A DNA stretch of 64,000 nt, taken from Dyella jiangningensis. Its GTDB lineage: Bacteria; Pseudomonadota; Gammaproteobacteria; Xanthomonadales; Rhodanobacteraceae. Under the pieces are notes generated by a model, which searched no databases, was not told the origin of the DNA, and worked only from the letters and a program-made list of their open reading frames with translations. Positions 1 to 64,000 of this stretch are shown piece by piece. The position numbers and the translations under genes are program-made. The DNA lies in the NCBI RefSeq assembly GCF_003264855.1, contig NZ_NFZS01000005.1, positions 1-64,000 on the forward strand. The letters are read 5' to 3'. Numbering within the stretch: the stretch's first letter is position 1; every line of letters begins with the position of its first letter.

Positions 1-95
1 AGTCGCTCGGCCACCTCCGTAACGGGGTAGCCACGCTCGCTAACCTGCTTAACCGCTTCAGCCTTAAACTCGTCAGTGAAACGCTTGCTGGTCAT
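1..95 (-). CDS. IS3-family transposase OrfA, N-terminal part only
   Basis: The visible 31 residues begin MTSKRFTDEFKAEAVKQV and continue through ERGYPVTEVAERL. This is the typical start of IS3-family OrfA, a small helix-turn-helix protein that binds the element ends. The remainder, and the OrfB integrase expected after it by programmed frameshift, would lie to the left of the window. A GGAGG-like ribosome site (GATCGGAGGATCT) sits just before the ATG, which fixes the start. The first codons overlap the tail of the small gene downstream of the ATPase, on the same strand, showing that the element inserted within or at the end of that gene. Family assignment is firm; the subgroup is not determined. 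Confidence 0.8.
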   Translation of the reverse strand, partial: MTSKRFTDEFKAEAVKQVSERGYPVTEVAER

Positions 96-426
96 AGATC
101 CTCCGATCCTCAATAGACACTATCAGGTGTCTACGGAATCGGGGGCGTACCACATCGTCTGCGTAACCATTGAGCTCAAGCCATGCGGGCCAGTCCAAGA
201 CCAAGTCGCCAGCAGTATCCGGCGGAGCACCGGCCAGATTGGCGGAAAATCTCAGTACACGATATGAGGTGCCGTAGTCGCTTTTAATGCGATACCACTT
301 CCCGTGGGCGCGCCTGCGATCGGCCTTGTCTGGCATCCAGCGATGCGAAATGACCATCCAACCAAGAGGGATGCCAATTCGCTCAGCAAAGGCAGCCGGT
401 GATATCCGTTTGAATCTCCCTTTCAT
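73..426 (-). CDS. Small unknown protein downstream of the ATPase, 3' end replaced by IS sequence
   Basis: A 117-residue frame starts 6 bp after the stop of the ATPase gene, so the two are almost certainly co-transcribed and perhaps translationally coupled. I do not recognise the family. The first ~98 residues look like real protein with mixed basic and aromatic content (motifs HRWMPDKADRRRAHGKWYRI and VLDWPAWLEL). Roughly the last 19 residues are encoded by the insertion sequence, reading through its leader and the start of OrfA in another frame. The native C-terminus is therefore missing, and the product may be a non-functional fragment. Its tight spacing suggests it was a partner or accessory of the ATPase. 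It could alternatively be an independent cargo gene of a mobile island. Confidence 0.6.
   Translation of the reverse strand: MKGRFKRISPAAFAERIGIPLGWMVISHRWMPDKADRRRAHGKWYRIKSDYGTSYRVLRFSANLAGAPPDTAGDLVLDWPAWLELNGYADDVVRPRFRRHLIVSIEDRRIYDQQAFH
114..133. repeat. Perfect 7-bp inverted repeat at the IS boundary
   Basis: TAGACAC and GTGTCTA flank a 6-nt loop (TATCAG). The structure lies 18 bp before the OrfA start codon. It may be part of the terminal repeat of the insertion sequence or a hairpin in the transposase leader. Which of the two cannot be decided without the other end of the element. Confidence 0.6.
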
Positions 427-432
427 AGGTGC

Positions 433-2520
433 CTAGCTCGCAACATCGATAATCTTCGATAATACATTAACCATTCCAGAGGGCCTATGGCCGTCTTGAC
501 TCATCTTCGCCAAGATGAGGTTCCGTAAGGCTTCGTAAGAAACGGTTATGTTCAACTTGGGAACCAATCGTCGAAGAACATCCCTCCCCGGAAATATCTT
601 CATCCAAGACTCGTTCGAAAGACCATCCTGGTAATAGGACCTCCTCTCTTCCGCGAGTGCTCGAAGACTATCTACATTGAGCCCTAACGAAGCCTTGCCT
701 AGCTTCTCCATGGATCGAACAACGGCTGCGGCGGCAGCGCCTGCCAAATCGGGAGAGTTCGGATCAAATTCCGTATTGATGGACCTTACAAGCGCTGTGT
801 TCGCGTATGCAGAGAGATCACGGCGAAGAAGCATGGGCAACGTATCTTTCGCCGCATCCCAAAGAGCTTTGTAGACCCCTTCCTTTGTTAATGCCCTGCC
901 TGGCTCTAGTTCCTTAACTACGCGAAGGATATAGTCCGGCTCGAGGAAATAATTTTCGATGTGGTACACATCCCAACTGAACTGATTCGTGCGTTCAGTC
1001 GAAAGAGGTTCACCGTCGCTATCATTGATGCAAAAGAACTTAAGCGGCACCTCTCCCTCGTTTGCGGCCTTTTCAAGGATATCTAGTAGCGCCCTTACTC
1101 TCTGCTTGTTCGTCCCGGAGATAAGGTTTGCCTGCTGCCCGACCTCTGGAAACAACGTGGAGACGACTCGCTTATCAAAGTCAGAGTCGCCACCACCTTC
1201 GAGAATTATGACCTTTGCACCGGGATGATAAGCGGCCAAATCTCCAACCATATCAATGAGCGCAAGGTCGAGATCCTCCCTCACGGAGAGAGCCTTCAAC
1301 TGGTTTTCACCAGGAGCAACAGCAGCACATGGAAGCATGTGATACACGTTGTAGGCCTCGCGCCCCACCACCTCCCTCAGCAGCGCGTCCGAATGTGTTA
1401 CGAGCCATATTTGATTTTCCAGACGTTCACCCAAATTTTTCCTGTAGAACTCAGGCAGCCCACGAATTAGCCTTGGATTCAGATGAAGCTCTGGCTCATC
1501 AAGAAGAATTATTGAATAACGAGGGGCCGAGTTCCTGATTCGAAGATATCCATACAAGATCTCTTTTTCGCCAGCACTCAATTCATCGAGATCATGTGTA
1601 CTGTTCTCACCGATCTTGACAGGAAAAGTCAGAGCTCCTGCTTTAGTGGGCTGCGGTCCCAGGAATACCTTTTCCGGAAAAAATGTCTGAAAGAGCTCTT
1701 GCAGAGTCGCGGTCAAGGTCGACTGCGCTGCATCATCAAATCCCGCGCGCTCGGCCAGAATCTCCTTCACATACGAGGCGGCCATTTCGCTCTTTACATT
1801 GTTGTACTTGGCCGCATAGTTGTAGAGCGCCGTATGACTTCGCTGCTGATCGTTTGCATCAAGGTTGAGATTTATCCCCTGGACACTTTCCCGTCCGTAG
1901 TGGCGCTGCGCCCCATGAAAGTCGATAACACCGATCTGCCGCGGCCTGAAAGTACTAAACACAATGGACAGAGCAATCGAGTTTCTGATTTCAGGAGGCT
2001 TTCCGGGCTGAATGCGGAAGCGAGCGTTGATGGTCGGCCTGTTCAATTCGGACATGAGCACCGCATACTCTTGTTCAACTCGACTCGCCACTTCAGCTTC
2101 TCGATCTCTAACCTGGGTGGCAAACATGCTTGCCGTCCTACCCCAGGAATAGGCCTCAGGAAGAATTACCTTCCAGATTTTTTCGCGCAGTAGCTCATGC
2201 GCATTGTTCGCAATGAAGCTTCGCTCCTCGCTCGCCATCTTAAACTCACATTCGATGACTACATCTCGCTGCGGATTGTTGAAGATCGACGTGAAGTCAG
2301 CGGCACTATTCGTTAGGTTGATCTGAAACTCGCCCATCCATTGCTGCCATTCATTTGCCTGGTAACCGCCGTATACCGACTTAACCAATCGAATGGCATC
2401 AAAAACACATGATTTGCCCGAGCCGTTCTGGCCGGCGATGATCACGATGCTGCCAAGGTCTTTCATGGAAACATCAGCAATGCCTCGAAAATTTGATATG
2501 CGCAGGCTTTCAATCTTCAT
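433..2520 (-). CDS. AAA ATPase fused to a TOPRIM/DUF4435-like domain (OLD/PARIS-like, candidate defence protein)
   Basis: This 695-residue protein has an ABC/SMC-type ATPase in the first ~400 residues. Walker A is GQNGSGKS (30-37), the signature LSAGEKE (314-320), Walker B IILLDEPE (337-344) and the switch histidine is in LVTHSD (~376). After that comes a second domain with ILEGGGDSDF (~439-448), CINDSDG (~497-503) and HIENYFLEP (~520-528). That order of an E, a DxD and an ENY motif matches DUF4435/TOPRIM-like domains. The same pair of domains occurs as two proteins (AriA, AriB) or fused in PARIS, and similarly in OLD nucleases. A ribosome site AAGGGG precedes the ATG. Base composition is clearly lower in GC than the surrounding genes, and an IS lies next door, both signs of transfer. 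A defence role is inference; the domain reading is firmer. Confidence 0.75.
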   Translation of the reverse strand: MKIESLRISNFRGIADVSMKDLGSIVIIAGQNGSGKSCVFDAIRLVKSVYGGYQANEWQQWMGEFQINLTNSAADFTSIFNNPQRDVVIECEFKMASEERSFIANNAHELLREKIWKVILPEAYSWGRTASMFATQVRDREAEVASRVEQEYAVLMSELNRPTINARFRIQPGKPPEIRNSIALSIVFSTFRPRQIGVIDFHGAQRHYGRESVQGINLNLDANDQQRSHTALYNYAAKYNNVKSEMAASYVKEILAERAGFDDAAQSTLTATLQELFQTFFPEKVFLGPQPTKAGALTFPVKIGENSTHDLDELSAGEKEILYGYLRIRNSAPRYSIILLDEPELHLNPRLIRGLPEFYRKNLGERLENQIWLVTHSDALLREVVGREAYNVYHMLPCAAVAPGENQLKALSVREDLDLALIDMVGDLAAYHPGAKVIILEGGGDSDFDKRVVSTLFPEVGQQANLISGTNKQRVRALLDILEKAANEGEVPLKFFCINDSDGEPLSTERTNQFSWDVYHIENYFLEPDYILRVVKELEPGRALTKEGVYKALWDAAKDTLPMLLRRDLSAYANTALVRSINTEFDPNSPDLAGAAAAAVVRSMEKLGKASLGLNVDSLRALAEERRSYYQDGLSNESWMKIFPGRDVLRRLVPKLNITVSYEALRNLILAKMSQDGHRPSGMVNVLSKIIDVAS

Positions 2521-2632
2521 TGATCATCCCCTTCCATTCGTTACCGAAATTTATCCCACGCTCGATGCGAGAGCTTTTGCACAAAGAATTGCCCAAAGCT
2601 TGCGTCCAAATTGACGCAACCAAATCTATAGG

Positions 2633-2668
2633 CAAAAAAAAGGGGCGTGGAAAACATCCGCCCCTTTC
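2633..2668 (-). terminator. Intrinsic terminator of nrdJb
   Basis: On the minus strand the stem GGGGCGGAT / a matching CGCCCC arm around a loop rich in T is followed by eight T residues. It lies 24 bp beyond the nrdJb stop codon and separates it from the foreign island. Confidence 0.8.
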
Positions 2669-2691
2669 TATTCAAAATTAGCGCGGCAAAC

Positions 2692-3435
2692 TCACCCGCA
2701 CTTGCTATACCCACAATTCAAGCAAGTCTGGCAGCCGTCCATCAGCACCAGCGCCTGGGTGTTGCACTTGGCGCAGAGGGTGGCGCCGGGCGGGAAGCCA
2801 TTGGCGTTGGTGGGCTCGGCACTGCCTTCGGCAGCCGGGGCGGCCTTCTTGGGATTGGCGGCAGCTTCATAAGCGGCGCGCTTTTCGGCGATGAGCTTGC
2901 GGGTGCTCTCGTCCAGCTCCGGGTCGTGGATCAGGCCGATCATCTTCATGTGCTGCTCGATGACGGTGCCGATCTCGGCGACGATGCTGGGCATGTAGAC
3001 GCCGCCGGCCTTGAAGTAGCCGCCGCGCGGGTCAAACACGGCCTTCATCTCTTCGACCAAGAAAGTGACGTCGCCGCCCTTGCGGAACACGGCCGACGTG
3101 ATGCGGGTGAGCGCCACGATCCACTGGAAGTGGTCCATGTTCTTCGAGTTGATGAAGATCTCGAAGGGGCGGCGCTGCTCATATTGCGTGCCGGCGTTGA
3201 GCACGATGTCGTTGACGGTGACGTACAACGCGTGCTCGAACAGCGGCGACTTGATCTTGTAGGTGGAGCCGATGAGCGTCTCGGGACGCTCCAGGCTCTC
3301 GTGCATCTGGATGACTTCTGCCTTGGGCGCCTCTTTGGCAGCCGGGGCGGCAGGGGTTGCGACGGGCGCGGCGGCCTTGTCCTCGGGCTTGACGACGTTG
3401 TAGCCCTTGATCTTCTTTTCGATCTTGATCGCCAT
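2692..3435 (-). CDS. nrdJb: NrdJb, C-terminal subunit of split B12-dependent ribonucleotide reductase
   Basis: The 247-residue product matches the separate C-terminal piece of class II (adenosylcobalamin) ribonucleotide reductase known from Pseudomonas and Xanthomonadales. After a lysine start and an alanine/proline-rich linker (residues ~20-40), it carries the TSCPD-type region: YKIKSPLFEHALYVTVNDI, INSKNMDHFQWIVALTRI and the glycine-containing segment FRKGGDVTFLVEEMKAVFD. The tail holds four cysteines as two CxxC-like pairs (CAKC, CLNCGYSKCG). In related enzymes, tail cysteines re-reduce the active site or bind zinc. It works with NrdJa to turn ribonucleotides into deoxyribonucleotides in the cytoplasm. 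It lies third in a minus-strand group after nrdJa and a histone-like gene, not directly next to nrdJa as in Pseudomonas. Confidence 0.9.
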   Translation of the reverse strand: MAIKIEKKIKGYNVVKPEDKAAAPVATPAAPAAKEAPKAEVIQMHESLERPETLIGSTYKIKSPLFEHALYVTVNDIVLNAGTQYEQRRPFEIFINSKNMDHFQWIVALTRITSAVFRKGGDVTFLVEEMKAVFDPRGGYFKAGGVYMPSIVAEIGTVIEQHMKMIGLIHDPELDESTRKLIAEKRAAYEAAANPKKAAPAAEGSAEPTNANGFPPGATLCAKCNTQALVLMDGCQTCLNCGYSKCG

Positions 3436-3553
3436 GGTGTGTGCTTCTTTTTCGAGTCTTGAGGGGCGCTAACAGAACCTTGGGGTCCGGGCCTGGGTTT
3501 CCAACAGCTTTAGGGGCTGGGGCCTGGCGCGGATTGGGGCCTTGAGGCGCTGG

Positions 3554-3573
3554 ATTCCGGCCTGCGCCGGAAT
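3554..3573. repeat. Short palindromic repeat (REP-B family)
   Basis: ATTCCGG-CCTGCG-CCGGAAT is a compact palindrome. The same sequence, with small changes, recurs near 10.66, 10.80, 12.44 and 13.41 kb, always between genes. Confidence 0.8.
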
Positions 3574-3646
3574 GACGGCCTTAACGAAGGCGTCCGTGTC
3601 CTGGGTTTGGTAGCGACGTCCTGGCGGCGCGCGTCGCTGGAAACAA

Positions 3647-3675
3647 TCCGGCCCGGCGTTTGTCGCCGGGCCGGA
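3647..3675 (-). terminator. Strong hairpin after the histone-like gene
   Basis: A perfect 12-bp stem (TCCGGCCCGGCG / CGCCGGGCCGGA) with a 5-nt loop begins 13 bp past the stop of the histone-like gene. Read on the minus strand it is followed only by TTGTTTCC, so termination may be partial and leave some read-through into nrdJb. Confidence 0.6.
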
Positions 3676-3687
3676 CCGGATTACAAC

Positions 3688-4278
3688 TTACTTGCGGCGG
3701 GCGGCTTTCTTGGCCGGCTTGCGCACGGCCTTCTTCACGCCTGCCTTCTTGCTGGCAGTGGACCTCTTGACCGCCTTGGCGGCCTTCTTACCGGCGGCCT
3801 TGCGGGCCGTCTTCTTGACTGCGGCCTTCTTGGCCGTCTTCTTGCTGCTGACCTTGCGAGCAACCTTCTTGGCGGCCGACTTGCGCACGGCCTTCTTGGC
3901 GACCTTGCGAGCGACCTTCTTGGCGGCGGCCTTCTTCACCACGCGCTTCTTGGCGGCGGCCTTCTTGGCGACCTTGCGGGCGCCCTTCTTGGCAGCGGCC
4001 TTCTTCACGGCCTTCTTGGCGACCTTTTTAGCGGCAGCCTTCTTCACGGTCTTCTTGGCAGCCTTCTTGGCGGTCTTCTTGGCCGAAGCCTTCTTGACTG
4101 CCTTCTTAGCTGCCGCCTTCTTGGCCGGAGCTGCCTTCTTGGCCGGAGCCGACTTCTTCTTGGCACGGGCCTTCTTGGGGGCGGCTGCCGAGGTCACTTC
4201 GACCACGGGAACCTCCACCGGCGCGTCAACAACCTGTGCGGCTTCTTCTTTCACTTCGAAATCAGTATCGATAGACAT
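3688..4278 (-). CDS. Histone H1-like, lysine/alanine-rich DNA-binding protein
   Basis: After an acidic, serine/valine-rich head of about 45 residues, the 196-residue protein is almost entirely AAKK, KKAAAKK, KKVARK and KKTAKK repeats, ending in AARRK. This composition is that of bacterial H1-like proteins such as HctB, BpH1 and AlgP, which coat or condense DNA without a fold of their own. The coding DNA is itself repetitive, so the gene probably varies in length between strains. It sits between nrdJa and nrdJb on the same strand, a placement that splits an otherwise adjacent pair. The start is the only ATG before the repeats. Nucleoid binding is inferred from composition; the target and role are unknown. 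Confidence 0.85.
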   Translation of the reverse strand: MSIDTDFEVKEEAAQVVDAPVEVPVVEVTSAAAPKKARAKKKSAPAKKAAPAKKAAAKKAVKKASAKKTAKKAAKKTVKKAAAKKVAKKAVKKAAAKKGARKVAKKAAAKKRVVKKAAAKKVARKVAKKAVRKSAAKKVARKVSSKKTAKKAAVKKTARKAAGKKAAKAVKRSTASKKAGVKKAVRKPAKKAARRK

Positions 4279-4392
4279 GCGGGTAATCCCCTCCGACGTG
4301 GATTTGGATCTTGTAGTGAGCCTTGCCTCAAGGCATCCGGAACGACTCTTACAAGCGTGCCGGAACCTGAGTACCAGGTCCCGGCGACGATA

Positions 4393-6537
4393 TTAGAACT
4401 TTCCGTAATACCCTTCCTTCAAGGCATCGAACAAATTGGCGGCCGTGTGCATTTCGCCGTCGTACTCCACTTCTTCGTTGCCTTTCAGTTCCACAACGCT
4501 ACCGTCTTCCAATTCGAAGCGGTAGAGGGTGCTCTCAAGATCGGCTTCCTTCACCAGCACGCCCTGGAATGCAGCGGGGTTGAAACGGAAGGTGGTGCAG
4601 CCCTTGAGGCCCTGCTTGTAAGCGTAGAAGTAGATGTCCTTGAAGTCTTCGTAGGGATAGTCGGTGGGGACGTTGGCCGTCTTGGAGATGGACGAATCGA
4701 CCCAGCGCTGCGCGGCAGCCTGGATGTCGACGTGCTCCTTGGGCGAGATGTCGTCGGCGGCCACGAAGTATTCGGGCAGCTTGGACTTCGGGTCGTCGGA
4801 GAACGGCAGCGCGTCGGCGTTGATGAGCGCGCGGTAGGCCAGCAGCTCGTAGCTGTAGACCTCCACCTTTTCCTTGGTCTTGCGGCCCTCGCGGATCACG
4901 TTGCGCGAGTAGTGATGGGCAAAGCTGGGCTCGATGCCGTTGCTGGCGTTGTTGGCCAGCGACAGCGAGATGGTGCCGGTGGGCGCGATGGAGCTGTGGT
5001 GGGTGAAGCGGGCGCCGGTTTCGGCGAGCTCGGCCACCAGGTTCGGGGCCACTTCGGCCACGCGCTGCATGTAGCGGCTGTACTTGGCGTGCAGCACGCG
5101 GCCGGGGATGGTGTCGCCGACTTTGTAGCCGTCGGTGACCATCTCGGGGCGCTTGCGCAGCATGTCGCCGGTGACGGTGTAGTCACGCGCCAGCACCGGT
5201 GCCGGGCCCTTCTCCTTGGCGAGGTCGAGGGCAACTTCCCAGCCGGCCACGGCCATCTCGCGGGAGACGTCCTCGGTGAAGGACACGGACTCGGCGGTGC
5301 CGTAGCGCATCTTGAGCATGGTGAGCGTGGTGCCCAGGCCCAGGAAGCCCATGCCGTGGCGACGCTTGGAGAGGATCTCGTTGCGCTGCTGCTCGAGCGG
5401 CAGGCCGTTGATCTCCACCACGTTGTCGAGCATGCGGGTGAACACCTTGACCACTTCGCGGTATTCGTCCCAGTCGAAGCGGGCCTTGGGGCCGAACGGG
5501 TCGCGCACGAAGGTGGTGAGGTTGACCGAGCCCAGCAGGCACGATCCGTACGGCGGCAGGGGCTGCTCGCCGCAGGGGTTGGTGGCGCGGATGTGCTCGC
5601 ACCACCAGTTGTTGTTCATCTCGTTGACCTTGTCGATCAGGATGAAGCCCGGCTCGGCGAAGTCATAGGTGGACACCATGATCATGTCCCACAGGTGCCG
5701 CGCGCGGATGTGGCCGTAGATCTTGCAGGCGACCAGGCCGTCTTCGCGCTCCACGTAGTTTTCGTGGGTGGGCCATTCGCGCCACACGACCTTGGCGGGA
5801 TCGTTGAGGTCGATCTCGTCCTGTTCCTTGACGTGCACCGGGAACACCATCGGCCAGTCCTGGTCGTGCTCCACCGCCTGCATGAAGCCGTCGGTGATGA
5901 GCAGGGACAGGTTGAACTGGCGCAGGCGGCCGTCTTCGCGCTTGGCGCGGATGAATTCCTTCACGTCCGGGTGGCTCACGTCGAACGTGCCCATCTGCGC
6001 GCCGCGGCGACCGCCGGCGGACGAGACGGTGAAGCACATCTTGTCGTAGATATCCATGAAGGAAAGCGGGCCGGAGGTGTAGGCACCCGCACCCGACACG
6101 TACGCGCCGCGCGGACGCAGCGTGGAGAACTCGTAGCCGATGCCGCAACCGGCCTTCAGCGTGAGGCCGGCCTCGTGCACCTTCTCCAGGATGTCGTCCA
6201 TGGAGTCACGGATGGTGCCCGACACCGTGCAGTTGATGGTGGAGGTGGCCGGCTTGTGCTCCAGCGCGCCCGCGTTGGAGGTGATGCGGCCCGCGGGAAT
6301 GGCGCCGCGGCGCAGCGCCCACAGGAAGCGTTCGTTCCAGTGCTCGCGCAGCTCGGGGGTGGTTTCCACTTCGGAAAGAGCGCGGGCGACGCGCTGGTAG
6401 GTTTCGTCGACACTGCCGTCGACGGGCTCGCCGGACTTCGCCTTGAGACGGTACTTCTTGTCCCAGATGTCGTAGGACGCCGGCTGCAGCGGAATGGTGG
6501 TGTCGCGATTTACGGCTGGTGCACGCATGGTGCTCAT
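4393..6537 (-). CDS. nrdJa: NrdJa, catalytic subunit of B12-dependent ribonucleotide reductase
   Basis: The 714-residue protein is the class II (adenosylcobalamin) ribonucleotide reductase large part, which makes deoxyribonucleotides with or without oxygen. The catalytic signature NPCGE is at residues ~320-324 (radical cysteine 322, glutamate 324, asparagine 320). Cysteines 103 (STINCTVSG) and 333 (YGSCLLGSVN) form the expected redox pair. The conserved LKAGCGIGYEFSTLRPRG and SSAGGRRGAQMG segments are present. It lacks the C-terminal extension of single-chain NrdJ, which is supplied in trans by NrdJb downstream. Upstream lie NrdR-box-like palindromes, suggesting control by the NrdR repressor. 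No cobalamin riboswitch is apparent. Confidence 0.95.
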   Translation of the reverse strand: MSTMRAPAVNRDTTIPLQPASYDIWDKKYRLKAKSGEPVDGSVDETYQRVARALSEVETTPELREHWNERFLWALRRGAIPAGRITSNAGALEHKPATSTINCTVSGTIRDSMDDILEKVHEAGLTLKAGCGIGYEFSTLRPRGAYVSGAGAYTSGPLSFMDIYDKMCFTVSSAGGRRGAQMGTFDVSHPDVKEFIRAKREDGRLRQFNLSLLITDGFMQAVEHDQDWPMVFPVHVKEQDEIDLNDPAKVVWREWPTHENYVEREDGLVACKIYGHIRARHLWDMIMVSTYDFAEPGFILIDKVNEMNNNWWCEHIRATNPCGEQPLPPYGSCLLGSVNLTTFVRDPFGPKARFDWDEYREVVKVFTRMLDNVVEINGLPLEQQRNEILSKRRHGMGFLGLGTTLTMLKMRYGTAESVSFTEDVSREMAVAGWEVALDLAKEKGPAPVLARDYTVTGDMLRKRPEMVTDGYKVGDTIPGRVLHAKYSRYMQRVAEVAPNLVAELAETGARFTHHSSIAPTGTISLSLANNASNGIEPSFAHHYSRNVIREGRKTKEKVEVYSYELLAYRALINADALPFSDDPKSKLPEYFVAADDISPKEHVDIQAAAQRWVDSSISKTANVPTDYPYEDFKDIYFYAYKQGLKGCTTFRFNPAAFQGVLVKEADLESTLYRFELEDGSVVELKGNEEVEYDGEMHTAANLFDALKEGYYGKF

Positions 6538-6708
6538 CGGCTTCCTGACCTCCCGGTACGGCCTTTCGGCCCCGTGTTGGTTTCTTGTTTTATTCGGCTA
6601 TGCCGCTCGCGTCAGTCACGTGCCGGAGAAACCACATAGCCAGCACACTGCCCGACCTTTGCGCTCCCTGCCTGACCTTCGACAACTCCCCCAAGGCCGC
6701 ATCCCCTG

Positions 6709-6724
6709 ACACCAGCTCTTGGGT
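6709..6724. promoter_or_regulatory. Weaker NrdR-box-like site
   Basis: ACACCAGCTCTTGGGT matches 11 of 16 positions of the NrdR consensus ACACAATATATTGTGT. It lies 33 bp, about three helical turns, from the stronger box. NrdR boxes commonly occur in phased pairs, which supports this otherwise weak match. Confidence 0.4.
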
Positions 6725-6741
6725 TTATTACCAGCGTCGTC

Positions 6742-6757
6742 ACACAAGATGTTGTGG
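6742..6757. promoter_or_regulatory. NrdR box upstream of nrdJa
   Basis: ACACAAGATGTTGTGG is a near-perfect palindrome that agrees with the NrdR consensus at 13 of 16 positions. NrdR is an ATP/dATP-sensing repressor of ribonucleotide reductase genes. The site is 205 bp upstream of the nrdJa start codon and probably overlaps its promoter. Confidence 0.65.
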
Positions 6758-6968
6758 TCGCGAACGGAAGGGAAAGTTACCCCTCGGATGGTTGGTTGTA
6801 AAGTCTTTCCACGCGTCTTCGTTCCTGTTCCCAGGCTTGCTGCGAACGCATCCGTGGGATGCGTTGGGCATCGCGGTAGGCAACGGAGCAAAGGCCTGCG
6901 TCGCTGAGGAACCGCGCGCCGTGTTGCGAGTCGAACGACCGCCGATTCAAAGAGAAAAAGGAGCTTCC

Positions 6969-8342
6969 ATGCTTGCTCGTGTTGCCCGCCGATGGGCTGC
7001 CTTGAGTCTTTTTGCTGCCGCCGCCTTGCCGTTTGCCGGACACGCCGCGGCGTTGCCGCCCGTGGTCGACGGGCAACCGTTGCCCTCGCTGGCGCCGATG
7101 CTGGAGAAGGTGACGCCGGCGGTGGTGAACATCTCCACCAAGACGCGGGTGCAGGTGCGCGACCCGTTCTTCGAGGATCCGGTGTTCCGCCAGTTCTTCG
7201 GCCTGCAGGGTTCGCCGCGCGAGCGCGTGGAGCAGAGCCTGGGTTCGGGCGTGATCGTGGACGCGGCCAAGGGCTACGTGCTCACCAACAACCACGTGGT
7301 GGGCGGCGCCGACGACATCACCGTGACCCTGCAGGACGGTCGCGACGTGAAGGGCAAGCTGGTGGGCACCGATCCGGAGACCGACCTGGCGGTGGTGCAG
7401 ATCCAGGCGACCGGCCTGGCCGCGCTGCCGATGGCCGACTCCGGCAAGCTTCGCGTGGGCGATTTCGTGGTGGCGGTGGGCGACCCGTTCGGGCTGGGCC
7501 AGACGGTGACGTCGGGCATCGTCTCCGCGCTGAGCCGCTCGGGCCTGGGCGGCACGGGCTACCAGAACTACATCCAGACCGACGCGTCGATCAATCCGGG
7601 CAACTCCGGCGGTGCGCTGGTGAACCTGCGCGGCGAGCTGGTGGGCATCAACACCATGATCATCTCGCCCTCGGGTGGCAACGTGGGCATCGGTTTCGCC
7701 ATCCCGACCAACCTGGCCGGCGAGGTGATGCAGCAGCTGATCGCGCACGGCAAGGTCAATCGCGGCAACCTGGGCCTGGAGGCGCAGGACATCACTCCGC
7801 GCATCGCCAAGGTGCTGGGCCTGAAGGACACCAAGGGCGTGGTGGTGACGCGCGTGACCGGCGGCTCGGCGGCCGACACCGCCAGCATCGAAGTGGGCGA
7901 CGTGATCACCGCGATCGACGGCAAGCCGCTGCGCAGCGCGCAGGAGCTGCGCAACGCCGAGGGCCTGATGCCGATCGGCTCCACCATGAAGCTCACCGTG
8001 CAGCGCAACGGCACCAGCAAGGACGTGGTCGCCAAGCTCGCGCCGGAGAAGCTGGCCACCGTCGATGGCGCCAAGCTCGACCCGCGGTTGACCGGCGTGA
8101 CCTTCACTGAGCTCTCGCAGAGCATGCGCAGCCAGGGCGTTGCCGGCGTGGGTGTGAGCGCGGTGCGCGCGGGCAGCCGTGCGGCGCAGGCGGGCTTGCA
8201 GCCGGACGACATCGTGATCGGCGTGGGCAACCTGCGCGTGCCCGACATGCGCACGCTGCAGAAGCTTTCCGGCGTGAATCCGCGCCAGCTGGTGCTGGTG
8301 GTGTCGGGCGACGACGGCGTGCGCTACGTGGACATCCGCTGA
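6969..8342 (+). CDS. degQ: DegQ/DegP-family periplasmic serine protease
   Basis: The 457-residue product has a signal peptide ending near AGHAAA (~27), a trypsin-like domain and two PDZ domains. It degrades or holds misfolded envelope proteins in the periplasm. The catalytic triad is visible: His109 in TNNHVVGGADD, Asp139 in DPETDLAVVQI and Ser213 in INPGNSGGALVN. PDZ1 begins near GLEAQDITPRIAKVLGL (~275) and PDZ2 near VTFTELSQS (~378). The ATG chosen is preceded by AAAAGGAG at proper distance and leads straight into the signal peptide. An in-frame upstream extension exists but has no secretion signal or ribosome site. Length and double PDZ fit DegQ/DegP rather than single-PDZ DegS. Confidence 0.9.
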   Translation: MLARVARRWAALSLFAAAALPFAGHAAALPPVVDGQPLPSLAPMLEKVTPAVVNISTKTRVQVRDPFFEDPVFRQFFGLQGSPRERVEQSLGSGVIVDAAKGYVLTNNHVVGGADDITVTLQDGRDVKGKLVGTDPETDLAVVQIQATGLAALPMADSGKLRVGDFVVAVGDPFGLGQTVTSGIVSALSRSGLGGTGYQNYIQTDASINPGNSGGALVNLRGELVGINTMIISPSGGNVGIGFAIPTNLAGEVMQQLIAHGKVNRGNLGLEAQDITPRIAKVLGLKDTKGVVVTRVTGGSAADTASIEVGDVITAIDGKPLRSAQELRNAEGLMPIGSTMKLTVQRNGTSKDVVAKLAPEKLATVDGAKLDPRLTGVTFTELSQSMRSQGVAGVGVSAVRAGSRAAQAGLQPDDIVIGVGNLRVPDMRTLQKLSGVNPRQLVLVVSGDDGVRYVDIR

Positions 8343-8676
8343 GTGATGGCCGCTTCGTCGTCCTGGCGAGCCGGGATGACGAAGCCCTTGGCATGGGCGA
8401 TGTGAGCCGCGACACGCTCGGCCCGCACCGCCCATGCGCCTGCCAAACCGTCGCATTCCAGCTGCGACGGTATTTGCCGAGCTGAGACGAATAACCGCCC
8501 ATGAACGATAGGAGGACATCGTGCGCGGCATCGCGTTTTTCCGGGCGGCAGGCCTTCGCACTAGCTTGATGTTTGGGGCTGAGCTGGCTGAAATACCCGG
8601 GTTACATCATTCCCTGCACGCGCGCCCGGAACGGCGGCCTGCGGACCACCTTCAGCACTCGGGGTTCCCAACCGCC
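8343..8676. other. Intergenic region upstream of the phosphate-binding-like gene
   Basis: The gap holds a degenerate short palindrome just after degQ, a strong Shine-Dalgarno sequence AGGAGG (8510-8515) in front of a GTG codon, and a possible promoter. From that GTG an in-frame 52-codon extension joins the next gene. A separate 22-codon frame starts at an ATG at 8501. Neither has features of a known protein. Confidence 0.5.
8566..8594 (+). promoter_or_regulatory. Possible sigma-70 promoter
   Basis: TTGATG and TGAAAT are separated by 17 bp, and each matches the consensus at four positions. Transcription from here would start about 75 bp before the ATG of the phosphate-binding-like gene, after the alternative GTG start. 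Confidence 0.35.
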
Positions 8677-9894
8677 ATGTCATCACGCATTTCCCGCCTT
8701 TTCATCGTCGCGCTGTTTACCGCATGCGCGGCCACCGGCGCACTCGCCGCCGGCAAGACCAAGACGCCCGCCAAGTCGAGCAAGGCCGCTGCCCTGCCCT
8801 CGCTGGTCTGGCGTGGTGACTACGCCACCGCGCGCGGCGTGGTCGACGACGTGGCCAAGGCCTGGGAAAAGAGCGGCAAGGGCCGCATCGAGATCGAACC
8901 GTTCAACACTGCCTCGGGCCTCGACGCCGTGGCGCACGGCATGGCCGACGTGGCCGGCAGCGCACGCGGCAGCGCGGGCGGCACCGAGACCGACCTGCAG
9001 TTCATGCCGGTGGCGTACGACGCGCTGGTGATGATCACGCATCCGTCGAACCCGGCGACCAGCCTTACCCCGAAGCAGCTGCACGACATCTACTACGGCA
9101 AGATCACCAACTGGAAGGACGTGGGCGGCAAGGACTCGCCGATCAACCTGTACGCGGTGGCAAGCCCGGGTGACGGCGTGGAATACAGCCTGCGCCGCCT
9201 GCTGTTCGGCCGCGGCAACCAGCCGGTGGCCGCGCCGCGCCTGTACGTCAACACGGCCAAGCTGGAAGAGGCGGTGACGCTGGATCCGAATGCGCTGGGC
9301 GTGACCACGCTCTCGGGCGTGGCGACCAACAGCAAGGTGAAGATGGTCAGCGTCAACGGCGTGCGCCCGAGCCTGGCCACCGTCACCGACGGCAGCTACA
9401 TCTTCTACACCCCGCTGTACCTCGTGACCAACGCGAACAGCCCGAAGGCAGCGCTGATCCAGCAGTTCATGGAATTCCTGCACACCGATACGGTGAAGGC
9501 GCTGGCCCGCCAGCACCAGCTGGTGCCGTACTCCGATGCGCCGGAACTGGCCGCCAACGACACGGCCCGTCGCGAGAAGATCCTCGCCGACATCGGCATC
9601 AAGATGCAGGTGGAACCGACCCCGGCCCCGCCGGTGCTCGCCGCGCCGGGTGCGACCTATGCCTCGGCCTCGGCCACCGCGCCGACCTCGGAGCGCGCGC
9701 TGGAAGCCAGGCAGGCGGTGGAATCGCGCAAGGCCGCTGCGGCGTCCGGCGAAACCCACAAGGTCGCCAAGGGTGAAACGCTGTCGACCATCGCCCAGAA
9801 GTACTCGGTGACGGTTGCCCAGCTGAAGGACTGGAACCACCTGAGCAGCGACAACCTGAAGGCCGACCAGGTACTGCAGGTCAGCGGCAACTGA
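8677..9894 (+). CDS. Phosphate-binding-like periplasmic protein with C-terminal LysM domain
   Basis: The 405-residue protein begins with a clear signal peptide (SRLFIVALFTACAATGALA). Its next ~290 residues resemble the PstS-type (PBP-like) substrate-binding fold: an HGMADVAGSARG segment near residue 88, then LTPKQLHDIYYGKITNWKDVGG and a closing TNANSPKAALIQQFMEFL. In PstS proteins similar segments bind phosphate. After an alanine/proline linker, the last ~45 residues are a LysM peptidoglycan-binding module (HKVAKGETLSTIAQKYSV to LKADQVLQV). No ABC permease or ATPase is adjacent, so it may be a cell-wall-tethered binding or sensory protein. A GTG at 8521 with a perfect ribosome site would add 52 residues ahead of the signal peptide; I prefer the internal ATG. 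Confidence 0.75.
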   Translation: MSSRISRLFIVALFTACAATGALAAGKTKTPAKSSKAAALPSLVWRGDYATARGVVDDVAKAWEKSGKGRIEIEPFNTASGLDAVAHGMADVAGSARGSAGGTETDLQFMPVAYDALVMITHPSNPATSLTPKQLHDIYYGKITNWKDVGGKDSPINLYAVASPGDGVEYSLRRLLFGRGNQPVAAPRLYVNTAKLEEAVTLDPNALGVTTLSGVATNSKVKMVSVNGVRPSLATVTDGSYIFYTPLYLVTNANSPKAALIQQFMEFLHTDTVKALARQHQLVPYSDAPELAANDTARREKILADIGIKMQVEPTPAPPVLAAPGATYASASATAPTSERALEARQAVESRKAAAASGETHKVAKGETLSTIAQKYSVTVAQLKDWNHLSSDNLKADQVLQVSGN

Positions 9895-9905
9895 TCGGCC
9901 GCGGC

Positions 9906-10607
9906 GTGCGCATCCGCGCCCTCACGCTCGATCTGGACGATACCCTGTGGCCGGTGCTGCCGGCCCTGGAACGCGCGGATCGCGATGTGGACGCGTACCT
10001 GCGCCAGCACTATCCCAACGTGGCACGCGCATGGCCCATCCCGGCCATGCGCGCTCTGCGCGCCGAGGTCGCCGCCGAGCGCACCGATCTCGCCCACGAT
10101 TTCACCGCACAGCGCCACCTGACCATCCAGCGCGCCTTTGCCCACTGTGGCATCGACGAGGCGCCGGTGGAGGCGTTGTGGGAGATCTACTTCTCCGCGC
10201 GCAACAGCGTGGAGTTTTTCCCCGAGAGCATGCCGGCGCTGCAGCGCATCGCCGGGCGCTGGCCGATCGCCAGCCTCACCAACGGCAACGCCGACCTCGA
10301 CCGCATCGGCATCCGCGCGCACTTCGCGCATCACGTGTGCGCCCGCGATACGGGCGTGCCGAAGCCTGATCCACGCATCTTTCTTGTCGCCGCGGAACGG
10401 CTGGGCTTGCTGCCTGCCGAGATCCTGCACGTGGGCGACGACCCCGAGCTGGATGTGGTCGGTGCGCGCGAGGCGGGGTTGCGCACGGCGTGGGTCAATC
10501 GTGCGGGTCATCCGTGGCCGGGTGCGCTGGGGCGGGCGCCCGACATCGATGTGCGGCATATGGGGGAATTGGTGGACTGGTTGGAGGCGTCGCTCCGCGC
10601 CGATTGA
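9906..10607 (+). CDS. HAD-superfamily phosphatase (YigB/YjjG-like)
   Basis: This 233-residue cytoplasmic enzyme has the HAD motifs in order: DLDDTLWPV at residues ~8-16 (nucleophile and acid aspartates), SLTNGNADL (~121), VPKPDPRIF (~145, lysine motif) and HVGDDPELDVVGAREAG (~180, metal aspartates). The size and helical cap fit subfamily I phosphatases such as YigB, which acts on the riboflavin precursor phosphate, or the nucleotidase YjjG. Specificity cannot be read from the sequence. It starts with GTG 11 bp after the LysM-protein stop, so the two genes are likely co-transcribed. It is followed by a repeat-bearing gap. Confidence 0.85.
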   Translation: MRIRALTLDLDDTLWPVLPALERADRDVDAYLRQHYPNVARAWPIPAMRALRAEVAAERTDLAHDFTAQRHLTIQRAFAHCGIDEAPVEALWEIYFSARNSVEFFPESMPALQRIAGRWPIASLTNGNADLDRIGIRAHFAHHVCARDTGVPKPDPRIFLVAAERLGLLPAEILHVGDDPELDVVGAREAGLRTAWVNRAGHPWPGALGRAPDIDVRHMGELVDWLEASLRAD

Positions 10608-10952
10608 AAGCACTCGGGCAGGGATGCGCCAAACCTCGAAACCTTTCTTCACGCCTCCAGCCGTCATTCCGGCGTAGGCCGGAGGCGCTCTAGAACAGCC
10701 GAGGGCTGGTCATCCAGCAGCCGCGGGATGGGGTTTCGCTGCAAGCCTCATTTGCTCGCCAAACGTCGACGCGTTCGCGACAACCCTGCTTGATCGCCAC
10801 TAGATTCCGGCCTGCGCCGGAATGACGGTTGTGAGGGGGAGCGGTAGCCGTAGCGCGCATGGACGCCCTCGCTCGCCCGTCGCGCCAAAAGCGCGCATCA
10901 TTAAGCATCTTTCGTCTGTCCACGACGCACGGTGCGTCGCGCAAGGAACTTC
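10608..10952. other. Intergenic region with two REP-B palindromes
   Basis: Two copies of the short palindrome lie at 10661-10685 (TTCCGGCGTAGGCCGG) and 10804-10823 (ATTCCGGCCTGCGCCGGAAT), in opposite orientation and about 140 bp apart. The promoter of the aminopeptidase gene should lie between the second copy and its ATG. I see no gene here. Confidence 0.7.
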
Positions 10953-12329
10953 ATGTCCGTCCTGATCGAACGCAAGTCCAGCGATCGCAGCATCGCCATC
11001 GAGACCACCGACGCCACCCACTTCGCCGCCACCAAACGTCGACTCACCGCCGCCCAGCGGCAGTGGCTGGGATCGTTCGGCTTCGAAGCCTCGCCGGGCA
11101 CGTTCGCGATGCTTCCCGATGAAGGCGGCAAGCTGGTACGCGTGCTGGTGGGCGTGGACGCCGCCGATCCGTTGGGTGCGATGGGTGCGCTCGCGCGCGG
11201 CCTGCCCGAGGCGACCTATCACCTTGCCGACGAGGGCGTGCTGAAGGATCGCCTGCAGGCGGCGCTGGGCTGGGCGCTGGGCGCCTATGAATTCACCCGC
11301 TACCGCAAGGCGCGCCGCGCGCCGGCGAAGCTGGCGATTCCCGCCGCCGACCTGAAGTTGCTCGCGCCGCTGGTGGAAGCGACCACGCAGGTGCGCGACC
11401 TGGTCAACACGCCTACCGAAGACATGGGCCCCAAGCACCTCGCCGATGCGGTGAAGCAGCTGGGCAAGACGCACAAGGCGAAATTCCGCGAGTGGGTGGG
11501 CGACGAGCTGCTCGACGCCAATTTCCCCACCATCCACGCCGTGGGCCGCGCCAGCCATCGCGCGCCGCGCCTGGTCGAACTCACCTGGGGCAAGGCCAGC
11601 GATCCGAAGATCGCCGTGGTCGGCAAGGGCGTGTGCTTCGACACCGGCGGCCTCGACCTCAAGCCGGCCGACGGCATGCGCTGGATGAAGAAGGACATGG
11701 GCGGCGCCGCGCACGCGATCGCGCTGGCCGGACTGATCATGCAGGCGAAGCTGCCGGTGCGTTTGCAGCTGTTGATTCCCGCGGTGGAGAACGCCGTATC
11801 GGGCGCCGCGATGCGGCCGGGCGAAGTGATCACCACGCGCGCGGGCATCACCGTGGAAGTGGACAACACCGACGCCGAAGGCCGCCTGGTGCTGTGCGAC
11901 GCGCTGACCTACGCGGCGGAGCAGAAGCCCGAACTCATCATCGACTTCGCCACCCTGACGGGCGCTGCGCGCGTCGCGTTGGGTCCCGACCTGCCGGCGC
12001 TGTTCGCCAACCATGATGACCTTGCCGACCAGGTGCTCGCCGCCGGCCGCAACGTCAACGACCCGCTGTGGCGCCTGCCGTTGTGGCGTCCGTACCGCAA
12101 GATGCTGGAGTCGTATCTGGCGGACATGGCCAACTCCGGTGCTTCGCGGCATGCGGGCGCGATCACCGCGGCGTTGTATCTGGAGCGGTTTGTGCCTGAG
12201 ACGACGCCGTGGCTGCATCTGGATACGTATGCGTGGAACGACGCCGACCGACCGGGGCGGCCGCGGGGTGGCGAGGCGCTGGGATTGCGGGCGTTCTTTG
12301 CGTTTTTGCAGAAGAGGTATGGGGGCTGA
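10953..12329 (+). CDS. M17-family leucyl aminopeptidase
   Basis: This 458-residue cytoplasmic enzyme removes N-terminal amino acids from peptides using two metal ions. The M17 metal and catalytic motifs are intact: GKGVCFDTGGLDLKPADGM (Lys225, Asp230), KKDMGGAAHA (Asp248) and VDNTDAEGRLVLCDAL (Asp307, Glu309, Arg311). It is shorter than classical PepA (~500) because the N-terminal domain is compact, as in the leucyl aminopeptidase subgroup common in Proteobacteria. The ribosome site AAGGA lies just before the ATG, and the frame has no better start. It stands alone, preceded by palindromic repeats and followed by the large noncoding palindrome. Confidence 0.92.
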   Translation: MSVLIERKSSDRSIAIETTDATHFAATKRRLTAAQRQWLGSFGFEASPGTFAMLPDEGGKLVRVLVGVDAADPLGAMGALARGLPEATYHLADEGVLKDRLQAALGWALGAYEFTRYRKARRAPAKLAIPAADLKLLAPLVEATTQVRDLVNTPTEDMGPKHLADAVKQLGKTHKAKFREWVGDELLDANFPTIHAVGRASHRAPRLVELTWGKASDPKIAVVGKGVCFDTGGLDLKPADGMRWMKKDMGGAAHAIALAGLIMQAKLPVRLQLLIPAVENAVSGAAMRPGEVITTRAGITVEVDNTDAEGRLVLCDALTYAAEQKPELIIDFATLTGAARVALGPDLPALFANHDDLADQVLAAGRNVNDPLWRLPLWRPYRKMLESYLADMANSGASRHAGAITAALYLERFVPETTPWLHLDTYAWNDADRPGRPRGGEALGLRAFFAFLQKRYGG

Positions 12330-12389
12330 TGCGGCCCTCGCGAGCGTGATGCGCGGTGCGATGCCATCGCCCCTTCTGCGCCCTCCCCT

Positions 12390-13476
12390 GTAGGAGCGCA
12401 CCCAGTGCGCGACAGCCTTTCGCCACGGTCTTCATTGTTCGTCGTTCCGGCGAAGGCCGGAACCCAGAGCCTCGGTTTCTGGTTGTCGCGCTATCGCCAC
12501 CGGGCTCGCCTGCGACCGAAGGGAGTCCCCATGGGACAGGGGCGGGCTTCCGAGCCGCTGCCGCGGCCCGAGTCACTTCTCTTTGCTTGCTCGCGCGCGT
12601 AGGAGCGCGTGCGAACGGCGAAGCCGGCCCGCACGCGGGGAGGCGCCATGAATGGCGCCGGCTTTGAGGAGCGAGGAAGGGCGAAGGGTAGGATGCCCTG
12701 AGTCAAGAAAAGTAACCAAAAGAAAGAGCACCCCGCGTGGCGCTGGCCGGGCTGCGCCCAGCCAGTCCGTGAGGGGCGGCCGGGCTTTTCGACCGGGCTC
12801 CTGTCCGGACGAAAAGTGCCCGACGTCCTGTCGGGCACCCCTGCGGGGCCTGATCGTCCACCCCTCACCGCCCCACAGGGGCCCCGGAAAGGCTCGTGCC
12901 GCTGCGCGGCACATCGCGATGCGCAGTCGCTTTGCTCGTTGTGGGAGCGCACCCTGTGCGCGACCGCAGAGGTCATCGTCGACGCCGATCGCGCACTGGG
13001 TGCGCTCCTACAGGGACGAGCCCCCGCTCTTGGCTCTGGCTCGTGACCTCCGGGCCCCTATGCCGCGGCGGGCGGGTGGAGGAAAGCCCGAAGGGTGGCC
13101 GGCAGGACGCCGGCCAGTTTGTCGTCAGGGCAGGATGCCCTGTCGACAAACCCCGTAACCCGCCCGCGAACCTTCCGGGCATAAGCCCGGAAGGCGCGGC
13201 ATCGGGGTGGCCTTTCTCTTGGTTACTTCTCTTTACTCCGGGCGTCCTGCCCTCCGCCCTTCGGGCCGGCTTCGCCGTTCGCACGCGCTCCTGCGCGTGC
13301 GTGGCCACGCAAAGAGAAGTGACCCGGCAGCCGGCAGGCCGGCGGAAGCCCGCCGCAGGCGAGCCCGCTGGCGATATCGAGACAACCATAAACCGAGGCT
13401 CTGGATCCCGGCCTACGCCGGGATGACGATCATGTAAACCGAGGCGAAAGGCGGTCGCGCACAGGGTGCGCTCCCA
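12390..13476. repeat. About 1.1-kb gene-free imperfect palindrome built from an inverted noncoding unit
   Basis: The whole space between the convergent aminopeptidase and DUF4126 genes is one imperfect inverted repeat centred near 12.93 kb, with arms of about 500 bp. Matching blocks, outside to inside, are: GGAGCGCACCC plus CCTTTCGCC (12390 vs 13476); the REP-B palindrome followed by CAGAGCCTCGGTTT (12443 vs 13423); CGCCNNCGGGCTCGCCTGCG (12495 vs 13370); TCACTTCTCTTTGC (12572 vs 13320); GCGTGCGAACGGCGAAGCCG (12608 vs 13290); AAGTAACCAA (12710 vs 13225); and GGCGTCCTGYCGGSCACCC (12820 vs 13110). Copies of the 23-bp REP-A element also lie near the centre (12941-12963 and 12989-13011). No frame here has a convincing start or homology; I read it as noncoding. 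Confidence 0.8.
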
Positions 13477-13517
13477 CAACGGCGAAGGGGCCCAAGGGGA
13501 AACAAACAAGACTCACG

Positions 13518-14120
13518 CTACGCGCGTGACGACGCCCCCACTCCCCGCAACCGGCGCGCCAGCACCCTCAACCCTCTCAGAATCTTCGGTACCAACCACA
13601 ACAGCAACACCACGAAGATCCCGAGCAGCACGAGGAACACCGCCGGGTGCTGCCACATCAGATACATGCCGCCGAGCCAGGAAATGTCTTCGCCCGCGCT
13701 GGCGCCCCAGTTGCTGAAGGGTTCGGGTGACGTGTTGATCAGCGCGCGGCCACCCGTTTTCGCCAGATGCGTGCCTGAGGCCATCGCGCCGCCAAGCAAC
13801 GCGGCGGCAAACTGCGCGCCAGTGCCGGAGTCGCGGAACACGCCCCACGCCAGCAACGCACCGGCGGGAACGCGCACGAAGGTGTGGATTGCATCCCACG
13901 CGCTGTCGAACGCAGGCACCTTGTCGGCCACGAACTCGCCGACCGCCAGCGCGCCCGACGTCACCAGCACCCAGGTGTCGGTGAGCATGCTCAAACCATC
14001 GGGCAGGTGCACATAACCCAGCCGACCCAGCAGGCCGGCGATGAAGACCGTGGCGTAGAGGCGGAAGCCGCTGGCCCAGGAGAGGCCACCGGCCAACGCG
14101 AGGTTTTGCAACATGTCCAT
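13518..14120 (-). CDS. DUF4126 integral membrane protein
   Basis: The 200-residue protein has the features of the DUF4126 family: several hydrophobic helices, an N-terminal NLALAGGLSWASGFRLYAT segment, the middle VADKVPAFDSAWDAIHTFVR motif and a small-residue-rich GAQFAAALLGGAMASGTHL helix. It ends with a long membrane segment (FLVLLGIFVVLLLWLVP) and a basic tail. The function of the family is not known; it is an inner-membrane protein. I start it at the first ATG of the pair ATGGACATG, which is preceded by GAGGGA, rather than 11 codons upstream. It diverges from the M1 peptidase gene with about 150 bp between, so the two may share a control region. Confidence 0.8.
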   Translation of the reverse strand: MDMLQNLALAGGLSWASGFRLYATVFIAGLLGRLGYVHLPDGLSMLTDTWVLVTSGALAVGEFVADKVPAFDSAWDAIHTFVRVPAGALLAWGVFRDSGTGAQFAAALLGGAMASGTHLAKTGGRALINTSPEPFSNWGASAGEDISWLGGMYLMWQHPAVFLVLLGIFVVLLLWLVPKILRGLRVLARRLRGVGASSRA

Positions 14121-14268
14121 GAGTTGTCCCTCGTCCGCAGGCCGCCCAAGCATGCGCGCCGCGGATGGCCAGTCACAAGCGCACGAACCTGACCCATGAC
14201 TTTCGGCGATGCCGCCCGCGCGCCCGGGCTGTCATCCTGCGGGTTTGACCAGAAACAGGGGATCGCCC

Positions 14269-16005
14269 ATGACGACACCGCGCCTGCTCTCTCTCGCCTT
14301 GTGCGCCGCGCTTGCTTCCTTCGCCCATGCGGACGACGCCAAGCCCGCCACGCAGCCACCGCTCAGCGAGCAGACGATTCGTTCCGGCGGCACCATGCCG
14401 GCCGAGCAGGCGCGCCTGCACTTCGATCATGCGGAGCTGCACTTCGACGTCAACATCGACCAGCAGAGCCTGGATGCGTCCGCCAAGCTGACCTTCAGCG
14501 CGCGCGAGGCGACCGGCGTGCTGCTGCTCGACCTGGACCACAACTACGCGATCAGCCGCGTGTCGGTGGATGGCAAGGTGTTGGCGACGGATCAGTGGAG
14601 CAATCCGGATGGCCGTCTGGCCATCCATCTGCCCAAGCCGTTGGCCAAGGGCGGCAAGACCACCGTGGAGATCCGTTACGGCGGCAAGCCGCACGTGGCG
14701 AAGAAGGCGCCGTGGGATGGCGGCTTCGTGTGGTCCAAGACCGAAGACGGCCAGCCGTGGGTCGCCAGCGCAGTGGAAGGTGAAGGCTGCGACCTGTTCT
14801 GGCCGTGCATCGACCACCCGATGGGCAAGCCGGACCTGGTGGATACCTATGTCACCGTGCCGAAGTCGCTGGCGGCGCCGGGCAACGGCGTGCTGGTGGA
14901 CATCAAGGAGCACGGCGCCATGCACACCTATCACTGGCGCGCCAAGCATCCGACCACGTACGCGATCTCGCTCAACATCGGTCCGTTCGACGTCATCAAG
15001 GGCGACTACCACAGCCGCTACGGCAACACGATCCCGATGCAGATGTGGTACCTGCGCGGCCACGAAGCGCAGGCGAAGCAGCTGTTCGGCGAGTTCCCGC
15101 GCATGCTCGACTTCTTCGAGCAGGAGATCGGCCCCTACCCGTTCGGCGACGAGAAGATGGGCGTGGTGGAAACGCCGCACCTGGGCATGGAGCACCAGAC
15201 CATCAACGCCTACGGCAACGGCTATCCGCGCAGCCAGTACGGTTTCGACTGGCTGCTGCAGCACGAGTTCTCGCATGAGTGGTTCGGCAACCAGGTGACC
15301 AATGCCGACTGGGACGACATGTGGATCCACGAGGGTTTCGGCACCTACATGCAGCCGCTGTACGGCCAGTACCTGTATGGCGACATGCCGTACTTCTCGA
15401 TGCTGCAGGACGAGCGCTCGATGGTGCGCAACGCGTTCCCGATCGTGGCTGGTCGCAGCCAGTTCGAGCACGAGGTGTACGACGCCGATCATGGCCCGGG
15501 CAACGACATCTACTACAAGGGTTCGCTGATGCTGCACACGCTGCGTCAGCTGATCGGCGACCAGGCGTTCTTCGACAGCACGCGCCGGCTGGTCTATGGA
15601 CGTCCGGATCCCAAGCCGGGCAACTTCACGCCGCACTACGCCACCACGCGCGAGTACATCGACATCGTGAACCAGGTGACCGGGCGCGACATGCGTTGGT
15701 TCTTCGACGTCTATCTCTACGAATCAGCACTGCCGACGCTGGAGACGCGCCAGGACGGCAACACGCTGCGCCTGCATTGGCAGGTGCCGCATGACAAGCC
15801 GTTCCCGATGCCGGTGGAAGTACTGGTGGGCGACAAGCTGGTGACGTTGCCGATGGCGGATGGCAACGGCAGCGTGGAGGCGCCGGCGGGCACGCGGGTG
15901 ATCGTCGATCCGCACACCAAGGTGCTGCGCGACATGCCGCATTTCACCGAATACCTGCAGTGGAAGAAGGAGCAGGCGGCGAAGAAGGCAAAGGCGGCGA
16001 AATAA
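14269..16005 (+). CDS. M1-family zinc metallopeptidase, secreted
   Basis: This is a 578-residue aminopeptidase-like enzyme with a signal peptide ending at FAHA (residue ~21). The zinc site HEFSHEW (332-338) is followed 18 residues later by the third ligand in WIHEGFGTY (Glu355). The exopeptidase motif is present as GMEHQ (~306-310), a variant of GxMEN. The N-terminal beta domain spans ~45-240. A lysine/alanine-rich tail (EEQAAKKAKAAK-like) closes the protein. It likely trims peptides in the periplasm or outside. AGGGGA precedes the ATG. The family includes cold-active aminopeptidases; the exact substrate is unknown. Confidence 0.92.
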   Translation: MTTPRLLSLALCAALASFAHADDAKPATQPPLSEQTIRSGGTMPAEQARLHFDHAELHFDVNIDQQSLDASAKLTFSAREATGVLLLDLDHNYAISRVSVDGKVLATDQWSNPDGRLAIHLPKPLAKGGKTTVEIRYGGKPHVAKKAPWDGGFVWSKTEDGQPWVASAVEGEGCDLFWPCIDHPMGKPDLVDTYVTVPKSLAAPGNGVLVDIKEHGAMHTYHWRAKHPTTYAISLNIGPFDVIKGDYHSRYGNTIPMQMWYLRGHEAQAKQLFGEFPRMLDFFEQEIGPYPFGDEKMGVVETPHLGMEHQTINAYGNGYPRSQYGFDWLLQHEFSHEWFGNQVTNADWDDMWIHEGFGTYMQPLYGQYLYGDMPYFSMLQDERSMVRNAFPIVAGRSQFEHEVYDADHGPGNDIYYKGSLMLHTLRQLIGDQAFFDSTRRLVYGRPDPKPGNFTPHYATTREYIDIVNQVTGRDMRWFFDVYLYESALPTLETRQDGNTLRLHWQVPHDKPFPMPVEVLVGDKLVTLPMADGNGSVEAPAGTRVIVDPHTKVLRDMPHFTEYLQWKKEQAAKKAKAAK

Positions 16006-16025
16006 GTCGGCCCGCATTCTTCAGT

Positions 16026-16146
16026 GTAGGAGCGCACCCAGTGCGCGACCGCGGCATTGCTGTTTGCTGCGGTATTGGGTTGTCGCGACCGCCATCAACA
16101 GAGATGAAGGTGGATCTCTGCGGTCGCGCACTGGGTGCGCTCCTAC
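16026..16146. repeat. 121-bp composite REP-A element (inverted pair with conserved core)
   Basis: Two REP-A copies face each other (GTAGGAGCGCACCCAGTGCG and its inverse) around a core containing TCGCGACCGCCATCAACAGA. The same composite, also 121 bp, occurs at 46780-46900. It lies between convergent genes. Confidence 0.85.
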
Positions 16147-16230
16147 ACAGGTCCGGCGAGCGGAAGGGTTCCGAGCCGAGGCGTCGACCTCCCGCGCGAC
16201 CGTTGACTGAGGCTGGACGCGTGGGACCGC

Positions 16231-16319
16231 GGTCGCGCACAGGGTGCGCTCCCACAAAAAGCGCGGGGCTAGTGTGGAGGCTGACGCGAAGTGTTATCGC
16301 GCACTGGGTGCGCTCCTAC
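16231..16319. repeat. Two further REP-A copies in the same orientation
   Basis: Copies reading TCGCGCACAGGGTGCGCTCC (16233) and TCGCGCACTGGGTGCGCTCC (16297) lie 66 bp apart, ahead of the glycoside hydrolase 3' end. With the composite element they fill the 332-bp gap between the two convergent genes; I see no gene in it. Confidence 0.8.
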
Positions 16320-16337
16320 AGTTGAAGTCCGCGGTGG

Positions 16338-18524
16338 TCAGTACCCCGTGTTGCGATTCGCCTCGCGCACCGCATCGACAAAACTCTTGAACGGCTTGTC
16401 GGTGATGGCGACAAGCCCGATGTGCGCGTTCTCGCCGTCGAGCAGGCGGCCGGTGATGGGCTGGTCGACATACTGGAACCAGTGCACGCCAACGATCACC
16501 GGGTTGGCCACGGCGGCGGCCACATAGCGCGCATAGGCCTCGCCGCGCTGCTGCTCGTTCCAGACCGGCACCACGCCCTTGCCGAACGGGCCGCGGTCAT
16601 CGGAGCCGAAATGGAACTCGGTGATCAGCGCTGGCTTGCCCAGCTTGGCGAAGGCGGCCACGTCGAAGGCGTGCTCGGGCACGTCGGCATAGCCGTTGAA
16701 GCTCACCACGTCGCAGTACTGCGCGCAGGAGGCCACGGCTTCCGGCGTGTGCACGGCGAAACGGCCGCCCAGGAACAGATGGTGCGGGTCATGCTTGTGG
16801 ATGGCCTGCGCGACGGTGCGGAAATACTGGTCCGCATATTGGCGCAGCCACGCGCTGTAGTCGTCGGCGATGGCGGGGTGCGCTTCGTTCGGATCGGGCG
16901 CGGCGTAGTTGGTCGCCTCCAGCGCATCCCACGAATCCAGCGTGATGCCCCAGGCCGCGGCCAGTTTCGCCGGCGTGCCGTATTTCTTCTTCAGCACCTC
17001 GATGAAGGCTTGCTTGGCGTGACTGCGCGCCTCGCCGCGCAGCGTGCCCTGCGCCAGGCCCCAGCGGCCCTGCGGGCCCTGCCCGGCCCAGGCCAGTTCG
17101 TTGTCGGCGAAATAGCCCAGCAGCCACGGGTCGTCACGCACTTCCTTGGCGGCCTGCGCTGCCGCGGTGTCCGCCGCCTGTGCGAAGCGCGGGTCGAACG
17201 GATCGGGCATGCGGCCCCAGTAGTCGTAGCCGCTGGAAACATTGCCGAACACGCCCGCGATGTTGACCGAGCGCGTGTACGCAAGGTGGTGCGTTTGCGT
17301 CAGCACCTCGTCGCTCCAGTTGCCCAGCGTGTTGAAGCCCCAGTTCTCCAGGCGATCCAGCGTGCGCACGCGCCACGCCTGGCGCCAATGGCGACCGTCG
17401 GCGAGGAACAGGTTGGCGGAGTAGTAGTCGAACCAGCGGCCGTGGTTATAGGCGATGCCTGCGGAAGCGGACTGATCGCCGGAGGGCTTGCCCTCGGTGC
17501 CGAAGAACGGCGCCCACCGGCCGCTGTTGCGCGGCAGGTCCTTGAACATGAACTCGCGGCCTTCGATGTAGGTACGGCCGCCGTCGTCGTCCACCACGTT
17601 CACGCCCAGCGAGAAGAACGCATGGCCTTCGGGCGTCACCAGGTGCCAGCGGCCATTGCGCTGCTCGGTGCGGAACCAGCCGCTGGCCTTGAACGCCGGC
17701 ATGTCGGTGCGGCCGCCGTAGCGATCGAAGCCCTTGTGCGCGACGACCGGCGTCAGCACCGCCGGCTTGGCCTTGTGGCGCACGCCGCGCAGCGCATCGT
17801 CGGAATCGACCTTGTTCGGCCATTGGCCACGCGTGTACTGGCCCCAGGCATCGACGATGCCGGTATAGGCGTCGCGCAGGTCATGGTCGCCGGCACTGGT
17901 GTCCAGCTTGCCGAAGAGCACGGTCTGCGGTGTCGTGGGCGCGGGCATGCCCAGGCGCACGGACTTCACATGCGCCAGGTCGATCGCCCCTTCCACCGTG
18001 GTGGCGACGAAGACGCGCTTGCCGCCCGCCACGTAGGGCATCGGCGGCCCGGCCTGCATGCCCATCGCCCTGGGCGAGGTCGCATGCAGCGGGATCACCA
18101 GCGTCTGCGGCGGACCGGCCGGGATGCCGACCGTGGCGTGCAGGTGCTGTCCTTCCCTGGCGCCGTCGATGTCGACGGTGAGCGTCACCGCCCATGGCAT
18201 CGCGTTCTGCATGTCCACGCGCAGCGAGCCTTCCTTCGACCAGTCCCACTCGCCCTTGTCGAGCGACACGGTGAGCTGCGGCTGTGGTGAAGGCTGGAAT
18301 ACGTAGCGCTGCAGCGACATGCCGGCCACGGTGATGGGCACGCCGTCCCGGTCCACGTGATCGAGCGCGGTCTGCGTGGAGGGTGCACTGGCCGCTTGTG
18401 CCTTGGCCGTGGACTGCGGCGCGGCGGCCACGCGACTGAGATCCGCCCGGTCGGTATCAGCGGCCTTCTGGCAACCCGCGAGGGCCAGCAGGCAACAGGC
18501 GACTAGTGGGGCGGTCCGTCTCAT
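16338..18524 (-). CDS. Lipoprotein glycoside hydrolase, clan GH-A (agarase/GH50-like)
   Basis: The 728-residue protein starts with a lipoprotein signal (CCLLALAGC, lipid-bearing cysteine ~18). Residues ~35-250 look like a beta-sandwich module. The catalytic TIM-barrel region begins with the agarase-type segment GWFRTEQRNGRWHLVTPEGH and HAFFSLGVNVV (~293-318). The likely acid/base lies in YFADNELAW (~475) and the nucleophile in ALITEFHFGSD (~636). These are spaced as in GH-A enzymes. Resemblance is to GH50 and related beta-agarase/galactosidase-like families; the real substrate is unknown. I start at the ATG that gives the lipoprotein signal rather than 27 codons upstream. An amino-acid permease lies just upstream on the same strand. 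Confidence 0.75.
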   Translation of the reverse strand: MRRTAPLVACCLLALAGCQKAADTDRADLSRVAAAPQSTAKAQAASAPSTQTALDHVDRDGVPITVAGMSLQRYVFQPSPQPQLTVSLDKGEWDWSKEGSLRVDMQNAMPWAVTLTVDIDGAREGQHLHATVGIPAGPPQTLVIPLHATSPRAMGMQAGPPMPYVAGGKRVFVATTVEGAIDLAHVKSVRLGMPAPTTPQTVLFGKLDTSAGDHDLRDAYTGIVDAWGQYTRGQWPNKVDSDDALRGVRHKAKPAVLTPVVAHKGFDRYGGRTDMPAFKASGWFRTEQRNGRWHLVTPEGHAFFSLGVNVVDDDGGRTYIEGREFMFKDLPRNSGRWAPFFGTEGKPSGDQSASAGIAYNHGRWFDYYSANLFLADGRHWRQAWRVRTLDRLENWGFNTLGNWSDEVLTQTHHLAYTRSVNIAGVFGNVSSGYDYWGRMPDPFDPRFAQAADTAAAQAAKEVRDDPWLLGYFADNELAWAGQGPQGRWGLAQGTLRGEARSHAKQAFIEVLKKKYGTPAKLAAAWGITLDSWDALEATNYAAPDPNEAHPAIADDYSAWLRQYADQYFRTVAQAIHKHDPHHLFLGGRFAVHTPEAVASCAQYCDVVSFNGYADVPEHAFDVAAFAKLGKPALITEFHFGSDDRGPFGKGVVPVWNEQQRGEAYARYVAAAVANPVIVGVHWFQYVDQPITGRLLDGENAHIGLVAITDKPFKSFVDAVREANRNTGY

Positions 18525-18612
18525 CAGCGACTCGATGCGAAGAAGTGGCGGCAGTATGCCTGTGTCATCTGAAGCTTGCCTTGCTGCGCCGAAGCGCGCG
18601 GACAACGCAAGA

Positions 18613-19941
18613 TCATGCCCTTTTCCGCTGCCATGCGCGCCATGCGTAGTACACCGGCACGCCCACGGCGATCAGCAGCAGGCTCATCCCTGCGTCGCCC
18701 GGCGAATGGATGGCGGTGGCCACGATCACGCTCAACACCGTGCCCACGAACAGCAGCGGCAACACGGGATACAACGGCACGCGATAGGGCGAGGGCTCGT
18801 TGCGGAAGCGGCGGCGATACCAGAACAGCGTGGCGATGCCGAACGCGTGCGACAACCACTCGCCCACCGTGGTGTAGTCGACCAGCTGGCCGAAGCTGCC
18901 GGAAAGCACCAGTACGATGGCCCATCCACCCAGCACGGCCAGCGCGACGCGCGGCGCGTGCCAGCGCGGATCGATGCGACCCACCGCGTTGAACAGCATG
19001 CCGTCGGCGCCCATGGTCTGCAGCACGCGGGCGCCGCCGGCGATGGCGATGCTGCAGTAGCCGAAGGTGGAACAGGCGATGCCCACGGCGATCACGGTCG
19101 CGCCGGTTTCACCAAACAACGCGTGCATCAGGTCGGCCGCCGGTGCATGGCTGGCTGCCAGGCCCGCGTGGCCGAGGCCGGCGAGGTAGGCGAAGTTCAC
19201 CAGCACGTAGCACACCACCACGCCGCCCAGGCCGAGGCCGAGTGCGCGCGGCAAGGTCTTCTGCGGGTCCCGCACTTCGCCGGCGAGGTCGTTCAGATAG
19301 TGGAAGCCGCCGTAAGTGAACAGCACCGGCAGCAGCGCGCCCAGGAAGGCGCCGGCCGGCAGCTGGCGCGTGGTATCCACCGCCAGCACGTTGCCGAACT
19401 GCCCGTGCGCCAGCACCACGCCCACCACCACGAGCAGGGCGATGGCCGAGACCTTGAGGATGGTGAACACGTTGAGCATGCGCGAGCCGGCGCGGATGCC
19501 GAAGAAATTCACGGCGACGATGAAGGCGATGGCGCCGGCGCCCACCGGCCTCACCCACGTCGCGGGCAGTCCGATGGCCGCGCAGAAGTAATCCGCGAAG
19601 GTCGTGGCCACCGCGGCCACGCTGCCGGGGTAGTTGATCAGCGCCATCGTCCAGCCGAACAGGAAGGCCGGCAGCTGGCCAAACGCTTCGCGCAGGTAGA
19701 TGTAGACGCCACCGGCCTGCGGCCGCCGCGCGCCGAGCTCGGCGTAGCAGAGCACCCCCGCCAGTGTGAGCAGGCCGCCGATCGCCCACAGCGCCAGCGT
19801 CTGCGCGCCCGACGACGTGCGCTCGGCCACGGTGGATGCGCTGCGGAAGATGCCGGCGCCGATCACGCCGCCGATGACGATGGCGGCGGCATCCCAGGTG
19901 CCCAGGCGGCGCAGATACGAGGGGTTGGTCTCGGCAGTCAT
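18613..19941 (-). CDS. APC-family amino acid permease
   Basis: The 442-residue inner-membrane protein shows the twelve-helix APC pattern. The first helix carries IVIGGVIGAGIF, the conserved unwound glycine motif that binds the substrate. Next come ALWAIGGLLTLAGVLCYAELGA and PQAGGVYIYLREAFG, the classical GGxYxYxxxAxG motif. This is the LAT/AdiC-like subgroup, often annotated as basic amino acid/polyamine or amino acid permeases. The substrate cannot be assigned. It ends 88 bp before the glycoside hydrolase on the same strand and diverges from the QEGLA gene. Confidence 0.9.
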   Translation of the reverse strand: MTAETNPSYLRRLGTWDAAAIVIGGVIGAGIFRSASTVAERTSSGAQTLALWAIGGLLTLAGVLCYAELGARRPQAGGVYIYLREAFGQLPAFLFGWTMALINYPGSVAAVATTFADYFCAAIGLPATWVRPVGAGAIAFIVAVNFFGIRAGSRMLNVFTILKVSAIALLVVVGVVLAHGQFGNVLAVDTTRQLPAGAFLGALLPVLFTYGGFHYLNDLAGEVRDPQKTLPRALGLGLGGVVVCYVLVNFAYLAGLGHAGLAASHAPAADLMHALFGETGATVIAVGIACSTFGYCSIAIAGGARVLQTMGADGMLFNAVGRIDPRWHAPRVALAVLGGWAIVLVLSGSFGQLVDYTTVGEWLSHAFGIATLFWYRRRFRNEPSPYRVPLYPVLPLLFVGTVLSVIVATAIHSPGDAGMSLLLIAVGVPVYYAWRAWQRKRA

Positions 19942-20161
19942 GGTGCGCTACAGCATCCTGGCGACAGGTACGAAGGCCGGACGATAGCGCGGTTTCGCCA
20001 TCGACTTCGACATGCCGTTGCAACAATCGGGCGGCGTTGCGTTTTTTCGCCCGTGTTCAGTAGTTCTTCGCTAGCGCATCACGAGGTGCGGGCGCACAGT
20101 TGCGCTCTCCCCTCGCTGCATGCCGGCCGGGACACCGGTCGGCGCCTTCCCAGGAGGCGTC

Positions 20162-21490
20162 ATGAGTATCGCCGAGAGTGACATCGTCCGTCCCGAGGAC
20201 GACCCCGCCCTGGGGCCACTGCTCGAACTCGATCGCGAGCTGGTCACCGTGGGCAAGAAGATCCGCGTACTCAAGGCCATCGACTGGCCCGTCGAACTGG
20301 AAGCGACATTCCTTGAAGGATACGAGCGCGGCAACCCGCAGCTGCCCGAGCCACCGCGTCGCCACCCAGATCTCAGCAGCGAGATGGACGCGCTGCGGGC
20401 CATCATGAAACGGCTCGACCGCGGCCATCCGATCGGCGACTGGCTGTTCAAGACCGCATGGAGCTACCTGACGGCGGCGCAGATGCTGATGAACGTGGGC
20501 ACCGAGACCTTTACGCGCTGCTCCACCGCCTTGTATGGACGTCCAGACGGCGTGCACAGCAGCCAGACCGCGAGTGCATACGACGCCGCGCAGGACGTCA
20601 TCTCGATCACCGACGACCTGATCAGCCGCGAAGCCATACCGCCGGTGCCGGCGGACATCCCTGCCGAGGCGTTCGCCGAACGCCTGCGCGAGCGCCTGGG
20701 TTCGTTCTTCGACCAGGATCGCGTGGACGTGATCCTCAATCCCGAGCTCTCGTCCAAGGCCACCGCCGGCAGCAAGAGCATCAACCTGCGATCCACGGCG
20801 TTGTTCTCCGAACTGGACCTGGCACAGCTCACCGAGCACGAAGCCTTCGTGCACACCGCCACCCTGCTCAACGGCAAGCACCAGCCCTACCTGAAATCGC
20901 TGGGCCTGGGCTCGCCACGCACCACGCGCGCGCAGGAAGGCCTGGCGACGTTCTCGGAGATCATCACCGGCTCGATCGACCTGGCGCGGCTGCGGCGCGT
21001 CGCCTTGCGCGTGATCATGGTGAAACGCGCGCTCGACGGTGCGGACTTCATCGAGATATTCCGCGGCTTCCTCGAAGCCGGGCAGACGCCGGTGGAAAGC
21101 TACCGCAGCGCCTCGCGCATCTTCCGCGGCGGCGACGTGCGCGGCCGCATCTGCTTCACCAAGGACGGCGCCTACCTGCAGGGCGTGATGATCGTGTACC
21201 TGTTCATCCGCAAGGTGCTGCAGGCCGGCAAGGCGGAAATGCTGCCATTGCTGTTCGCCGGGCGCGTGACGACCACGGACGTGATCACGCTGTCGCCCTA
21301 CCTGGAAAGCGGCCTGATCACGCGCGCGGTGTACGTGCCGCCGTGGGCAAGGAATCCGCAGCGCGTGCTGTCGCTGCTGGCGTTCTTCACTGCGGCCCAG
21401 CGCTTCCGCCTCGATACGCTCGACCTCGACAGCTTCGTGGCCTTCGAGAACGCGCTGGTGGATGAGACGCTGCAGACGCAGTGGCGGTAG
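20162..21490 (+). CDS. QEGLA/DUF1704 putative metallopeptidase (MATCAP-like)
   Basis: The 442-residue cytoplasmic protein contains the namesake RAQEGLATFSE motif (~256-266) and, 32 residues before it, the sequence TEHEAFVHT, an HExxxH metal site (His226, Glu227, His231). The family is DUF1704, long annotated as flavohemoglobin-expression-modulating QEGLA protein. Eukaryotic members include tubulin-tyrosine-cleaving MATCAP peptidases. A bacterial substrate is not established. The ATG is set by a perfect AGGAGG 5 bp upstream. Its last ~25 codons and the following repeats are copied again just downstream, so it is the parent of a tandem duplication. Confidence 0.85.
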   Translation: MSIAESDIVRPEDDPALGPLLELDRELVTVGKKIRVLKAIDWPVELEATFLEGYERGNPQLPEPPRRHPDLSSEMDALRAIMKRLDRGHPIGDWLFKTAWSYLTAAQMLMNVGTETFTRCSTALYGRPDGVHSSQTASAYDAAQDVISITDDLISREAIPPVPADIPAEAFAERLRERLGSFFDQDRVDVILNPELSSKATAGSKSINLRSTALFSELDLAQLTEHEAFVHTATLLNGKHQPYLKSLGLGSPRTTRAQEGLATFSEIITGSIDLARLRRVALRVIMVKRALDGADFIEIFRGFLEAGQTPVESYRSASRIFRGGDVRGRICFTKDGAYLQGVMIVYLFIRKVLQAGKAEMLPLLFAGRVTTTDVITLSPYLESGLITRAVYVPPWARNPQRVLSLLAFFTAAQRFRLDTLDLDSFVAFENALVDETLQTQWR

Positions 21491-21867
21491 CGACGCTGCC
21501 TTGCTCGCCCTTGTGGGAGCGCACCTTGTGCGCGACTGGGCGATGCGGCCTGCCTCCGTCAGGCGTCGCGCACAGGGTGCGCTCCCACATATAGGACATG
21601 GCACGTACGCATAGCTTCCCTGTAGGAGCGCCCAGTGCGCGATGGGCGCCCATCCGCAGCGATACGCTCGACCTCGACAGGTTCGTGGCCTTCGAAAACG
21701 CATTGGATGCACGTTGCGGACTCAGTGGCAGTAGCAACTGCTGCCTTGCTCACCCTTTTGTCGGAGCGCACCTTGCGCACGACTGGGCGATGCGGCCTGC
21801 CGCTCCGTCAGGTGTCGCGCACAGGGTGCGCTCCCACAGATAGGACATGGCGTGTACGCGTAGCGCT
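21413..21867. repeat. Diverged tandem duplication of the QEGLA gene 3' end plus REP-A copies
   Basis: A unit of about 248 bp beginning GATACGCTCGACCTCGACAG is present at 21413 and again at 21661. It covers the last ~25 codons of the gene, the TTGCTCRCCCTT stretch, a pair of inverted REP-A copies and GGACATGGC. The second copy has lost the reading frame and drifted (for example GGCCTTCGAGAACGC versus GGCCTTCGAAAACGC). The 455-bp gap before dinB consists almost wholly of this duplication. Several extra or partial REP-A copies (21621, 21760, 21814, 21864) are included. Confidence 0.85.
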
Positions 21868-21945
21868 CCTACAAAAACATGATGGCAGTACCCAGGGGCG
21901 TGGGTTCGTGGTTGACTGTGCGCCGTCGTTCCAACGCCTCCCCTC

Positions 21946-23037
21946 GTGCCTACGCCAGCCCGCAAGATCATCCACGTCGACATGGATGCGTTCTACGCAT
22001 CGGTGGAGCAGCGCGACGAACCGTCGTTGCGCGGCAAGCCCGTCGTCGTGGCCTGGCGCGGGACACGCTCGGTGGTCTGCGCCGCCAGTTACGAGGCGCG
22101 CAAGTTCGGCGTGCGATCGGCCATGCCCGCCGTGCGCGCGGAGCGGCTGTGCCCTCAGGCGATCTTCGTGCCGCCGGATTTCACCCGGTATAAAGCGGTG
22201 TCGCGGCAGGTCCGGGAGATCTTCGCGCGCCACACCGACCTGATCGAACCGCTGTCGCTGGACGAGGCGTACCTCGACGTCACCAGCACGCGCACGCAGC
22301 TGCCGTCCGCCACGGCCACGGCGGAAGCGATCCGCACGGCCATTCGCGAAGAAACGCAGCTCACCGCCTCGGCAGGCGTGGCGCCCAACAAGTTCCTGGC
22401 CAAGATCGCCTCGGACTGGCGCAAGCCCGACGGCCTGTTCGTCGTACGCCCGCATCAGGTCGCCGAATTCCTGGCGCCGCTGGCCGTGGGCCGCCTGCCC
22501 GGCGTGGGCAAGGTGATGGAGGCTCGCCTCACCGAGCTGGGCATCGCCACCGTGGGCGACCTGCGTACCTTCCCTGCGCAGGAACTGGAGCAACGCTTCG
22601 GCCGCTGGGGACGGCGCTTGCATGAGCTGTCGCTGGGCATCGACGAGCATCCGGTCGAGCCGCATCGCCCTACCCTGCAGGTCTCCGCCGAAGACACCTT
22701 CGAGCACGATCTCACGCTCGGCGAACTCGCTCCGCACATCCATCGCCTGGCGGAAAAGACCTGGGCCGGACACCAGCGCGAAGTACAGGACGGACGCGTC
22801 GCGCGCACCGTGGTGCTGAAGCTGAAGACGTCGGACTTCCAAACGCTCACGCGCAGTTTCACGCCGTCTACACGCCCCGACTCCGCGGCGGAATTGGCCG
22901 AGATTGCGTGTGCGCTGCGTGATCGCGTGGACCGTTCCGCCGACACGCGCTATCGCCTCGTGGGCGTCGGTCTGGGGGGCTTCGTGGACCTGGACAGTTT
23001 CGTCGCGCAGACCGATCTATTCGGCAAGCTTGCGTGA
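21946..23037 (+). CDS. dinB: DNA polymerase IV, Y-family translesion polymerase
   Basis: The 363-residue enzyme copies damaged DNA without proofreading. Active-site acids are in HVDMDAFYASVE (Asp12) and SLDEAYLDVT (Asp106, Glu107). The steric region RGTRSVVCAASYEARKFGVR and the helix-hairpin-helix segment PGVGKVMEARLTELGI are present, followed by the little-finger domain after ~235. The C-terminus ends TDLFGKLA and lacks an obvious beta-clamp peptide of the E. coli type. The start is GTG. The usual Shine-Dalgarno is weak, and no clear LexA box is visible in the repeat-filled upstream gap. Confidence 0.93.
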   Translation: MPTPARKIIHVDMDAFYASVEQRDEPSLRGKPVVVAWRGTRSVVCAASYEARKFGVRSAMPAVRAERLCPQAIFVPPDFTRYKAVSRQVREIFARHTDLIEPLSLDEAYLDVTSTRTQLPSATATAEAIRTAIREETQLTASAGVAPNKFLAKIASDWRKPDGLFVVRPHQVAEFLAPLAVGRLPGVGKVMEARLTELGIATVGDLRTFPAQELEQRFGRWGRRLHELSLGIDEHPVEPHRPTLQVSAEDTFEHDLTLGELAPHIHRLAEKTWAGHQREVQDGRVARTVVLKLKTSDFQTLTRSFTPSTRPDSAAELAEIACALRDRVDRSADTRYRLVGVGLGGFVDLDSFVAQTDLFGKLA

Positions 23038-23207
23038 AGCTTGCGTGTTTATCGGCAGCCTATGCCGAAATACACGTTAAAAAGGCCTTTACTCGCTACG
23101 CGTTTCCTGAAAGAGTTGGGTTGGGGGAACCAATGGCAACACGACACCTATGGACGTCTAGGCGCCCATAGCGGGTCCCTTTTGCCTTCAAAAATCGGGG
23201 AGACATC

Positions 23208-26117
23208 ATGCAGTCCAATCTCAATCGCCTATCAGTCGCGGTACGTTTGGCCCTATCCGTTGGTATTGCATCGACCGCCGCATTGGCACAGGCACAGGAC
23301 GCCGCCGTAAAGAGCAACGGACCCGCGGCACAGAACCAGACGTCCACGCAGGACACCACCGAACAACCCAAGCAGGCCAACGCCAAGACGCTGACCGCCG
23401 TGTCGGTCACCGGTTCGCTGATTCGCCGCGTGGACGCGGAAACGGCCAACCCGGTCGTCACGCTGGACCGCGCTGCCATCACCAACAACGGCAGCCCGAC
23501 CCTGGGCAATGTGCTGCAGTCGCTGCCGGCGATCGCCGGTAACGCCACCAACACCCAGAACAACAGCAACGGCGGCGGCGGCGCAGGCCCCACGCTGGAA
23601 GGCGGTGACGGTGCAGCCCGCGTGTCGCTTCGCGGCCTGGGCGTGAACCGCACGCTGATGCTGGTGGACGGCCAGCGCCTCGCCAACGCCGACCTCAACA
23701 TGATTCCGCAGAACATGGTGGAGCGCGTGGACGTGCTCGCCAACGGTTCCTCCACGGTCTACGGCTCCGATGCCGTGGGCGGTGTGGTGAACATCCTCCT
23801 GCGCAAGGATTACAAGGGCGCGGAGCTGAGCGTCAACGACGGCATCTCCAGCCATGGTGACGGCCAGCGCCACGGCGCGCAGTTCACCGTGGGCGCCACC
23901 GGCGAACAGGGCAACATCGTCGCCGGTATCGACTACAACAAGTACAACCCGGTGCTGGCACCGCGCCGCGACTTCTCGGCACGACAGCTGTACCTCTACA
24001 ACGGCGGTCCGCAGCCGTCGGGTTCGCACACGATCCCGACCGGCCGCCTGCTGGTGCCGCAGGCCCTCACCCCGGGCGGTTGCGAGGTCAACTCGCAGGG
24101 CAACGCCTATGTGACGCTGGCCAACGGCGTCGGCAACAGCCTGGGCAACTATCGTTGCTTCAGCAACGCCAACGACACGTACAACTACAACGCCTACAAC
24201 TACATCCAGCAGCAGCAGGAACGCACCAACGTCTTCGTGATCGGCAACTACAAGATCAACGACTACGTGACGTTCTACGCCGACGCGTTCTACAACCACA
24301 CCAACTCCTCGGGCCAGGATGCTCCGGCACCGACGGGCGTGGGTGACGGCTGGCACGTGCTGGCGAGCAACCCGAACAACCCGTTCGGCGTGACCTTCAG
24401 CCAGGGCACCCTGGTTGATCCGAACGCACCGGGCGCCGACAGCGGTTATGCCTTCAACACCCGCCTGACCGGCCTGGGCACCCGCCTGCATACCTTCACG
24501 ACCACCAACTCAGAGATCAACGGTGGGCTGCGCGGCAACTTCGGCCAGAGCACCTGGAGCTGGGATGCCAGCTTCGACTACGGCCACTCGCGTCGTATCC
24601 AGACCAACTACAACGAAGTGAACGTGCCGGCCTTCCAGGCCGCGATCGATGCCGGTGCCAACATCTTCAACCAGGCCGATCCGGCGGTCACCGCGTTGCT
24701 GAAGAAGGGCGTGGACGCACCGCAGTACACCCTGACCAACACCATGAAGCAGGGTCAGTTCACTGCGTCGGGTGACATCTGGGATCTGCCCGCCGGCACC
24801 ATGCAGTTGTCGACCGGCGCGCTGTATCGCAAGACGTCGATGAACTACAACGTCACCGCCGACGCGATCCTCGACCCGACCACGAACACCTGCGTGGTGC
24901 TGTCCGAAGCCTGCGGTTCGCCTGGCGGCGGCAGCGATACGGTGAAGGAACTGTTCGCGGAAACGCTGATCCCGCTGCTCAACGAGCAGCCGTGGGCGTA
25001 CTCGCTCAATGTCGACATCGGCCTGCGCTACTCCGACTACGACACCTCGGGCAGCACGACCAACGGCAAGATCGCCATCGAATACCGCCCGATCGCCGAC
25101 CTGCTGATGCGCGGCACGGTATCGCAGGTGTTCCGCGCGCCGAACATGAACGAGCTGTATGACGGCCGCACCGTTGCCGGCCCGAACCTGACCGACCCAT
25201 GCGTGCACCTGACCGCCGCCGAGCTGGCTGCCCACCCGACGGCCTGCCAGTACGTGCCGCCGAACTGGAGCGGCAACCCGATCGGCCAGGTCACCGCCTA
25301 CTACTCGGGCGCGGCCGCGATCGGCAGCACGCTGAAGCCGGAACAGGGCAAGTCCATCGACTTCGGCTTCGTGTATTCGCCGAGCTGGTGGGAAGGTGCG
25401 TCGAGCACGTTGGACTTCTGGCACATTTACCTGTCCGACACGCTTACGCCGATCCAGGCGCAGACCGTGGTCAACGCGTGCTTCGCCAACGGCAGCAGCC
25501 CGTACTGCTCGTACATCAACCGCTACGACAACACCAACAAGTTGGCCGGTGCGGTCAATTACATCAACACGCCCGTGGTCAACCTGGGCAACCTGAGCAC
25601 CACCGGCGTCGACTTCACCTTCGCCTACGCCATCCCGCACTTCGACGTGGGCAGCGTGGATCCGGGTAATTTCAGGGCCGGCCTCAACACCACGTACATC
25701 TCGACGTACAAGAACAACGCCACGCCCGGCCAGCCGGGTTCGGGGTCGATCAACTACGCCGGCACGTACGGCCTGCAGTTCGGCAATATCCCGCGTTGGC
25801 GCGGCACGTTCACGCTCAACTGGGCACTGGGTGACTGGAGCGCCCAGTGGCAGTCGCGCTACATCCACAACGTGACCAACCTCAACGCGAACCTCGACAC
25901 CGGCGCATCCGCGCCGATGGCCTCGGTGCTGTATCACTCGATCCAGGCCGGCTACGAGTGGACGAAGATCCACACCCGGTTCGACGTGGGTATCGACAAC
26001 CTCAGCGACAAGATCCCGCCGCTGGCCTACCAGAACGGTTCGAACTACAACGTCGACACGGCGACGTACGACGTGATGGGCCGCTACTTCTGGGCTCGCG
26101 CGACGGTGAAGTTCTGA
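23208..26117 (+). CDS. TonB-dependent outer-membrane receptor
   Basis: The 969-residue protein has a signal peptide ending ALAQA (~28), a TonB-box-like stretch LTAVSVTGSLIRR and a plug domain (~65-185) with DVLANGSSTVYGSDAVGGVV. A 22-strand barrel follows, ending in the aromatic RYFWARATVKF. This type, with the VTGSLIRR start and GSSAIYGADAVAGV-like plug motif, is abundant in Xanthomonadales, and its ligands are mostly unknown (carbohydrates, peptides or siderophores). The ATG follows GGGGAGACATC. It stands directly ahead of a TPR-sulfotransferase gene on the same strand (67 bp gap), a pairing I have seen described repeatedly in this group of bacteria. Confidence 0.92.
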   Translation: MQSNLNRLSVAVRLALSVGIASTAALAQAQDAAVKSNGPAAQNQTSTQDTTEQPKQANAKTLTAVSVTGSLIRRVDAETANPVVTLDRAAITNNGSPTLGNVLQSLPAIAGNATNTQNNSNGGGGAGPTLEGGDGAARVSLRGLGVNRTLMLVDGQRLANADLNMIPQNMVERVDVLANGSSTVYGSDAVGGVVNILLRKDYKGAELSVNDGISSHGDGQRHGAQFTVGATGEQGNIVAGIDYNKYNPVLAPRRDFSARQLYLYNGGPQPSGSHTIPTGRLLVPQALTPGGCEVNSQGNAYVTLANGVGNSLGNYRCFSNANDTYNYNAYNYIQQQQERTNVFVIGNYKINDYVTFYADAFYNHTNSSGQDAPAPTGVGDGWHVLASNPNNPFGVTFSQGTLVDPNAPGADSGYAFNTRLTGLGTRLHTFTTTNSEINGGLRGNFGQSTWSWDASFDYGHSRRIQTNYNEVNVPAFQAAIDAGANIFNQADPAVTALLKKGVDAPQYTLTNTMKQGQFTASGDIWDLPAGTMQLSTGALYRKTSMNYNVTADAILDPTTNTCVVLSEACGSPGGGSDTVKELFAETLIPLLNEQPWAYSLNVDIGLRYSDYDTSGSTTNGKIAIEYRPIADLLMRGTVSQVFRAPNMNELYDGRTVAGPNLTDPCVHLTAAELAAHPTACQYVPPNWSGNPIGQVTAYYSGAAAIGSTLKPEQGKSIDFGFVYSPSWWEGASSTLDFWHIYLSDTLTPIQAQTVVNACFANGSSPYCSYINRYDNTNKLAGAVNYINTPVVNLGNLSTTGVDFTFAYAIPHFDVGSVDPGNFRAGLNTTYISTYKNNATPGQPGSGSINYAGTYGLQFGNIPRWRGTFTLNWALGDWSAQWQSRYIHNVTNLNANLDTGASAPMASVLYHSIQAGYEWTKIHTRFDVGIDNLSDKIPPLAYQNGSNYNVDTATYDVMGRYFWARATVKF

Positions 26118-26184
26118 TCTGACTGCAAGAACTGCGAACGGTCGCGGCGTCTCGCCGCGACCGTCTCGCTGCTAGGATTTCCGG

Positions 26185-28059
26185 ATGACGGACAAGCCCT
26201 CGCCATCCTCCGCCGACCTCGCCGCGCGCATGCTCGCGGCCTACCACCGCGGCGACATCGCTGCCGTGCTGGCGCTCGGCGAACCCATCGCCACCCTCGA
26301 CGACGTGGACGAAACCGCCCTGCTGTTGCTGGGCGCCGCACAGCAATCCAGCCAGCGACTGCACGAGGCCATGGCGACGTTTCGCCGCCTGGTGCAACGC
26401 AAGCCGGCTGCCGCCGAATACTGGAACAACCTCGCCGTCGTTGCCCGCCAGCTGGGCGACGCGGATGCCGCCGAAGATGCCCTGCGACGCGCCGTGGCGC
26501 TGGCGCCGCAGGAAGCACAGATCCACTACAACCTTGGCCTGCTCTATGCGGAGCAGCAGCGCTGGATGCAGGCGCGTGAAGCGCTGCTCGACGCAGTGGC
26601 GCTGGTGCCGGCCTTCATCGACGCGCGCCTGCAGGCGGCGCACGCCTGCTACGCCTGCGGCGACCACCGAGGCGAACAGGAGATGCTGCAGGGCGCCGCC
26701 GACTGGCCGCCCCAGCCCGCCGAGCAGGCATTGCTGCTGGCCACCATGCTTTCCGCCCAGGGCGAGCAGGCGACCGCGTTCAGGGTCATCGAGCAGGCGG
26801 TCCTGCCTGCGGACGAATCCGCGCGGATCATGCGCTGGCGCATCGCCGCGCTGCGCGCTTCGATGCACGAGCGCAGCAACCAGCTCGACCTCGCCGAAGC
26901 CGAGCTTGCGCGCGTTCCCTTGCACGAAGTGGACGCGGCACTCTCGCAATCGCCGGCGCTCGCCACGGCGGCCTGGCAGGCCCATGCGGCCGTCGCCGCG
27001 CAACGGGCGGACACCGAACATGCGGCCAGCCTCTACCGGCGCATGCTCGAACTCAGCGACGGACCCGATACACGCGCCACGGCCGCCTTCGGCCTGGCCG
27101 GCGTCATGAACAAGCAAGGCCGCCACAAGGAAGCCTGGCTCGCGGCGCAGACCGCACACGCCGCGCAGTGGGACATCGCCAGCGCGCTCGCGCCCGAATT
27201 GACGGTCGAAGGCAGCCAGCCGCTCGCGATGGCGGGCCAGCGCGTGAGCCATGTCGAGTTCGATCGATGGACCACGCTGCACGCACCGCGCAACGCGGAC
27301 AGTCCCGTCTTCGTGGTGGGCTTCCCGCGATCGGGCACCACCCTGCTCGAACAGATGCTCGACGCGCATCCGGATTTCCGCTCCATGGACGAACGCGACT
27401 TCGTCTACGAACTGATCCATCGCATGCAGGCTGCCGGGCAATCGTATCCGCAGGACCTGGGTCGACTGGCGCAGGACGAAGCGGAGCAGCTGCGCAGCCT
27501 CTATCTCGACATGTCGCGCCGCGTGGTTCCGGATCTCGGCCAGCGTCGCCTGGTCGACAAGAATCCGCTGAACATGCTGTGCCTGCCGATGATCGCGCGC
27601 CTGTTTCCGGAAGCACGCATCGTCATGTGCCTGCGCCATCCCTGCGACGTGCTGCTCAGCTGCTACATGCTTCCCTTCCGCGCGCCACCTTTCATGGTGC
27701 TGTGCTCCTCGCTGAAGCGACTGGCCGAAGGCTACGTGCAGGCGTTCGAGCAGTGGTACCACCATGTGGAGGTATTCGCGCCGCGCGTGCTGGAGTGGCG
27801 CTACGAATCGGTGGTCAGCCGCTTCGACGAACACGTCGCGCGGCTGGGACAGTTCCTGGAGATCGCCGATGCCGCGCCCATGGCGAGTTTCGCCGAGCAC
27901 GCGCGGGCCAAGGGTTACATCAGCACCCCAAGCTACGCGCAGGTGACGCAGGGCATCCATGCCCGGGCCGTCAATCGCTGGCACGCCTACCGCGAGCATT
28001 TCGAGCCAGTGCTGCCCATCCTGCGCCCGATGCTGGAGCGGCTCGGCTACGAGGCATGA
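26185..28059 (+). CDS. TPR-repeat sulfotransferase
   Basis: The first ~340 residues of this 624-residue protein are tetratricopeptide helices (AAEYWNNLAVVARQLGDADA, HYNLGLLYAEQQRWMQARE). The C-terminal third is a sulfotransferase. The PAPS 5'-phosphosulfate loop is VVGFPRSGTTLLEQML (~375-390), the 3'-phosphate region lies near ARIVMCLRHPCDVLLSCYM (~474-492), and FEQWYHHVEVF and VLEWRYESVV follow. The enzyme would transfer sulfate from PAPS to a protein, peptide or glycan hydroxyl in the cytoplasm; the acceptor is unknown. It follows the TonB receptor and precedes a small membrane-anchored protein, so all three may act on one substrate or envelope factor. Confidence 0.9.
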   Translation: MTDKPSPSSADLAARMLAAYHRGDIAAVLALGEPIATLDDVDETALLLLGAAQQSSQRLHEAMATFRRLVQRKPAAAEYWNNLAVVARQLGDADAAEDALRRAVALAPQEAQIHYNLGLLYAEQQRWMQAREALLDAVALVPAFIDARLQAAHACYACGDHRGEQEMLQGAADWPPQPAEQALLLATMLSAQGEQATAFRVIEQAVLPADESARIMRWRIAALRASMHERSNQLDLAEAELARVPLHEVDAALSQSPALATAAWQAHAAVAAQRADTEHAASLYRRMLELSDGPDTRATAAFGLAGVMNKQGRHKEAWLAAQTAHAAQWDIASALAPELTVEGSQPLAMAGQRVSHVEFDRWTTLHAPRNADSPVFVVGFPRSGTTLLEQMLDAHPDFRSMDERDFVYELIHRMQAAGQSYPQDLGRLAQDEAEQLRSLYLDMSRRVVPDLGQRRLVDKNPLNMLCLPMIARLFPEARIVMCLRHPCDVLLSCYMLPFRAPPFMVLCSSLKRLAEGYVQAFEQWYHHVEVFAPRVLEWRYESVVSRFDEHVARLGQFLEIADAAPMASFAEHARAKGYISTPSYAQVTQGIHARAVNRWHAYREHFEPVLPILRPMLERLGYEA

Positions 28060-28114
28060 AGACAGCCGGAAGATCGGCTACCCTGCGCGCCTGCCTGCAT
28101 TGAACGGAGTTCGC

Positions 28115-28783
28115 ATGCATTTCGAAGTGCCCAAGGTCCGCATGCATTCCCTGCGCGAGTTCGCGCAGCACTACTTCATGATCGTGTTGTCCATCCTCAC
28201 CGCGCTCGGCCTGGAACAATGGATCGAACACACGCATCACCGCCATGCGGCGGAACAGGCCAGCGAACAGATCGAAGTGGAGCTGCGCGGCACACTCGAC
28301 AGCATCCATGGCGCGCTCGCCAACAACGCGCGCCAGGTTGCACCGCTGCGCACGCTGAAAGAGGCCATCAGCGACGACGTCCGGCGTGGGCTGCCCGATG
28401 CGCAGATCAACCAGCACATCCGCGAACTGAAGAACGATTTCGTGCTCAGCGTGAGCTGGCCGTCGTTCGCCACGCAATCGTGGGACGTAGCCGTGGCCAA
28501 CCAGTCCGCTACATGGATCGACATCGACCGCCTGCACAAGTACGCCACGGCCTATGCGGCGCAACGCGATGCATCGAACTGGGTCACGCATGACAGCACG
28601 ATCGCGCTCAACGGACCGCGCATGGTGGACCTGCGCACGCGCATCAACCTCGGCAAGGATGTCGATCCGGTCGAGTTCCTCGGCATCCTGCAGCAGATGA
28701 TCAACACCTCCACCGAGACAAGCGGGCACCTCGAACAGACGGCCAAGCCGATCGAGCGCGCCCTGGCCGAGGCCACGAACTGA
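28115..28783 (+). CDS. Unknown membrane-anchored protein
   Basis: The 222-residue product has one N-terminal hydrophobic helix (HYFMIVLSILTALGLEQWIE, ~17-36), then a long charged, helical region with a likely coiled coil (AAEQASEQIEVELRGTLDSI). This suggests a periplasmic domain anchored in the inner membrane, but I do not recognise the family. GGAG precedes the ATG, 55 bp after the sulfotransferase stop. A bidirectional terminator follows, so it is probably the last gene of the TonB receptor/sulfotransferase unit. No catalytic motif is visible. Confidence 0.65.
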   Translation: MHFEVPKVRMHSLREFAQHYFMIVLSILTALGLEQWIEHTHHRHAAEQASEQIEVELRGTLDSIHGALANNARQVAPLRTLKEAISDDVRRGLPDAQINQHIRELKNDFVLSVSWPSFATQSWDVAVANQSATWIDIDRLHKYATAYAAQRDASNWVTHDSTIALNGPRMVDLRTRINLGKDVDPVEFLGILQQMINTSTETSGHLEQTAKPIERALAEATN

Positions 28784-28830
28784 CGCGGCTCGCCGATCTT
28801 GATCGCACTTTCCCTTTTGTGATGGAGCGC

Positions 28831-28860
28831 AAGAAAAAGCCTGGAAATAGGCTTTTTCTT
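28831..28860. terminator. Bidirectional intrinsic terminator
   Basis: AAGAAAAAGCCT and AGGCTTTTTCTT form a 12-bp stem around GGAAAT. The A and T runs sit within the stem itself, so it can act on both strands. It lies 47 bp after the membrane-anchored protein. Confidence 0.8.
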
Positions 28861-28935
28861 CACGTATCACGCGACCTGCGCCGTACCTCACAACCGTTCC
28901 ACCCTGCGCGCTCGGCATGCATTGTCAACGAAAGG

Positions 28936-28957
28936 TGTTCGCGCAAAGTTGCGAACA
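28936..28957. promoter_or_regulatory. Operator-like inverted repeat
   Basis: TGTTCGC and GCGAACA are perfect 7-bp arms separated by 8 bp, with a nested near-palindrome GCAA-AG-TTGC. It could be a repressor site or a short hairpin; nothing identifies the binding protein. Confidence 0.35.
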
Positions 28958-29334
28958 GTGAAAGCGAGCGCGGGCTCGGTGCATCGCGTCATTTCTCTGC
29001 AATGACCTTGTAAGCAAGGGCTCTCGCGCTGCGATGGCGACGCGCATTGGCTTGCGTTTTTCTGTCGCGTCTTCACGCACCTTTTTTCGATTTGCAAGCG
29101 TGCGTCGAATGCGTTACGAAAGCCGCCGCAATGCTGTCGCCGAGGCGTCCGGCATTGCGCACTTGGGGAAGCGTCATCGCTGCAACCTCGGCTCGCTTTC
29201 CGAGGCCAACGTTCTACCGCATGACTCGCTGCAACTGATCCCAGTTGCCGGCGCAGGTGAGTTGTTGTCCGCGTCAACGGCCCTGGACCGCCCGGGCCGA
29301 AACCGATAGCCATTCGCATACCAGGGAGACATCC

Positions 29335-30378
29335 ATGCATACCAAAGTGAAGCTCGCGCTGCTTGCCAGCCTCGTCGCCACCGCCTGGCTTCCCGTCCAG
29401 GCCGCACCGGCCAACGGGGCATCCCTCCAGCCGCCCGCCGACATCGTCGGGCCACTGGAAGCGCAGGCGCGCGCCAGCTGGCGCGAGGACATCGCGCACG
29501 TCGCCACGCCATCGGAAGGCTGCTTCCAGGCGACGTACCCGAGCATCGTGTGGCATCAGGTGGCGTGTCACGCCGTGGCGCCGCGCGTGCACCCAGTGCC
29601 GCGCTGGTCCCTGCTGGGTGCGTCGGAAACAGCGGGCAACGGCAACGACTACACGCTGCAGACGACCACGCTGATCACGCAGACCGTCGGCAGCTTCCCG
29701 TCGGTGACGGGCGTGACCTCCGAAACCGGCCAGGGCGTCGCGGCCTACGGCGGCGGCGGCATCCTCGGACCGAACGAGTACTCGCTGCAGATCAATTCCA
29801 GCTTCAGCAACACCACGGCGGCGTGCGGCGGCCACTCCGGCTGCACCGTGTGGCAGCAGTTCGTGTATGCGCCCGATTACCAGGTCAACGGACAGGCGGC
29901 CGTGTTCATGCAGTACTGGCTGATCGGTTACGGTCGCCGCTGTCCGAGCGGCTGGGGCAGTGACGGTGCCGGCGACTGCTACAAGAACAGCGCAGCGGCA
30001 GCCGCTCCGGACGTACCGGCCACGCAGCTGGGCAACGTGAAGCTCACCGGTTCGGTCACCGCCGGCGGCAACGATACCGTGGTCTTCACCAACGGCACGC
30101 AGGCCTACAGCTCCAGCGGCAAGGACAGCGTGCTGTACCTCGCCCAAGTTTGGAAGGAGTCGGAGTTCAACGTGGTCGGCAATGCGGGCGGATCGGAAGC
30201 CGTGTTCAACAGCGGCTCGTCGATCACGGTGAAGGTGGCGGTGAGCGATGGCTCGACCGCGGCGCCGTCCTGCGTGGCGAACTCCGGCACCACCGGCGAA
30301 AGCAACAACCTCAACCTCGGCAGCTGCACCGCCAGCAGCGGAACGTCGCCGTCGATCCAGTTCACCGAATCGAACTGA
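29335..30378 (+). CDS. Secreted protein of unknown function
   Basis: The 347-residue product has a signal peptide ending VQAA (~24). The mature part is rich in G, S, T and N and cysteine-containing: EGCFQATYPSIVWHQVAC, TAACGGHSGCTVWQQFVYAP and YWLIGYGRRCPSGWGS. I recall uncharacterised secreted proteins of Xanthomonadales and Burkholderia with the same pattern (CxQAxxPSxxWxxVxC, then QYWLI). The later part (~230-347) looks like a beta-rich module. No enzymatic motif can be named. It has a long upstream leader, a ribosome site AGGGAG before the ATG, and a terminator straight after the stop. It is probably a single-gene unit. Confidence 0.7.
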   Translation: MHTKVKLALLASLVATAWLPVQAAPANGASLQPPADIVGPLEAQARASWREDIAHVATPSEGCFQATYPSIVWHQVACHAVAPRVHPVPRWSLLGASETAGNGNDYTLQTTTLITQTVGSFPSVTGVTSETGQGVAAYGGGGILGPNEYSLQINSSFSNTTAACGGHSGCTVWQQFVYAPDYQVNGQAAVFMQYWLIGYGRRCPSGWGSDGAGDCYKNSAAAAAPDVPATQLGNVKLTGSVTAGGNDTVVFTNGTQAYSSSGKDSVLYLAQVWKESEFNVVGNAGGSEAVFNSGSSITVKVAVSDGSTAAPSCVANSGTTGESNNLNLGSCTASSGTSPSIQFTESN

Positions 30379-30392
30379 GGCGGCAGAAACGA

Positions 30393-30417
30393 GAAAGCCC
30401 GGGAATTCCCGGGCTTT
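30393..30417. terminator. Bidirectional terminator between convergent genes
   Basis: GAAAGCCCGGG / CCCGGGCTTTC form a perfect 11-bp stem with an AATT loop, 15 bp after the secreted protein and 24 bp after the lpdA stop on the other strand. Confidence 0.8.
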
Positions 30418-30440
30418 CCTGGTAAGCCGCATCAAGCGAC

Positions 30441-32306
30441 TTACTTTTTCTTCTTCGGCATGTACAGGTCGGTGATGGTGCCCTCGTAGGCCTCCGCGGC
30501 CATGCCCACCGATTCGCCCAGCGTGGGGTGCGGGTGGATGGTGAGGCCGATGTCCGCGGCCTCCGCACCCATCTCGATCGCCAGACACAGTTCGCTGATG
30601 AGGTCGCCCGCATGCGGGCCGACGATGGCGCCGCCGACGATGCGATGGGTTTCCTCGTCGAAGATCAGCTTGGTGAAGCCCTCGGTGCGATCGATGCCGA
30701 TGGCGCGACCACTGGCGGCCCATGGGAACTTGCCCACGCCGACCTTGAGTCCCTTTTCCTTCGCCTCGCGCTCGGTGACGCCGACCCATGCCACTTCCGG
30801 ATCGGTGAAGGCCACCGACGGGATCACGCGCGCATCGAAGTGGCTCTTCATGCCCGACACGACTTCCGCGGCGACACGCGCTTCGTGCGTGGCCTTGTGC
30901 GCCAGCATCGGCTGGCCCACCAGGTCGCCGATGGCGAAGATGTGCTTCACGTTGGTGCGCATCTGCGTGTCGACGTTGATGAAGCCACGCTCGGTCACGG
31001 CCACGCCAGCCTTGTCGGCGCCGATCTTGTTGCCGTTCGGCGCGCGACCCACGGCGACCAGCACGCGGTCGAACAGCTTGGTCTCGGGGATGCTCTCGCC
31101 TTCGTAGCTGACCTCGATACCCTTCTTGGTGGCCTTGGCCTCGACCACCTTAGTTCTAAGGTGCACGCCCTTGAGTTTCTTGCTGAGGCGTTGCGCCAGC
31201 GGCTTGATCAGGTCGGCGTCGGCCCCCGGAATGATCTGGTCCATGAACTCGACCACGGTCACTTCGCTGCCGAGCGAGGAGTACACGGTCGCCATTTCCA
31301 GGCCGATGATGCCGCCGCCGACGACCAGCAGCTTCTTCGGCACTTCCTTCAGCTCCAGCGCGCCGGTGGAATCCATGATGCGCTCGTCGTCCCATGGGAA
31401 CGCCGGCAGCTTCACCGACTGCGAGCCGGCGGCGATGATGGCGTTCTCAAAGCGGATCAGCTTGGTGCCGTCGGCCGTCTGGACTTCCATCTCGTTCGGC
31501 GAGATGAAGGTACCCACGCCCTGCACGGTGCGCACCTTGCGCTGCTTGGCCATGGAGGAAAGGCCGCCGGTGAGCTTGCCGACCACCTTGGTCTTGAAGT
31601 CGCGCAGCTTATCGAGATCGATCTTGGGCGCGCCGAAGCTGACGCCGTGCGCGGCCATCGCTTCGGCCTCGTCGATCACGGCGGCGGCGTGCAGCAGCGC
31701 CTTGGACGGGATGCAGCCCACGTTGAGGCAGACGCCGCCAAGCGACGCATAGCGTTCGACCAGCACGGTGTCGACGTCGAGGTCGGCCGCGCGGAACGCG
31801 GCGGTGTAGCCGCCCGGGCCCGAGCCCAGCACGACCAGCTTGCATTCGATGTCGGCCGCTCTTCCAGACGATGATGCCGCTTGCGGCGCCTTCGCCTCCT
31901 CTCCCCTCTGGGGAGAGGATTGAGGTGAGGGGCGGGTGCTCGCGGGAGCATTGCTAGTGCCGGACTGAGGCGAGGTTGCCCCCTCACCCCGGCCCTCTCC
32001 CCGCTGGGGAGAGGGAGCAGGAGCGGCGGCCTTCGGCGCTTCCGCCGGCTTGGCGGCGCCAGCGTCCGATGCTTCGAGCACGGCGATCAGCGCGCCTTCG
32101 GACACTTCGTCGCCGACCTTGACCTTCAGCTCCTTGATCACGCCGGCGGCGCTCGACGGGATCTCCATCGTCGCCTTGTCCGATTCAAGCGTGATCAGGC
32201 TCTGTTCCTTGGCGACCGTGTCGCCGACCTTCACCAGCACCTCGATCACCGGCACGTTGTCGTGGCCGCCGATGTCGGGGACTTTGATTTCGATGGTGCT
32301 TGCCAT
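30441..32306 (-). CDS. lpdA: Dihydrolipoamide dehydrogenase (E3) with N-terminal lipoyl domain
   Basis: The 621-residue flavoprotein regenerates lipoamide in the pyruvate dehydrogenase complex. The lipoyl domain spans ~1-80, with the modified lysine in [11 protein letters not shown]. After a linker come the FAD motif LGSGPGGYTAAFRA, the redox disulfide GGVCLNVGCIPSKALLHA, the NAD motif VVGGGIIGLEMATVYSSLG and the C-terminal HPHPTLGES with the catalytic histidine/glutamate. The E3 with a lipoyl domain is typical of Xanthomonadales and Neisseria. The linker (~95-150) is partly encoded by a palindromic repeat and reads SPQRGEGRGEG and SPQRGEEA. The start is the ATG before STIEIKVPDIGG, not 16 codons upstream. 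It follows aceF on the same strand. Confidence 0.95.
   Translation of the reverse strand: MASTIEIKVPDIGGHDNVPVIEVLVKVGDTVAKEQSLITLESDKATMEIPSSAAGVIKELKVKVGDEVSEGALIAVLEASDAGAAKPAEAPKAAAPAPSPQRGEGRGEGATSPQSGTSNAPASTRPSPQSSPQRGEEAKAPQAASSSGRAADIECKLVVLGSGPGGYTAAFRAADLDVDTVLVERYASLGGVCLNVGCIPSKALLHAAAVIDEAEAMAAHGVSFGAPKIDLDKLRDFKTKVVGKLTGGLSSMAKQRKVRTVQGVGTFISPNEMEVQTADGTKLIRFENAIIAAGSQSVKLPAFPWDDERIMDSTGALELKEVPKKLLVVGGGIIGLEMATVYSSLGSEVTVVEFMDQIIPGADADLIKPLAQRLSKKLKGVHLRTKVVEAKATKKGIEVSYEGESIPETKLFDRVLVAVGRAPNGNKIGADKAGVAVTERGFINVDTQMRTNVKHIFAIGDLVGQPMLAHKATHEARVAAEVVSGMKSHFDARVIPSVAFTDPEVAWVGVTEREAKEKGLKVGVGKFPWAASGRAIGIDRTEGFTKLIFDEETHRIVGGAIVGPHAGDLISELCLAIEMGAEAADIGLTIHPHPTLGESVGMAAEAYEGTITDLYMPKKKK
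31898..32015. repeat. Inverted pair of CCTCTCCCC palindromes inside the lpdA linker
   Basis: Two hairpins, CCTCTCCCC-TCT-GGGGAGAGG (31898-31918) and CCCTCTCCCC-GCT-GGGGAGAGGG (31993-32015), lie in opposite orientation about 75 bp apart within the coding sequence. They translate in frame to SPQRGE-type peptides. The same element occurs in the lpdA-aceF gap. Confidence 0.85.
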
Positions 32307-32360
32307 GGGGGGATCCTTCGATTTCTTTTCGCTACGCAGGGAGGGGCGGCGCAAGTCCGC

Positions 32361-32395
32361 ACCCTCACCCCAACCCTCTCCCCGGGGGAGAGGGA
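32361..32395. repeat. Third copy of the CCTCTCCCC palindrome, between aceF and lpdA
   Basis: ACCCTCACCCCAACCCTCTC is followed by a perfect CCCTCTCCCC/GGGGGAGAGGG hairpin that ends 4 bp before the aceF stop codon. It matches the two intragenic copies in lpdA and could also influence transcript ends or stability. Confidence 0.8.
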
Positions 32396-32399
32396 GCAG

Positions 32400-34094
32400 T
32401 TACAGGAGCAGGCGGCGGATGTCGCCCAGCTGCTGCGCGAGGTAGGAGGCGAAGCGCGCGGCGAGCGCGCCGTCGATCACGCGGTGGTCGTAGCTGAGCG
32501 ACAGCGGCAGCACCAGGCGCGGGGCGAATTCCTTGCCGTTCCACACCGGCTTGGTCGCGGCCTTGGAGACGCCGAGGATCGCCACTTCCGGCGCGTTGAC
32601 GATCGGCGTGAACGCCGTGCCGCCGATGCCGCCGAGCGAGGAGATCGAGAAGCAGCCGCCCGACATTTCGTTGGGGCCGAGCTTCTTGTCGCGCGCCTTC
32701 TTGGAGATCTCGCCGAGTTCGACGGCCAGGTCCAGCAGGCCCTTCTTGTCGCAGTCGCGGATCACCGGCACCACCAGGCCATCGGGCGTGTCCACCGCGA
32801 TGCCGATGTGGAAGTATTTCTTGAGGATCAGCTTCTCGCCGGTTTCGTCCAGCGAGGCGTTGAACTGCGGGAACTTCTTCAGCGCCGCGACCACCGCCTT
32901 GATCTGGAACACCAGCGGGGTGATCTTGAGATCCTTGTTCTCCTCGCCGAGCTTCTTGCGGAAGGCTTCCAGCTCGGTGATGTCGGCGTCTTCGTGCTGC
33001 GTGACGTGCGGGATCATCGCCCAGTTGCGCGCGAGGTTCGCGCCGGAAATCTTCTGGATGCGCGACAGCGGCTTCTCTTCGATCTCGCCGAACTTGCTGA
33101 AATCGACCTTGGGCCACGGCAGCAGGTTGAGACCGCCGCCGGCTGCGACGGGCGCGCCGGTGGGACGCGCGCCGGAGGCGAGCGCGTGCTTCACGTAACC
33201 GGTGACGTCTTCGCGCTGGATGCGGCCACCGCGGCCGCTGCCCTTCACCTGGCGGATATCCACGCCCAGCTCGCGCGCGAAGGCGCGGATGGCCGGGCTG
33301 GCGTACGGGGCGTCGCCCGGCATGATGATCTTCGAATCGAACGGCGGGCGGGCCGTGGGCGCCACGTCGCCTTCCGGCGCGTTGCCGGGCACCACGCCGC
33401 GCGGCGTCGCGATCGGCTCGGGCTTCTCCTCGACCTTGGGCGCTTCCACCTTGGTGGGCGCGGCGGCCTGGGCCGGCGCAGCAGCAGGCGCGCCACCGGT
33501 GGCCTCAACCAGGGCGATCAGGCTGCCTTCGGAGAGCTCGTCGCCGACCTTGACCTTGATCTCCTTTACCACGCCCGCGAACGGCGCGGGCACTTCCATG
33601 GTGGCCTTGTCCGATTCCAGCGTGATCAGGCTCTGGTCCTTGGCGATGGTGTCGCCCACCTTCACCAGGATCTCGATGACCGGCACGTCGCTGCTGCCGA
33701 TATCGGGCACCTTCACTTCCTGCACGCCACCACCGCCAGCGGGCGCGGCGGCAGGGGCAGCGGCCGGAGCCGGTGCGGGAGCGGACTTGGCGGGCGCTTC
33801 GGCCTTGGCCGGCGCGGCGGCGGGAGCCGGGGCCGGCGCCGGTGCGGCAGCCGTGCCTTCGGCCTCGATGATGGCGATCAGGGCGCCCTCGGACACCTCG
33901 TCACCCACCTTGAGCTTCACTTCCTTCACCGTGCCCGCGAACGGGGCCGGCACTTCCATCGTTGCCTTGTCCGACTCCAGCGTCACCAGGCCCTGTTCCT
34001 TGGCGACCTTGTCGCCCGGTTTCACCAGCACTTCGATCACCGGCACATTCTCGCTGCCGATATCGGGAACGCGTGCTTCTTTGAGGTCGGCCAT
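32400..34094 (-). CDS. aceF: Dihydrolipoamide acetyltransferase (E2) of pyruvate dehydrogenase
   Basis: The 564-residue core enzyme has two lipoyl domains (~1-78 and ~122-197), each with the modified lysine in the motif [13 protein letters not shown]. They are joined by alanine/proline-rich linkers. A peripheral subunit-binding domain follows near [20 protein letters not shown] (~267-286), then the catalytic domain to the end. The active-site histidine/aspartate motif is [15 protein letters not shown] (~532-546). It takes acetyl groups from E1 (aceE) and passes them to coenzyme A. lpdA follows 93 bp downstream. The E1 gene is not here but at 54.4-57.1 kb. Confidence 0.96.
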
Positions 34095-34310
34095 GGTTTC
34101 TCCTACGGATGGCGATGGCGTGCCGTGCGGGGATGACGGCCGCGTAAGGCGTTAATCATAGCGAACGAGACCCCTTTCCGGACGCTTTTGGATCGGTTGA
34201 ATGCACCATTCGCATACGTATGCACGACTTTGGTCCAAGGTTTCGAACGAACTGTTGCAGCGCCTCGGAAAACCGAGCGCCATCAAGGGCTCGCCGGGCA
34301 TTCCACTTGG

Positions 34311-35144
34311 TCAGGTGGTCTGCTCCGGCGGGCGTCCCTGCATGAGGATGAAGTCGCGCTGCGGAGCCGCCAGGCTGATGCCGACGGCCTCGAAACGATC
34401 CTTGAGCGCGCGCAGCAGGTCCGTCTGCGCGCCCCAGCCATCGGCGCTGCCGGTGTAGCCGCGCACCACCAGGCCCACGCCGCTGTCGGTAAGGCTTTCG
34501 GTCCAGACGCCGGGCGCGGGATCGCGCAGGATGCGCGGATCGGCGGCGAGCAGTTCGCGGATGACATCCATCGCCTTGCCGATGTCGTCCTTGTAGCCGA
34601 TGCGCAGCTTCACCTCGAAGCGGCGCGTGCCCAGGCGATTGAAGTTGATGATGGCGTCCGAGCCGATCTTGGCGTTCGGCACCACCGCCTCGCGGTTGTC
34701 GGGCAGCACCAACTGGGTATGCATCAGGCTCAGGCTCTGCACCGTGCCTTCCACGCCGCCCGCCTGGATGTAGTCGCCCACGCGGAACGGGCGGAACACG
34801 ATCAGCAGGACGCCCCAGGCGAGATTGCTGAGCGAGCCCTGCAAGGCGAGCCCGATGGCCAGGCCACCGGCGCCCAGCGCCGCCACCAGCGGGGCGGACG
34901 GCACGCCGGCCTGTTGCAGCACCATCACGATGAGCAGTGCGATCAACACGCCATACATGAGGTTGCGCAGGAAGCCGGTGAGCGTGGGATCGACGTTGGC
35001 GCGATGCATGGCGCGTTGCGCGACGTTGGCCAGTCGCGCCGCGAGCCAGATGCCGATGAGCAGCATCAACAGCGCTATGACGACGTTGATGATGGTGTTG
35101 ATGGTGCCTTCGGAAAGCGGCAGACGGGCCAGTAATGCGTGCAT
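34311..35144 (-). CDS. MscS-family mechanosensitive channel
   Basis: The 277-residue inner-membrane protein has three hydrophobic helices in the first ~110 residues. The pore helix LVAALGAGGLAIGLALQGSL carries the glycine/alanine packing pattern of MscS. The beta domain follows at LIVFRPFRVGDYIQ and VEGTVQSLSLMHTQLVLPDN, then the C-terminal alpha-beta part. It opens under membrane tension to release solutes during osmotic downshift. Size is nearly that of E. coli MscS (286), so it is a minimal channel. It precedes aceF on the same strand with over 200 bp between, so it is probably transcribed on its own. Confidence 0.92.
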   Translation of the reverse strand: MHALLARLPLSEGTINTIINVVIALLMLLIGIWLAARLANVAQRAMHRANVDPTLTGFLRNLMYGVLIALLIVMVLQQAGVPSAPLVAALGAGGLAIGLALQGSLSNLAWGVLLIVFRPFRVGDYIQAGGVEGTVQSLSLMHTQLVLPDNREAVVPNAKIGSDAIINFNRLGTRRFEVKLRIGYKDDIGKAMDVIRELLAADPRILRDPAPGVWTESLTDSGVGLVVRGYTGSADGWGAQTDLLRALKDRFEAVGISLAAPQRDFILMQGRPPEQTT

Positions 35145-35221
35145 GGATCGCAGGTCTCTCGAGGGAAAAACCTCGCGAGCCTAGCAGCACGCCGATCAAG
35201 GTTCCGTTGCCGCCCGGGCAT

Positions 35222-35251
35222 AAAAAAGCCGCGCCAGGGTTGGAGCGCGGC
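35222..35251 (-). terminator. Intrinsic terminator after the first DUF2884 gene
   Basis: Read leftward, GCCGCGC / GCGCGGC arms are followed by six T residues. It lies 57 bp past the stop codon of the DUF2884 gene. Confidence 0.8.
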
Positions 35252-35308
35252 ACAAGCGGGTCGTGCTGGGGAGCGTCGACCTTTCAGGATGCATGCACGG
35301 AGGTCGCC

Positions 35309-36127
35309 TCAATCGGCGCGTACATGATCGGCGGCTGTTACCAGCTTCTTGTTGTCCTTGTCCTCGTGCGTGACCAGCTTCAGCCGCGAACCGTCCTGCA
35401 GGCGGAACTGGAACTGTTGCTGCAATTGTTCGAGCGCACTGAACCTCGGGCACAGCGCGTCGGCACGCCTGTTCAATGCATCGGAACGACCGTCGATCTC
35501 CTTGTCGATGGTCTCGTCCAGCGAATCGGCGCGCGCCTGCAACGCGGCGACCTTGCTCTCGTCGCCGCTGAGCGCAGCCGTCACCGCCGCGCCAGCCACC
35601 TTGCCCACCAGGTCGGACACCGAACTCTGGATGCCCTGCCCGATCACGTCGTCCATCTCGTGCCGCTTCCACACGCCCTTGCCCAGCGTGTCGTCGATGC
35701 GGATGAGCGCCTGCTGGCGGTTGCGGTCCAGCCGCCCCACCATCTCGCTGCGTTCGCTCTCGTTGTCGGCGAAGGTCATCAGCACCGTGCGCATCGCGGC
35801 GAAGCCGATGTTCACGCCTTCGCGGGCAATGCCGGCGACTTCGGGCATCAGCGATCGCACGTTCTGTTCGTACTGGCGCAGTCGACCCGCATCGGCGGCG
35901 GACACCGCCACCTCGCGGCCATCCACGTGGAGCTGGCCGTCATGCATGAACACGTTGCCCGGATGGCCGTCCGTACGGCTGAACGCGATGCCGGCCGGCT
36001 GCACGCTCACGTCGTAGTCGGTCGAGTAGCCACAGTTCACGTCGTTGATCTGGTAGCCCTTGGCTTCGGCCATGCCGCCGAAGGCCAAGCCAGCCGCCAT
36101 CGCGCAAGCGATCGGAATCGTACGCAT
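35309..36127 (-). CDS. DUF2884 (YggN-family) secreted protein
   Basis: The 272-residue protein has a signal peptide (IPIACAMAAGLAFGGMAEA). Its start, NCGYSTDYDVSVQPAGIAFS, and the two-part body of long helices fit DUF2884/YggN, a periplasmic family of unknown role. An internal SVSDLVGKVAGAAVTAAL segment and a conserved late cysteine (ALCPRFSALEQLQQQFQF) are also present. The C-terminus is charged. I set the start at the ATG leading into the signal peptide. A second member of the family lies at 42.3-43.1 kb. The gene diverges from the FAD dehydrogenase with ~200 bp between. Confidence 0.75.
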   Translation of the reverse strand: MRTIPIACAMAAGLAFGGMAEAKGYQINDVNCGYSTDYDVSVQPAGIAFSRTDGHPGNVFMHDGQLHVDGREVAVSAADAGRLRQYEQNVRSLMPEVAGIAREGVNIGFAAMRTVLMTFADNESERSEMVGRLDRNRQQALIRIDDTLGKGVWKRHEMDDVIGQGIQSSVSDLVGKVAGAAVTAALSGDESKVAALQARADSLDETIDKEIDGRSDALNRRADALCPRFSALEQLQQQFQFRLQDGSRLKLVTHEDKDNKKLVTAADHVRAD

Positions 36128-36323
36128 GCCACTCGCCTCCCTGAGTACCGTGTCCATGCGCAAGCCGCATGGTTCCCCGGCACGATGCGCCGCGCCGCCG
36201 CCGCCGAGCATGGGCCAGGTGTCATGCCGTGCCATCGGTCATGGCTATGACGCAGTGCGCATAGGCAGGCCACGGAGAGGCACGCTAAGTTCACCCGGTG
36301 ATCGCCATGAGGGGAGTCGTGGG

Positions 36324-37982
36324 ATGCGCGAAAGGTGGGACGTGATCGTGGTGGGAGCGGGCCTCGCCGGCCTGGTCGCCGCCACGGAGCTGGCCGATGC
36401 CGGCAAGCGTGTGCTGGTGCTCGACCAGGAGCCGGAACAAAGCCTGGGAGGGCAGGCGTTCTGGTCGTTCGGTGGATTGTTCTTCGTCGATTCGCCGGAG
36501 CAGCGACGCATGGGCGTGCGCGATTCGCATGCGCTGGCGCTGGCCGACTGGATGGGCACGGCCGCGTTCGATCGCCCGGAAGACCATTGGCCGCGCCGTT
36601 GGGCCGAGGCCTACGTCGATTTCGCCGCGGGCGAGAAGCGCAGCTGGCTGCATGCCATGGGCATGCGCTGGTTTCCCGTGGTCGGCTGGGCCGAGCGCGG
36701 CGGGCACGGCGCAGTCGGGCACGGCAATTCGGTGCCGCGCTTCCACGTCACCTGGGGCACCGGCCCCGGCGTGATCGAACCCTTCGTGCGCCGCGCGCGC
36801 GAGGCGCAGGCCAGGGGCGTGTTGCAATTCGGTTTCCGCCACCGCGTCGACGAGCTCATCGTCGAAGGCGGTACCGTGGTCGGTGTGCGCGGCAGCGTGC
36901 TGGCCTACGACGAGGTGGAACGCGGCAAGCCCAGTTCGCGCGATGAAGTGGAACCGTTCGAGAAGCGTGCACAAGCGGTGGTCGTGTGCTCGGGCGGCAT
37001 CGGCGGCAATCACGAGCTGGTGCGCAGGAACTGGCCGGAACGTCTCGGCACGCCACCGGCACACATGCTGTGCGGCGTACCCGCGCACGTGGACGGCCGC
37101 ATGCTCGGCATCAGCGAAAGCGCCGGCGCGAAGCTGATCAACCGCGATCGCATGTGGCATTACGTGGAAGGCATCGAGAACTGGAACCCGATCTGGCCGA
37201 TGCACGCGATCCGCATCCTGCCGGGCCCCTCGTCGCTGTGGTTCGACGCCACCGGCAACCGCCTGCCCGGCCCGCTGTGGCCCGGCTTCGATACGCTGGG
37301 CACGCTCGATCACCTGCGCCGCACCGGTTACGACTACAGCTGGTTCATCCTCGACCAGCAGATCATCCGCCGCGAATTCGCGTTGTCTGGTTCGGAGCAG
37401 AATCCCGATCTCACCGGCAAGAGCTGGCGACAGGTCGCCAAGCGTGCCGTCGGCAAGGGCGCGCCCGCGCCGGTGGAGGCGTTCAAGCAGCATGGCAAGG
37501 ACTTCATCGTACGCGACACGCTGGACGATCTCGTCGCCGGCATGAACGCGCTGGCGGGCAACACGCTGCTCGACGTCGCGCATCTTCGCCGCGAGATCGA
37601 AGCGCGCGACCTGCAATTCGACAATCCCTACGCGAAGGACTCGCAGGTGATGGCCATCCACAACGCACGTCGCTACCGCGGCGACAAGCTGGTGCGCGTG
37701 GCCAGGCCGCATCGCATCCTCGACCCGGCCAATGGTCCGCTGATCGCGGTGCGGCTCAACATTCTCACGCGCAAGACGCTGGGCGGCCTGGAAACCGACC
37801 TTTCGGGTCGTGTGCTGGGACATGACGGCCAGCCATTGCCCGGCCTGTACGCCGCCGGCGAAGCGGCGGGGTTCGGCGGCGGCGGCCTGCATGGCTACCG
37901 CGCGCTCGAAGGCAGCTTCCTCGGCGGCTGCCTGTTCTCCGGCCGCGTCGCCGGTCGCGCTGCGGCCGCTGCCATCGCATGA
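36324..37982 (+). CDS. FAD-binding dehydrogenase (fumarate reductase/KstD-type fold)
   Basis: This 552-residue cytoplasmic flavoprotein starts with the dinucleotide fold DVIVVGAGLAGLVAATELA (~6-24) and the acidic strand end VLVLDQEPEQSLGGQAFWS. The second conserved FAD segment VVVCSGGIGGNHELV (~218) and the closing GLYAAGEAAGFGGGGLHGYR with GSFLGGCLFSGRVAGR place it among FAD-dependent oxidoreductases of the fumarate reductase/3-ketosteroid dehydrogenase superfamily. Members of this length are often annotated simply as FAD-binding dehydrogenase; no substrate is known. GAGGGGAG precedes the ATG. Its last four bases (ATGA) overlap the start of the ketopantoate-reductase-like gene, so the two are translationally coupled. 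Confidence 0.85.
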   Translation: MRERWDVIVVGAGLAGLVAATELADAGKRVLVLDQEPEQSLGGQAFWSFGGLFFVDSPEQRRMGVRDSHALALADWMGTAAFDRPEDHWPRRWAEAYVDFAAGEKRSWLHAMGMRWFPVVGWAERGGHGAVGHGNSVPRFHVTWGTGPGVIEPFVRRAREAQARGVLQFGFRHRVDELIVEGGTVVGVRGSVLAYDEVERGKPSSRDEVEPFEKRAQAVVVCSGGIGGNHELVRRNWPERLGTPPAHMLCGVPAHVDGRMLGISESAGAKLINRDRMWHYVEGIENWNPIWPMHAIRILPGPSSLWFDATGNRLPGPLWPGFDTLGTLDHLRRTGYDYSWFILDQQIIRREFALSGSEQNPDLTGKSWRQVAKRAVGKGAPAPVEAFKQHGKDFIVRDTLDDLVAGMNALAGNTLLDVAHLRREIEARDLQFDNPYAKDSQVMAIHNARRYRGDKLVRVARPHRILDPANGPLIAVRLNILTRKTLGGLETDLSGRVLGHDGQPLPGLYAAGEAAGFGGGGLHGYRALEGSFLGGCLFSGRVAGRAAAAAIA

Positions 37983-39007
37983 GTGTGCATGCCTTGCCGC
38001 GCATCGCCGTCTATGGCGCGGGCAGCGTGGGCGGTTACCTGGGCGCGCGATTGCACGAGCACGCGCGGATCACCTTCGTGGGCCGCCGCCGCGTGACCGA
38101 CGCCTGGCGATTGCACGGACTGGATTGGACCGACCTGCAAGGCCACGAGGGACACGTCGCGGGCCGCGCGCTGGACGTGCAGACGGATCCGTTCGCCGCC
38201 GCGAAGGCGCATCTCGTGCTGGTGACGGTGAAATCCGGCGCCACCGAAACCGTCGCACGCGAGCTTGCCGGCGTGCTCGCGCCCGGCGTCCCGGTGATCA
38301 GCTTCCAGAACGGCCTGCACAACACCGAGATCCTGCGCGCCGCCCTGCCCGGCCATCCGGTGCTGGCCGGCATGGTGCCGTTCAACGTGCTGCAGGCTCA
38401 GCCCGGCAGCTTCCACCAGGGATCGAGCGGCGAACTGATGGTGGCCTCGCACGCATCGCTGGCGCCGTTCGTGCCGTTGTTCGCCGCCGCCGGTTTGCCG
38501 CTCACCGTGCGCGAAGACATGCCCGCGGTGCAGGCGGCGAAGCTGCTGCTCAACCTGAACAACGCCATCAATGCGCTCTCTTCACTGCCGTTGCGCGATG
38601 AGCTGTCGCAGCGCAGCTGGCGACGCTGTCTGGCGCTGGCCCAGCGCGAGGCGCTTGCCGTGTTCGAGGCGGCGCACGTGCAGGCCACGCGCCTCACGCC
38701 GCTGCCCGCGCATTGGCTGCCACGCGTGCTGGAATTGCCGGACGCGTGGTTCCAGCGGGTGGCGTCGCGCATGCTGGCCATCGACCCCGTGGCGCGGTCA
38801 TCGATGTGGGAGGATCTGCAACGCCATCGTCCCACGGAAGTGGATGCGATCAACGGCGAGATCGTGCGGATCGCACAGGCGCACGGCCTCGCCGCGCCCA
38901 TCAACGCAAAGCTGGTGGAGCTGATCCATCAGGCCGAGCGCGCACCGCGCGAATGGCGCGCCGATGAACTGCTGCAGGAGCTGCAACACCGCCCGGCCCC
39001 ACGGTAG
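37979..39007 (+). CDS. Ketopantoate reductase-like oxidoreductase
   Basis: The 342-residue protein has the NADP-binding start IAVYGAGSVGGYLGARL (~10-26), HLVLVTVKSGAT (~79) and the middle FQNGLHNTEILRAALP motif of the PanE/ApbA family. The C-terminal helical domain carries NNAINALSSLPLRDEL and SSMWEDLQRHRPTEVDAINGEIV, where ketopantoate reductases bind substrate. It could make pantoate for coenzyme A, but coupling to an FAD dehydrogenase rather than panB/panC suggests another 2-oxo acid. It starts inside the upstream stop (ATGA). Its own stop codon TAG is the first triplet of a REP-A repeat. Confidence 0.85.
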   Translation: MSVHALPRIAVYGAGSVGGYLGARLHEHARITFVGRRRVTDAWRLHGLDWTDLQGHEGHVAGRALDVQTDPFAAAKAHLVLVTVKSGATETVARELAGVLAPGVPVISFQNGLHNTEILRAALPGHPVLAGMVPFNVLQAQPGSFHQGSSGELMVASHASLAPFVPLFAAAGLPLTVREDMPAVQAAKLLLNLNNAINALSSLPLRDELSQRSWRRCLALAQREALAVFEAAHVQATRLTPLPAHWLPRVLELPDAWFQRVASRMLAIDPVARSSMWEDLQRHRPTEVDAINGEIVRIAQAHGLAAPINAKLVELIHQAERAPREWRADELLQELQHRPAPR

Positions 39008-39096
39008 GAGCGCACCCAGTGCGCGACCGCGGCGCGGCCTCCCGCGCATTGGCACGGTTGTCGCGACGCCCATCGCGCACTGGGTGCGCTCCTACA
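39004..39096. repeat. Inverted REP-A pair supplying the stop codons of two convergent genes
   Basis: GGTAGGAGCGCACCCAGTGC (39004) and its inverse ending GGGTGCGCTCCTAC (39092) face each other 69 bp apart. The TAG of TAGGAGCGC is the stop codon of the ketopantoate-reductase-like gene on the plus strand and of ltrA on the minus strand. Confidence 0.85.
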
Positions 39097-40315
39097 AATG
39101 CGGCTCGCTTCCATACAGCTCGCGACGCAGCACCCGCAGCGATAGCGTCTCCCACGCGGCCACGATCACGAGCACCAGCGTGGTCGCGCCAGCCAGCGCC
39201 AGCACCGACAGCATCGTGGCCGGCCAGCACAGCAGCAACAGCAGGACCAGCCCGACCAGGTGCGAGAACGGCAGGTTGGTATGGTTCACGGCCTGCTTGA
39301 ACAACGCATTGCCCAGCAGGTAGAGCGCCGGCCCGCCCAGCAGTACGGCAGCCTGCGCCGCGCTCGCCATGGCGTGCGGATGGCTGAGGCTCAGTTCGTC
39401 GCCCACGGCACTGACCACGATGCCCGCCACGATCAGCAGGTGCAGATAGGTATAGCCCAGCCGCGCCGTGCGGCCGGGATCGGCGGATTCGCGAATGGAA
39501 CGGCTGCCCCGTTCCACGGCCAGGTCGAAATAGATCCACCACATCGCCACGCAGCCGACGAATGCGATGCTGAAGGCCAGCCAGTCGTACGCTGCTCGCG
39601 GGCTCTCGGCAAAGCTGCTGCCGGTTACCACCACCGACTCGCCCAGCGCGATGATCACGAACAGGCTGCAGCGTTCGGCGAGATGCCCGCCTTCCACGTC
39701 CCACTCCAACGTGCTGGAGCGGCCAAGGCCGGGCACGTAGAAGTACAGCGCCGGGCCCAGGTATTCGATGCCAAGCGCCACCAGCCAGCACGCGAAGCGG
39801 GCGTCACCGGAAGCGAATCCTCCCGCGATCCACAGCACGCCCGACACCACCAGCCAGCTGGTGATGCGATGGAAATTGCGTTGCGCCGCGGGCGGCGAAT
39901 GACGCAGCGCCCACACCATGAACAACGAACGCCCCACCTGCATGAAGGTGTATGCGCAGGCGAACACGATGCCGCGCCCTTCGAACGCCTGCGGCAGCGC
40001 GGTGGACAACAGCAAACCCGCGAACATCAGCACGAGCAGCAGCAGGCGCACGGCGAGCCGCTCGGGATCCAGCCAGTTGGTGATCCAGCCGGTGAAGATC
40101 CATACCCACCACACCGCGAGGAACAGCAGCAGCACGTGCAACGCGCCGGCCAGCGTCAGGTCGTGCAGCAAGGTATGCGAGAGCTGGGTCACCGCATAGA
40201 CGAAGACCAGATCGAAGAACAGCTCGATGTTGGTGACCTTGCCATGCGCGCCCGCGTGACGCGCACGCAACAGGCTGGGCGCGTTCGCTCCTTCGGCATG
40301 GGGTAGTTCTGGCAT
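39092..40315 (-). CDS. ltrA: Low-temperature-requirement A (LtrA)-family membrane protein
   Basis: The 407-residue protein begins with a soluble head and the family signature VTNIELFFDLVFVYAVTQLS (~30-49). About ten membrane helices follow. The conserved histidine/glutamate stretch HLAERCSLFVIIALGESVV (~228-246) is typical of LtrA. The family was named from a Listeria gene needed at low temperature; its biochemical role is not established. The stop codon comes from a REP-A repeat, so the final residues may differ from homologues. It is convergent with the ketopantoate-reductase-like gene. Confidence 0.88.
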   Translation of the reverse strand: MPELPHAEGANAPSLLRARHAGAHGKVTNIELFFDLVFVYAVTQLSHTLLHDLTLAGALHVLLLFLAVWWVWIFTGWITNWLDPERLAVRLLLLVLMFAGLLLSTALPQAFEGRGIVFACAYTFMQVGRSLFMVWALRHSPPAAQRNFHRITSWLVVSGVLWIAGGFASGDARFACWLVALGIEYLGPALYFYVPGLGRSSTLEWDVEGGHLAERCSLFVIIALGESVVVTGSSFAESPRAAYDWLAFSIAFVGCVAMWWIYFDLAVERGSRSIRESADPGRTARLGYTYLHLLIVAGIVVSAVGDELSLSHPHAMASAAQAAVLLGGPALYLLGNALFKQAVNHTNLPFSHLVGLVLLLLLCWPATMLSVLALAGATTLVLVIVAAWETLSLRVLRRELYGSEPHL

Positions 40316-40406
40316 GGCGCGACCTCCCTGGCATCGCGCCTTTTATCGCATGGGCGGCACCGCGCAGGAACCCTTGCGCGTGCCGCCGGTTCCATGCAGC
40401 GCCGCT

Positions 40407-40724
40407 CTAGCGGCCGCCATCGCGAATGGCGCTGATCCTGCCGTCCACGACCACGATGGTGACGATGCGGTTGCCCTGGCGGTACTGCCATTGCTCGCCG
40501 CCGGCGTCGCCGGCACTCCGGCCGCGCGCCTTGCGGCCCTTGGCGGTGCGAGGGCCCGTTGATGACTTGCCGTGCGACTTGTAGGAAGGCTTGCCCAGCA
40601 ATTCGACTGCCCGGGTCGCACTGTCGCCCACCACCAGCACCTGGCTGCCCACCCGCAAGGTCCCGCTGCCCGCCTGTGCGGTGAACGCCACCGCCAGGCA
40701 TATCCATCCGATGTATCCGCGCAT
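40407..40724 (-). CDS. DUF2845 secreted protein (copy 1)
   Basis: The 105-residue product has a signal peptide (ICLAVAFTAQA) and the DUF2845 pattern: TLRVGSQVLVVGDSATRAVELLGKP, with GEQWQYRQGN, VTIVVVDGRI and a short end. Between the two halves it carries a basic insert (SSTGPRTAKGRKARGRS). The family is periplasmic and uncharacterised. It is a diverged duplicate of the gene just upstream on the same strand, about 34% longer in the loop region. Confidence 0.8.
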   Translation of the reverse strand: MRGYIGWICLAVAFTAQAGSGTLRVGSQVLVVGDSATRAVELLGKPSYKSHGKSSTGPRTAKGRKARGRSAGDAGGEQWQYRQGNRIVTIVVVDGRISAIRDGGR

Positions 40725-40836
40725 GACGCCTCCCTGTCCGTGACCCGCGCCTCGCGCGGCGGGTTCACACTAGCGACAGGCAAGGCAGCAGCGGCAGGCG
40801 CCGCACGCCGTGCGCGGGTGTAGGAAGCGCGCCCGC

Positions 40837-41112
40837 TCAGCGCGTGCGATCGTCGATATCGGACACTTTGCCGCTGATGACGGTGACGGTCACGATGTGG
40901 CCGCCGTCGCGCTGGTACTGCCAACGCTCGCCCTGGTGCCCGCCGTACTCCGATTCCACCGGCTCCTTGAAATCCGGCTTGCCCAGCAACTGCATGGCGC
41001 GCACGGCGCTGTCGCCGACGGTGAGCACCTCGCTGCCGATGCGATAGGTGCTGCTGGCGTGGGCCGCCAGGCTCAATGACAACAGCAAGGTGACCAAGAG
41101 ACTGCGGCGCAT
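40837..41112 (-). CDS. DUF2845 secreted protein (copy 2)
   Basis: The 91-residue protein shares the frame of its neighbour: signal peptide LLSLSLAAHAS, then YRIGSEVLTVGDSAVRAMQLLGKPDF, GERWQYQRDGGHIVTVTVISG and an acidic end. It lacks the basic insert of copy 1 and is nearer the usual family length. Its function is unknown. A run of minus-strand genes continues upstream (DUF924, DUF2383-like, DUF2884). Confidence 0.8.
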   Translation of the reverse strand: MRRSLLVTLLLSLSLAAHASSTYRIGSEVLTVGDSAVRAMQLLGKPDFKEPVESEYGGHQGERWQYQRDGGHIVTVTVISGKVSDIDDRTR

Positions 41113-41148
41113 ATCGAACTCCTTGTCGAAAACACGGTGGTGAAGGAC

Positions 41149-41721
41149 CTAGAAACCCGATCCCGGGCGAGCCAGATAGGCCTGCTCGGCTTCGGTGCTG
41201 GATCGGCCAAGCACGGCATTGCGATGGGGAAAGCGGCCGAAGCGCTCAATCACATCGTGGTGGCGGCGCGCATAATCAAGGAAATTCTCGAACTGCGCAC
41301 GCTGCCCTGCGGGAAGCTGCCCGACCAGGCGTTCGAACAGCTGCACGCAATGGCGTTGCAGCGAGAGGTCTTCCGCGTGTTCCAGGGGAAGATAGGCGAA
41401 CAGCCGACGCAGCGGCGCGATCCGCTGGTCATCCGCCCGGGCAATGCCTTCCACTGCAAGCGCCTGCGCCTTCGCGTCGTGGGCCCAGGCCCGCGCGTCG
41501 TCGCGGTAGATGTTGCGGCTGAACTGGTCCAGCACGATCAGCAAGGCCAACCAGCCGTCCGGCGTGGCCGACCAGCCATCCAGTTCCCCGCGTGTCGCCG
41601 CCGCCAGCACGGCACCGAAACGCTCGCGCACCTGCGCGTCGAACGCATCGTCGCGGTCGAACCAGTGCACTCCGGCAGCGGGATCGAACCAGAACTGCAG
41701 CACGTCTTCCGGCGTTGGCAT
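41149..41721 (-). CDS. DUF924 family protein
   Basis: The 190-residue cytoplasmic protein matches DUF924: it starts DVLQFWFD, followed by WFDRDDAFDAQVRERFG, the conserved LLIVLDQFSRNIYRD (~75-89), AYLPLEHAEDLSLQRHCV and HRNAVLGRSSTEAEQAYL near the end. It is an all-helical, TPR-like fold of unknown role that is widespread in Proteobacteria. The ATG precedes PTPEDVLQFWF; an upstream in-frame extension is arginine-rich and looks spurious. It may form a transcription unit with the DUF2383-like gene 38 bp upstream. Confidence 0.88.
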   Translation of the reverse strand: MPTPEDVLQFWFDPAAGVHWFDRDDAFDAQVRERFGAVLAAATRGELDGWSATPDGWLALLIVLDQFSRNIYRDDARAWAHDAKAQALAVEGIARADDQRIAPLRRLFAYLPLEHAEDLSLQRHCVQLFERLVGQLPAGQRAQFENFLDYARRHHDVIERFGRFPHRNAVLGRSSTEAEQAYLARPGSGF

Positions 41722-41758
41722 GCCTGCGCCCCTTGTTTGGTCTGGATGATGTGATCGG

Positions 41759-42199
41759 TCAGGCGTGATGGGTGCCGGCCAGGCAATGCATGTCGTGATG
41801 GATGCCGTGCAGGCGCGACAGCTGCACGCCAAGCGCGTGCGCCGATTCACGCGAGGCATGCGCCATCTGCTTCTCGAAGCGGTGCAGCAGTGCGCACTCG
41901 TTGCGCGCCAGCGAACGAACCCACGCCGAGTCACGATTGGATGACAAGCCGGCCGTCCATTCGGCGAGCGCGCTGCGGATCGACCCGGCCAGCGTGCCAT
42001 GCCGCGCCGGCGTCATTCCGCTGGCGTGGGCCTGGACCTGCAGGTCGTCGATCAGCAGATCAAGCGTATGCAGGTTCTCCGCCAGCAAGGCCTGCAGGCC
42101 GGGTTCGCGCACTTGCGCGAGCGCGCGGCGGTACAGATCCCGGTCGTCGATGCCACGACGGATCAAGCTGTTGTAGCGCGGTACTCGAGCGTGCGACAC
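41759..42199 (-). CDS. PA2169/DUF2383-like four-helix-bundle protein
   Basis: The 146-residue product shows the helix pattern of the PA2169 (DUF2383) family, which resembles ferritin-like bundles: YNSLIRRGIDDRDLYRRALAQV, then ALLAENLHTLDLLIDDLQVQA and GSIRSALAEW. A second half, WVRSLARNECALLHRFEKQM, ends with histidine-rich HGIHHDMHCLAGTHH. The family is thought to be stress-related but has no proved activity, and metal ligands cannot be confirmed. The C-terminal histidines are unusual and could bind metal. It lies ahead of DUF924 on the same strand. Confidence 0.7.
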   Translation of the reverse strand: MSHARVPRYNSLIRRGIDDRDLYRRALAQVREPGLQALLAENLHTLDLLIDDLQVQAHASGMTPARHGTLAGSIRSALAEWTAGLSSNRDSAWVRSLARNECALLHRFEKQMAHASRESAHALGVQLSRLHGIHHDMHCLAGTHHA

Positions 42200-42305
42200 A
42201 AGGCCGCCTCCTGAAAAAACAGCGAATTTCGACTCGATCCTCGCCCTTCCGCGCTTAGCAGAAGGTTAATCCAAGGTATGCGTGGCGTCGCGCTCAGCCT
42301 GTGTT

Positions 42306-43055
42306 CTACTGCCCGACCTGCAACAGGTTGAGCGGCTGCCCGCCGCTACCACGGATATCCTGCTGCAACTCCGCGAGCCGCTGTATCGAGGGACAAAGGG
42401 CCTGGATCTGCGGCGCCAGGGCCTGCATGCGCTGCTCGAGGCGTGGACGCAGCTGGGTGGCGAGGTCGGCGGCGGTATCACGCAGATTCGCGGCGGCCTG
42501 CAGATCGCCCGTCATCGCCGCGTTCATCGCCTGCTGCCCCAGATCGTTGGCAATCAGGGGCATCAGGTCGGCCGCGACCTGGTTCGCGTAGGTGTCGGCC
42601 AGGTTGCCCTGCCAGTCGTGCGTGCTGTTGCTCGCGGCCAGGCGTTGCTTGAGCTCCGCCGCCCGCGCGGCCACCCGACGATCCAGCTCCGCGCGCGTAT
42701 CGGGGCTCAACGACAGGCGCGCACCCTCGTCGTGCATGCCCGACACCAGCAGATCCACACCCTTCGCCGCCACGCCCTTCACGCGAGGGACGAGGGCACG
42801 CAGTTCGCGTTCGAACAGCGCGAGCCGATCCTGTTCGTCCGGGCGCAGGGACACCGTGGCGCCGTCCGTGCGCAGGCGGCCATCATGCAGCTCCACCTGG
42901 TGCGGAGCCGGCTGCGGTCGATCGAACAACAGATGGTCCGGCGCCACCGTCAGGTCATAACTGCTGGTGGCATGACAGGTGGTGGCCAGGTCCTGCGCAT
43001 GGGCGGCGACGCCGGCGAAGGAGACGGTCAGAGCGAGAAACAGGCGGCGGTACAT
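42306..43055 (-). CDS. DUF2884 (YggN-family) secreted protein, second copy
   Basis: The 249-residue protein has a signal peptide (LFLALTVSFAGVAAHA). It shares the architecture of the 35.3-kb DUF2884 gene: an N-terminal CHATSSYDLTVAPDHLLFDR strand segment, a helical middle and a late PQIQALCPSIQRLAELQQD with the family cysteine. The two copies are well diverged, so the duplication is old. The role is unknown. The ATG leads directly into the signal peptide; a longer in-frame extension upstream is low-complexity glycine/arginine and unlikely. It follows the peroxiredoxin and membrane-protein genes on the same strand. Confidence 0.75.
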   Translation of the reverse strand: MYRRLFLALTVSFAGVAAHAQDLATTCHATSSYDLTVAPDHLLFDRPQPAPHQVELHDGRLRTDGATVSLRPDEQDRLALFERELRALVPRVKGVAAKGVDLLVSGMHDEGARLSLSPDTRAELDRRVAARAAELKQRLAASNSTHDWQGNLADTYANQVAADLMPLIANDLGQQAMNAAMTGDLQAAANLRDTAADLATQLRPRLEQRMQALAPQIQALCPSIQRLAELQQDIRGSGGQPLNLLQVGQ

Positions 43056-43117
43056 GGGATGCCACGGTAGCAAGCGGTGCCGCAGCGATAACCCGTGCGG
43101 CGGCAACCGCGGCTGAA

Positions 43118-43687
43118 TCACCGCGATGGCCGCGACGGACGCAGCTCGCGGAAACCCGCTTTCACCGCCGGCCGCCCCAGCCACCAGGCGAGCCACAGCA
43201 GGATTGGCACGGCGACCGCCTTGGCCGCCATCGCGATCACGAACGAGCGGCGCACGTGGTCCAGCGCCTGCAGCGACGCGGGATCCAGCGGCGCCTGTGC
43301 GTTGGTCATCGCCACGCCCTGGCTGAATTCGCGCCACTGGGAGAGCAGCAGCAGGCCACCAGCGACGCCCCAACCCAGGGCCAGCAGGATCGACAGCACC
43401 TGCAGGGCCGGGCGCGCCCACGCCTGCCGCAGGATCGCGCCGGCGCAGACCACCACCACGCCGAAGGCGATCAGGAAATAGCCCACGTCCCATGCCAGGA
43501 TCTTGCGCAACTGCCAGGCATCGCTGGTGTTTCCGGGCGGCAACTGCTTGAGTACGGCCCATACCTGCTCGCCGTGCACCGCGTACTGCAGGCAGCCATA
43601 GGCCGCGAGCAGCAGCATCAACCAGGCCACGATGCGCCACAGCGCAAAGCCATCCGTGTGTCCGGTACCACGCACTTTCAGGAACAT
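43118..43687 (-). CDS. Four-helix membrane protein of unknown function, coupled to peroxiredoxin
   Basis: The 189-residue product has about four membrane segments: IVAWLMLLLAAYGCLQY, VGYFLIAFGVVVVCAGAI, VLSILLALGWGVAGGLLLL and FVIAMAAKAVAVPILLWLAWW. No family is recognised. Its ATG overlaps the TGA of the peroxiredoxin gene (TGATG), so translation is probably coupled and the two proteins are made together at similar levels. A role as a membrane partner of the redox enzyme is possible but unproven. Confidence 0.65.
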   Translation of the reverse strand: MFLKVRGTGHTDGFALWRIVAWLMLLLAAYGCLQYAVHGEQVWAVLKQLPPGNTSDAWQLRKILAWDVGYFLIAFGVVVVCAGAILRQAWARPALQVLSILLALGWGVAGGLLLLSQWREFSQGVAMTNAQAPLDPASLQALDHVRRSFVIAMAAKAVAVPILLWLAWWLGRPAVKAGFRELRPSRPSR

Positions 43688-44229
43688 CAGGAAGAGGCCT
43701 TCAACGAAGTGAGATCGGCCAGCACCTGCGCGGAGTTCTTCTCCGGGTCCACGTCCTGGTAGACCTTGGCGACCTTGCCTTGCGGATCGATCAGGAAGGT
43801 GGTGCGGCGCGCGTACTTGAAGCCGACCTTGGACGCGAGCACGCCATAGGCCTGCGCCGTGCTGCCGTCGGCATCGGAAAGCAGCGGGAACGGCACGTGG
43901 TACTTGGCGGCGAATTCCGCATGCGACTTCACGTCGTCCAGGCTTACGCCAAGCACCTCCGCGCCGGCCTTGCGCAGCTTCGCGATGTCGTCGCGGAAGG
44001 TGCATACCTCGGTGGTGCAGCCGGGCGTGAAGTCCTTCGGGTAGAAGTACAGCACGACCCAGTGGCCCTGGTGATCAGCCGGCGTATGCCATTTGCCGTT
44101 CTGGTCCTGCAGGCGAAATGCCGGTGCCGGCTGGCCTGCACTCGGCAGGGCGGACGCCTCGTCGGCCTGCACGGGGACCACCAGGCCCAGCAGCAGGACC
44201 AACAGCAACAGCAGCGAAAGACGTCGCAT
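43687..44229 (-). CDS. Exported peroxiredoxin (AhpC/TSA, Bcp-like)
   Basis: The 180-residue protein has a signal peptide (LLLLLVLLLGLVVPVQA) and the thioredoxin-fold peroxiredoxin core. The peroxidatic cysteine is in FYPKDFTPGCTTEVC (~80-86), with the next cysteine five residues later, as in Bcp/PrxQ enzymes that form an internal disulfide. It would reduce hydroperoxides in the periplasm, an unusual place compared with cytoplasmic Bcp. The downstream overlapping gene encodes an integral membrane protein. It could alternatively be membrane-tethered if the signal is not cleaved. Confidence 0.88.
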   Translation of the reverse strand: MRRLSLLLLLVLLLGLVVPVQADEASALPSAGQPAPAFRLQDQNGKWHTPADHQGHWVVLYFYPKDFTPGCTTEVCTFRDDIAKLRKAGAEVLGVSLDDVKSHAEFAAKYHVPFPLLSDADGSTAQAYGVLASKVGFKYARRTTFLIDPQGKVAKVYQDVDPEKNSAQVLADLTSLKASS

Positions 44230-44288
44230 GACGGCACTCCGGTTTCATGAAAAAACCGGTGCAGTGTACGCGTTACTCCGGCAAAACA

Positions 44289-44310
44289 AAGGGCGCCTCG
44301 CGGCGCCCTT
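44289..44310 (-). terminator. Intrinsic terminator of the small secreted protein gene
   Basis: AAGGGCGCC / GGCGCCCTT form a 9-bp stem with TCGC loop. Read leftward it continues into TTTGTTTTG. It lies 20 bp past the stop of the small secreted protein. Confidence 0.75.
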
Positions 44311-44329
44311 CGTCCTTGCGCTGGGATAC

Positions 44330-44788
44330 TCAGCGACGGGTGATGCTGAAGGCGCCCACCGAAACGCCGAGGTTCACGCCTTCGCCGCTGCCGTGCAACG
44401 CCAGCGACGTCGTGCCCTTGGTAAGCACCTGGGCTTCGCCGCTCTTGACCACGCCCGCTTCGGCGCCGGCCTGCGCATAGTCACCGAACACATCGTCGAT
44501 GCTGCGCACATGGCTGATGTCACCCTTGCCGTTGTCGATGCGGTACTTGCCGGCAGTCAGGCCACCGCCGTTCACCGTGATCTTCACGTTGGCGCGCTGG
44601 CCGTTGCTGCACACCACCGTGCCGCTGCCTTCCGCATGCTTGTAGATGATCGACCAACCGGACAGGCTGAAGCTCAGGTCGCACTTCACCTCGGCCTCGG
44701 CGGCGCGCGCGGTGCTCACCGGCAGCGCCGTGGTCACGCCAGCGCAAGCCAGCACCAAAGCTGCCATTACGAACGTACGCTTCATCAT
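44330..44788 (-). CDS. Small secreted protein of unknown function
   Basis: The 152-residue product has a signal peptide (FVMAALVLACAGVTTALP to ARAAEA). The mature part begins VKCDLSFSLSGWSIIYKHAEG and includes GTVVCSNGQ, giving a likely disulfide between the two cysteines, then glycine-rich beta-like segments. I do not recognise the family. AAGGAG lies 6 bp before the ATGATG pair; either could be used, and I take the first. It is followed by its own terminator and diverges from the glycine-zipper gene. Confidence 0.7.
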   Translation of the reverse strand: MMKRTFVMAALVLACAGVTTALPVSTARAAEAEVKCDLSFSLSGWSIIYKHAEGSGTVVCSNGQRANVKITVNGGGLTAGKYRIDNGKGDISHVRSIDDVFGDYAQAGAEAGVVKSGEAQVLTKGTTSLALHGSGEGVNLGVSVGAFSITRR

Positions 44789-44982
44789 CGTGTTCTCCTT
44801 GGCTCTATGGAACTTGATAGTCCGACTGCCATTGTCGACAGACTTGCTGAACGAAAAGGCATGCGCACCGAAGGCCATTCATACTCCGCTGCCTTCGTGA
44901 ATATGGCGTAGAAACAACGCTTGATGCCGCACTAACAAAGTCCCGCGCACACTAGTCGCAAGGAAGCAGCGAGGACGATGCC

Positions 44983-45327
44983 ATGAAAACCAGGGTCTCC
45001 ATTCTTTTCATTGTCGCGTGGGCATGGGCCGGCAGCGGACCGGCCCTCGCGCAGTCGTCCACCTCGCCTCCGCCGAAGAAGACGCACACCGTATGCGAGG
45101 ACGTCGTCGTGCAGGACCAGCCCAAGGACAAGCATCAGATCGCCGGCATGGCGATCGGCGGCGTGGCCGGCGGACTGCTCGGCAACCAGGTCGGTGGCGG
45201 CAAGGGAAAAACGATCGCGACGGTAGCGGGCGCCGCCGGCGGCGCGTACGCTGGCAAGAAAGTGCAGGAGAACCAGCAGTCGAAGAACACCCACGTCGAG
45301 CGTCGCTGCCGTGAGGTTCCCAACTGA
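44983..45327 (+). CDS. Glycine-zipper 2TM domain protein
   Basis: The 114-residue protein has a signal peptide (ILFIVAWAWAGSGPALA) and a mature glycine-zipper segment, HQIAGMAIGGVAGGLLGNQV with GGGKGKTIATVAGAAGGAYAG (~52-90). It belongs to the Rickettsia 17-kDa antigen/2TM family of envelope proteins. It has no lipobox cysteine; the two cysteines (VCEDVVV, RRCREV) may form a disulfide. A structural or membrane-inserting role is suggested only by the family. The stress protein gene follows 32 bp later on the same strand. Confidence 0.8.
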   Translation: MKTRVSILFIVAWAWAGSGPALAQSSTSPPPKKTHTVCEDVVVQDQPKDKHQIAGMAIGGVAGGLLGNQVGGGKGKTIATVAGAAGGAYAGKKVQENQQSKNTHVERRCREVPN

Positions 45328-45359
45328 CCGGTTCGCCCATCCAGGCCAAAGGGGTACGC

Positions 45360-45776
45360 ATGCTGAAGTATTCGCTGGTCGGCTATGACGGTTCCGCCTC
45401 GTCGCAGCGCGCCGTCCGCTTCGCCGCCGAACTGGCCCGCGCCAGCGGTGGACGGGTCCGCGTGGTTTCCGTGCTGCAGATGACCGAAGGCAGCGCCGAC
45501 ACGTGCGCATTGATGATGACCGATCCAGGCACCGGCAAATGCTCGCGACTGCTTGCCGAGGTGAAAGAGCTGGTGCCCGACTCGGCGTCCCTCATCGATG
45601 CCGAGGTCGTGCGCGGAAGCCCCGGCGATGTGCTGCTGGAGCAGGTGAGCCGCCACAGCATCGACCACATCGTGATCGGCCATACCGAGCGCGGCGCGCT
45701 CGCCCGCTGGCTCCTGGGCTCGGTATCCGGCGACGTGCTGCAGCGGTCCCACGTGCCGGTCACCGTGGTGCGCTGA
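45360..45776 (+). CDS. Universal stress protein (UspA family)
   Basis: The 138-residue cytoplasmic protein has the Usp fold: the start YSLVGYDGSASSQRAVRFAAELA, then VRVVSVL. The ATP-binding motif is at the end: GHTERGALARWLLGSVSGDV followed by LQRSHVPVTVVR, a G-x2-G-x9-G-S/T pattern. Such proteins support survival in stationary phase and stress. A spaced cysteine pair (ADTCALMM, GKCSRLL) in the middle is less usual. The gene lies close behind the glycine-zipper gene and likely shares its transcript. Confidence 0.93.
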   Translation: MLKYSLVGYDGSASSQRAVRFAAELARASGGRVRVVSVLQMTEGSADTCALMMTDPGTGKCSRLLAEVKELVPDSASLIDAEVVRGSPGDVLLEQVSRHSIDHIVIGHTERGALARWLLGSVSGDVLQRSHVPVTVVR

Positions 45777-45919
45777 AGCCCCGCGCTCTCCGTCGTCGCC
45801 TCCGGGTCGGCGCGCGTTAATCCCGCGCGGCCTTCCGGTCGTATGCTGTTGTCACATAATCGTCATGCCGGCCGGCGCCGCGCCCCGCGGCGACCGCCCA
45901 ATCGCACAGGAATGTCCGC

Positions 45920-46741
45920 GTGAGCTACACCACTTCGTTGCCCTGGACCTTGGAAAGCCTGGACTTCAGCCGTATCGAGATCCAGCGCATACGCCAGAAC
46001 GAGGACCTGTTCTTCCTGCTGTGCAGCGCCTCCTTCGTGGAAAGCGGCTCGGACCTGTACACGCACAACCTGGTCGACCACTTCGCCGGCGACGAAGAGC
46101 TGCAGACCTGGCTGAGCCAGCACTGGGAACACGAGGAACTGCAGCACGGCCGCGCGCTCGCCGCCTACGTGAAAGCCGTATGGCCGGAATTCGACTGGGA
46201 GCGCGGCTTCGCCTCGTTCTGGAACGAGTACGGCGCGATGTGCACCAACGAACAGCTCGAAAGCAGCCGCGGCCTGGAACTTGCCGCCCGTTGCGTGGTG
46301 GAAACCGGCACCGCCAGCCTGTACCGCGCGCTCAACGACATCACCGACGAACCGGTGCTCAAGCAGCTCACCAACCACATCAAGAGCGATGAGGTGCGGC
46401 ACTTCAAGCACTTCTACCAGCACTACCGTCTCTATCGCGAACGCGAGGGCTTCGGTCGTTACAAGGTGTTCCGCGCCATCCTGCGTCGCGTCAACGAGAT
46501 CAAGAGCGAGGACAGCGACGTCGCGCTGCGCCACGTGTTCAACCAGTGCTATCCCCAGCACAAGGACAACGAGGCGGAGTTCCGCCGCGTGACCGGGCGG
46601 GCGCAGGCGTTGTTGCGGCGGAATATACCGGCCGAAATGACGGTGAAGATGCTGCTGAAGCCGCTGGATCTGCCGCCGCGACTGCAGAGCGCGATGGAGC
46701 GGCCGCTGGCGAAAATCGCGGAGAAGCTGTTCTTGCATTGA
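45920..46741 (+). CDS. Ferritin-like domain protein
   Basis: The 273-residue cytoplasmic protein has a ferritin-like four-helix bundle with acid/histidine metal ligands: WEHEELQHGRALAAYV (~77-92), the following ETGTASLYRALND helix, and KSDEVRHFKHFYQHYR (~155-170). Paired E..H and E..H.KHF motifs are typical of di-iron carboxylate proteins, which may oxidise or store. No specific reaction is known. It begins with GTG and has no signal peptide. The convergent gap after it holds a 121-bp composite repeat. Confidence 0.8.
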   Translation: MSYTTSLPWTLESLDFSRIEIQRIRQNEDLFFLLCSASFVESGSDLYTHNLVDHFAGDEELQTWLSQHWEHEELQHGRALAAYVKAVWPEFDWERGFASFWNEYGAMCTNEQLESSRGLELAARCVVETGTASLYRALNDITDEPVLKQLTNHIKSDEVRHFKHFYQHYRLYREREGFGRYKVFRAILRRVNEIKSEDSDVALRHVFNQCYPQHKDNEAEFRRVTGRAQALLRRNIPAEMTVKMLLKPLDLPPRLQSAMERPLAKIAEKLFLH

Positions 46742-46779
46742 TGGGCAAGCTGGCGTGAGCGGAGTGCCGCCGCTGTGTT

Positions 46780-46900
46780 GTAGGAGCGCACCCAGTGCGC
46801 GACCGCAGCGTTGCGGCGTGGCGCGCTAGTGAGCTATCGCGACCACCGTCAACAGATGCATAAATGGCACGCTGCGGTCGCGCACTGGGTGCGCTCCTAC
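46780..46900. repeat. 121-bp composite REP-A element, second location
   Basis: Two facing REP-A copies flank a core containing TCGCGACCACCGTCAACAGA, closely matching the element at 16026-16146 in length and order. It lies in the convergent gap between the ferritin-like gene and the DUF6491 lipoprotein gene. Confidence 0.85.
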
Positions 46901-46962
46901 AGGCGAGTCGCAACGCGCGCCGGCTCCTCTACGCACGAAGCATCACGGCGCAAGGTCGCCCG

Positions 46963-47406
46963 TCACTTCTCCGGCCGCTGCATCTCCTCCACCTCGCGTG
47001 GCTTGCCCTGCTGCGGTTCGTTGAGCTTGGCTATGTCCACCGGGCGGATCTGCTTGATGAAGCATGGTGCGTCGGCGGCGCCGGTGATCACGCGGTCGAA
47101 GCGCGCGGATACCTCGCTGACGCTCGAAGTCAGGCCGATATGGTTGGTGAATTGCAGGTTGCGGCATTTGCCGTCGAGGTCCAGCAGCCACGCTTCGTTG
47201 GACCGCGTATAGACGGCCAACTGCTCATCGCTCAGCGGTTCCCACGACCACAGGCTGAAATAGTGGAAGCTCTGGACGGGTGCGCCCGCGGCGGCGGCAT
47301 AGGCCTGCTGGCGGGCGTTGAGGCGCGTCGTGTATTCCTGGCCGACGCGCGCGCAGGCGCCCAGCAGCAGCGCGGCGCCGATGATCAGAACGGGTTTGAT
47401 GGCCAT
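46963..47406 (-). CDS. DUF6491 family lipoprotein
   Basis: The 147-residue protein has a lipoprotein signal (VLIIGAALLLGAC). The mature part carries the DUF6491 pattern: FHYFSLWSWEPLSDEQLAVYT, EAWLLDLDGKCRNLQF and ADAPCFIKQIRPVDIAKL. These small envelope proteins of Xanthomonadales have unknown function. Two later cysteines probably form a disulfide. Another lipoprotein gene lies about 60 bp upstream on the same strand. Confidence 0.82.
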   Translation of the reverse strand: MAIKPVLIIGAALLLGACARVGQEYTTRLNARQQAYAAAAGAPVQSFHYFSLWSWEPLSDEQLAVYTRSNEAWLLDLDGKCRNLQFTNHIGLTSSVSEVSARFDRVITGAADAPCFIKQIRPVDIAKLNEPQQGKPREVEEMQRPEK

Positions 47407-47466
47407 CGCGGCGTACTCATGAGGGGATGCATTTAAAAACGCGCGAACGCTGTGCGGGTGGACGCG

Positions 47467-48201
47467 TTACTTCTTCTTCGCCGGCTTGGACACCGACTGC
47501 CACTTCGCCGGATCGAAACCACCTACCTCGTAGACCAGGGTGACCTTCTTCTCGCCGTCCTGCATGGTCACATCCATAGTGATCTTCTTGGCCTTCTCCA
47601 TCTGCGCGATGAAGCCCTTGTCGTCCTTGAACAGCAGCGCCGGCTCGCCGGTGGTGGGTGCAAAGGCACTGATGCTGCCGGGCTTGCCGTCGAAGGTGGC
47701 CTTGATCGAGCACACGCCCTTGCACACGAAACCGTGGCGGCCCCCGGTGTTGTAGAGGAAGACGTTCTGCCCCCAGTCGGTGTGCCGGCGCAGGATCAGG
47801 TTCACGCGATCCTCGGCGGTCGACTGGCTGTTGGCGATGGTGGCGGTGGACTGCGTGCCACCTTGCATCGGCGACACCTGGTAGAGCCACAGGCTGGCCA
47901 GGCGGTTCTTCTCGCTGTTTTCCTTATAGCGCTTCTCGATCTCGGGCAGGCTCTGCTGCACTTCCCTGGCGGCGTCGCTGTTGGGATAGCGGCTGACGAT
48001 CTCCTTGCCCATCGTCACGGCCATCTCGTCGTTGTGGATGCGCAGCAACTGGCGATAGGTATCGAGCTTCTGTGCGGAATCGTCGGCGGGTGCCTGGGCC
48101 TGCTGCGGTGCCGGTGCCTGGTCTCCCGACTGGGAGCATGCAGCCAGGGCGAGTGCCATGCAGAAGGAGGTGCCGACAAGGCCAGGACGAAGCAGGTTCA
48201 T
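47467..48201 (-). CDS. Lipoprotein of unknown function
   Basis: The 244-residue product has a lipoprotein signal (SFCMALALAAC, lipidated Cys ~22) and an alanine/glutamine/proline linker. A helical part (QLLRIHNDEMAVTMGKEIVS) is followed by a beta-rich domain with a cysteine pair (FVCKGVCSIKATF). The end is lysine-rich. I do not recognise the family. The ATG chosen leads into the signal; an upstream in-frame stretch overlaps a REP-A repeat and is not protein-like. Confidence 0.7.
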   Translation of the reverse strand: MNLLRPGLVGTSFCMALALAACSQSGDQAPAPQQAQAPADDSAQKLDTYRQLLRIHNDEMAVTMGKEIVSRYPNSDAAREVQQSLPEIEKRYKENSEKNRLASLWLYQVSPMQGGTQSTATIANSQSTAEDRVNLILRRHTDWGQNVFLYNTGGRHGFVCKGVCSIKATFDGKPGSISAFAPTTGEPALLFKDDKGFIAQMEKAKKITMDVTMQDGEKKVTLVYEVGGFDPAKWQSVSKPAKKK

Positions 48202-48279
48202 GGGCGAGGCGTCCGGTAAAGGGAAGGCGTTTAGAGTGGAACGGTGGGGCGGGCGAGTGCAACTGTTCGCTTCATCGCT

Positions 48280-48370
48280 GTAGGAGCGCACCCAGTGCGC
48301 GAACAGCCCGCATGTACTCCTTTACGGATGAGCCTGGTGCGCCGCGGTCGCGCACTGGGTGCGCTCCTAC
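48280..48370. repeat. Inverted REP-A pair
   Basis: Facing copies (GTAGGAGCGCACCCAGTGCG at 48280 and its inverse ending 48370) lie 66 bp apart between the lipoprotein and LytTR genes. They lie immediately past the 3' end of the LytTR gene. Confidence 0.85.
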
Positions 48371-48384
48371 AGAGAGCTTTGGTG

Positions 48385-49272
48385 TCACGCGCCGACGGGG
48401 GTTTCACCGAAGCGCTCGCGCAGCTGCGCGCGGTAGCGTCGGCTGCAGGGGATGTGGGCACCGTCGCGCATGGTGAGGCGGGCGTCGCCGGTTTCCAGGG
48501 GTTCGATCTCGGCCAGATGGTCGAGGTTGATGAGGTAGCTGCGATGTACGCGCAGGAAACGCGAGGGATCGAGCCGCTCCTCGATGCCGGCCATGGTGGC
48601 GCGCAGCGGGTAGTCGCGCCCGCGCACGTGCAGGTTCACGTAATTGCCGGAGGCCTGCAGCCATTCGATGTCGCGCGCGGCCACCAGGAATTCCTTGCCG
48701 AGCTTGCGCACCAGAAAGCGTTCCGGACGATCCACCGGTTCCACCGGGGGGCCCTCGTCCGGTTCGGCCAGCAGGCTCGCTTCGCCCTGCAGGCGGCGCA
48801 CGAAGAAGCCGTAGAAGGAAATCAGCGACACGAACGACAGATAGGTGCGGAAGTCCTTCAGGTACTCGTAGAAGAGTTCCACGGGCACATTGCCGAACCG
48901 GTAATGGCTGCCCATGGCCAGGTAGGCGAGCGAGCGCAGGCCGACCATGGCGCCGACATGGACCAGGCAGAACGGCACGGTCAGCAGCACGTGCACCTGG
49001 AGGCTTTGCCGCCAGGTATCGAAGCGCAGCGGCCAACGCCGGGTCGCCGCCACCACGAAGGGCACCAGCGCCAGGATCACCAGGCTGCTGCTCGCCTCCC
49101 ACACCCAGGGTTCCAGGTTCGAGGTGCCGCTGCTGTGGTAGACGTGGTCGAACCACGATACCAGCCCGTTGAAGACCGTGTTCGCGGTGAGCATCACCAC
49201 CCAGAAGCCGACCTCGAAAGGCCGGCGCCAGCGCTGGAATCCCTGATAGTCCAAACCGATCCGTGTCGTCAT
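48385..49272 (-). CDS. Membrane-anchored LytTR transcription regulator
   Basis: The 295-residue protein has four membrane helices in its first ~160 residues (GFWVVMLTANTVFNGLVSW, SLVILALVPFVVAA, HVLLTVPFCLVHVGAMVGL, YLSFVSLISFYGFFV). A C-terminal LytTR DNA-binding domain follows (~190-290) with DIEWLQASGNYVNLHVRG, FLRVHRSYLINLDHLAEIE and IPCSRRYRAQLRERF. It would bind direct-repeat promoter sites from the membrane and sense an unknown signal. It diverges from an acyltransferase gene with ~150 bp between, so that gene is the natural target. Confidence 0.9.
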   Translation of the reverse strand: MTTRIGLDYQGFQRWRRPFEVGFWVVMLTANTVFNGLVSWFDHVYHSSGTSNLEPWVWEASSSLVILALVPFVVAATRRWPLRFDTWRQSLQVHVLLTVPFCLVHVGAMVGLRSLAYLAMGSHYRFGNVPVELFYEYLKDFRTYLSFVSLISFYGFFVRRLQGEASLLAEPDEGPPVEPVDRPERFLVRKLGKEFLVAARDIEWLQASGNYVNLHVRGRDYPLRATMAGIEERLDPSRFLRVHRSYLINLDHLAEIEPLETGDARLTMRDGAHIPCSRRYRAQLRERFGETPVGA

Positions 49273-49426
49273 GGCCCGGATTCTACGTGGACGCGGCGCC
49301 GGCGCCGCATGTTCGTCCCGGCGTGCCCTCCATTCGTCCCTCATCCCCTGCCATCAATCACTTGGCGGCGGACAGCGGCGACCTCCATGGACAGCATGGA
49401 GCCATCCCGCCACTGGAGCTGCCCCG

Positions 49427-50638
49427 ATGAACCGCCGCCACGACATCGACGCCCTGCGCGTCCTGGCCTTCGGCCTGCTGATCCTCTACCACCTGGGGAT
49501 GCTCTACGTGAGCGACTGGGGGTTCCACCTCAAGAGCCACTATCTCGCCGGCTGGCTGCAATACCCGATGTTGTTCCTGAACCGCTGGCGCATGGACCTG
49601 CTGTTCCTCATCTCCGGCCTGGCCGTCCACTTCCTGCGCGGACGACACCCGTTGCCCGTCGTGGCCTGGAGACGGACCGTGCGACTGCAGCTGCCGCTGC
49701 TGTTCGGCATGGCCGTGGTCATCCCGATCCAGCCCTACGTCCAGGGGGTGGACAATGGCCTGGTGGCGCCGGGCTTTGGCACCTTCCTGCTGCGCTACTG
49801 GACGGGTGGCCCCTGGCCGGCGGGCGCCTTCGACGGCTGGCAGTTCGGCGTGACCTGGAACCACCTGTGGTACCTGTCCTACGTATGGGTCTACACGATG
49901 GTGCTGCTGGCGCTGATTCCCTTGCTGGAATCGCCGCTCGGGCAACGCGCCGTCGCCGCCTGCCGGCGCCTGCACGGCATCGCACTGCTGGTCGTGCCCG
50001 CTGTCCCGCTGATGGTCTATTCGGCCCTGCTCGCCAACCGTTTTCCGCAGAACCATGCGCTGCTCAACGACTGGCATGCGCATGCCCAGTACGGCACGGT
50101 GTTCTTCTATGGCTATCTGCTGGGCACGCGTGGTGGCCTGTGGGATGAACTGGCGCGGCTGCGTTGCGCTTCACTCGCAACGGCACTGCTGTGCTTCGCG
50201 GGATTCCTCTGCCTCGATCGGTTCATGGATGCCTCGCCGCTGGCGCCCGCCGCCATGGCGGCAGTACACGAGGTGCTGCGCGCGCTGAACTATCTCTACA
50301 CCTGGACCGCCATCGCCGCCGTGCTGGGCTGGGGGCACCACTATCTGAATCGCCCGTTCCGTTGGCTGCCGTATGCACGCGAGGCGGTGTTCCCGTGGTA
50401 CGTGCTGCACCAGAGCATCATGCTGGCCGCCGCGTACTGGTTGATTCCGCTGCGCCTGGGTGCGGTGCTGGAGCCGCTGCTGGTGCTGGCGTGCACCGTG
50501 GCTGGCTGCGCGCTGCTGCATGAATTCGCCATACGCCGTTCGCGCTGGCTGCGCCCCTTGTTCGGACTCGATGCGAAGCCTCGCGTCGCCGCGAGCGAAT
50601 GTGGCGTGGCGCTCCCGCAGCAAACCCAGCACGCATGA
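49427..50638 (+). CDS. Integral membrane acyltransferase (acyltransferase 3 family)
   Basis: The 403-residue protein has about ten membrane helices. The family start DALRVLAFGLLILYHLGMLY includes the conserved arginine and the active-site histidine (~22). Further motifs are WRMDLLFLISGLAVHFLRG and WNHLWYLSYVWVY. These enzymes add acyl groups to membrane-associated sugars or glycans. The acceptor is unknown. GGAG precedes the ATG. The divergent LytTR gene probably controls it. The C-terminal 25 residues are less conserved and extend beyond the last helix. Confidence 0.9.
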   Translation: MNRRHDIDALRVLAFGLLILYHLGMLYVSDWGFHLKSHYLAGWLQYPMLFLNRWRMDLLFLISGLAVHFLRGRHPLPVVAWRRTVRLQLPLLFGMAVVIPIQPYVQGVDNGLVAPGFGTFLLRYWTGGPWPAGAFDGWQFGVTWNHLWYLSYVWVYTMVLLALIPLLESPLGQRAVAACRRLHGIALLVVPAVPLMVYSALLANRFPQNHALLNDWHAHAQYGTVFFYGYLLGTRGGLWDELARLRCASLATALLCFAGFLCLDRFMDASPLAPAAMAAVHEVLRALNYLYTWTAIAAVLGWGHHYLNRPFRWLPYAREAVFPWYVLHQSIMLAAAYWLIPLRLGAVLEPLLVLACTVAGCALLHEFAIRRSRWLRPLFGLDAKPRVAASECGVALPQQTQHA

Positions 50639-50663
50639 CGCCGCCATGGGCAGCGCGGGCTCG

Positions 50664-50966
50664 TCAGCTCTCGCTGCCCATGGTGGAATCGAGATGTTCC
50701 ACGCGACGGATATCGCCCAGCCAGACGTAGCAGCTCCAATCGGGCACGTCGGGGCGCTCGAGGCGGACCACGCCGTTGATGCCTTCGTTCTCATCGCCGT
50801 CGCGGAACAACTGCACGTTCGGACGCTCGCAGACCACACCGTCGTAGATGCTGCCGTCCTTGAGCAGCAGGACCACGTGTCCGTTGGTGGGCAGCTCCTG
50901 CACCAGCGATTCCAGCCGACGGATGTGGACGGGATCCGTATAGACGCGTTCAGCAAACTGGCCCAT
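50664..50966 (-). CDS. DUF3247 family protein
   Basis: The 100-residue protein is clearly DUF3247, a Xanthomonadales-restricted family: VHIRRLESLVQELPTNGHVV, LLLKDGSIYDGVVCERPNVQ and a closing CYVWLGDIRRVEHLD. It resembles an Sm-like (LSM) beta barrel in length and strand pattern. The function is unknown. It is transcribed alone on the minus strand between two plus-strand genes. Confidence 0.88.
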   Translation of the reverse strand: MGQFAERVYTDPVHIRRLESLVQELPTNGHVVLLLKDGSIYDGVVCERPNVQLFRDGDENEGINGVVRLERPDVPDWSCYVWLGDIRRVEHLDSTMGSES

Positions 50967-51117
50967 GAGGCACCTCGCGACTTGCCTGGTTGCGTTTCAC
51001 GCTAGAGGCAGCGTCGCCAAGAACAGGTCAACATGCGGGGAGATCGGTGTGAAGGCGCTGAATCTTGCCCCTGCGCTTCAGCCGCCGATAATGCGCGGGA
51101 CCTCGTCAGGAATATCC

Positions 51118-52365
51118 ATGCCCTCCCCCACGTCGCCCGCGGCGGATGCCCTGCGTTCGCATCCCGCCTTCGTCCAGTTCTGGTTTGCGCGCATCTGTTC
51201 CGGCTTCGGTTTCCAGATGTTGTCCGTGGCGGTGGGCTGGCAGGTGTACGCCATCACCGGCCGAGCCTTCGACCTGGGCCTGATCGGCCTCGTGCAATTC
51301 ATTCCTTCGGTCGTGCTGGCGTTGCCGGCGGGACACGTGGCGGACCAGTTCGAACGTCGCCGCATCGTGCTGCTGGGACAGATCGTCGACATGCTGGCGA
51401 TCGCCGCGCTCGCGGTCATCAGCTTCCTGCACCAGGCCCATGAGGCTTCGATACTTGCGCTGGTGTTCGTGATCGGCGTGGCCAAGGCTTTCGAATTTCC
51501 GGCGATGCAGTCGATGTTGCCCGCACTGGTGCCGATGAGCGTGCTTCCCCGCGCCATGGCTGCCAGCGCGTCGGCGGGACAGGCCGCGATGATCATGGGC
51601 CCTGCGATCGGCGGTCTGCTGTACGTCGCGGGCCCGGGCGTGGTCTACGCGACATGCGCCCTGCTGTATCTCACCGCCGTGCTGCTGATGGCACACCTGC
51701 GCTACGAGCAGGCGCAACCGAAGCGCGAGCCGGCCACGCTGAAGACCCTGTTTGCCGGCGTGCATTTCATCCGCGCGCGGCCCGACGTGCTCGGCGTGAT
51801 CTCGCTCGACCTCTTTGCCGTGCTGCTGGGCGGCGCCGCCGCCCTGTTGCCGATCTTCGCCAAGGATGTGCTGCATACCGGTCCATGGGGTCTGGGCCTG
51901 CTTCGCGCGGCGCCTGCCGTGGGCGCGCTGCTCATGTCGCTATGGCTGACCCGCCAAAACATGGAGCGACACGTGGGTCCGATCATGTTCGCCTCGGTGG
52001 CCGGGTTTGGCCTGGCGACGCTGGTGTTCGCCGTTTCCACCGCGCTGTGGCTGTCGCTGCTGGCGCTGTTTGCGCTGGGCGCGTTCGACATGGTGAGCAT
52101 GGTGATTCGCGGTGCGCTCGTACAGCTGGATACGCCCGACGACATGCGAGGGCGTGTCAGCGCGGTGAACGCGATCTTCATCAACACGTCCAACCAGCTC
52201 GGCGAATTCGAGTCGGGCCTGCTTGCCGCGTGGGTCGGTGCGGTGAACGCCACCCTGATCGGCGGCATCGGCACGCTTGTCGTGGTGGCACTGTGGATGG
52301 CGATGTTTCCCACGCTTCGCCGTAGGCAGCGGTTGCATACGGAGCCTGCGCCGTCACCATCCTGA
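51118..52365 (+). CDS. Major facilitator superfamily transporter
   Basis: The 415-residue protein has twelve predicted helices. The loop motif GHVADQFERRRIVLLGQIVD (~62-81), with an acid/arginine pattern, is the MFS signature between helices 2 and 3. The subgroup looks like enterobactin exporter EntS or similar efflux proteins (FWFARICSGFGFQMLSVAVGWQVYAIT). The substrate cannot be named. It lies 130 bp before ubiM on the same strand. The ATG is preceded by AGGAAT; an in-frame ATG nine codons upstream is possible. Confidence 0.9.
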   Translation: MPSPTSPAADALRSHPAFVQFWFARICSGFGFQMLSVAVGWQVYAITGRAFDLGLIGLVQFIPSVVLALPAGHVADQFERRRIVLLGQIVDMLAIAALAVISFLHQAHEASILALVFVIGVAKAFEFPAMQSMLPALVPMSVLPRAMAASASAGQAAMIMGPAIGGLLYVAGPGVVYATCALLYLTAVLLMAHLRYEQAQPKREPATLKTLFAGVHFIRARPDVLGVISLDLFAVLLGGAAALLPIFAKDVLHTGPWGLGLLRAAPAVGALLMSLWLTRQNMERHVGPIMFASVAGFGLATLVFAVSTALWLSLLALFALGAFDMVSMVIRGALVQLDTPDDMRGRVSAVNAIFINTSNQLGEFESGLLAAWVGAVNATLIGGIGTLVVVALWMAMFPTLRRRQRLHTEPAPSPS

Positions 52366-52493
52366 ACTTTGCATGCGGCGACAACCACCGCTGCGTCGCT
52401 ATGGCTCCATCACTTGACGGACGTCATGGCCGCACCGCGCGGAGTTCCTAGCATGTGCAGGCTCACCGCCCCTGCACGGATGATCCTCCCCGC

Positions 52494-53696
52494 ATGAATG
52501 TCGATATCGTGGTGGTTGGTGCCGGCCCTGCCGGCCTCTGTTTTGCGCGCGCCCTGGCCGATACCGGGCTCAGCATCGTGGTGATCGAACGGCAACCGCT
52601 CGGTGCGTTGAGCGAACCGGCTTTCGATGGACGCGAGATCGCCCTGACCCAACGCTCCGTGCGCATCCTGCGCAAGCTGGGCCTGTGGGATCGCCTGGGG
52701 GCGTCGGACATCTCGCCGCTGCGCACCGCTCGCGTGCTCAACGGGCATTCGCTTCATGGCCTGAGCGTGCTGCCCACCGGCACGGGCGATGCGGAGCTGG
52801 GTTTCCTGGTGCCCAACGACCGCATCCGCCGCGCGGCCTATGCCAGCGTGCAGCAGGAGCCGCGCATCACACTCGTGACCGATACGGCCGTGAGCTCGGT
52901 GTCGCTGGCCGATGGCCACCCGCAACTGCAGCTTGCCGATGGCACCAGCGTGGTCGCGCGCCTGGTCGTGGCCGCCGACAGCCGCTTCTCGTCGCTGCGT
53001 CGCGACGCGGGCATTTCGGTCGACATGCATGACTTCGGCAAGACCATGCTCGTCTGCCGCATGGCATTGGAGAAATCCCACGATGGCGAGGCGCTGGAGT
53101 GGTTCGATCACGGACAGACCATGGCGTTGCTGCCGTTGCACAACGGAGAGGCTTCGGTCGTGCTGACCTTGCCGGGCCACACCATGAAATCCGTGATGGC
53201 ACTCGATGACGGGCAGTTCAACCAGGACATGCGCCGGCGCTTCGATGGCCGTTTCGGCGCGATGAGCCTGACCAGCACGCGCCATACCTATCCCCTGGTC
53301 GCCACCTACGCCCATCGCTTCATCGGTCCTCGCCTCGCACTGATCGGCGATGCCGCCGTGGGCATGCACCCCGTCACCGCGCATGGTTTCAATCTCGGCC
53401 TGCTCAGCGTGGACACGCTCGCCGGCCAGATCCGCCGCGCGCACGCCGCCGGCCAGGATTTCGCCTCAGCCCGCGTGCTGCAGCGCTATGAGCGCGCGCA
53501 CCGCGTCGCGACGCTTCCGCTTTACTTCGCCACGCAGGCCATCGTGAAGCTCTACACCGACGATCGCCTGCCCGCGCGCGTGGCGCGCACCGCCCTGCTG
53601 CGTGCGGCCCAGGCCACGCCGCCGTTCCGGCGCACGCTGGCCCGCATGCTCGAAGCCCAGGATCGCGACGATCGCCCGACGCCGACGTCCGGATGA
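52494..53696 (+). CDS. ubiM: Ubiquinone hydroxylase UbiM (5-demethoxyubiquinol hydroxylase)
   Basis: The 400-residue flavoprotein hydroxylates the ubiquinone ring. The FAD fold is DIVVVGAGPAGLCFARAL (~4-21), with ALSEPAFDGREIALTQRSVRIL and the second FAD motif ALIGDAAVGMHPVTAHGFNLGL (~281-302). The HPVTAHGFNLGL stretch and the EPAFDGREIALT start are those I associate with UbiM rather than UbiH/UbiF, a broad-specificity member found in other Gram-negatives. No other ubi gene is adjacent. It could be another member of the UbiH/UbiF group. Confidence 0.8.
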   Translation: MNVDIVVVGAGPAGLCFARALADTGLSIVVIERQPLGALSEPAFDGREIALTQRSVRILRKLGLWDRLGASDISPLRTARVLNGHSLHGLSVLPTGTGDAELGFLVPNDRIRRAAYASVQQEPRITLVTDTAVSSVSLADGHPQLQLADGTSVVARLVVAADSRFSSLRRDAGISVDMHDFGKTMLVCRMALEKSHDGEALEWFDHGQTMALLPLHNGEASVVLTLPGHTMKSVMALDDGQFNQDMRRRFDGRFGAMSLTSTRHTYPLVATYAHRFIGPRLALIGDAAVGMHPVTAHGFNLGLLSVDTLAGQIRRAHAAGQDFASARVLQRYERAHRVATLPLYFATQAIVKLYTDDRLPARVARTALLRAAQATPPFRRTLARMLEAQDRDDRPTPTSG

Positions 53697-53772
53697 ACGG
53701 CCAACGCCGGTGTTTACGCGTCACTCACGCGAGCGCTGGCAACGTGGCTCTTCATTCTGCGAGGAGCACGCC

Positions 53773-54105
53773 ATGGGCCGACCCTACGACATCGAAAACA
53801 CCGTCAATGGCGTCCGCGAACGGGTGGGCGACCGCATCCGCCACTATGCAGGCGAAGCCGCCGACCGCGCAGACGACCTGATGGAACGCGGGCGCGATGC
53901 GCGCCGCCGCTTCGGACGCAACCGCAACACCTACGCGCGCCGCATCGGCCACGCCGCGGAAGACTTCGCCGACGAAGCCAACTACCAATACCGCCGTCTG
54001 CGCCGCCATGTATCACGACATCCGGTCGCGACCACGGCCATCGTGGCTGGCACGGTCGGCGCGTTCCTGTTGTTGCGGCATTTGTTCCGTGATCAGGATG
54101 ACTGA
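53773..54105 (+). CDS. Small tail-anchored membrane protein (ElaB/YqjD-like architecture)
   Basis: The 110-residue product has a long charged helical region full of arginine and acidic residues (RERVGDRIRHYAGEAADRAD) and ends with one membrane helix (ATTAIVAGTVGAFLLLRHLF). This is the layout of ElaB/YqjD-type proteins, which bind ribosomes at the inner membrane in stationary phase in E. coli. Similarity is architectural only. GAGGAG precedes the ATG. A strong terminator follows immediately. Confidence 0.7.
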   Translation: MGRPYDIENTVNGVRERVGDRIRHYAGEAADRADDLMERGRDARRRFGRNRNTYARRIGHAAEDFADEANYQYRRLRRHVSRHPVATTAIVAGTVGAFLLLRHLFRDQDD

Positions 54106-54130
54106 GGTGTTTCTTTTTCCGTGGCATAAA

Positions 54131-54157
54131 AAGACCCGCCGTTTGGCGGGTTTTTTT
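54131..54157 (+). terminator. Intrinsic terminator
   Basis: CCCGCC / GGCGGG with loop GTTT is followed by seven T residues, 25 bp after the tail-anchored protein stop codon. Confidence 0.9.
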
Positions 54158-54216
54158 ATGGCATGCGGAGTGGTCCGGCGAGGAGCCGAAAACATGAAGA
54201 CCGGCGCGAAGGGCTG

Positions 54217-54239
54217 TAGCGCACAGGGTGCGCTCCCAC
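54217..54239. repeat. Single REP-A copy
   Basis: TAGCGCACAGGGTGCGCTCC lies in the convergent gap before aceE; a degenerate remnant (GCGCACCAGGTACGCCCCTA) follows at 54282-54302. Confidence 0.75.
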
Positions 54240-54323
54240 AACATAGGAAAAGGCCGCGCCAGTTAAGTGAATAGGACGAGCGCGCACCAGGTACGCCCCT
54301 ACAAAAGAGGGAGGGCACCGGCG

Positions 54324-54356
54324 AAAAAAAAGGCCCGCTGGATCGCAGCGGGCCTT
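54324..54356 (-). terminator. Intrinsic terminator of aceE
   Basis: Read leftward, AAGGCCCGCTG / CAGCGGGCCTT (11-bp stem, loop GATCG) is followed by T residues. It lies 44 bp beyond the aceE stop. Confidence 0.88.
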
Positions 54357-54399
54357 CTCATCCTGCTTCCTCACCCAAAGGGAAGGAAAGAACCGAGCA

Positions 54400-57093
54400 T
54401 CAAACCGTCAGCGGATTCGGCTTTTCCGGATCGAGCTTGTAGGTCTTGATGGCGCGGGCGACGTCCTTCGCGTTGACCTTGCCGTCCTTCGCCAGCGCGG
54501 CCAATGCGGCATGCGCGATCCAGTAGCGATCCACCTCGAAGAAGCCACGCAGGTGTTCGCGCGTATCCGAACGGCCGAAACCGTCGGTGCCCAGCACCGT
54601 GTAGCGCATGCCATCCGGCATGAAGGCGCGGATCTGGTCGGCGAACTCGCGCACGTAGTCGGTGGCGGCGATCGCCGGACCCTGGCGGCCCTGCAGCAGG
54701 CCGGTAACGAACGGCACGCGCTGCTCGGCTTCCGGATGCAGACGGTTCCAGCGCTCGGCGTCGAAACCGTCGCGACGCAGTTCGCTGAAGCTCGGGCAGG
54801 ACCAGATGTCGGAGGTAACGCCGAAGTCCTTCTCCAGCAGTTCGGCGGCGGCAATCACTTCGCGCAGGATCGTGCCCGAACCCAGCAGCTGCACGCGCGG
54901 CTCGCCCTTCTTCGGCTTGCCGGCGTCCTTGAACAGGTACATGCCCTTGATGATGCCTTCCTCGACGCCCTGCGGCAGGTCGGGGTGGCTGTAGTTCTCG
55001 TTCATCACGGTGATGTAGTAGTAGACGTCTTCCTGCTCCTGCACCATGCGACGGGTGCCATCCTGCAGGATCACCGCGATTTCATAGGAGAACGTCGGGT
55101 CGTACGACTTCACGTTCGGAATCGCACCGGACAGCAGGTGCGAATGGCCGTCCTCGTGCTGCAGGCCTTCGCCGTTCAGCGTGGTACGGCCCGCGGTGCC
55201 GCCGATCAGGAAGCCGCGTGCACGCATGTCGCCGGCCGCCCAGGCCAGGTCGCCGATGCGCTGGAAGCCGAACATCGAGTAGTAGATGAAGAACGGCAGC
55301 ATCGGCTGGTTGCTGATGCTGTAGCTGGTGGCCGCGGCCATCCAGGCGGCCATGCCGCCGGCCTCGGAGATGCCTTCCTGCAGCACCTGGCCCTTCTGGT
55401 CTTCGCGGTAGTACAGCAGCTGGTCGGCGTCCTGCGGACGGTACTTCTGGCCGAACGGCGCGTAGATGCCGATCTGGCGGAACATGCCTTCCATGCCGAA
55501 CGTGCGGGCCTCGTCGGCCACGATCGGCACGATGCGCTCGCCGATCTGCTTGTCGCGCAGCAAGAGGTTCATGCCGCGCACGAGCGCCATGGTGGTGGAG
55601 ATCTCGCGCTCGCCGGTGCCGTTGGTGATCTGCGTGAACGCCGAGAGATCCGGCGCCTTCAGCTTCACGTCGGTCTGGCGGCGACGCTGCGGCAGGAAGC
55701 CGCCCAGCGCGCGGCGACGCTCCATCATGTACTGCACTTCCGGCGAATCCTTGCCCGGGTGGTAGTACGGCACCTCGGCCAGCTTGTCGTCCGTCACCGG
55801 GATGTTGAAGCGGTCGCGGAAGTGGCGCACGGCGTCGGCGTCCAGCTTCTTCTGCTGGTGCGTCGGGTTCTGCGATTCGCCGGCCGAGCCCATGCCGTAG
55901 CCCTTCACCGTCTTGGCCAGGATCACCGTGGGCATGCCCTTGGTGTTCACGGCCTGGTGATAGGCCGCATAGACCTTGTGCGGGTCATGACCGCCGCGGT
56001 TGAGGCGCCAGATGTCGTCGTCGGACAGGTTGGCGACCATCTCGCGCGTCTCCGGATACTTGCCGAAGAAATGCTCGCGCGTATAAGCGCCACCGAAGGC
56101 CTTGCACGCCTGGTACTCGCCGTCGACCGTTTCCATCATCAGCTTGCGCAGCACGCCCTTCGTGTCGCGGGTGAGGAGCGGATCCCAGTAGCTGCCCCAG
56201 ACCACCTTGATGGCGTTCCAGCCAGCGCCGCGGAACACGCCCTCGAGTTCCTGGATGATCTTGCCGTTGCCGCGCACCGGACCGTCCAGGCGCTGCAGGT
56301 TGGCGTTGATGACGAACACCAGGTTGTCCAGGCCTTCGCGGCCGGCCAGCGAGATGGCGCCGAGCGACTCGGGCTCATCGGTTTCGCCGTCGCCCATGAA
56401 GCACCAGATCTTGCGATCGGTCTTCGGCATCAGGCCGCGGTTTTCCAGGTACTTCCAGAACTGCGCCTGGTAGATCGCCTGGATCGGACCCAGGCCCATC
56501 GACACCGTCGGCACCTGCCAGTAGTCCGGCATCAGCCACGGATGCGGGTAGGACGACAGGCCACGACCATGGCCGGCCACTTCCATGCGGAACAGGTCGA
56601 GCTGTTCCTCGGAGATGCGGCCTTCCAGGAACGAGCGTGCGTAGATGCCCGGGCTGGAATGGCCCTGGTGGAACACCAGGTCGCCCGGATGGTCGGCGCT
56701 CGGTGCGCGCCAGAAATGGTTGAAGCCCACGTCATACAGCGTCGCCGAAGAGGCGAAGCTGGCGATATGGCCGCCCAGCTCGCCCGGCTTGCGGTTGGCG
56801 CGCACCACCATGGCCATCGCGTTCCAGCGGACCAGCGTGCGGATGCGCCATTCCATCGCCGCGTCGCCGCTCATCTTCGCTTCGTTGGCGGGCGCGATGG
56901 TGTTGACGTATTCGGTGGTCGGGTTGAACGGCAGGTAGCCGCCGGCCCGGCGGGTCGAATCGACCATCTTCTCCAGCAGGTAATGCGCGCGCTCGGTGCC
57001 GTCATGGTTGATGACCGCATTGAGCGATTCGACCCATTCCTGGGTTTCGGTGGGGTCGAGGTCCTGGTGAAGGATGTCGTCGAGCTGATCCAT
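54400..57093 (-). CDS. aceE: Pyruvate dehydrogenase E1 component, homodimeric
   Basis: The 897-residue enzyme decarboxylates pyruvate and passes the acetyl group to AceF. It starts TQEWVESLNAVI and has the thiamine diphosphate motif GDGETDEPES ending VFVINANLQ (~270-308). The family landmarks YPHPWLMPDYWQVPTVSMGL and WSCPSFSELRRDG and the late RTTLNGEGLQHEDGHSH are also present. The length matches E. coli AceE (887). The ATG is preceded by GGAGAGAAG; an in-frame extension upstream is not used. In this genome region it is unlinked to aceF-lpdA, about 20 kb away on the same strand. Regulation in step with them must therefore be by other means. Confidence 0.96.
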   Translation of the reverse strand: MDQLDDILHQDLDPTETQEWVESLNAVINHDGTERAHYLLEKMVDSTRRAGGYLPFNPTTEYVNTIAPANEAKMSGDAAMEWRIRTLVRWNAMAMVVRANRKPGELGGHIASFASSATLYDVGFNHFWRAPSADHPGDLVFHQGHSSPGIYARSFLEGRISEEQLDLFRMEVAGHGRGLSSYPHPWLMPDYWQVPTVSMGLGPIQAIYQAQFWKYLENRGLMPKTDRKIWCFMGDGETDEPESLGAISLAGREGLDNLVFVINANLQRLDGPVRGNGKIIQELEGVFRGAGWNAIKVVWGSYWDPLLTRDTKGVLRKLMMETVDGEYQACKAFGGAYTREHFFGKYPETREMVANLSDDDIWRLNRGGHDPHKVYAAYHQAVNTKGMPTVILAKTVKGYGMGSAGESQNPTHQQKKLDADAVRHFRDRFNIPVTDDKLAEVPYYHPGKDSPEVQYMMERRRALGGFLPQRRRQTDVKLKAPDLSAFTQITNGTGEREISTTMALVRGMNLLLRDKQIGERIVPIVADEARTFGMEGMFRQIGIYAPFGQKYRPQDADQLLYYREDQKGQVLQEGISEAGGMAAWMAAATSYSISNQPMLPFFIYYSMFGFQRIGDLAWAAGDMRARGFLIGGTAGRTTLNGEGLQHEDGHSHLLSGAIPNVKSYDPTFSYEIAVILQDGTRRMVQEQEDVYYYITVMNENYSHPDLPQGVEEGIIKGMYLFKDAGKPKKGEPRVQLLGSGTILREVIAAAELLEKDFGVTSDIWSCPSFSELRRDGFDAERWNRLHPEAEQRVPFVTGLLQGRQGPAIAATDYVREFADQIRAFMPDGMRYTVLGTDGFGRSDTREHLRGFFEVDRYWIAHAALAALAKDGKVNAKDVARAIKTYKLDPEKPNPLTV

Positions 57094-57232
57094 GGGGAGC
57101 TTCTCTCCGCGGCGCCCGGGGGTTGGCGCGGCAATAGGTGGACGCCCCCTGGGCGAGGAGGCGGGAAACCCTCCGAGTGTAGCTCCGGCGGCCTTTTTCG
57201 CCAATTGGATCGAGACAATACGGCCGCGAATG

Positions 57233-57258
57233 GGTGGGTCCGGAGATCCGGACCCACC
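57233..57258 (-). terminator. Perfect hairpin after the autotransporter gene
   Basis: GGTGGGTCCGGA / TCCGGACCCACC form a perfect 12-bp stem with a 2-nt loop, 7 bp past the autotransporter stop. No T run follows on the minus strand, so it is a factor-dependent end or a stabilising hairpin. Confidence 0.6.
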
Positions 57259-57265
57259 GCGTCCC

Positions 57266-60200
57266 TTACGGGTCGAACTTCTTCTCCACGCCCAGCTGGA
57301 TCGACTGGTTGTCGCGCGTGCTGTTGTCCAGCAGGTTCTGGTACTCCGCGCGCAACGACCAGCCGCTGACCGTCTGCAGCATCACGCCCGCGCCGACCAG
57401 GGTGTGGTTGCGCGAGGTGCCGCCCAGCGAGGCGGAGTACAGGGGGCCACCCAGCAGGTCCGCATAGCGCATGGCGGCCACGCTGGAACCCTGGAAGTCG
57501 TGCCGGAATTCGGCACGCAGCTGCGGCATCCACACACCGTAGTCGCGCTTGGCCACCCACTGCGCGCGCAGGCCCAGCACGCCGGTGCTGGTCTTCACCG
57601 TCTGGCTCTCGTACTGCAGCGCGTAGATGTCGTCGCCATGCTCGGTGTAGCTGTCGAGGCTGGCGCGGGCGAAGTCGAAGCGACCGTACGGGGACACCAG
57701 CATGCCGTCCTGCGTGCGGTGTTCGTAGCCCACCGACAGCGAGGCGAACAGCTGCGTGCCATCGCGGCTTCCGTGCACCGTGTTGCCGTTGTCGGTGACG
57801 TAGCGGCGCGCATCGAACGACATCCACTGGTAGCCAGCCAGCGCATCGATATAGACCAGCGGCGACGGCCGATAGCTGCCATACACGGCGGCGCTGTAGC
57901 CATCCACCGTGCTGCGGCTGTCGTGATGGCCGATGTCCGACGCGTCGTGGCCGTAACCCACGCCGGCGCCCAGCGCGAACGTGTCGCCGAAGGCACGATC
58001 CACGCCCATGCTGATGCCGGACGTGGTGAAGTCGATGCCATTGTCGCTCGTGCCCGGCAGCGTCTTGCCGAAGTTCACGGCGCCGCCGGTCCATACCGAC
58101 CACCCGCCCAGCTTGCCGCCACCGCTTGTCGCCTCGCCCGTCGACGGCTCGTCCGGCTGCACGATGTAGCGACGGCTCCACTCGTCGTCGCGACCGCGCA
58201 GCCCAAGCATCGGGTCGCGGTTCTGGCGAGCACTCGCCGAGCTCAGGCTGATGCCGTTGGTGAATCCACCGCTGGCCGCGCCGGTGTGCAGCGTTTCCAG
58301 CCGGCGCTGGAAGTTGTCGATCTGTCCCAGCGCGAGGCGTCGTGCCGAATCCGCCTGCGCCGCCAGGATGCCGAGGACTTCCGCGTCCTTCGACGGATCG
58401 CTGCGTCCCGTCACGCTGATGGTGACGGTGGCGGCGGCCGAGGTGGCGTACGCATTGCTCAACGTATAGCTGACCTGCGCCTGCCCGCTGAAGGCGCTGT
58501 TTGCGGTGAAGTCGAGCGTGTAGCCGGAAGCGGAACCGTGGACGCTGGCACTGCCCGCATTGGAAGGCGATACCGCGATCAGCGTCGCCGCAGTGAACGG
58601 ACCGCCGTGCGCTGCACTGGTCAGATCCACCTGCACCGTGCGCCCGGCCACCACGCTGGCGCTCAATGCCGCAGGCAGCGGCACGGGATTCACCGTGACC
58701 GTAACGCGCGCCGGCTGCGATGCGCCGAAGGGATTGGACAGCGTGTAGTCCAGGGTCACCGCTCCCGATGCATCGATCGGCGCCGTATAGACGATATCGG
58801 TGCCACTCACCGACGCCGTGCCCTTGGCCGGCGCCGTGACGATCGCCACCGTGGTGAACGGCGCGCCCGTGGCGCCCTGCGTGGCGTGGATCGTCACCGA
58901 CTTGCCGGCCAGCACCGTCGCTGACTGCGCGGCAGCGACCGGCACCGCCAGCGGCGTCACCGTGATGCTGACGGTGGCCGGCGTGGAGGTTCCGCCGGGG
59001 CCTATCGCCGTATAGGTGAAGCTGTCGTTGCCGAAGTAGTTGCTGGCCGGCGTGTAGACCACGTTGAGCCCGTTGACCGTCGCGCTGCCGTGGGCCGGCG
59101 CCTGCGCCACCGCGATGCTGGTGATCGGACCGGTGTCATTGGCGGTCACCGCGAGGGTCGCGGGCGAGTTGGCCGGCGTCGTGGCGGTATCGTTCACCAC
59201 CACCGGTGCCGGCTGGTTGATGCCCACCGTGTACGCCTGGCTGCCGGTGAAGCCGAAACCATCCGTCACCTTCACCGTGAAGCTGTAGTTGCCTGCCGCA
59301 CTCGGCGTACCGGATAGGCTGCCCGCGCTGCTCAACGCCACGCCCGGAGGCAGCGCGCCTGCGGCGAGGCTGTAGGTATAGCCGCCATTGCCGCCGCTCG
59401 CGCTCAGCGACTGGTTGTACGCGACAGCAACCTGACCGCCCGGCACCGCCGCCGGCGTGAGGGTGATGCTCGGCGCATTGATGGTGAACGTATAGGCCTG
59501 GCTGCCGGTGAAGCCGAAACCGTCGGTCACCTTGACGGTGACGTTGTAATTGCCGGCGGTCGTCGGCGTGCCGGAAACCACACCGGCACTGCTCAACGCA
59601 ATGCCTGGCGGCAGCGCGCCCGACACGAGGCTGAAGGTATAGCCACCGTTGCCGCCGCTGGCGGTCAAGGTCTGGTTGAAGGCCACGCCGCCCGTGCCTG
59701 CCGGCAGCGTCCCCGGCGAAATACTGATCGATGGCGCATTCACCGTAAACGTGTACGACTGGCTGCCGGTGAAACTGAAGCCGTCGGTCGCGGTGACAGT
59801 GAAGTTGTAGGTGCCTGCTGTCGTCGGCGTGCCGGACACGACGCCACTGCTGCTCAACCCGATGCCGGGCGGCAGCGCACCCGCCGACAGGCTATAGGTA
59901 TAGCTGCCGCTACCGCCGGTAGCGGTCAAGGTCTGGTTGTAGCCGGTGCCACCGGTCCCGGGCGGCAGTGTCGACGGGGAGACAGTGATCGACGGAGCGC
60001 TCACGGTCAGCGAGTACGACTGGGTTGCCGTGAACGGCGCACCGGTACCGGTGCTGCTGTCGGTTGCCTTCACGGTGAAATTGAACGTACCGGCAGCAGT
60101 GGGCGTGCCGGACAGCACGCCGGCCGACGACAGCGCCAGGCCTGCGGGAATCGAACCCGACGTGAGCGAATAGGTATACGGCGCCGTGCCGCCGCTGGCG

Positions 60201-62854
60201 GCGAAGCTATGCGTGTACGGCGTCTCCGCCGCGGTCCCGGTCAGCGTGCCCGGATTGAGCACGACGGTGCCGGCGCCTACGTTGACGGTGTATGCCTGGC
60301 TGCCCGTGAAACCACCACTGTCGGTCGCGGTGATCGTGAAGTTGAAGTTGCCCGCCGCCGTGGGCGTACCGCTCACCATGCCCGTGTTGACATCCAGCGC
60401 TAGGCCCGTCGGCAGCAGGCCCGAACTGACGCTGTAGGTGAAGGTGGCCGGGTGGCCTTCGGACGCCGTGATGGCCTGGCTGTAGGGATTACCGACCGCT
60501 GGCAGCGGCAACGTGCCCGGCGACAGCGTGATCGTCGGCGCCACCACGGCCAGGGTATAGCTGCCCGATATGGAGAAGGGTGCGCCCGCGCCCGTCGAAC
60601 TGTCCGTGGCCGTCACAGTGAAGTTGAAGTTGCCGGCGACCGACGGCGAACCGGATAGCGTGCCGGTGGGCGACAACGTCACACCCGCGGGCAACGCGCC
60701 CGCGCTGATCACATACGTGTACGGCGACGTACCGTTGCCGGCTGCGAAGGTCGCGCTGACCGGCGAGCCGGCAGTGGCGTTGGCGGTGCCGCCGGACGAT
60801 GGCGTCAGCGTCAGTGCAGGCGCATTCACCGTGACGGTGTACGCGCGGCTGCCGGTATAGGGCCCACTGCCGGTACTGCTGTCGTTGGCGGTGATGGTGA
60901 AAGTGTAGGTACCAGCGGACGTGGGCGTACCCGAGATCGCACCGGTATTGCTCACGGTGATGCCGGCCGGCAAAACACCGGTGACCGCATAGGAATATCC
61001 GGAGGTGCCGCCGGAGGCCGTCACGTTCTGCGCGTACGTTGCGCCCACGGTCATGGGAACCAGCGTGGCTGGCGCCACCGTGATGGTGGGCGCATTCACG
61101 GTCAGCGTCAGCGGGCCGCTGGTCGCGCTGAACGGTCCAGTGCCGCCGCTGCTGTCGGTGGCAGTGACGGTGAAGTTGTACGTACCGCCCGCGGTAGGCG
61201 TACCCGACAGCGCGCCATTGCTTGCCAGCGTGATGCCCGGCGGCAGACTGCCGGTCGCGATGGCGTAGCTATACGGCGAGGTGCCGCCGCTGGCGCTTGC
61301 CAGCGACTGGCTGTAGGCGACGCCTACCGTCGCCGCCGCTGGGTTGGCTGGCGCGTAACTGATGGTCGGCGTATTGATGGTCAGCGTCAGCGTGCCGCTG
61401 GTGGCGGTGAACGGTCCGCTGCCGGTGCTGCTGTCAGTGGCGCGCACCGTGAAGGTGAACGTGCCGTTCGAAGTCGGCGTGCCGGACAGCGTGCCGTTCG
61501 CAGCCAACGTGACGCCCGGCGGCGGAGTGCCCGAAACGATCGTGTAGGTATACGGCGTCGCGCCACCACTGGCGCCGGCGATCGACTGGCTATACGCCAC
61601 GCCGACCGTACCAGCGGCGGGACTGGACGGCGTGTAAGTGATGGTCGGCGGCGACACGGTGATCGTCGCTGTCGCCGGCGCGGAGGTGCCACCGCCATTA
61701 CTGGCCGTGTAGGTGAAGCTGTCCGGGCCCGCGTAGCCGGGTGTGGGCGTGTACGTGATCGACGTGCCGCTGGCGACCGCCGTACCGTGGGCGGCAGCGG
61801 TACCGACGGCGACCGAGGCCGGCGCGCCGCCGGTGATGTTGAGCGTGATCGGATTGCCGCTGCTGCCGTAGGCAACCGTGGCGCTTACCGGGTTGGCAAT
61901 CGGCGGCGGCAGATTCTGTACCGTGATCGACAGGTTGTTCGCCGAGAAGAAGTGCGTCGGCGAAGAGTTGTCGGTCGCGCGCACGGTGAAGTTGGTCGTG
62001 CCCAACGTCGTCGGCGTACCACTGATGACGCCGGTCGGTGACAGCGTGAGACCAGGCGGAAGCGTGGTGCCGCCGTCCATCGTGTACGTATACGGAGACG
62101 TTCCGCCCGATGCCGTAAGCGTGAAGCTGTAGGGCGTGTTGATGACTGCCGCCGTAGGCGTATTGGTGATGTTGATGATCGCTGCCGCGATCGTCACCGT
62201 GTAACTCAGGTTGCCGGTCGCGCCCGTGTTGTCGGTCGCGGTGACAGTGAACGAGTAATTGTTCTGCGTGGTGGGCGTACCTGAAATGGTTCCGCCCACG
62301 AGTTGCAGGCCGGGCGGCAGCGTGCCGCCCGTGACGGCATAGGTGTATGGCCCTGTGCCACCCGATGCGCTCAGCGTAGTCGAGGTGTAAGGCACACCGA
62401 CGGTCCCGGACGGTAGCGAACTCGGCGTGATCACGATGGATGACGTTGCCGCTGCGATATGCAGCGTCACGGTGATCGGCGGATCCGCGCCGCCCTTGCC
62501 ATCATCGAAAGTGAAGCTGTCGGTCGTGGCGCCGTCACCATTGTTGACATAGGTGATCTTGTCGGCCGAGTGGTCGGTAACCGTCGCTGTACCGTGCACG
62601 GCCGGTGTGACCACGTCGCCGATGGTGCCAAAGGACGAACCGCTGCAACCAGTCGCATCGATCACGATGGTGCCACCGGCAGGCATGGGCGACGAGGCGC
62701 TCGCGTTGGGCGGCGTGAAGTCCGGACAGGTCGCGCGCGACATGCCAGGCAATGCCAGCAAGATGCACAAGACGACGAATGCCATCCAACGGCCGGTTGC
62801 ACGACCACGCGCGTGACTCATCGCAAAGCGATGCTTCGACTCCGGATGCCGCAT
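57266..62854 (-). CDS. Giant autotransporter with tandem Ig-like (He_PIG) repeats
   Basis: The 1,862-residue protein has a signal peptide (MAFVVLCILLALPGMSRA). About thirteen or more repeats of 80-90 residues follow, each with a core such as ASGGNGGYTFSLVSGALPPG and GVVSGTPTTAGNYNVTV (putative Ig/He_PIG domains). Several cadherin-like or Ig-like modules then contain ANDTGPITSIAVAQAPAHGS. The last ~290 residues are an autotransporter beta-barrel beginning GGWSVWTGGAVNFGKT and ending SIQLGVEKKFDP. It would sit in the outer membrane and display a long adhesive stalk. The ATG at 62854 is preceded by CAGGGGAC. It diverges from tail-collar genes. Confidence 0.88.
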   Translation of the reverse strand: MRHPESKHRFAMSHARGRATGRWMAFVVLCILLALPGMSRATCPDFTPPNASASSPMPAGGTIVIDATGCSGSSFGTIGDVVTPAVHGTATVTDHSADKITYVNNGDGATTDSFTFDDGKGGADPPITVTLHIAAATSSIVITPSSLPSGTVGVPYTSTTLSASGGTGPYTYAVTGGTLPPGLQLVGGTISGTPTTQNNYSFTVTATDNTGATGNLSYTVTIAAAIINITNTPTAAVINTPYSFTLTASGGTSPYTYTMDGGTTLPPGLTLSPTGVISGTPTTLGTTNFTVRATDNSSPTHFFSANNLSITVQNLPPPIANPVSATVAYGSSGNPITLNITGGAPASVAVGTAAAHGTAVASGTSITYTPTPGYAGPDSFTYTASNGGGTSAPATATITVSPPTITYTPSSPAAGTVGVAYSQSIAGASGGATPYTYTIVSGTPPPGVTLAANGTLSGTPTSNGTFTFTVRATDSSTGSGPFTATSGTLTLTINTPTISYAPANPAAATVGVAYSQSLASASGGTSPYSYAIATGSLPPGITLASNGALSGTPTAGGTYNFTVTATDSSGGTGPFSATSGPLTLTVNAPTITVAPATLVPMTVGATYAQNVTASGGTSGYSYAVTGVLPAGITVSNTGAISGTPTSAGTYTFTITANDSSTGSGPYTGSRAYTVTVNAPALTLTPSSGGTANATAGSPVSATFAAGNGTSPYTYVISAGALPAGVTLSPTGTLSGSPSVAGNFNFTVTATDSSTGAGAPFSISGSYTLAVVAPTITLSPGTLPLPAVGNPYSQAITASEGHPATFTYSVSSGLLPTGLALDVNTGMVSGTPTAAGNFNFTITATDSGGFTGSQAYTVNVGAGTVVLNPGTLTGTAAETPYTHSFAASGGTAPYTYSLTSGSIPAGLALSSAGVLSGTPTAAGTFNFTVKATDSSTGTGAPFTATQSYSLTVSAPSITVSPSTLPPGTGGTGYNQTLTATGGSGSYTYSLSAGALPPGIGLSSSGVVSGTPTTAGTYNFTVTATDGFSFTGSQSYTFTVNAPSISISPGTLPAGTGGVAFNQTLTASGGNGGYTFSLVSGALPPGIALSSAGVVSGTPTTAGNYNVTVKVTDGFGFTGSQAYTFTINAPSITLTPAAVPGGQVAVAYNQSLSASGGNGGYTYSLAAGALPPGVALSSAGSLSGTPSAAGNYSFTVKVTDGFGFTGSQAYTVGINQPAPVVVNDTATTPANSPATLAVTANDTGPITSIAVAQAPAHGSATVNGLNVVYTPASNYFGNDSFTYTAIGPGGTSTPATVSITVTPLAVPVAAAQSATVLAGKSVTIHATQGATGAPFTTVAIVTAPAKGTASVSGTDIVYTAPIDASGAVTLDYTLSNPFGASQPARVTVTVNPVPLPAALSASVVAGRTVQVDLTSAAHGGPFTAATLIAVSPSNAGSASVHGSASGYTLDFTANSAFSGQAQVSYTLSNAYATSAAATVTISVTGRSDPSKDAEVLGILAAQADSARRLALGQIDNFQRRLETLHTGAASGGFTNGISLSSASARQNRDPMLGLRGRDDEWSRRYIVQPDEPSTGEATSGGGKLGGWSVWTGGAVNFGKTLPGTSDNGIDFTTSGISMGVDRAFGDTFALGAGVGYGHDASDIGHHDSRSTVDGYSAAVYGSYRPSPLVYIDALAGYQWMSFDARRYVTDNGNTVHGSRDGTQLFASLSVGYEHRTQDGMLVSPYGRFDFARASLDSYTEHGDDIYALQYESQTVKTSTGVLGLRAQWVAKRDYGVWMPQLRAEFRHDFQGSSVAAMRYADLLGGPLYSASLGGTSRNHTLVGAGVMLQTVSGWSLRAEYQNLLDNSTRDNQSIQLGVEKKFDP

Positions 62855-63134
62855 GTGTTGTCCCCTGTAGCCCGCTTCCAACGGGCGGCGCCTGGCGGCG
62901 CATGTGTGAAAGCTGCCGTGGCTCGTCAATGAGCAGCCGCGGTACCGGCATCCTCCGTCGACACGCCCTGTGCTGTATCAACGGTCCCGCAACATCCCCT
63001 GGCCATCATCTGCCGGGTAATCACCGAAACATTTTGCCGCACCCTTACGACAGCTTGTCAATATGCCAAGTACGCGCGAGAGTTAGGCGATCCGGCGGAC
63101 GGGAGTGTCCGCCGGCACAACCAGGGGAACACGT

Positions 63135-63635
63135 ATGTCGCAACCCTTCCTCGGGCAAATCATGCCCGCGGCGTTCAACTTCGCGCCCAAAGGCTTCGCC
63201 GGATGCAACGGTAGCCTGCTGTCAATCGCTCAGAACCAGGCCCTCTTTTCGCTGCTTGGCACGTACTACGGCGGCAACGGCACTACCACTTTTGCACTAC
63301 CCGACTTGCGCGGCCGCACGCCGATCGGTTTCGACGGCAGCAGCATCGCCCAGTCGGGCGGCGTCGAGAACGTCACGCTGCTGCAAAACCAGTTGCCCGC
63401 GCATACCCACGGCTTCAACGGCAGCACGAATCCGGGTGGCGCCTACGATCCTTCCAGCGGCGTATTCGGCGGCAGCGGATCGCTGAAGATCTACGGCAGT
63501 TCGGGCGGCCAGCAAGTAGCGCTCGCGGCCACCGTCGACAACGCGGGGCAGACGCAACCGCACTCGAACATGCAGCCATACACGGTGCTGAATTTCTGCA
63601 TCGCGCTCAATGGCGTCTTCCCCTCGCGCGGCTGA
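63135..63635 (+). CDS. Microcystin-dependent/tail-collar domain protein (first copy)
   Basis: The 166-residue protein has the phage tail-collar (Collar) domain: FLGQIMPAAFNFAPKGFAGC, FSLLGTYYGGNGTTTFALPD and LRGRTPIGFDG near the N-terminus. The end is HSNMQPYTVLNFCIALNGVF. This is the MdpB-type microcystin-dependent protein, found in small clusters in Gammaproteobacteria and not necessarily part of a phage. Its function is unclear; extracellular or surface display is often suggested. No signal peptide is visible. It follows GGGGAAC before the ATG and is followed by a second copy 15 bp later. Confidence 0.88.
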   Translation: MSQPFLGQIMPAAFNFAPKGFAGCNGSLLSIAQNQALFSLLGTYYGGNGTTTFALPDLRGRTPIGFDGSSIAQSGGVENVTLLQNQLPAHTHGFNGSTNPGGAYDPSSGVFGGSGSLKIYGSSGGQQVALAATVDNAGQTQPHSNMQPYTVLNFCIALNGVFPSRG

Positions 63636-63650
63636 CCGGAGTTCCCTGCC

Positions 63651-64000
63651 ATGACCCAACCTTACGTGGGCGAAATCCGCCTGTTCCCCTACACCTTTGC
63701 ACCGAATGGATGGTTCGACTGCGACGGCCGCCTGCTCTCCATCGCCGAATACGAGGTGCTGTACACCCTGCTCGGCACGACCTACGGTGGTGACGGCGTG
63801 AACACCTTCGGTCTGCCCGACCTGCGCGGCCGCGTGCCGATCCACCAGGGTACGGGACTTGGCCTTTCGACCTATGCCATCGGGCAGATGTCCGGCTCGG
63901 AGAGCGTGACGCTGACTTCCAACCAGATGCCCGCGCACAGCCACGCCTTCAACGCGAACGCATCGGCAGGCAGTGACGTGAAGCCGTCGCCGTCGCTGCA
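63651..64000 (+). CDS. Microcystin-dependent/tail-collar domain protein (second copy, 3' end beyond window)
   Basis: The visible ~116 residues begin TQPYVGEIRLFPYTFAPNGW and carry the same collar pattern as the gene before it: YTLLGTTYGGDGVNTFGLPD, LRGRVPIHQG and NQMPAHSHAFNANAS. The gene is open to the window edge. The two are tandem paralogues, probably co-transcribed; similar loci often contain three. Confidence 0.88.
   Translation, partial: MTQPYVGEIRLFPYTFAPNGWFDCDGRLLSIAEYEVLYTLLGTTYGGDGVNTFGLPDLRGRVPIHQGTGLGLSTYAIGQMSGSESVTLTSNQMPAHSHAFNANASAGSDVKPSPSL

Follow-up and report, generated by a model that had tools for sequence, protein, structure and literature searches.

A probable single-chain PARIS (AriAB) gene at a variable, defence-rich chromosomal site of Dyella jiangningensis

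The DNA analysed here (the window) is a stretch of 64,000 nucleotides from Dyella jiangningensis, and its left edge is a contig end (G000:C5:1). Close to this edge, an open reading frame of 695 codons starts from ATG on the minus strand (433..2520) and matches the PADLOC model PDLC02981 for fused AriAB (PARIS). The 5' part of an interrupted small gene follows on the same strand (153..426) and stops where the end of an insertion sequence begins (1..152). We take this element, from reading alone, to be IS3-like. On the other side of the AriAB gene lie a hairpin with a T-run (2634..2664, minus strand, read from the sequence), a TSCPD gene (2692..3435, minus strand; Pfam TSCPD, 33.9 bits) and a core gene for the large chain of ribonucleotide reductase (4393..6537, minus strand; Pfam Ribonuc_red_lgC, 434 bits), presumably of class II (nrdJ) as judged by reading. 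The AriAB gene sits 3' of this reductase/TSCPD pair. A lysine- and alanine-rich protein, which we assume from its look to be histone H1-like, is encoded between the two genes (3688-4278, minus strand) and is also found in Dyella kyungheensis. The promoter scan found none, and the terminator scan did not report the hairpin at 2634..2664 on the minus strand. The first three kilobases of the window have a GC content of 51-54%, while the other 61 kilobases range from 59 to 71% with only one of them below 60%, in agreement with the low-GC composition proposed for this region in the sequence-only reading.

The 695-residue protein joins two domains. Residues 1-381 (1378..2520, minus strand) form an ABC ATPase domain of the AAA_15/AAA_21 type, which carries the motifs GQNGSGKS, LSAGEKE, IILLDEPE and LVTHSD. 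Both Pfam families are well above their cut-offs, with 66.2 bits for AAA_21 (cut-off 27, E 6.8e-18) and 64.2 bits for AAA_15 (cut-off 32.1, E 2.3e-17). Residues 439-538 (907..1206, minus strand) form a DUF4435/TOPRIM-like core with E441, D500, D502 and E522-N523-Y524, recognized by Pfam and hhalign. The Pfam match of this core to DUF4435 (PF14491) has an E of 0.012 and 15.8 bits, under the gathering score of 27 bits. All seven motifs named in the sequence-only reading are present in the translation, at residues 30, 314, 337, 373, 441, 499 and 522, and the architecture that it proposed is supported by Pfam and hhalign. Compared with D. kyungheensis AriAB, 215 codons differ silently and 62 amino acids are replaced, and the changes at codon positions 1, 2 and 3 number 42, 30 and 241. 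Because silent differences exceed replacements, the gene is under purifying selection and is not a chance open reading frame.

The AriAB model matches the protein with 662.4 bits over positions 1-692 of 694, and the next-best model reaches 81.5 bits. The cut-off of this model is not displayed; the original fusion profiles used 80 and 20 bits, according to the available text of PMC9122126. At low scores the model is quite loose: all 14 control genomes have matches (E up to 0.001), and so do three other places in the genome of the window, with at most 32.7 bits in the latter. The same text describes fusions into a single-gene AriAB together with PARIS and counts them as PARIS (PMC9122126, in part). 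The window protein is like this fused PARIS in its full-length profile match and in the order of an ABC ATPase followed by a DUF4435-like domain, and no difference from it was found in the comparisons made. The PARIS assignment suggested earlier therefore stands on a full-length match, and as a member of a curated family the protein does not represent a new system.

One scan for AriAB gave 20 loci in genome contigs, and another gave one in viral contigs (L033). When these 21 loci are read from where the match begins, 13 are unbroken and full-length, and eight are broken by a contig end, a stop or a frameshift. Twelve of the 13 full-length proteins, together with the window and D. kyungheensis proteins, make up the alignment A2; the thirteenth (L013) was left out as a duplicate of D. 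kyungheensis, which was entered as L008. Counting the genome of the window, the clade was seen in two genomes out of 148 relatives (E up to 1e-20) and in two out of 369 members of the class (E up to 1e-60). The nearest relative is the D. kyungheensis (Rhodanobacteraceae) protein, which is 91% identical and encoded at the same chromosomal site. The two loci share 85% DNA identity, and their flanks 87-88%, which fits either inheritance from before the species split or two related acquisitions. A palindrome-like element, perhaps of REP type, stands between TSCPD and AriAB in D. kyungheensis (L008, 8264-8317) and is absent from the shorter gap in the window. Five plasmid records contain an AriAB match, two of them covering 99% of the query. 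On the Lichenicola cladoniae plasmid (L011, 1034-8567) the fused gene comes directly after a tyrosine recombinase, and a separate ATPase and DUF4435 gene pair is found 2.6 kb beyond it. On the Kovacikia minuta plasmid (L010, 1202-12086) AriAB is flanked by an annotated integron integrase and a tyrosine recombinase; cassette-like mobility is possible there. No match was found in a phage collection of 50,697 records, and with one viral contig (L033) in all, a phage-borne system was rejected as the usual setting of AriAB. As far as the homologues were examined, none stands in a housekeeping context, the setting that the sequence-only reading had set against a role in defence.

The C-terminal domain was compared with DUF4435 proteins at the profile level. 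A profile of the C-terminal part of 14 AriAB proteins aligns with seven stand-alone or two-gene DUF4435 proteins at 96.2% (E 2e-9, hhalign), and the N-terminal half, used as a control against the DUF4435 profile, gives 0.2%. A second pair of alignments between the AriAB C-terminus and two-gene DUF4435 proteins gives 95.5%. The N-terminal profile in turn aligns over 91 columns with two AriA-type ATPases (96.2%). Residues E441, D500, D502, E522 and N523 are invariant across the 14 proteins of A2 and align with the invariant E27, D83, D85, E109 and N110 of the seven two-gene DUF4435 proteins. The acidic residues typical of TOPRIM, a glutamate followed by D-x-D, are present in the AriAB domain. 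A putative TOPRIM fold of this domain is supported by profile comparison. No solved AriA or AriB chain was matched by the window protein alone (E up to 0.001) or by the AriAB profile (E up to 0.01). The C-terminal profile has three weak PDB matches in all, and AriB is absent among them up to E 5. The best E values were 0.71 to 1.6 when the PDB was searched with this profile, a single DUF4435 protein or the DUF4435 profile; we take these matches for chance, and none provides a direct alignment with solved AriB. With no solved chain matched, the window protein is far from the assayed E. coli system. It has two domains in common with the two-gene PARIS of E. coli (AriA and AriB; solved AriA 8ux9 and 8v45-8v49) and keeps the core acidic DUF4435 residues; it differs in lacking a detectable sequence match to the solved chains at these thresholds.

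The ABC ATPase-then-TOPRIM order in one chain is also found in the OLD family nucleases (class 1 OLD and GajA of Gabija). The protein could accordingly be a class 1 OLD enzyme, that is, a DNase under ATP control that attacks the DNA of the phage or of the host, with the AriAB label reflecting domain order only. In the accessible part of a review, single-gene AriAB is left as a possible separate OLD class (PMC10568477). The C-terminal profile does align with an OLD-like one-chain ATPase at 74.6%, and three other one-chain ATPase-DUF4435 proteins reach just 28.0% with it (hhalign). However, DUF4435 gives the stronger match, at 96.2% compared with a value of 74.6% that comes from a single OLD-like sequence, which places the domain nearer to DUF4435 than to OLD. 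In PADLOC, AriAB leads with 662 bits, while the best GajA model reaches 48 bits and Old 41 bits (40.8). No OLD-type TOPRIM model was listed in Pfam up to E 1, where the filters drop most matches above 0.1. We consider the OLD explanation unlikely, and the assignment to fused PARIS is retained below.

The small gene next to AriAB was proposed in the sequence-only reading as a possible extra component. Its open reading frame does start at 426, 6 bp past the AriAB stop codon and on the same strand, but the gene is interrupted by the insertion sequence at 152/153. The insertion sequence suspected nearby is real. Bases 1-152 of the window recur at three other contig ends of the same genome (C1, C3 and C6), and the opposite end of the element is found at three contig ends. 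The element is found in several other Dyella genomes with its end at the same base (152), and its length is about 1.1 kb in one relative (G004). Because bases 1-152 are the end of this element, the gene is broken off here, and the last ~25 residues of the 117-residue reading frame come from the insertion sequence. At the right end of contig C4, the flank opens with a 3-bp repeat of the triplet that precedes the element in the window, as in a target duplication, and the frame of the small gene stays open there for ~56 more residues, with a hydrophobic stretch. This flank runs into a 1.0-kb segment that four other Dyella loci also have on their right side (86-92% identity), which supports joining the right end of C4 to the left end of C5. 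We infer from these sequence features that the two contigs are probably joined across the insertion sequence, and the whole gene would then encode about 147 residues with a hydrophobic stretch at its C-terminus.

The 1-kb segment at the right boundary comes back in partial copies nearby and in other Dyella; the places concerned are 12386-13396 in L008 and, past the insertion sequence, 3524-4534, 13049-13368 and 16263-16362 in L108 (reverse complement). The segment may be a dispersed repeat or a small gene family. At 4820-11052 of L108 (reverse complement), also past the insertion sequence, reading frames of 1760 and 315 residues look RHS/YD-repeat-like by eye, and such frames stand right of the island in the genome of the window.

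A multi-part system that needs the small gene would be in line with its position 6 bp from AriAB and with the continuation of its frame beyond the insertion sequence into a hydrophobic C-terminus. The comparative evidence is against it. When the 92-residue real part was searched against 33 loci (tblastn), only the window's own copies were found, and all others had E 0.79 or worse. The reading frames listed downstream of 18 other AriAB loci among these 33 have no small gene in common. Searches of 347 other genomes of the order and of plasmid and phage collections gave no relative, and there is no match in Pfam, PADLOC, NCBIfam or PHROGs. In D. kyungheensis, a different reading frame occupies this position beside the 91% identical AriAB. 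With relatives missing from the loci and collections searched, the gene interrupted and another frame in its place in D. kyungheensis, the small gene was rejected as a component of the system; a multi-part system of this kind is highly improbable, and we take the gene for a passenger.

The chromosomal site is defined by the TSCPD gene, which forms its conserved left boundary; the variable insert begins just past the hairpin at 2634..2664, and similar hairpins are seen by eye in many of the loci inspected. All 20 Dyella genomes contain TSCPD. In the family it is found in 86 of 87 genomes, with all 26 genera represented. With at least 300 bp of matching sequence taken as similarity, the 2 kb upstream of TSCPD are similar in all 190 pairs among the 20 Dyella genomes, while the 2 kb downstream (one such segment being only 658 bp long) are similar in two of the 190, one of which is the AriAB pair. 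The GC content drops by at least 0.05 just downstream of TSCPD in 16 of the 20 Dyella loci and upstream in one of 20. Again, in other genera, represented by the 24 best-scoring non-Dyella TSCPD matches, the drop is found downstream in 15 of 24 loci and upstream in one of 24. Taking the 20 Dyella and 24 other Rhodanobacteraceae loci together, 31 of 44 have a low-GC downstream side, and four Dyella and nine other loci have no downstream drop of that size. A tRNA gene, considered as a possible integration target, is present in 0 of 19 Dyella loci and in one of 24 loci of other genera. The latter is a tRNA-Ser (CGA) gene that overlaps the end of the TSCPD match (L112, G039, 2222-2309); it may offer mobile DNA a second route of entry. 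At another locus (L060, G004:C2:4500-20000), two extra TSCPD 3' ends are spaced through the insert (4520-4816 and 6368-6664). They cover residues 149-247 and are 90-91% identical to the window protein, compared with 97% for the full copy. These look like nested integrations, each bringing the end of the donor's gene, and hint at how the site exchanges its cargo.

Known defence genes are found at this site in genomes that lack AriAB. From 10 of 18 such Dyella genomes, 20 proteins were chosen by eye out of 89 reading frames, and eight of them, from five of the 10 genomes, match PADLOC models (E up to 1e-15), leaving 12 without a match. In other genera, 12 stretches were taken, all or nearly all chosen for low GC, and nine of 10 by-eye proteins from six of these match PADLOC, in five of the six. 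No match was found for 10 core proteins of the window, taken as a control; the strength of all these counts is limited by the choice by eye, by generic ATPase matches and by the control being unmatched. The Dyella cargo includes an AriA-type ATPase adjoining a DUF4435 gene (G008). This ATPase matches the solved AriA 8ux9 at 2e-19, and the DUF4435 gene is matched by Pfam but, at E up to 1e-15, by none of the PADLOC models. Dyella genomes also carry a dCTP deaminase (542 bits, PADLOC), a GmrSD/HEC-06 protein and, each together with a methyltransferase, a SIR2 protein and a CARF protein. The matched proteins from the other genera are PtuA with a TIR protein, DRT8, MzaB/MzaC accompanied by a methyltransferase and Vsr, a candidate PDC-M34A and an OLD-like ATPase of generic type. 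As a separate observation, the ATPase/DUF4435 pair of G008 (L064, 3118-8724) is followed further on by a one-chain OLD-like ATPase, whose C-terminus is also DUF4435-like in look.

It is well supported by these data that the segment 3' of nrdJ-TSCPD is a family-wide defence hotspot in Rhodanobacteraceae. The horizontal transfer and defence context proposed in the sequence-only reading are borne out by the variability of the site and by the other defence genes in relatives. Distant similarity to Rad50 and RecF in the first ~45 residues might point to a housekeeping or DNA-repair ATPase of the RecF/Rad50 type carried on a genomic island. This was rejected as very unlikely, given that AriAB homologues are rare and patchy (2 of 148 relatives, 2 of 369 members of the class) and that the site is variable and holds defence genes.

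The site resembles cDHS1 and cDHS2 of Pseudomonas aeruginosa, as described in the accessible text of PMC10250203, in having a conserved core flank and variable, low-GC, defence-rich cargo, and in no single mobile element being evident. cDHS2 likewise carries PARIS and dCTP deaminase (PMC10250203, in part). The flanking genes are different from nrdJ-TSCPD, however, and the P. aeruginosa sites lie beside a tRNA or tmRNA gene, in contrast to the near absence of tRNA genes at the TSCPD site (PMC10250203, in part). Among the matches listed in the open literature, a coverage that leaves subscription papers mostly outside, none describes a hotspot in Dyella or at nrdJ-TSCPD. A word search in the main text of a Stenotrophomonas survey gave no ribonucleotide reductase, TSCPD or nrdJ (PMC11680222, main text). 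We conclude that the window gene is probably a single-chain PARIS (AriAB) anti-phage gene, acquired horizontally at an exchangeable defence hotspot behind nrdJ-TSCPD.

In two-gene PARIS, AriB is held by an AriA hexamer until an anti-restriction protein of a phage, such as Ocr, triggers its release, and the released AriB cleaves tRNA-Lys (PMC11455837; available text of PMC12409363). By analogy, the ATPase half of fused AriAB would oligomerize and keep the TOPRIM half inactive. A phage protein sensed via the ATPase half would trigger the protein, the TOPRIM half might then cut nucleic acid, most likely host tRNA, and growth of the infected cell would stop. The window protein differs from the two-gene system in being one chain, so that there is no free effector to release. 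Since the two halves form a single chain, the effector stays tied to the ATPase, and activation should therefore be a rearrangement inside the oligomer. In the PARIS literature covered, some of it available in part, no trigger or substrate was seen for any fused AriAB. We tentatively propose, with somewhat less than even confidence, that single-chain AriAB is a separate mechanistic class without effector release, moving through the nrdJ-TSCPD hotspot, where one-chain and two-gene PARIS-type systems interchange.

With the window gene, fused PARIS gains a further member, and this form may or may not be a separate OLD class (PMC10568477, in part). A fused chain would tell apart two models of activation, as the release of AriB is impossible in it. 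For the family, the TSCPD gene beside the reductase is an easily recognized core marker of a Rhodanobacteraceae site that often holds known defence genes. Because known defence genes adjoin them, the unnamed genes at this site are candidates for defence, and the hotspot may be a more useful output than the gene itself.
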